Below are positions 1-12,032 of a stretch of 12,032 nt of DNA, in pieces; positions within the stretch are counted from its first letter, which is position 1, and each line of letters starts with the position of its first letter. A program made the translations under genes and the position numbers. This stretch comes from Bacillota bacterium (lineage in GTDB: Bacteria > Bacillota > Clostridia > Oscillospirales > Ruminococcaceae), in NCBI GenBank assembly GCA_023395695.1, contig JAEWYJ010000145.1, forward strand, positions 1 to 12,032, given 5' to 3'. The notes under the pieces were generated by a model. The model was not told where the DNA came from. It was given only the letters and a program-made list of their open reading frames with translations, and searched no databases.

Positions 1-1077
1 ATTCAGATACGCGGCGGTGGGCCGGTGGCCGCTACGCGGGTTAATATCCCTTATGTTTTAGCCATATTGCTTATTTACCTGTTTATTCTTTACGCCACCT
101 TTGGCGGCTATCACACCGTTACCAAAACCGACGCTTTTAACCTTATTGCGCTGTCGGTGGGGTTAATTATGGTTTTTTTGGTTGTGGTGCCGCGGGCGGG
201 CGGTATTGTGGCCATCCATCAAAAGGCCGCCCAAATCAGCGGATGGGCCTATCCTGCCATGCCCTATGCCACCGACAGGGGCGATCTGCTGCGGTTGTTC
301 GGCAAGGGCAAGTTTGCGCCGCTAATGAGCGGAACCATGTTTTTTGGCTGGGGGCTGGGGCTTGCCGCTAATCCGCAGTATATTATCCGCATGATCTCGG
401 CCAAGGATCAGAAAACCTCTAAAAGAACGGTTCAATGCTCGATGGTTTATCTGGCTCTGCTGTATTTTGCGCTGCTGTTCATTGGTCTGGGTATGCGGGT
501 CATGTTCCCGGCCATCGACGAGGTGACCGAGACCGACGGTATTTTTGTGCATGTAATTAACAATTTGCTTTACGGGCCGTGGAGCGGGTTTTTCCTGTTC
601 AGCATTATTGGGGCCTGCATTTCCACCGCCAATTCCGAGCTGCTGCTGATTGCATCTGCCTTCAGCTATGACATTGTCGGTACGCTGCGCAAAAAACCGC
701 TCGGCGAGTCGGCGTTGCTCTCGCTTTCCCGTCTGAGTATTTTTGTGGGCGGAACCGTTTCGCTGCTGCTGTCCATCCATCCCCCCGCCAGCCTTTTGAC
801 CTATGGCGGCGATTTGTGGGGCGTTTTTGGCGTGACCCTATTTCCGACGCTTTACGGCGCGTTGCTTTACCGGCACACAACGCGGCAGGGGGTATGGGCC
901 GGCCTTTGCGCGGGCCTTTTGTGTCTGGCGCTGTTTTACCCGCCGTATTTTGCCGGAGAATTGGAGCTGCACCCGGCCTTTCCGGGTACGGTGGCGGCAA
1001 CGGTCTGCTTTTTGGCCGTTTCCCGCCTGACCTGTGGACACAGCCACCGGCCCGGTATGCAGGAGGATATGAAATGA
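1..1077 (+). CDS. Sodium:solute symporter family transporter, 5'-truncated by the window edge
   Basis: This is the C-terminal part of an integral membrane secondary transporter of the SSS (PutP/PanF) family, which couples Na+ entry to uptake of a small organic solute. The frame is open from base 1, so the start lies upstream; about 358 codons are visible and roughly 140 residues are probably missing. The segment FGGYHTVTKTDAFNLI matches the family's 'GG..aV..TD..Q' region. LAANPQYIIRMISAKDQKTS resembles the conserved cytoplasmic loop. ISTANSELLLIASAFSYDI (from about 619) matches the helix carrying the Na+-site Ser/Thr residues. Several hydrophobic helices follow, then a short polar tail. The stop overlaps the next gene's start (ATGA at 1074-1077), so the symporter is co-translated with a response regulator. 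The substrate cannot be read from sequence. The GTG at 25 lies inside the conserved fold and is not credible as a start. Confidence 0.88.
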   Translation: MQIRGGGPVAATRVNIPYVLAILLIYLFILYATFGGYHTVTKTDAFNLIALSVGLIMVFLVVVPRAGGIVAIHQKAAQISGWAYPAMPYATDRGDLLRLFGKGKFAPLMSGTMFFGWGLGLAANPQYIIRMISAKDQKTSKRTVQCSMVYLALLYFALLFIGLGMRVMFPAIDEVTETDGIFVHVINNLLYGPWSGFFLFSIIGACISTANSELLLIASAFSYDIVGTLRKKPLGESALLSLSRLSIFVGGTVSLLLSIHPPASLLTYGGDLWGVFGVTLFPTLYGALLYRHTTRQGVWAGLCAGLLCLALFYPPYFAGELELHPAFPGTVAATVCFLAVSRLTCGHSHRPGMQEDMK

Positions 1078-2447
1078 CCTATAAAATTTTGATTATTGAC
1101 GACGAATATCTGATACGCCTGTCGCTGCGCGAGGGCTTGAGCGATCTTGGACATCAGGTGGAAACAGCCGACAGCATTGAAAACGGGCTGTTGCTTGTCG
1201 AGCGGTTTGCGCCGCATTTTGTATTGCTGGATAACCGCTTGGGCGAGCAGCGGGGCATGGACTATATTGAGGCGATTAAAAAGCTCGACGACGATATACA
1301 AATTGTGCTGATGACCGCTTACGGCTCAGTCTCGCAGGCGGTGGAGGCGGTTAAGCGCGGGGCTTACGACTATATTTTAAAGCCCTTTGATCTGGACGCC
1401 CTTGACCTGATGATTGGCCGCTGCATGGACCAGCTTAAAACCAAGCGCAACCTTGGCCTGATTTCTACTCCCAAATATGCCTTGGTTGGCGACAGCGCCG
1501 CCATACAGAATATTCGCCGGCAGATTGGCGTGGTGGCACACAGCGACGTCGATGTGCTTATACGCGGTGAAACGGGCACCGGCAAAGAAGTGGTAGCCAA
1601 TCTCATTCATCACAACAGCGCGCGCCGGCAGCTTGCCATGGTAAAGATTAACTGTGGGGCCATACCCGAAAATCTGCTGGAAAGCGAGCTGTTCGGCTAC
1701 GAGCGCGGCGCTTTCACGGGTGCGGCCAAGACCAAGCGGGGACTTTTGGAGCTGGCCAATGGCGGCACAGTTTTTTTGGATGAGATCGGCGAGCTGCCCC
1801 TTGCAATGCAGTCAAAGCTTTTAACCTTTTTGGAGGATCGGCGCTTTAAGCGCGTCGGCGGGCTCAACGATATTGAGGTGAACGTGCGGGTTATTGCCGC
1901 CACCAACCGCGACCTGGGTCAGGCCATCGGGCGCAAGGAGTTCCGTGAGGATTTGTTTTACCGTTTAAACGTCATGCAGATTGCTATTCCCCCGCTGCGG
2001 GAACGCCCGGAGGATATTATTCCGCTGTGCAACTTTTTTCTGGCGCATTTCAACCGTAAATTCGGTAAGGATATTTCGGGCATTGACCCGCACTTTGCCG
2101 AGGAGCTGACCGAGTATTCGTGGAAGGGCAATGTGCGCGAGCTGCGCAATGTGCTTGAGCGGTGCACACTGTTTTGCGAGGGCAGCCTGCTGGGCAGGTC
2201 GGCCTTTTTGGAGGCGCCCTTCCCCCCGTCAAAGGTGCCGCAGGCCGCATCGGTTCAAAGCAATGCGGCAGGCGCACCGGATTTTGGCGAGGAGGGCATC
2301 AGCCTGCCGCAGCTTTTAGAGCGCATTGAGCGCGACTGCATTGACAGGGCGCTTAAAATCAGTGGTAATAATTATTCCAGGGCTGCGGCGCTTTTGGGCA
2401 TTACGCGGTTCACCCTGCGCCGAAAATTGGAGCAGCAGGGTGAATAG
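1074..2447 (+). CDS. NtrC-family sigma-54-dependent response regulator
   Basis: A 457-residue cytoplasmic activator with the full three-domain layout. The receiver covers about 1-120, with acidic pocket D9/D10, phospho-acceptor D53, T81 and K103. The AAA+ sigma-54 interaction domain covers about 136-370, with Walker A GETGTGK (165-171), the sigma-54 contact loop GAFTGA (212-217) and Walker B FLDEI (234-238). A Fis-type helix-turn-helix lies at about 428-457 (NNYSRAAALLGITRFTLRRK). The ATG at 1074 is chosen because AGGAGG lies at 1061-1066 and the receiver begins at once; an upstream in-frame extension would only read symporter sequence in another frame. All residues needed for phosphorylation, ATP hydrolysis and sigma-54 contact are present, so it should work. 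No histidine kinase is visible; it may lie left of the window. Its likely target is the pxp operon, whose -24/-12 promoter and upstream repeats follow directly. This target assignment is inferred from position. Confidence 0.95.
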   Translation: MTYKILIIDDEYLIRLSLREGLSDLGHQVETADSIENGLLLVERFAPHFVLLDNRLGEQRGMDYIEAIKKLDDDIQIVLMTAYGSVSQAVEAVKRGAYDYILKPFDLDALDLMIGRCMDQLKTKRNLGLISTPKYALVGDSAAIQNIRRQIGVVAHSDVDVLIRGETGTGKEVVANLIHHNSARRQLAMVKINCGAIPENLLESELFGYERGAFTGAAKTKRGLLELANGGTVFLDEIGELPLAMQSKLLTFLEDRRFKRVGGLNDIEVNVRVIAATNRDLGQAIGRKEFREDLFYRLNVMQIAIPPLRERPEDIIPLCNFFLAHFNRKFGKDISGIDPHFAEELTEYSWKGNVRELRNVLERCTLFCEGSLLGRSAFLEAPFPPSKVPQAASVQSNAAGAPDFGEEGISLPQLLERIERDCIDRALKISGNNYSRAAALLGITRFTLRRKLEQQGE

Positions 2448-2523
2448 ATGCAGCGGCGCAGCTGCTTAAACTTTAATACCGGAAGGTTTTTTCAACGGGT
2501 TATAATCGGCTTGACTCTATTAT

Positions 2524-2557
2524 AAAACCGCCGCGGCAAGGTTGCCGCGGCGGTTTT
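2524..2557 (+). terminator. Rho-independent terminator after the response regulator gene
   Basis: A perfect 16-bp inverted repeat, arms 2524-2539 and 2542-2557, separated by only GG. The core is CCGCCGCGGCAA and its complement, flanked by AAAA on the left and TTTT on the right. It lies 77 bases after the regulator stop and before the sigma-54 promoter region, so it isolates the pxp operon from upstream read-through. The symmetry means it could work in both directions. Confidence 0.9.
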
Positions 2558-2640
2558 GTCGTTACTGAAAAACGGCGTTCCATGCCCGCATTCTCATCCT
2601 GAACCGGCTCAAAAATTTTGGGCAATCTATTCGCCGTTTT

Positions 2641-2698
2641 ATTGCGTATTGGCACAGGCTGTGCGATTTTGCACGCCGGTCATGTGCGCAGACGCACA
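2641..2698 (+). promoter_or_regulatory. Three 16-bp inverted repeats, candidate enhancer sites for the sigma-54 activator
   Basis: Three boxes of the form TGTGCG-N4-CGCACA are visible. Box 3 (2683-2698) is a perfect 6-4-6 palindrome. Box 2 (2660-2675) is TGTGCG-N4-TGCACG, with four core pairs. Box 1 (2641-2656) is ATTGCG-N4-GGCACA, weaker. Their centres are 19 and 23 bp apart, close to two helical turns. They lie about 140-180 bp upstream of the predicted transcription start, the distance usual for NtrC-type upstream activating sequences. Binding by the regulator encoded at 1074-2447 is inferred from position and symmetry. A further overlapping palindrome, GCACA-GGC-TGTGC, lies at 2652-2664, and an extra CGCACA half-site at 2701-2706. 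Confidence 0.65.
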
Positions 2699-2803
2699 GA
2701 CGCACAGGCGGAAAAATGCAGCTTGTACAAACTTTATCCGGACGTATTGTGGAAGATGTGCTGAGAAATCCCCATAAAATAGCGAAAAACGTCGCCTTAC
2801 AAG

Positions 2804-2820
2804 TTGGCACCATAATTGCT
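2804..2820 (+). promoter_or_regulatory. Sigma-54 (-24/-12) promoter of the pxp operon
   Basis: TTGGCAC (2804-2810) and TTGCT (2816-2820) match the sigma-54 consensus TGGCAC-N5-TTGCW. The invariant GG (2806-2807) and GC (2818-2819) are exactly 12 bases apart. The expected transcription start is near 2831, giving a leader of about 30 bases with AAGGAGG (2847-2853) before the pxpA ATG. A sigma-54 activator gene immediately upstream strongly supports the call. Confidence 0.88.
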
Positions 2821-2860
2821 TAATATATAGGCGACACTACAATCAGAAGGAGGAAGTTTT

Positions 2861-3625
2861 ATGTATAAGGTAGACCTGAACAGCGATCTTGGCGAAAGCT
2901 TTGGCGCTTACACCATCGGCATGGATGCCGAAATTCTTAAATATGTCTCCTCGGCCAACGTGGCCTGCGGCTGGCATGCAGGCGATGCTGTCGTGATGGA
3001 AAAGACGGTTGCCGATGCCGCTGCCGCCGGCGCTGCCGTGGGCGCGCACCCCGGGTTCCCGGATCTGATGGGCTTTGGCCGGCGCAACATGGTGGTTACC
3101 CCCGCCGAAGCAAAAGCCTATGTCAAATATCAGCTCGGTGCGCTTATGGCGTTTACAAAGGCCAGGGGCATTCCCATGCAGCATGTTAAAGCCCACGGTG
3201 CGCTTTATAATATGGCCGCGGTGGACGAAGCGCTGGCCGAGGCCATCTGTCAGGGCGTTTACGAGGTGGACTCCGGGATTATTCTGCTCGGGCTTGCCAA
3301 CAGCAAAATGATCTCAGCTGCCGAAAAGATTGGGCTGCGCGCGGCTTCTGAGGTGTTTGCCGACCGCGCTTATAACGACGACGGCACGCTTGTTTCAAGA
3401 AAGCTGCCCGGCTCGGTCATCCACGACAAGGAGCTTGCCATTGCCAGAACGGTGCAGATGGTAACGCAAGGCACCGTTGAGACGGCGTCGGGCAAGGTCA
3501 TCGGTATTAAGGCCGATTCCATCTGTGTGCATGGCGATAACCCCAGCGCGCTGGAGTTTGTTAAAAACATTCGCGAAACACTTGAGAAAAACGGCGTGAC
3601 CATCTGCAATTTAACGCAGCTTTAA
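2861..3625 (+). CDS. pxpA: 5-oxoprolinase subunit PxpA (LamB/YcsF family)
   Basis: A 254-residue cytoplasmic protein of the LamB/YcsF family, one of three subunits of the prokaryotic ATP-dependent 5-oxoprolinase, which converts 5-oxo-L-proline to L-glutamate. Family hallmarks are clear: NSDLGESFG (7-15), [11 protein letters not shown] (32-42), [15 protein letters not shown] (61-75), VKAHGALYN (109-117), EVFADRAY (164-171) and CVHGDNP (222-228). The polar and His residues in these blocks are the probable active-site residues. Length matches the family's usual 250-255. The ATG at 2861 has AAGGAGG at 2847-2853 and the conserved N-terminus begins at residue 2. It is the first gene after the sigma-54 promoter. 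pxpB and pxpC lie downstream in the same operon, so a complete enzyme is encoded. The family is well recognised and the neighbours agree. Confidence 0.96.
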
Positions 3626-3638
3626 AAAATGTCGCAGG

Positions 3639-3691
3639 GCCTGCCGGCGTCAACATCCGCCGACGGCAGGCAAAACCACGCGGTAACCGCG
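3639..3691 (+). other. Intergenic hairpins between pxpA and the transporter gene
   Basis: The 177-base gap holds an 8-bp stem (GCCTGCCG 3639-3646 with CGGCAGGC 3664-3671), extendable by 3 bp across a bulge. A second small repeat follows, CGCGG-TAA-CCGCG (3679-3691). Neither is followed by a T-tract, so they are unlikely to be simple terminators. They may protect or partly attenuate the mRNA between the genes. No promoter was convincing here. Confidence 0.4.
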
Positions 3692-3802
3692 GCCCGTGCT
3701 TACACGTTGCTGTCAGGCCATTAAATCTGCTTGCCTGTCCGCGCGCTGTCTTGCGGCCAACGGCACCGAGACCGACTTGATGAACAGGAGGAAAAAATTG
3801 TT

Positions 3803-5056
3803 ATGAGCAACAAAGAGAAACTGAGCGCATCTTTTGACGCTAAGCCTGAGAAAAAGAGTGCAGCCGTCCTGATAGGGGCCGCCTTCTTAATGGCAACCTC
3901 CGCGATCGGCCCCGGATTTTTGACCCAGACTACCATGTTTACCTCTCAGTATATGGCATCGTTTGCCACCGTCATTCTGTGCACCATTCTGTTGGATATT
4001 ACCACACAGGTCAACGTCTGGCGTATTATCGGCGTTTCCGGTATGCGCGGGCAGGATGTCGCCAACAAGGTGCTGCCGGGCCTGGGCTACTTTGTCGCGT
4101 TTCTTGTGGCGCTGGGCGGGCTTGCCTTTAACATCGGCAATGTCGGCGGTGTTTCGCTGGGCCTTAACGCCATGCTTGGCATTCCCAGCAAGGCGGGCTA
4201 CATTATTGGCGGTCTGCTGGCCGTTGGTATTTTTCTCTCCAAGGATGCCAAAAAGGGCATGGATACCATAACAAAGGTGCTGGGCGCCATCATTCTTGTC
4301 GCTATTCTGTACGTGGCCATCAGCTCCAGACCGCCTGTCGGACAGGTGGCGGTCAAGGTGTTTGCGCCTGACGATCCTATAGCGCTGTTCTTCCCAATGA
4401 TTACGCTGCTTGGCGGTTCCTGCGGCGGTTACATTACCTTTTCGGGCGCGCACAGACTGCTTGACGCCGGTATATCCGGCAAGGAGAACCTCGGTCAGAT
4501 TCAGCGCTCTGTTCTGACCGGCATTGCGGTTTCGGGCACGGTGCGTGTGCTGCTGTTCTTGGCCGTGTTCGGCGTCTGCGCCGCGGGCGGCGCCAACGCT
4601 ATCGGTGCGATTGCGGCGGCCACCAACCCTGCGGCTGAAGCGTTCCGTCTGGCGGCCGGCGAAATTGGCTACCGTCTGTTCGGTGTTGCACTGTTTGCGG
4701 CGGGTGTTACCTCGGTGATCGGCGCAGCGTTTACTTCGGTTTCGTTCCTCAAGACACTGCACCCCTTTATCGAAAAAAATGAGAAATGGTTCATTGTCGG
4801 CTTCATCACCGTGTCTACGCTGATTATGACTATTCTTGGCGGCGCCAAGACATTGCTTGTGGCGGCCGGTTCGCTCAACGGCTTGATTCTGCCGATTACG
4901 CTTGGCACCATGCTGCTGGCCTCGCGCAACAAGGCGATTGTCGGCGAGGACTACAGGCACCCGACTTTCTTGATTGTCGCAGGCGTGCTGGTGGTGCTGC
5001 TGACCGGCTATGTCGGTATTCAGGCGGTGCCCAAGCTTCTGAACATCTTTGCCTAA
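3803..5056 (+). CDS. NRAMP-fold transporter, YcsG-like, without the metal-binding motifs
   Basis: A 417-residue membrane protein with about 11 hydrophobic helices, of the NRAMP-related group that includes B. subtilis YcsG. Like YcsG, it is encoded with the 5-oxoprolinase genes. True NRAMP metal carriers have DPGN in helix 1 and an MPH motif in helix 6. Here the helix 1 region reads AIGPGFL (34-40), with no Asp or Asn, and the helix 6 region around 196-215 (FFPMITLLGGSCGGYITF) has no Met-Pro-His. Divalent metal transport is therefore doubtful. The operon suggests uptake of 5-oxoproline or a related compound, which is an inference. The ATG at 3803 has AGGAGG at 3786-3791, 11 bases away, which is rather long. 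The first 18 residues are polar and precede helix 1. An upstream in-frame TTG at 3731 has no Shine-Dalgarno sequence and would add a non-conserved leader. Confidence 0.85.
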   Translation: MSNKEKLSASFDAKPEKKSAAVLIGAAFLMATSAIGPGFLTQTTMFTSQYMASFATVILCTILLDITTQVNVWRIIGVSGMRGQDVANKVLPGLGYFVAFLVALGGLAFNIGNVGGVSLGLNAMLGIPSKAGYIIGGLLAVGIFLSKDAKKGMDTITKVLGAIILVAILYVAISSRPPVGQVAVKVFAPDDPIALFFPMITLLGGSCGGYITFSGAHRLLDAGISGKENLGQIQRSVLTGIAVSGTVRVLLFLAVFGVCAAGGANAIGAIAAATNPAAEAFRLAAGEIGYRLFGVALFAAGVTSVIGAAFTSVSFLKTLHPFIEKNEKWFIVGFITVSTLIMTILGGAKTLLVAAGSLNGLILPITLGTMLLASRNKAIVGEDYRHPTFLIVAGVLVVLLTGYVGIQAVPKLLNIFA

Positions 5057-5065
5057 AGCGATGCC

Positions 5066-5105
5066 GCGGGCGCGCCACGGTTTTTCAAACTGGCGGCGCG
5101 CCCGC
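5066..5105 (+). other. Long intercistronic hairpin upstream of pxpB
   Basis: A perfect 11-bp GC-rich stem is formed by GCGGGCGCGCC (5066-5076) and GGCGCGCCCGC (5095-5105). Inside the loop, GTTT (5080-5083) can pair with AAAC (5087-5090). There is no T-tract after it. It fills most of the 79-base gap before pxpB and ends 13 bases before that gene's AAGGAGG. A role in mRNA stability or in setting relative expression of transporter and enzyme is possible. Confidence 0.55.
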
Positions 5106-5135
5106 TAAATACAGGAACAAGGAGGCTTTTATCTG

Positions 5136-5864
5136 ATGCAGGATGTTCGTTTTTTAATGACCGGCGACACCTCGGTTCTGGTGGAGTTCGGCAACGAAAT
5201 CAGCACCGAAATCAACGCGCGCATACGCGCTTTTAATATTGCGTTGGAGACAAAGAGCGTGTCCGGCATTGTGGAAACCGTGCCCACCTACCGTTCGCTG
5301 ACCGTGCATTACCGGCCTGAGATTATCCGCTACGAAAAGCTGCGCGATACGCTTGCGGGGCTGCTGAGCGGCTTGGATGACGTGGCAATTCCCCCGGCCT
5401 CAGTCGTGGAAATTCCGACGCTTTACGGCGGCGAGATGGGGCCGGATATTGGTTTTGTCGCCGAGCACAACCACAAAACGGTCGAAGAGGTTATCCGTAT
5501 CCACAGCGAGCCGGAATATTTAATCTACATGCTGGGGTTTACGCCCGGCTTTCCGTACATGGGCGGTATGAGCGCCGAAATTGCCACGCCGCGTCTGACC
5601 AGTCCCCGCGTTAAAATTCCGGGTGGCTCGGTGGGTATTGCGGGCAGTCAGACCGGCGTTTACCCGATTGACTCGCCCGGCGGCTGGCAGCTTATCGGCA
5701 AAACGCCCCTGAAGCTCTACGACGCGCAGCGCGAGACGCCGATACTGTTGCAGGCGGGGCAGTACGTCAAGTACCGTCCAATTGATCAGGCCGAGTTCGA
5801 CGACATTGCCGCGCGGGTTGCCGCCGGCAGCTATACCGTCAAAACATACAGCAGGGAGGGTTAA
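5136..5864 (+). CDS. pxpB: 5-oxoprolinase subunit PxpB (KipI/allophanate hydrolase subunit 1 family)
   Basis: A 242-residue cytoplasmic protein of the KipI/AHS1 family, which works with PxpC and PxpA in 5-oxoprolinase. The C-terminal half carries the family signature nearly intact: YMLGFTPGFPYMGG (131-144), then PRLTSPRVKIPGGSVGIAG (152-170), QTGVYPIDSPGGWQLIGKTP (172-191). The N-terminal part (about 1-85) is the smaller domain, with DTSVLVEFG at 11-19. Length is typical. The ATG at 5136 has AAGGAGG at 5119-5125 with 10 bases between. The gene ends 2 bases before pxpC, which points to coupled translation. The B. subtilis relative was first studied as KipI, an inhibitor of sporulation kinase KinA. 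In this context, with pxpA beside it, the enzyme role is the better annotation. Confidence 0.95.
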   Translation: MQDVRFLMTGDTSVLVEFGNEISTEINARIRAFNIALETKSVSGIVETVPTYRSLTVHYRPEIIRYEKLRDTLAGLLSGLDDVAIPPASVVEIPTLYGGEMGPDIGFVAEHNHKTVEEVIRIHSEPEYLIYMLGFTPGFPYMGGMSAEIATPRLTSPRVKIPGGSVGIAGSQTGVYPIDSPGGWQLIGKTPLKLYDAQRETPILLQAGQYVKYRPIDQAEFDDIAARVAAGSYTVKTYSREG

Positions 5865-5866
5865 CT

Positions 5867-6892
5867 ATGGGCATGACGATTAGCAGCGGTGGCTTTTTAA
5901 CCACCGTGCAGGATGCGGGACGCACCGGCTACCAGCAGTTCGGCGTGCCTGTTTCAGGCGTTATGGACCCACGCTCCTTTGCACTGGCCAACCTCCTTGT
6001 CGGCAACGACAAGGACGAGGCGGTGCTGGAGTTAACCATGATGGGCCCCGCCGCCAGCTTTGACGAAGCCAACATTATTGCGGTGACGGGCGGCAATTTA
6101 TCGCCCGCTTTAAACGGCTCGCCAATGCCGATGTACCGCGCTGTTTTGGTTAAGCCGGGCGACAGACTGACGTTTGGCATGCAGGTTTCGGGCTGCCGGG
6201 CCTATCTGGCAGTGGCGGGCGGCTTTGACATAGCGCCGGTCATGGGCAGCCGTTCAACCTATCTTAAAGCGCAAATTGGCGGTGTCGAAGGCCGAAAGCT
6301 CGGCAAGGACGACCGCCTGGCCTTCCGTTTGCCTAAGACCGAGCTGCCGAATCTGACGCAGGGGCGCTGCGTTCCGCCGGAGGATTTTACCGCGGCCCAT
6401 AAGACGCTGCGGGTGGTCATGGGCCCCCAGGACGACGCCTTTACCGCGAAGGGTCTTAAAACCTTTTTGAGCTCAACCTATTCGGTGACCAACCAATTTG
6501 ACCGCATGGGCTGCCGCTTAGAGGGAGAGATTATTGAGCATCTCAAGGGTGGCGATATTATTTCGGACGGCATTTCAATGGGTGCTGTGCAGGTGCCCAG
6601 CGCAGGCCAGCCGATTATTATGCTGGCCGACCGCCAGACCACCGGTGGCTATACGAAGATTGCCAATGTGATTACGGCGGATTTCCCGCTTATTGCCCAG
6701 TGCAAATTTGGCGATACCATCCGCTTTAAGGCGGTGACGGTTACCGAGGCGCAGGACATTTACCTCTCCAATCTGCGGCGGCTTGACGCAATACGTACCG
6801 ACCTTGATTTGCCGCGGGAGGCGCCTGGCCCATGGGAATTTACCGTCAATGTTAACGGAACCGACTACCGCTGCCGCGTGGCGCAGCGCTGA
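5867..6892 (+). CDS. pxpC: 5-oxoprolinase subunit PxpC (KipA/allophanate hydrolase subunit 2 family)
   Basis: A 341-residue cytoplasmic protein of the KipA/AHS2 family, often labelled 'biotin-dependent carboxyltransferase family'. The N-terminus has the family block GGFLTTVQDAGRTGYQQFGV (8-27), followed by PVSGVMDPRSFALAN. The C-terminal half has FDRMGCRLEG and the strongly conserved SDGISMGAVQVPSAGQPI, then MLADRQTTGGYTKIANV. No biotin-carrier domain is present, which suits a 5-oxoprolinase subunit rather than a carboxylase. The ATG at 5867 is preferred over the one at 5873 because GGGAGG (5854-5859) is correctly spaced from it. The gene starts 2 bases after the pxpB stop and ends 23 bases before the ycsI-type gene, so the three are tightly linked. 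Confidence 0.95.
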   Translation: MGMTISSGGFLTTVQDAGRTGYQQFGVPVSGVMDPRSFALANLLVGNDKDEAVLELTMMGPAASFDEANIIAVTGGNLSPALNGSPMPMYRAVLVKPGDRLTFGMQVSGCRAYLAVAGGFDIAPVMGSRSTYLKAQIGGVEGRKLGKDDRLAFRLPKTELPNLTQGRCVPPEDFTAAHKTLRVVMGPQDDAFTAKGLKTFLSSTYSVTNQFDRMGCRLEGEIIEHLKGGDIISDGISMGAVQVPSAGQPIIMLADRQTTGGYTKIANVITADFPLIAQCKFGDTIRFKAVTVTEAQDIYLSNLRRLDAIRTDLDLPREAPGPWEFTVNVNGTDYRCRVAQR

Positions 6893-6915
6893 AAACAGCA
6901 GAAAGGGAGACGGAT

Positions 6916-7740
6916 ATGGCACGCTATGACATTACGCCCTATATCAGCATGAGTCCCGCTGAGGTGCGCCAGCGCATACGACAAGGGGAGATTACGTTCC
7001 CGACCGCTGGTATGTGCGCGGGTTTTGCGCAGGCAAACCTTATCATTCTGCCCGCGGATTATGCGGCGGATTTTAAGGAATACGCCGCCAGAAATCCCTT
7101 CCCCTGCCCGGTGCTTGAAATTGTTGAGGGCACACCGCAGACGCATCTCATGGGTGAGGACGGCAACATAGTCACCGATATCCCGGAATATTTTATTTAC
7201 AAAAACGGCGTCTTTTCAGAGCGGGTCAGCGACGCCTCCGCCTTTTGGCAGGACGGCTTTGTCGGCTTTTTAATCGGATGCAGCTTCTCGTTTGAAGAGG
7301 CGCTGATTAAGGCCGGCATTGAGGTGCGGCACATCGCCACCGGCCGTAACGTGCCGATGTACAAGACCAATATACAGACCGTCAAGGCCGGCCCGTTTGA
7401 GGGGCCGATGGTGTGCAGCATGCGCCCCATGACGCCTGAAAATGCCAAACTGGCCTATGAGATTACCCGGCAGTATCCCAATGTGCACGGTGCGCCGGTG
7501 CATATGGGCGACCCGGCCGAGGTAGGCGTTACAGATATTATGAAGCCGGATTACGGCGAGTCGGTGGAGATCCGGGAGGGCGAGATATCGGTGTTCTGGC
7601 CCTGCGGCGTTACCCCGCAGGCGGCAATTGAGGCGGCAAAGCCCCCAATTGTCATTACCCATTCGCCGGGGCATATGTTTATCACCGATATTAAAAATGC
7701 CGAGCTCAACGACTTTTTAGAGGCGCAGAAGCATAAGTAA
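6916..7740 (+). CDS. YcsI/DUF1445 family protein, putative hydro-lyase
   Basis: A 274-residue soluble protein of the YcsI/DUF1445 (UPF0317) family, slightly longer than the usual 255-270. Family blocks are plain: GMCAGFAQANLIILP (32-46), IPEYFIYKNGVF, GFLIGCSFSFEEALIKAGIE (about 117-136), RHIATGRNVPMYKTNI and ITHSPGHMFITDI near the end. AAGGGAG at 6903-6909 fits the ATG at 6916. In databases the family carries the weak name 'putative hydro-lyase'. Its homology to the N-terminal region of mammalian mitochondrial D-glutamate cyclase, which forms 5-oxo-D-proline, suggests a role in feeding or racemising substrate for the 5-oxoprolinase encoded just upstream. That role is inferred, because the mammalian protein has a second domain that is absent here. 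It is the last gene of the operon and is followed by a strong terminator. Confidence 0.9.
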   Translation: MARYDITPYISMSPAEVRQRIRQGEITFPTAGMCAGFAQANLIILPADYAADFKEYAARNPFPCPVLEIVEGTPQTHLMGEDGNIVTDIPEYFIYKNGVFSERVSDASAFWQDGFVGFLIGCSFSFEEALIKAGIEVRHIATGRNVPMYKTNIQTVKAGPFEGPMVCSMRPMTPENAKLAYEITRQYPNVHGAPVHMGDPAEVGVTDIMKPDYGESVEIREGEISVFWPCGVTPQAAIEAAKPPIVITHSPGHMFITDIKNAELNDFLEAQKHK

Positions 7741-7837
7741 CGCGGTAAACGGCCCATCGCTTAACACGGCGTGCTGCCTCTTGGTTCGCCACTGTACCGT
7801 TTGCTTGCGTGAAAAGGTTCGCATAGGTGCATTTCTC

Positions 7838-7883
7838 AAAAACCAAAAACCGGGCCTGAACACAGGCCCGGTTTTTGGTTTTT
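7838..7883. terminator. Bidirectional terminator between the convergent operons
   Basis: A perfect 21-bp inverted repeat, arms 7838-7858 and 7863-7883, with an AACA loop. The GC-rich core CCGGGCCTG is flanked by A-runs on the left and T-runs on the right, so it gives a U-tailed hairpin on either strand. It lies about 100 bases from the end of the plus-strand operon and of the minus-strand operon, and can serve both. The rest of 7741-7980 shows no gene. Confidence 0.93.
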
Positions 7884-7980
7884 GTAGCATCTGGATACTA
7901 AAGCGCTCATGTACTCAGGAGCGGGTTGACGCCGAAAGCATCTTTTAGGCACAGGGGCCAAAAGGCCATAGCGCCAGATG

Positions 7981-8844
7981 TTATTTTTCGTAATATTCAA
8001 TCAGACCCTGTGTGCCGTTGTCGCCCTTGCCTTCATCCTCAAGCGATTTATACATTCGCAGAACCTGCCCCAGAATATCCAGCGACAGTCCGGTGGCCTC
8101 GGCCTCCTGCTGTGCGAGGGTCATATCCTTGATGAAATGCTTGATATAAAAGCCGGGGGCAAAATCTCCGGATACCATTTTGGGCGCGACCTTTTGCAGC
8201 TGCGCGCTGGCTGCGGAGCCGCAGCCAATGGCTTTAAGCGCCGCATCAAGGTCGAGCCCTGCGGCGCGGGCGTAGGCCACCGCTTCGCACACGCCGGACA
8301 CGGTTCCCGCAATGACAATTTGATTGGCCATTTTGACATGCTGACCGCTTCCGGCAGGCCCCTCGTAAAAAATATTGGTGCCCATGGCCTCAAATATCGG
8401 CCTGCAGGCCTCAAACGCGGGTTTATCTCCGCCGACCATAATAGACAGGGTGCCTGCTCTGGCTCCGCCATCACCGCCCGAAACAGGCGCGTCGAGTGCA
8501 AAAAGGCCGCGGGTTCGGGCCGCTTCGTAAATGCGCTTGGAAAGCCGGGGGCTGGTCGTGGTCATGTCAATAAGATATGCGCCCGGCTTTGCGCTTGCAA
8601 GGATGCCCGCCTCGCTAAAGTAAACCTCTTCCACATCCTTGGGGTAGCCGACTATCGTGATAACCGCGTCGCGCCCAGCAGCACATTCGGCCACACTGTT
8701 GCACCAGATCAGCCCCTCGTCAATCAGGGCCTGTGCTTTTGACTTGGTGCGGCTGTAGATGAACACGTTAAAGCCATGCTTGCTCAAATTGCGTGCCATC
8801 GATTCTCCCATGACGCCTGTACCGATAAATCCAATGTTTTTCAT
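7981..8844 (-). CDS. Beta-hydroxyacid dehydrogenase (3-hydroxyisobutyrate dehydrogenase / tartronate semialdehyde reductase family)
   Basis: A 287-residue cytoplasmic NAD(P)-dependent oxidoreductase. The N-terminal Rossmann fold begins at once with GFIGTGVMG (5-13). The substrate-binding block is DAPVSGGDGGARAGTL (118-133), and the catalytic lysine is K171 in GSGQHVKMANQ (165-175). The helical C-terminal half has FIKDMTLAQQEA. These features define the family that interconverts beta-hydroxy acids and semialdehydes, for example tartronate semialdehyde to D-glycerate. The exact substrate cannot be decided from sequence. The start is set at 8844, because AGGAGG (complement of 8853-8858) lies 8 bases upstream and the Rossmann motif follows directly. 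A start at 8868 would add eight unlikely residues that overlap the ribosome binding site. It lies 39 bases after a MarR gene on the same strand and is probably the last gene of that operon. Confidence 0.88.
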   Translation of the reverse strand: MKNIGFIGTGVMGESMARNLSKHGFNVFIYSRTKSKAQALIDEGLIWCNSVAECAAGRDAVITIVGYPKDVEEVYFSEAGILASAKPGAYLIDMTTTSPRLSKRIYEAARTRGLFALDAPVSGGDGGARAGTLSIMVGGDKPAFEACRPIFEAMGTNIFYEGPAGSGQHVKMANQIVIAGTVSGVCEAVAYARAAGLDLDAALKAIGCGSAASAQLQKVAPKMVSGDFAPGFYIKHFIKDMTLAQQEAEATGLSLDILGQVLRMYKSLEDEGKGDNGTQGLIEYYEK

Positions 8845-8883
8845 GCTTGTTTCCTCCTGTAATGTCAAGTTAAGAGACGGGCA

Positions 8884-9318
8884 TTATTCCGAGAATTCCT
8901 TTTCGATATTATCCTTCATGCGAATAATAAGAGACAATGCCTGCGCGCGCTCCTCGGCAGAAAAACCTTCGAACAAAAGCTCGTGCAGCCGGTCGACAAT
9001 TGCAAAAAGCGTTTCCTCCCGCGCGAGAGCGGCAGAGGTCGGGAAAACATGATTGACGCGGCGGTCATGCTCGTCGGGTGTGCGATAGGCCAGCCCGCAT
9101 TCCTCAAGCTGTGCAACGCTGCGCGCCGTTGTTCCCTTGTCCATGCCCAACGCGCAGGAAAGCTGCTCCTGCGTGACGCCTGGACAGCGGCAAAGATGCA
9201 GCAAAAACGGCAGCTGTCCCGCATCAAGCTGAGAGCTTTGCAGCTCGCGGGCAAAATAGCGTCGGGTATACCGGTAGATCATCGAAATAAATTTATTGGC
9301 GGGTACTGTTCGGCTCAT
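8884..9318 (-). CDS. MarR family transcriptional regulator
   Basis: A 144-residue DNA-binding protein of typical MarR length. N-terminal dimerisation helices (1-30) precede a winged helix-turn-helix: VTQEQLSCALGMDKGTTARSVAQLEECGL (48-76), then a wing with the family-diagnostic DRR (85-87). C-terminal helices (about 98-144) complete the dimer interface. The ATG at 9318 overlaps the stop of the upstream MATE gene (ATGA on the minus strand, complement of 9315-9318), and GGAGGG (complement of 9325-9330) precedes it, so the two are translationally coupled. MarR proteins encoded with efflux pumps usually repress their own operon and release DNA on binding a small aromatic ligand or on oxidation. 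Here a likely operator overlaps the promoter upstream of the MATE gene. The ligand is unknown. Confidence 0.92.
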   Translation of the reverse strand: MSRTVPANKFISMIYRYTRRYFARELQSSQLDAGQLPFLLHLCRCPGVTQEQLSCALGMDKGTTARSVAQLEECGLAYRTPDEHDRRVNHVFPTSAALAREETLFAIVDRLHELLFEGFSAEERAQALSLIIRMKDNIEKEFSE

Positions 9319-10715
9319 GCTTTTCCCTCCGTTTTCATCTGGTCGGCAAGCTTATGGTTTAAGTCGCGCAAAAACCCGCGGCTTAAATAGACGGCCAGGG
9401 CAAAGCAGAGAACGTCGGACACGGGCTGCACCAGCTGCACGCCCAAAAGGCCGAACAGCGCAGGTAAAAGCAGCGTGCCCGGCAAAAAGAAGATGCCCTG
9501 CCGTGCGCTGGCCAGCAGCATGGCGGGCTTGCTTTGCCCCGTACATTGCAGATACATGTTGCACATAATAAAAAAACTTTGCAGCGGCAGCGCAAGACAT
9601 TGCAGACGCAACGCCGTGGTGCCGATTGCGATAACCTCAAGGTCGTCCCGCCGGAAGGCGGCAATAGCCTGAGGCGCCAGCAGAAACATAAGCGTGCCCG
9701 CGCTTACCAGCAGCAGGAGCGAAACCTTGACGCAGAACCAGAAGGACTCCTTGACGCGGTCAAACCGCTTTGCGCCATAATTAAAGCCGCATACCGGCTG
9801 AAAGCCCTGCCCGAAGCCGATCATAGCCGAAATGACAAACATCATCAGGCGGGTTACGATGCTGATGGCCGCAATGGCCGGATCTCCGAACGGCTTACAG
9901 CAGCGGATCATAAATACCATTGCAACACTGGCCAGACCCTGACGGAACAGCGACGGCGCGCCGCCGACAACAATTTCGGCCAACAGCTTAAACGACAGCC
10001 GCAGGTTATTCATTTTAAGCGGCAGCGTGCCCTGCCGGCCAAGGTTAAAATATAACAAAATTAAAAAGCTGACAAACTGGCTGATGATGGTCGCCAGCGC
10101 CGCGCCGCTGATACCCATGCCCATTCCAAAAATCATCAGCGGGTCTAAAAACATGTTGAGTATGCCGCCCGACATTATGCCGATCATGCCGTAAAAGGCG
10201 CTGCCCTGCCCGCGCAGCGAGGTGTTGAGCACAAAGTTTGCCGCCATATAGGGCGCGCCGATCAGAATATAGCGCGCATAGTCGCGGGCATAAGGTGCGA
10301 TGCTCTCGGTGGCGCCCAAAAGCAGGACAAGCTCATCAAGGAAACAAAGCCCCGCGACCGCCAGCAGCGCGCCGAAAACCAGCGACATGACAAAGGCCGT
10401 CGCAACCGACTCGGAGGCCTCCTGCCGGCGCTTTTCCCCAAGCAGGCGTGAAACCTGCACCGATGAGCCGATGCCAAAGGTAAAACCCACAGCTTGAATA
10501 ACGCTCATCAGCGAGAAAATGACCCCGACTGCGGCAGAAGCGCTTGTACCGATTTGGCTGACAAAATAGGTATCGGCCATATTGTAGATAGCCGAGATAA
10601 GCATGGCGGTAATGGTGGGCAGCGCGAGACGCCCTATCAGCCGCGGGATGGGCGTTTGGGTCATGACGAGGTATTTTTGGTCCTGTTGTGCCTGAAATGA
10701 TGCTTCAATATCCAT
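9315..10715 (-). CDS. MATE family multidrug/metabolite efflux transporter
   Basis: A 466-residue membrane protein with about 12 hydrophobic helices in two halves, the normal MATE size. It probably exports drugs, dyes or metabolites in exchange for Na+ or H+. The first helix region is typical of clostridial MATE proteins: IPRLIGRLALPTITAMLI (23-40), then AIYNMADTYFVSQIG (42-56). In the second half, GFGQGFQPVCGFNYGAKR is the matching family motif. The ATG at 10715 (MDIEASF) is preferred. Its nearest Shine-Dalgarno sequence, AAAGGA, is about 13 bases away and weak, so the ATG at 10664 (MTQTPIPRL) remains possible. A TTG at 10772 is rejected because it lies upstream of the predicted transcription start. 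It heads the MATE-marR-dehydrogenase operon. Confidence 0.9.
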   Translation of the reverse strand: MDIEASFQAQQDQKYLVMTQTPIPRLIGRLALPTITAMLISAIYNMADTYFVSQIGTSASAAVGVIFSLMSVIQAVGFTFGIGSSVQVSRLLGEKRRQEASESVATAFVMSLVFGALLAVAGLCFLDELVLLLGATESIAPYARDYARYILIGAPYMAANFVLNTSLRGQGSAFYGMIGIMSGGILNMFLDPLMIFGMGMGISGAALATIISQFVSFLILLYFNLGRQGTLPLKMNNLRLSFKLLAEIVVGGAPSLFRQGLASVAMVFMIRCCKPFGDPAIAAISIVTRLMMFVISAMIGFGQGFQPVCGFNYGAKRFDRVKESFWFCVKVSLLLLVSAGTLMFLLAPQAIAAFRRDDLEVIAIGTTALRLQCLALPLQSFFIMCNMYLQCTGQSKPAMLLASARQGIFFLPGTLLLPALFGLLGVQLVQPVSDVLCFALAVYLSRGFLRDLNHKLADQMKTEGKA

Positions 10716-10754
10716 AAAAAACAACGAGTCCTTTCGTAAGGGGGTGTCCTTAAA

Positions 10755-10783
10755 AGCATAGCACCCAAACAAAACGTTGTCAA
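10755..10783 (-). promoter_or_regulatory. Sigma-70-type promoter of the MATE-marR operon
   Basis: Read on the minus strand, TTGACA (complement of 10778-10783) is a perfect -35 box. A 17-base spacer follows, then TATGCT (complement of 10755-10760) as the -10. Transcription should start near 10748, giving a leader of about 33 bases before the ATG at 10715. Confidence 0.78.
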
Positions 10784-10797
10784 TGCAACTATTGCAG
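10777..10797 (-). promoter_or_regulatory. Candidate MarR operator overlapping the -35 box
   Basis: A perfect 5-3-5 inverted repeat, TGCAA-CTA-TTGCA, occupies 10784-10796 and touches the -35 hexamer at 10778-10783. A second, overlapping imperfect symmetry pairs TTGTCAAT (10777-10784) with ATTGCAG (10791-10797). The TTGCAAT-like half-site and the position suit repression by the MarR protein of the same operon. No binding data can be seen from sequence alone. Confidence 0.5.
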
Positions 10798-10799
10798 CC

Positions 10800-11250
10800 C
10801 TAACTCAAAATGCTGTTGAAAATACAGCGGCCGCTTTGGTTAAAAAGGCAAATGCGCCGCTATGCAGAGCTATTATAAAGCTCTAATGGCGCTATCGGCT
10901 ATAACGCCGGTTGAAATTATATAAGCACAATATATTTTTTACGTGAAAATTATTTTTGCAAAAAGACAAGGCAATAGTCAAAAATTTGTGAAATGCACAC
11001 TTTTAAGCATAACACTGTACTTATATTCTTAAAAATTACTAAAAAACAAGCGACAAACACTGTGACGTAAAAACGAATTCCGTAAAATTAGCGAATATTT
11101 TTTTAGCTAAATTGACCATAAAAAATGCTTGCGAATAAAAGGGGCATTCTTAAAAAGCTTAATTTGATGCGGTTTTTAAGCCCGGTTGACCATTGGCGCC
11201 GTTTATCTGCGCTTTAAAGAAAGCAGGCTGCCGCGTCGCAGCAGCCTCGC
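10800..11250. other. Divergent intergenic spacer with hairpins, no gene found
   Basis: No coding sequence is convincing in this stretch between the divergent MATE and Fe-S scaffold genes. The left part (10812-10908) has consecutive stems. AGCGGC/GCCGCT (10826-10831, 10856-10861) extends inward to about 12 bp with two one-base bulges. AGAGCT/AGCTCT pairs at 10866-10871 and 10879-10884. GGCG/CGCC pairs at 10888-10891 and 10905-10908. A competing stem GCTGT/ACAGC lies at 10812-10828. The middle (10910-11180) is strongly AT-rich with A- and T-runs. TTGACCAT occurs at both 11112-11119 and 11186-11193. An isolated stem AGGCTGC/GCAGCCT lies at 11225-11247. It could hold a small RNA or regulatory DNA, or be decayed sequence. 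Confidence 0.5.
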
Positions 11251-11256
11251 AGTTTA

Positions 11257-11285
11257 TTGCGGCAACGGCGCGGCTGTGCTATAAT
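11257..11285 (+). promoter_or_regulatory. Extended -10 promoter of the Fe-S scaffold gene
   Basis: TATAAT at 11280-11285 is a perfect -10 box, preceded by TGC (11277-11279) as an extended -10. TTGCGG (11257-11262) stands 17 bases upstream as a partial -35. Transcription should start near 11292, giving a leader of about 45 bases. Confidence 0.8.
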
Positions 11286-11322
11286 TACCCATGAAAATGT
11301 TCGCTGCCAAAGGGTAACGATA

Positions 11323-11329
11323 AGGAGGA
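11323..11329 (+). promoter_or_regulatory. Ribosome binding site that selects a TTG start
   Basis: AAGGAGG lies 7 bases before TTG at 11337. The nearest in-frame ATG, at 11361, is too far from any Shine-Dalgarno sequence and would remove the conserved YSHEVE start of the protein, so the TTG is the start. Confidence 0.85.
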
Positions 11330-11336
11330 ATATCAA

Positions 11337-12029
11337 TTGCAGTATTCGCACGAAGTTGAACAGATGCAGCAGGTGCGCTGCCTGCACTGTCATGGCCCTG
11401 CGCCAATTCCTGAAGAAGGCAAATGGATCAGAGCCAAGGAGATTACCGACATTTCGGGGCTTTCGCACGGTGTGGGCTGGTGTGCGCCGCAGCAGGGCAC
11501 CTGTAAGCTGACCTTGAATGTTAAGGACGGCATTATTGCAGAGGCGCTGGTGGAGACAATCGGCTGCTCCGGCATGACGCATTCGGCGGCAATGGCGGGC
11601 GAGATTCTGCCCGGCAAAACCATCCTTGAGGCGCTTAACACCGACCTGGTCTGCGACGCCATCAACGTTGCGATGCGCGAGATTTTCAAGCAGCTGGTTT
11701 ACGGCCGCACCCAAACCGCTTTCTCCGAGGGCGGACTGCCGATTGGCGCCTCGCTGGAGGACCTTGGCAAGGGGCTGCGCAGCCAGACCGCAACCATTTT
11801 TTCGACCGGCGCCAAGGGCGTGCGCTATCTCGAAATGGTTGAGGGGTACATTCTTGAGATGGCACTTGACGAAAATCGTGAGGTCATCGGCTATAAGTTT
11901 GTCCGGGTGGGCAAAATGCTTGAGGATATCCGCCACGGTGTGGACGCAAAGACAGCCTATGAAAAAAACATAGGAACCTATGGTCGGTATGAAGGCGCAG
12001 CCTCCTACATCGACCCTAGAGAACTCTAA
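11337..12029 (+). CDS. Iron-sulfur cluster assembly scaffold-like protein (NifU/IscU-like, clostridial long form)
   Basis: A 230-residue cytoplasmic protein of a clostridial family annotated as iron-sulfur cluster assembly scaffold. Conserved blocks are GPAPIPEEGKWIRAKEI (20-36), GVGWCAPQQGTCKLTLNV (45-62), ETIGCSGMTHSAAMAGEILP (73-92), NTDLVCDAIN (91-100) and YGRTQTAFSEGGLPIGASLE (122-141). Cys77 in GCSG and Cys96 are candidates for the IscU-type cluster-ligand cysteines; Cys49 and Cys56 are further candidates. The protein is longer than IscU (about 130 residues), with an extra C-terminal domain. An additional CLHCH (15-19) lies near the N-terminus. It starts at TTG and has its own extended -10 promoter. 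In related genomes, from memory, this gene precedes one for a 'GGGtGRT' protein, which would lie just past the right edge. Whether it truly builds clusters or is an enzyme with a bound cluster is not settled by the sequence. Confidence 0.87.
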   Translation: MQYSHEVEQMQQVRCLHCHGPAPIPEEGKWIRAKEITDISGLSHGVGWCAPQQGTCKLTLNVKDGIIAEALVETIGCSGMTHSAAMAGEILPGKTILEALNTDLVCDAINVAMREIFKQLVYGRTQTAFSEGGLPIGASLEDLGKGLRSQTATIFSTGAKGVRYLEMVEGYILEMALDENREVIGYKFVRVGKMLEDIRHGVDAKTAYEKNIGTYGRYEGAASYIDPREL

Positions 12030-12032
12030 GGG

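Follow-up and report, generated by a model that had tools for sequence, protein, structure and literature searches.

Uptake and hydrolysis of 5-oxoproline in part of the Clostridia: a probable, conserved two-component switch dependent on sigma-54

What controls the 5-oxoprolinase genes of a clostridial bacterium in which an NtrC-type regulator gene stands directly before pxpA? This question is raised by the 12,032-nucleotide stretch of DNA analysed here (the window, to which all positions refer), and a first-pass annotation had answered it by proposing a sigma-54 circuit that controls the pxp operon. The joint conservation of the regulator and the -24/-12 promoter element supports this reading, and we consider it very probable that the locus encodes a two-component switch that acts through sigma-54 on the uptake and hydrolysis of 5-oxoproline. 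The genes involved are the following:

1..1077, + strand: sodium:solute symporter (SSF/SLC5 family), N-terminus cut by the window start (PF00474, 82.6 bits, cut-off 22.8)
1074..2447, + strand: NtrC-type response regulator, complete open reading frame of 457 aa with receiver, sigma-54 AAA+ domain with GAFTGA and Fis-type HTH, in that order
2861..3625, + strand: pxpA, 5-oxoprolinase subunit A (NF003814, 383.6 bits, cut-off 226)
3803..5056, + strand: NRAMP-type transporter, taken as YcsG/PxpT homologue (PF01566, 72.1 bits, cut-off 29.8)
5136..5864, + strand: pxpB, 5-oxoprolinase subunit B (TIGR00370, 226 bits, cut-off 145.55)
5867..6892, + strand: pxpC, 5-oxoprolinase subunit C (TIGR00724, 309.5 bits, cut-off 230.2)
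6916..7740, + strand: D-glutamate cyclase family protein, putative hydro-lyase in NCBIfam (PF07286, 225.4 bits; NF003969, 385.6 bits, cut-off 324)

The regulator gene is complete, as had been proposed, and its product exceeds the Pfam cut-offs for Response_reg (PF00072), Sigma54_activat (PF00158), the AAA lid and the Fis-type HTH (PF02954). The protein carries GETGTGKE (Walker A) at residue 165, GAFTGA at residue 212 and VFLDEI (Walker B) at residue 233, together with FREDLFYRL, GNVREL, an IDDE pocket, LLD and KPF. The stop codon of the symporter gene overlaps the start of the regulator gene in an ATGA junction. The regulator forms one partner of a two-component system, alongside which the sodium:solute symporter is encoded; the best NCBIfam match of the symporter was PutP, below its cut-off. 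The kinase gene of the window genome presumably directly precedes the symporter gene, which is the order in a related genome (G003). On the output side, PxpABC is predicted to hydrolyse 5-oxoproline, a cyclised form of glutamate, the family models for PxpA and PxpB being above their cut-offs; PxpC reaches 244.5 bits against the equivalog model NF045499, which is below the cut-off of 500. The product of the NRAMP-type gene probably takes up 5-oxoproline, a role assigned on the model of PxpT, which belongs to the NRAMP family, is encoded with pxpABC and is required for growth of Corynebacterium glutamicum on 5-oxoproline (PMC13274462).

Between the regulator gene and pxpA, the following elements are found:

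2524..2557, + strand: intrinsic terminator of the regulator transcript, arms 2524-2539 and 2542-2557, MFE -28.7 kcal/mol
2641..2656, + strand: third dyad, weak and doubtful, 3/12 mismatches; starts 220 bp before the ATG and 164 bp before TGGCAC
2660..2675, + strand: candidate enhancer dyad 1, TGTGCG-N4-TGCACG, 2/12 mismatches; starts 201 bp before the ATG and 145 bp before TGGCAC
2683..2698, + strand: candidate enhancer dyad 2, TGTGCG-N4-CGCACA, 0/12 mismatches; starts 178 bp before the ATG and 122 bp before TGGCAC
2712..2731, + strand: block AAAAATGCAGCTTGTACAAA, of which all bases except the first are also present in G003 in the alignment
2805..2820, + strand: sigma-54 promoter -24/-12 element TGGCAC-N5-TTGCT, exact; GG 2806-2807, GC 2818-2819
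2848..2853, + strand: ribosome-binding site AGGAGG for pxpA, read from the sequence

The promoter element, described in the first-pass annotation as near-perfect, reads TGGCACCATAATTGCT and is in fact an exact match, with GG and GC 12 bases apart; we infer that the pxpA transcript would start near 2831. By chance, 0.024 exact matches to TGGCAC-N5-TTGCT are expected in the whole window (500 shuffles), and when the 420 bp preceding pxpA were shuffled 2000 times, TGGCA[CT]-N5-TTGC[AT] appeared in 3 of the shuffled sequences, while the six window matches with at most two mismatches to the motif are not above chance (mean 8.92). The terminator that had been placed between the two genes was recovered with arms of 16 nt, 100% complementary to each other, the second of which ends in TTTT. 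As for the three inverted repeats claimed there, two hold up as strong 16-bp dyads (2660-2675 and 2683-2698) and the third (2641-2656) is weak. Tandem dyads 122 and 145 bp before a -24/-12 promoter form the layout that would be expected for an NtrC-type activator.

The same arrangement recurs in relatives, and the proposal that regulator and promoter motif are conserved together was borne out. A regulator homologue (45-87% identical) precedes pxpA in 18 further loci, 16 found via regulator match thresholds and two far homologues found via pxpA. All 18 also have the symporter, the histidine kinase and the NRAMP-type transporter gene, as well as a -24/-12 site, so that TGGCA[CT]-N5-TTGC is present in 19/19 loci with the window included. 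A dyad with at most 2/12 mismatches lies 118-188 bp before this site in 17 of the 18; the best dyad of the remaining locus (G696) has diverged past two mismatches, and those of G525 and G549 have two, a level matched by 1.7% of 300 shuffles. When only the 16 loci found via the regulator are counted, symporter, kinase, regulator, pxpA, NRAMP gene, -24/-12 site and dyad (at most 2/12 mismatches) are present in 16/16. The two far loci (regulator 45-47% identical) have the same module, with a -24/-12 site that ends in TTGCG, and regulator identities across the module loci fall into three tiers (71-87%, about 60-63% and 45-47%; pairwise identities, not a tree). The regulator of G549 gives only a partial-length match, with an internal stop. 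In a promoter-anchored alignment of 15 non-redundant loci, each base of TGGCA and TTGC holds 1.9 bits, against a flank mean of 0.18. The module is conserved in part of the Clostridia; one carrier, Ruminococcaceae bacterium D5, is assigned to the Oscillospiraceae, and Pygmaiobacter massiliensis has a kinase that is 49% identical. A match to rpoN was found in 15 of the 16 module genomes tested, a test that left out G683 and G696, and its absence from G512 is possibly due to incompleteness.

Sampling by pxpA alone also links the promoter element to the regulator. The -24/-12 site was present in 6/6 loci with the regulator vs 0/38 usable loci without it (Fisher p = 1.4e-7), the latter comprising 11 and 27 loci from two pxpA surveys, in one of which 8 of 38 pxpA matches had no retrieved locus and were left out. 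In 14 of these 38 loci pxpA is not the first gene and the operon start falls outside the scan, which makes them weak negatives; pxpA is apparently first in its cluster, by the neighbour lists, in 5/11 and 19/27, and the strict count restricted to such loci is 6/6 vs 0/24 (p about 1.7e-6, calculated by hand). A looser match, TGG-N9-TGC, was seen in one regulator-less locus (L118) and left out of the count. Together with the shuffles, the pxpA loci without a regulator led us to reject chance occurrence or general recurrence of the motif. Over five loci of 15-20 kb, searched on both strands, the -24/-12 pattern occurs once per locus and solely before pxpA; in the five loci checked, no such site precedes the sensor operon (symporter, kinase and regulator), and sigma-54 control of that operon was rejected on this ground. 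The link to pxp is not a trait of NtrC-type regulators at large, an idea rejected because the regulators of loci L002-L080 (37-47% identical) had no pxp gene match in the retrieved DNA, several of these loci being just 4-7 kb long.

The dyad is similarly confined. Its exact form occurs a single time in each of G001, G003 and G005, every time before pxpA, and is nearly unique to the pxpA promoter among the genomes searched. The relaxed form TGTGCR-N4-YGCACA was counted 18 times across 16 genomes (46.9 Mb by rounded genome sizes), in 14 of 18 cases before pxpA; the consensus was derived from these same loci, so that presence before pxpA is partly by construction and its rarity elsewhere alone is independent.

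Sequence comparison shows an intact regulator, a promoter element, dyads and their joint conservation. In the mechanism that we propose, the membrane histidine kinase would phosphorylate the NtrC-type regulator, which in its active form would bind the tandem dyads at 2660-2698 and, in an rpoN-dependent manner, loop to RNA polymerase with sigma-54 at 2805-2820. ATP hydrolysis by the regulator would then open the promoter of pxpA, the NRAMP-type transporter gene, pxpB, pxpC and the D-glutamate cyclase family gene. Most simply, the signal would be 5-oxoproline or a related compound, sensed via the symporter and/or the kinase. The first-pass annotation went further and proposed that such a circuit would give 5-oxoproline use an all-or-none character.

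It is possible, if rather unlikely, that the circuit is real and answers to another signal, such as carbon or nitrogen status, D-glutamate or a peptide, the pxp genes being merely its output. A comparable system is CbrA/CbrB of Pseudomonas, in which CbrB is an NtrC-type regulator and CbrA has a STAC domain. There, too, an SLC5-type transporter, a sensor kinase and a partner regulator act together, and the symporter of the pxp module is of the SLC5 family like the transporter domain of CbrA (PMC7096432). The two systems differ in that the symporter of the pxp module is a separate gene, and in that CbrA/CbrB serves a wide carbon/nitrogen response whereas the output of the pxp module looks like one catabolic operon (PMC7096432). 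No STAC match was found in the symporter or kinase of loci L001 and L086, and symporter and kinase are separate genes, with no SLC5-kinase fusion, in the loci examined. The D-glutamate cyclase family gene inside the operon also speaks for another signal, as does the kinase. Its N-terminal 338 residues were modelled (mean pLDDT 81.8, pTM 0.49), and a fold search placed a WalK model at the top (TM-score 0.65 by query length, rmsd 8.9), followed mostly by PAS/LOV domains; the PAS folds match the cytoplasmic part of the model, and this search of the N-terminal model gave no clue to the ligand. The extracytoplasmic domain has two invariant and six nearly invariant columns in an alignment of 11 sequences, and with so few conserved residues a fixed 5-oxoproline pocket there is not favoured. 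Restriction of the dyad to nearly one promoter per genome, however, fits a pathway-specific switch better than a global one.

That transcription of the operon depends chiefly on a sigma-70 promoter, or on read-through out of the regulator operon, with the sigma-54 site of minor importance, seems improbable: a strong terminator lies ahead of the promoter, the -24/-12 bases are strictly conserved while their flanks drift, and no sigma-70-like site was listed in 2448-2860, although the latter scan used a crude consensus and its negative is weak. Highly improbable, in our view, is an account in which the dyads are terminator stems or operators of another protein and the regulator acts elsewhere. 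In its favour, the best dyad of 11/19 loci forms the centre of a longer hairpin that resembles a terminator and lies behind the regulator gene; in several of the 11 a T tract follows, and inspection of the sequences in this group shows one arm of the hairpin extending into part of the second dyad. The dyads of the window and of G003, however, stand in tandem, apart from any such longer hairpin. Furthermore, a second dyad lies 22-24 bp from the best one in 13/17 loci, window included, the distance from best dyad to promoter is kept to 119-188 bp in these 17 loci, and the motif agrees with a TGT/ACA class whose spacer measures 10-12 bp, as described for 15 groups of clostridial activators (PMC6615313).

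Within the preferred reading of a sigma-54-dependent two-component switch, the hairpin loci allow a more far-reaching version, which we put forward as a speculation and regard as unlikely. The enhancer would also be the terminator of the symporter-kinase-regulator operon, one palindrome ending the sensor transcript and starting the catabolic one, and the separate symporter would sense 5-oxoproline and gate the kinase, as a counterpart of CbrA split into separate genes. The module provides an apparent example of an enhancer and a terminator that lie on the same stretch of DNA.

Related gene clusters are known from other bacteria. In Bacillus subtilis, the ycsF-ycsG-ycsI-kipI-kipA-kipR cluster shares pxpA, an NRAMP-like gene, a D-glutamate cyclase-like gene and the pxpB and pxpC homologues with the module, and KipR is an IclR-type regulator; we know of no sigma-54 site for this cluster. 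Clostridioides difficile reportedly has a pxpAGBC cluster (Lee et al. in 2025, as citing papers have it), with the related gene content pxpA, an NRAMP-family gene, pxpB and pxpC. A study that mapped the sigma-54 promoters of C. difficile across the genome names no oxoprolinase in its main text (PMC7438776). The first-pass annotation knew of no described sigma-54 control of pxpABC, and no report of such control of pxp genes was found in the open-licence literature searched, supplementary tables aside.

The sigma-54 regulons of Clostridiales have been sorted into 39 activator groups (Nie et al., 2019; PMC6615313). The module shares with them an activator that adjoins its target operon, a TGT/ACA-type site mostly 100-250 bp before the promoter and a role in amino-acid catabolism. 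It differs in that only 44 of those activators (about 10%) have receiver domains, whereas the pxp activator belongs to the response regulators and is accompanied by genes for a kinase and a symporter; Table 1 of the main text lists no 5-oxoprolinase target, and eight groups are of unassigned function there (PMC6615313). The pxp operon would be an additional target in the clostridial sigma-54 repertoire, and the question of the ligand becomes directly testable.

The pxp operon of C. glutamicum likewise includes a gene for an NRAMP-family 5-oxoproline transporter and is under the control of PxpR; the authors of that 2026 study stated that, to their knowledge, no earlier work had addressed how bacteria regulate 5-oxoproline metabolism (PMC13274462). 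PxpR is a 5-oxoproline-binding repressor of the GntR type (PMC13274462), whereas the pxp module is proposed to act by activation, through a two-component system and sigma-54; among the ten window proteins scanned, no GntR- or IclR-type gene stands beside the pxp operon. The module would therefore represent a second and opposite answer to that of PxpR, namely activation via a kinase and sigma-54.

The first-pass annotation had proposed a sigma-54 circuit in front of pxpABC, and it was right in essence: an intact regulator gene, a terminator, dyads and an exact -24/-12 site are all seen there. Judged from sequence, the window carries one copy of a conserved arrangement that appears to put 5-oxoproline use under a two-component system and sigma-54. 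Its elements are the following:

Cut by the window start: sodium:solute symporter gene, its stop overlapping the regulator start
1074-2447: complete response regulator gene, 457 residues
2524-2557: terminator, a perfect hairpin, 3' of the regulator gene
2641-2656: weak third dyad
2660-2675 and 2683-2698: two strong dyads of the TGTGCG-N4-CGCACA type
2805-2820: sigma-54 site, TGGCACCATAATTGCT
2861: start of pxpA, with AGGAGG 5' of its ATG
3' of pxpA, same strand: NRAMP-type transporter gene, pxpB, pxpC and a D-glutamate cyclase family gene

In the regulator, a receiver is followed by a sigma-54 AAA+ domain, in which the GAFTGA and Walker motifs are intact, and by a Fis-type HTH. PxpC scores above the domain-model cut-off and below the equivalog cut-off. 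Three inverted repeats had been claimed; two stand as strong dyads, and the third is weak. Between dyads and promoter, a block at 2712-2731, AAAAATGCAGCTTGTACAAA, contains the palindrome TTGTACAA and is common to the related genome G003 except for its first base. Beyond the operon, the opposite strand (7981-10772) encodes a 2-hydroxy-3-oxopropionate reductase-like protein, a MarR-type regulator and a MATE efflux protein.

By chance, 0.024 matches to the exact promoter pattern would be expected per window (500 shuffles). A slightly relaxed pattern turned up in 3 of 2000 shuffled versions of the 420 bp upstream of pxpA, and an equally good dyad in none of 300 shuffles. With two mismatches allowed, the six promoter matches in the window are not above chance, and weight is therefore given to the exact site only.

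A genome scan with the regulator returned one close relative, locus L001 of Ruminococcaceae bacterium D5 (G001; 71% identity), the next listed being 45% identical. Further searches found the regulator in 3 of 198 relatives of D5 (E <= 1e-100), 3 of 394 genomes of G003's order (E <= 1e-120) and 13 of 248 relatives of G437 (E <= 1e-130; G432 belongs to this set), each count including the named genomes. Neighbourhoods were inspected for every distinct locus so obtained, 16 plus the window. In all 16, symporter, kinase, regulator, pxpA and NRAMP genes form one run, ordered kinase-symporter-regulator in G003 and symporter-kinase-regulator in the other 15. Both pxpB and pxpC follow in 15 (the G511 contig stops before them) and the cyclase gene in 14, being unmatched in the short remainder of the G549 contig; the G549 regulator is a partial-length match with an internal stop. 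Since the window's symporter gene directly adjoins the regulator gene, its kinase gene should lie 5' of base 1, in the G003 order, unless it is missing. Unrelated genes without Pfam match lie between regulator and pxpA in G003 (locus L086; a 356-aa secreted-looking protein) and D5 (L001, 5077-5823; lipoprotein-like), and a similar lipoprotein-like gene is suggested in G005; promoter and dyads remain directly 5' of pxpA despite these intervening genes.

All 17 loci, window included, carry TGGCA[CT]-N5-TTGC[AT]; it stands 55-58 bp 5' of the ATG in 15 of them, and at 98-99 bp in the remaining two, G001 and G005. In a promoter-anchored comparison of 15 non-redundant loci (G683 and G696, described below, included; near-duplicates G541, G522, G005 and G529 removed), each base of TGGCA and TTGC holds about 1.9 bits, against a flank mean of 0.18 that excludes the two bases 5' of TGG (1.1 and 1.3 bits). 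Furthermore, each of the 17 has at least one dyad that deviates at no more than 2 of 12 positions; the best lies 119-188 bp 5' of the promoter, and 13 loci have a second (at most three mismatches) 22-24 bp from it. The best dyads of G525 and G549 were equalled in 1.7% of shuffles, those of the other loci in 0 of 300.

Sampling by pxpA is a less biased test than sampling by regulator. Among 198 relatives of G003, 13 have pxpA (15 loci); regulator and site occur together in three, and the site in none of the 11 usable loci without regulator, a twelfth beginning at a contig end. Across the class, 36 of 391 genomes have pxpA, and of 30 loci examined out of 38, only G437, G683 and G696 have a regulator just 5' of pxpA, and only these have the site. 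Pooling both surveys, the site is present in 6/6 loci with the regulator versus 0/38 without (p = 1.4e-7), or 0/24 on a stricter count, because pxpA is not the first gene in 14 of the negatives. The expectation that regulator-pxpA pair and -24/-12 motif would be kept together in relatives is thus borne out in both samplings.

The G683 and G696 regulators are 47% and 45% identical, and both genomes show the same run from symporter to pxpC, followed by the cyclase gene in G696, with none seen in G683. In both, TTGCG forms the end of the promoter site. A dyad with 2 mismatches lies 118 bp 5' of the site in G683, G696 has none at up to 2 mismatches before the site, and GAGCG-type arms are visible by eye in both. 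G004, whose pxpA is 76% identical and which has rpoN, lacks a regulator match at E <= 1e-100, the site, and an NRAMP gene match near pxpA. By eye, a 358-aa membrane-protein ORF beside its pxpA (L114) resembles a 357-aa ORF 5' of the G005 sensor module (L087), which would fit gain or loss of the module at a single site. D5 also holds a second cluster, pxpC-pxpB-pxpA (L124, G001:C28), its PxpA 44% identical to the window's, with no sigma-54 site within 450 bp 5' of pxpA.

Genome searches found the exact dyad once each in G001, G003 and G005, always 5' of pxpA. The relaxed form, TGTGCR-N4-YGCACA, has 18 occurrences across 16 genomes (46.9 Mb, rounded sizes), 14 copies in 14 genomes lying 5' of pxpA (the dyads of G525 and G549 do not match it), and a reversed control pattern has 6. 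Of 16 module genomes tested for rpoN (a set without G683 and G696), 15 have it, G512 being the sole exception; among 10 pxpA genomes lacking the module, it is present in two, G004 and G017. Other ORFs, in locus L082 and, weakly, in G004 and G005, match the sigma-54 DNA-binding family over short stretches with scores below cut-off.

The dyad might be read as a terminator stem. At 11 of the 19 loci (L131, L154, L153 and eight more) the best dyad forms the inner part of a longer, terminator-like hairpin between regulator and pxpA, extended by at least 8 further bp with two mismatches allowed; such extension is found at 244 of 5887 control positions (4.1%), which overlap and are not independent. 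The hairpin leads directly into a T tract in some loci, e.g., G432, G517 and G542, and the longest nearby T run is 3 in G507, G522, G541 and G511. In the window's own group of four loci the extension is just 0 or 4, and the motif is therefore not merely a terminator stem; enhancer and terminator uses seem to be merged in one group of loci.

HAMP, HisKA and HATPase domains were recognised in the L001 and L086 kinases, whose two membrane helices enclose an outer segment of about 105 residues. A PAS-like fold is predicted for the cytoplasmic part; for the N-terminal half as a whole, a WalK model is the best fold match, at a poor rmsd. Because the outer domain is poorly conserved and the PAS region better conserved, we lean towards sensing by the symporter or the PAS domain.

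No sigma-54 link to pxp genes was found in the open-licence literature searched, in keeping with the earlier statement that no described control of this kind was known for pxpABC. The only studied pxp regulator found is PxpR, a GntR-type repressor (PMC13274462); the main text of a C. difficile sigma-54 promoter map does not mention oxoprolinase (PMC7438776), and Table 1 of Nie et al., who described 39 clostridial activator groups, names no 5-oxoprolinase target (PMC6615313). As a regulon the circuit is new; its parts are ordinary, and its relatives show one unusual detail. The motif classes and spacing reported for those clostridial groups fit the window locus (Nie et al., PMC6615313).
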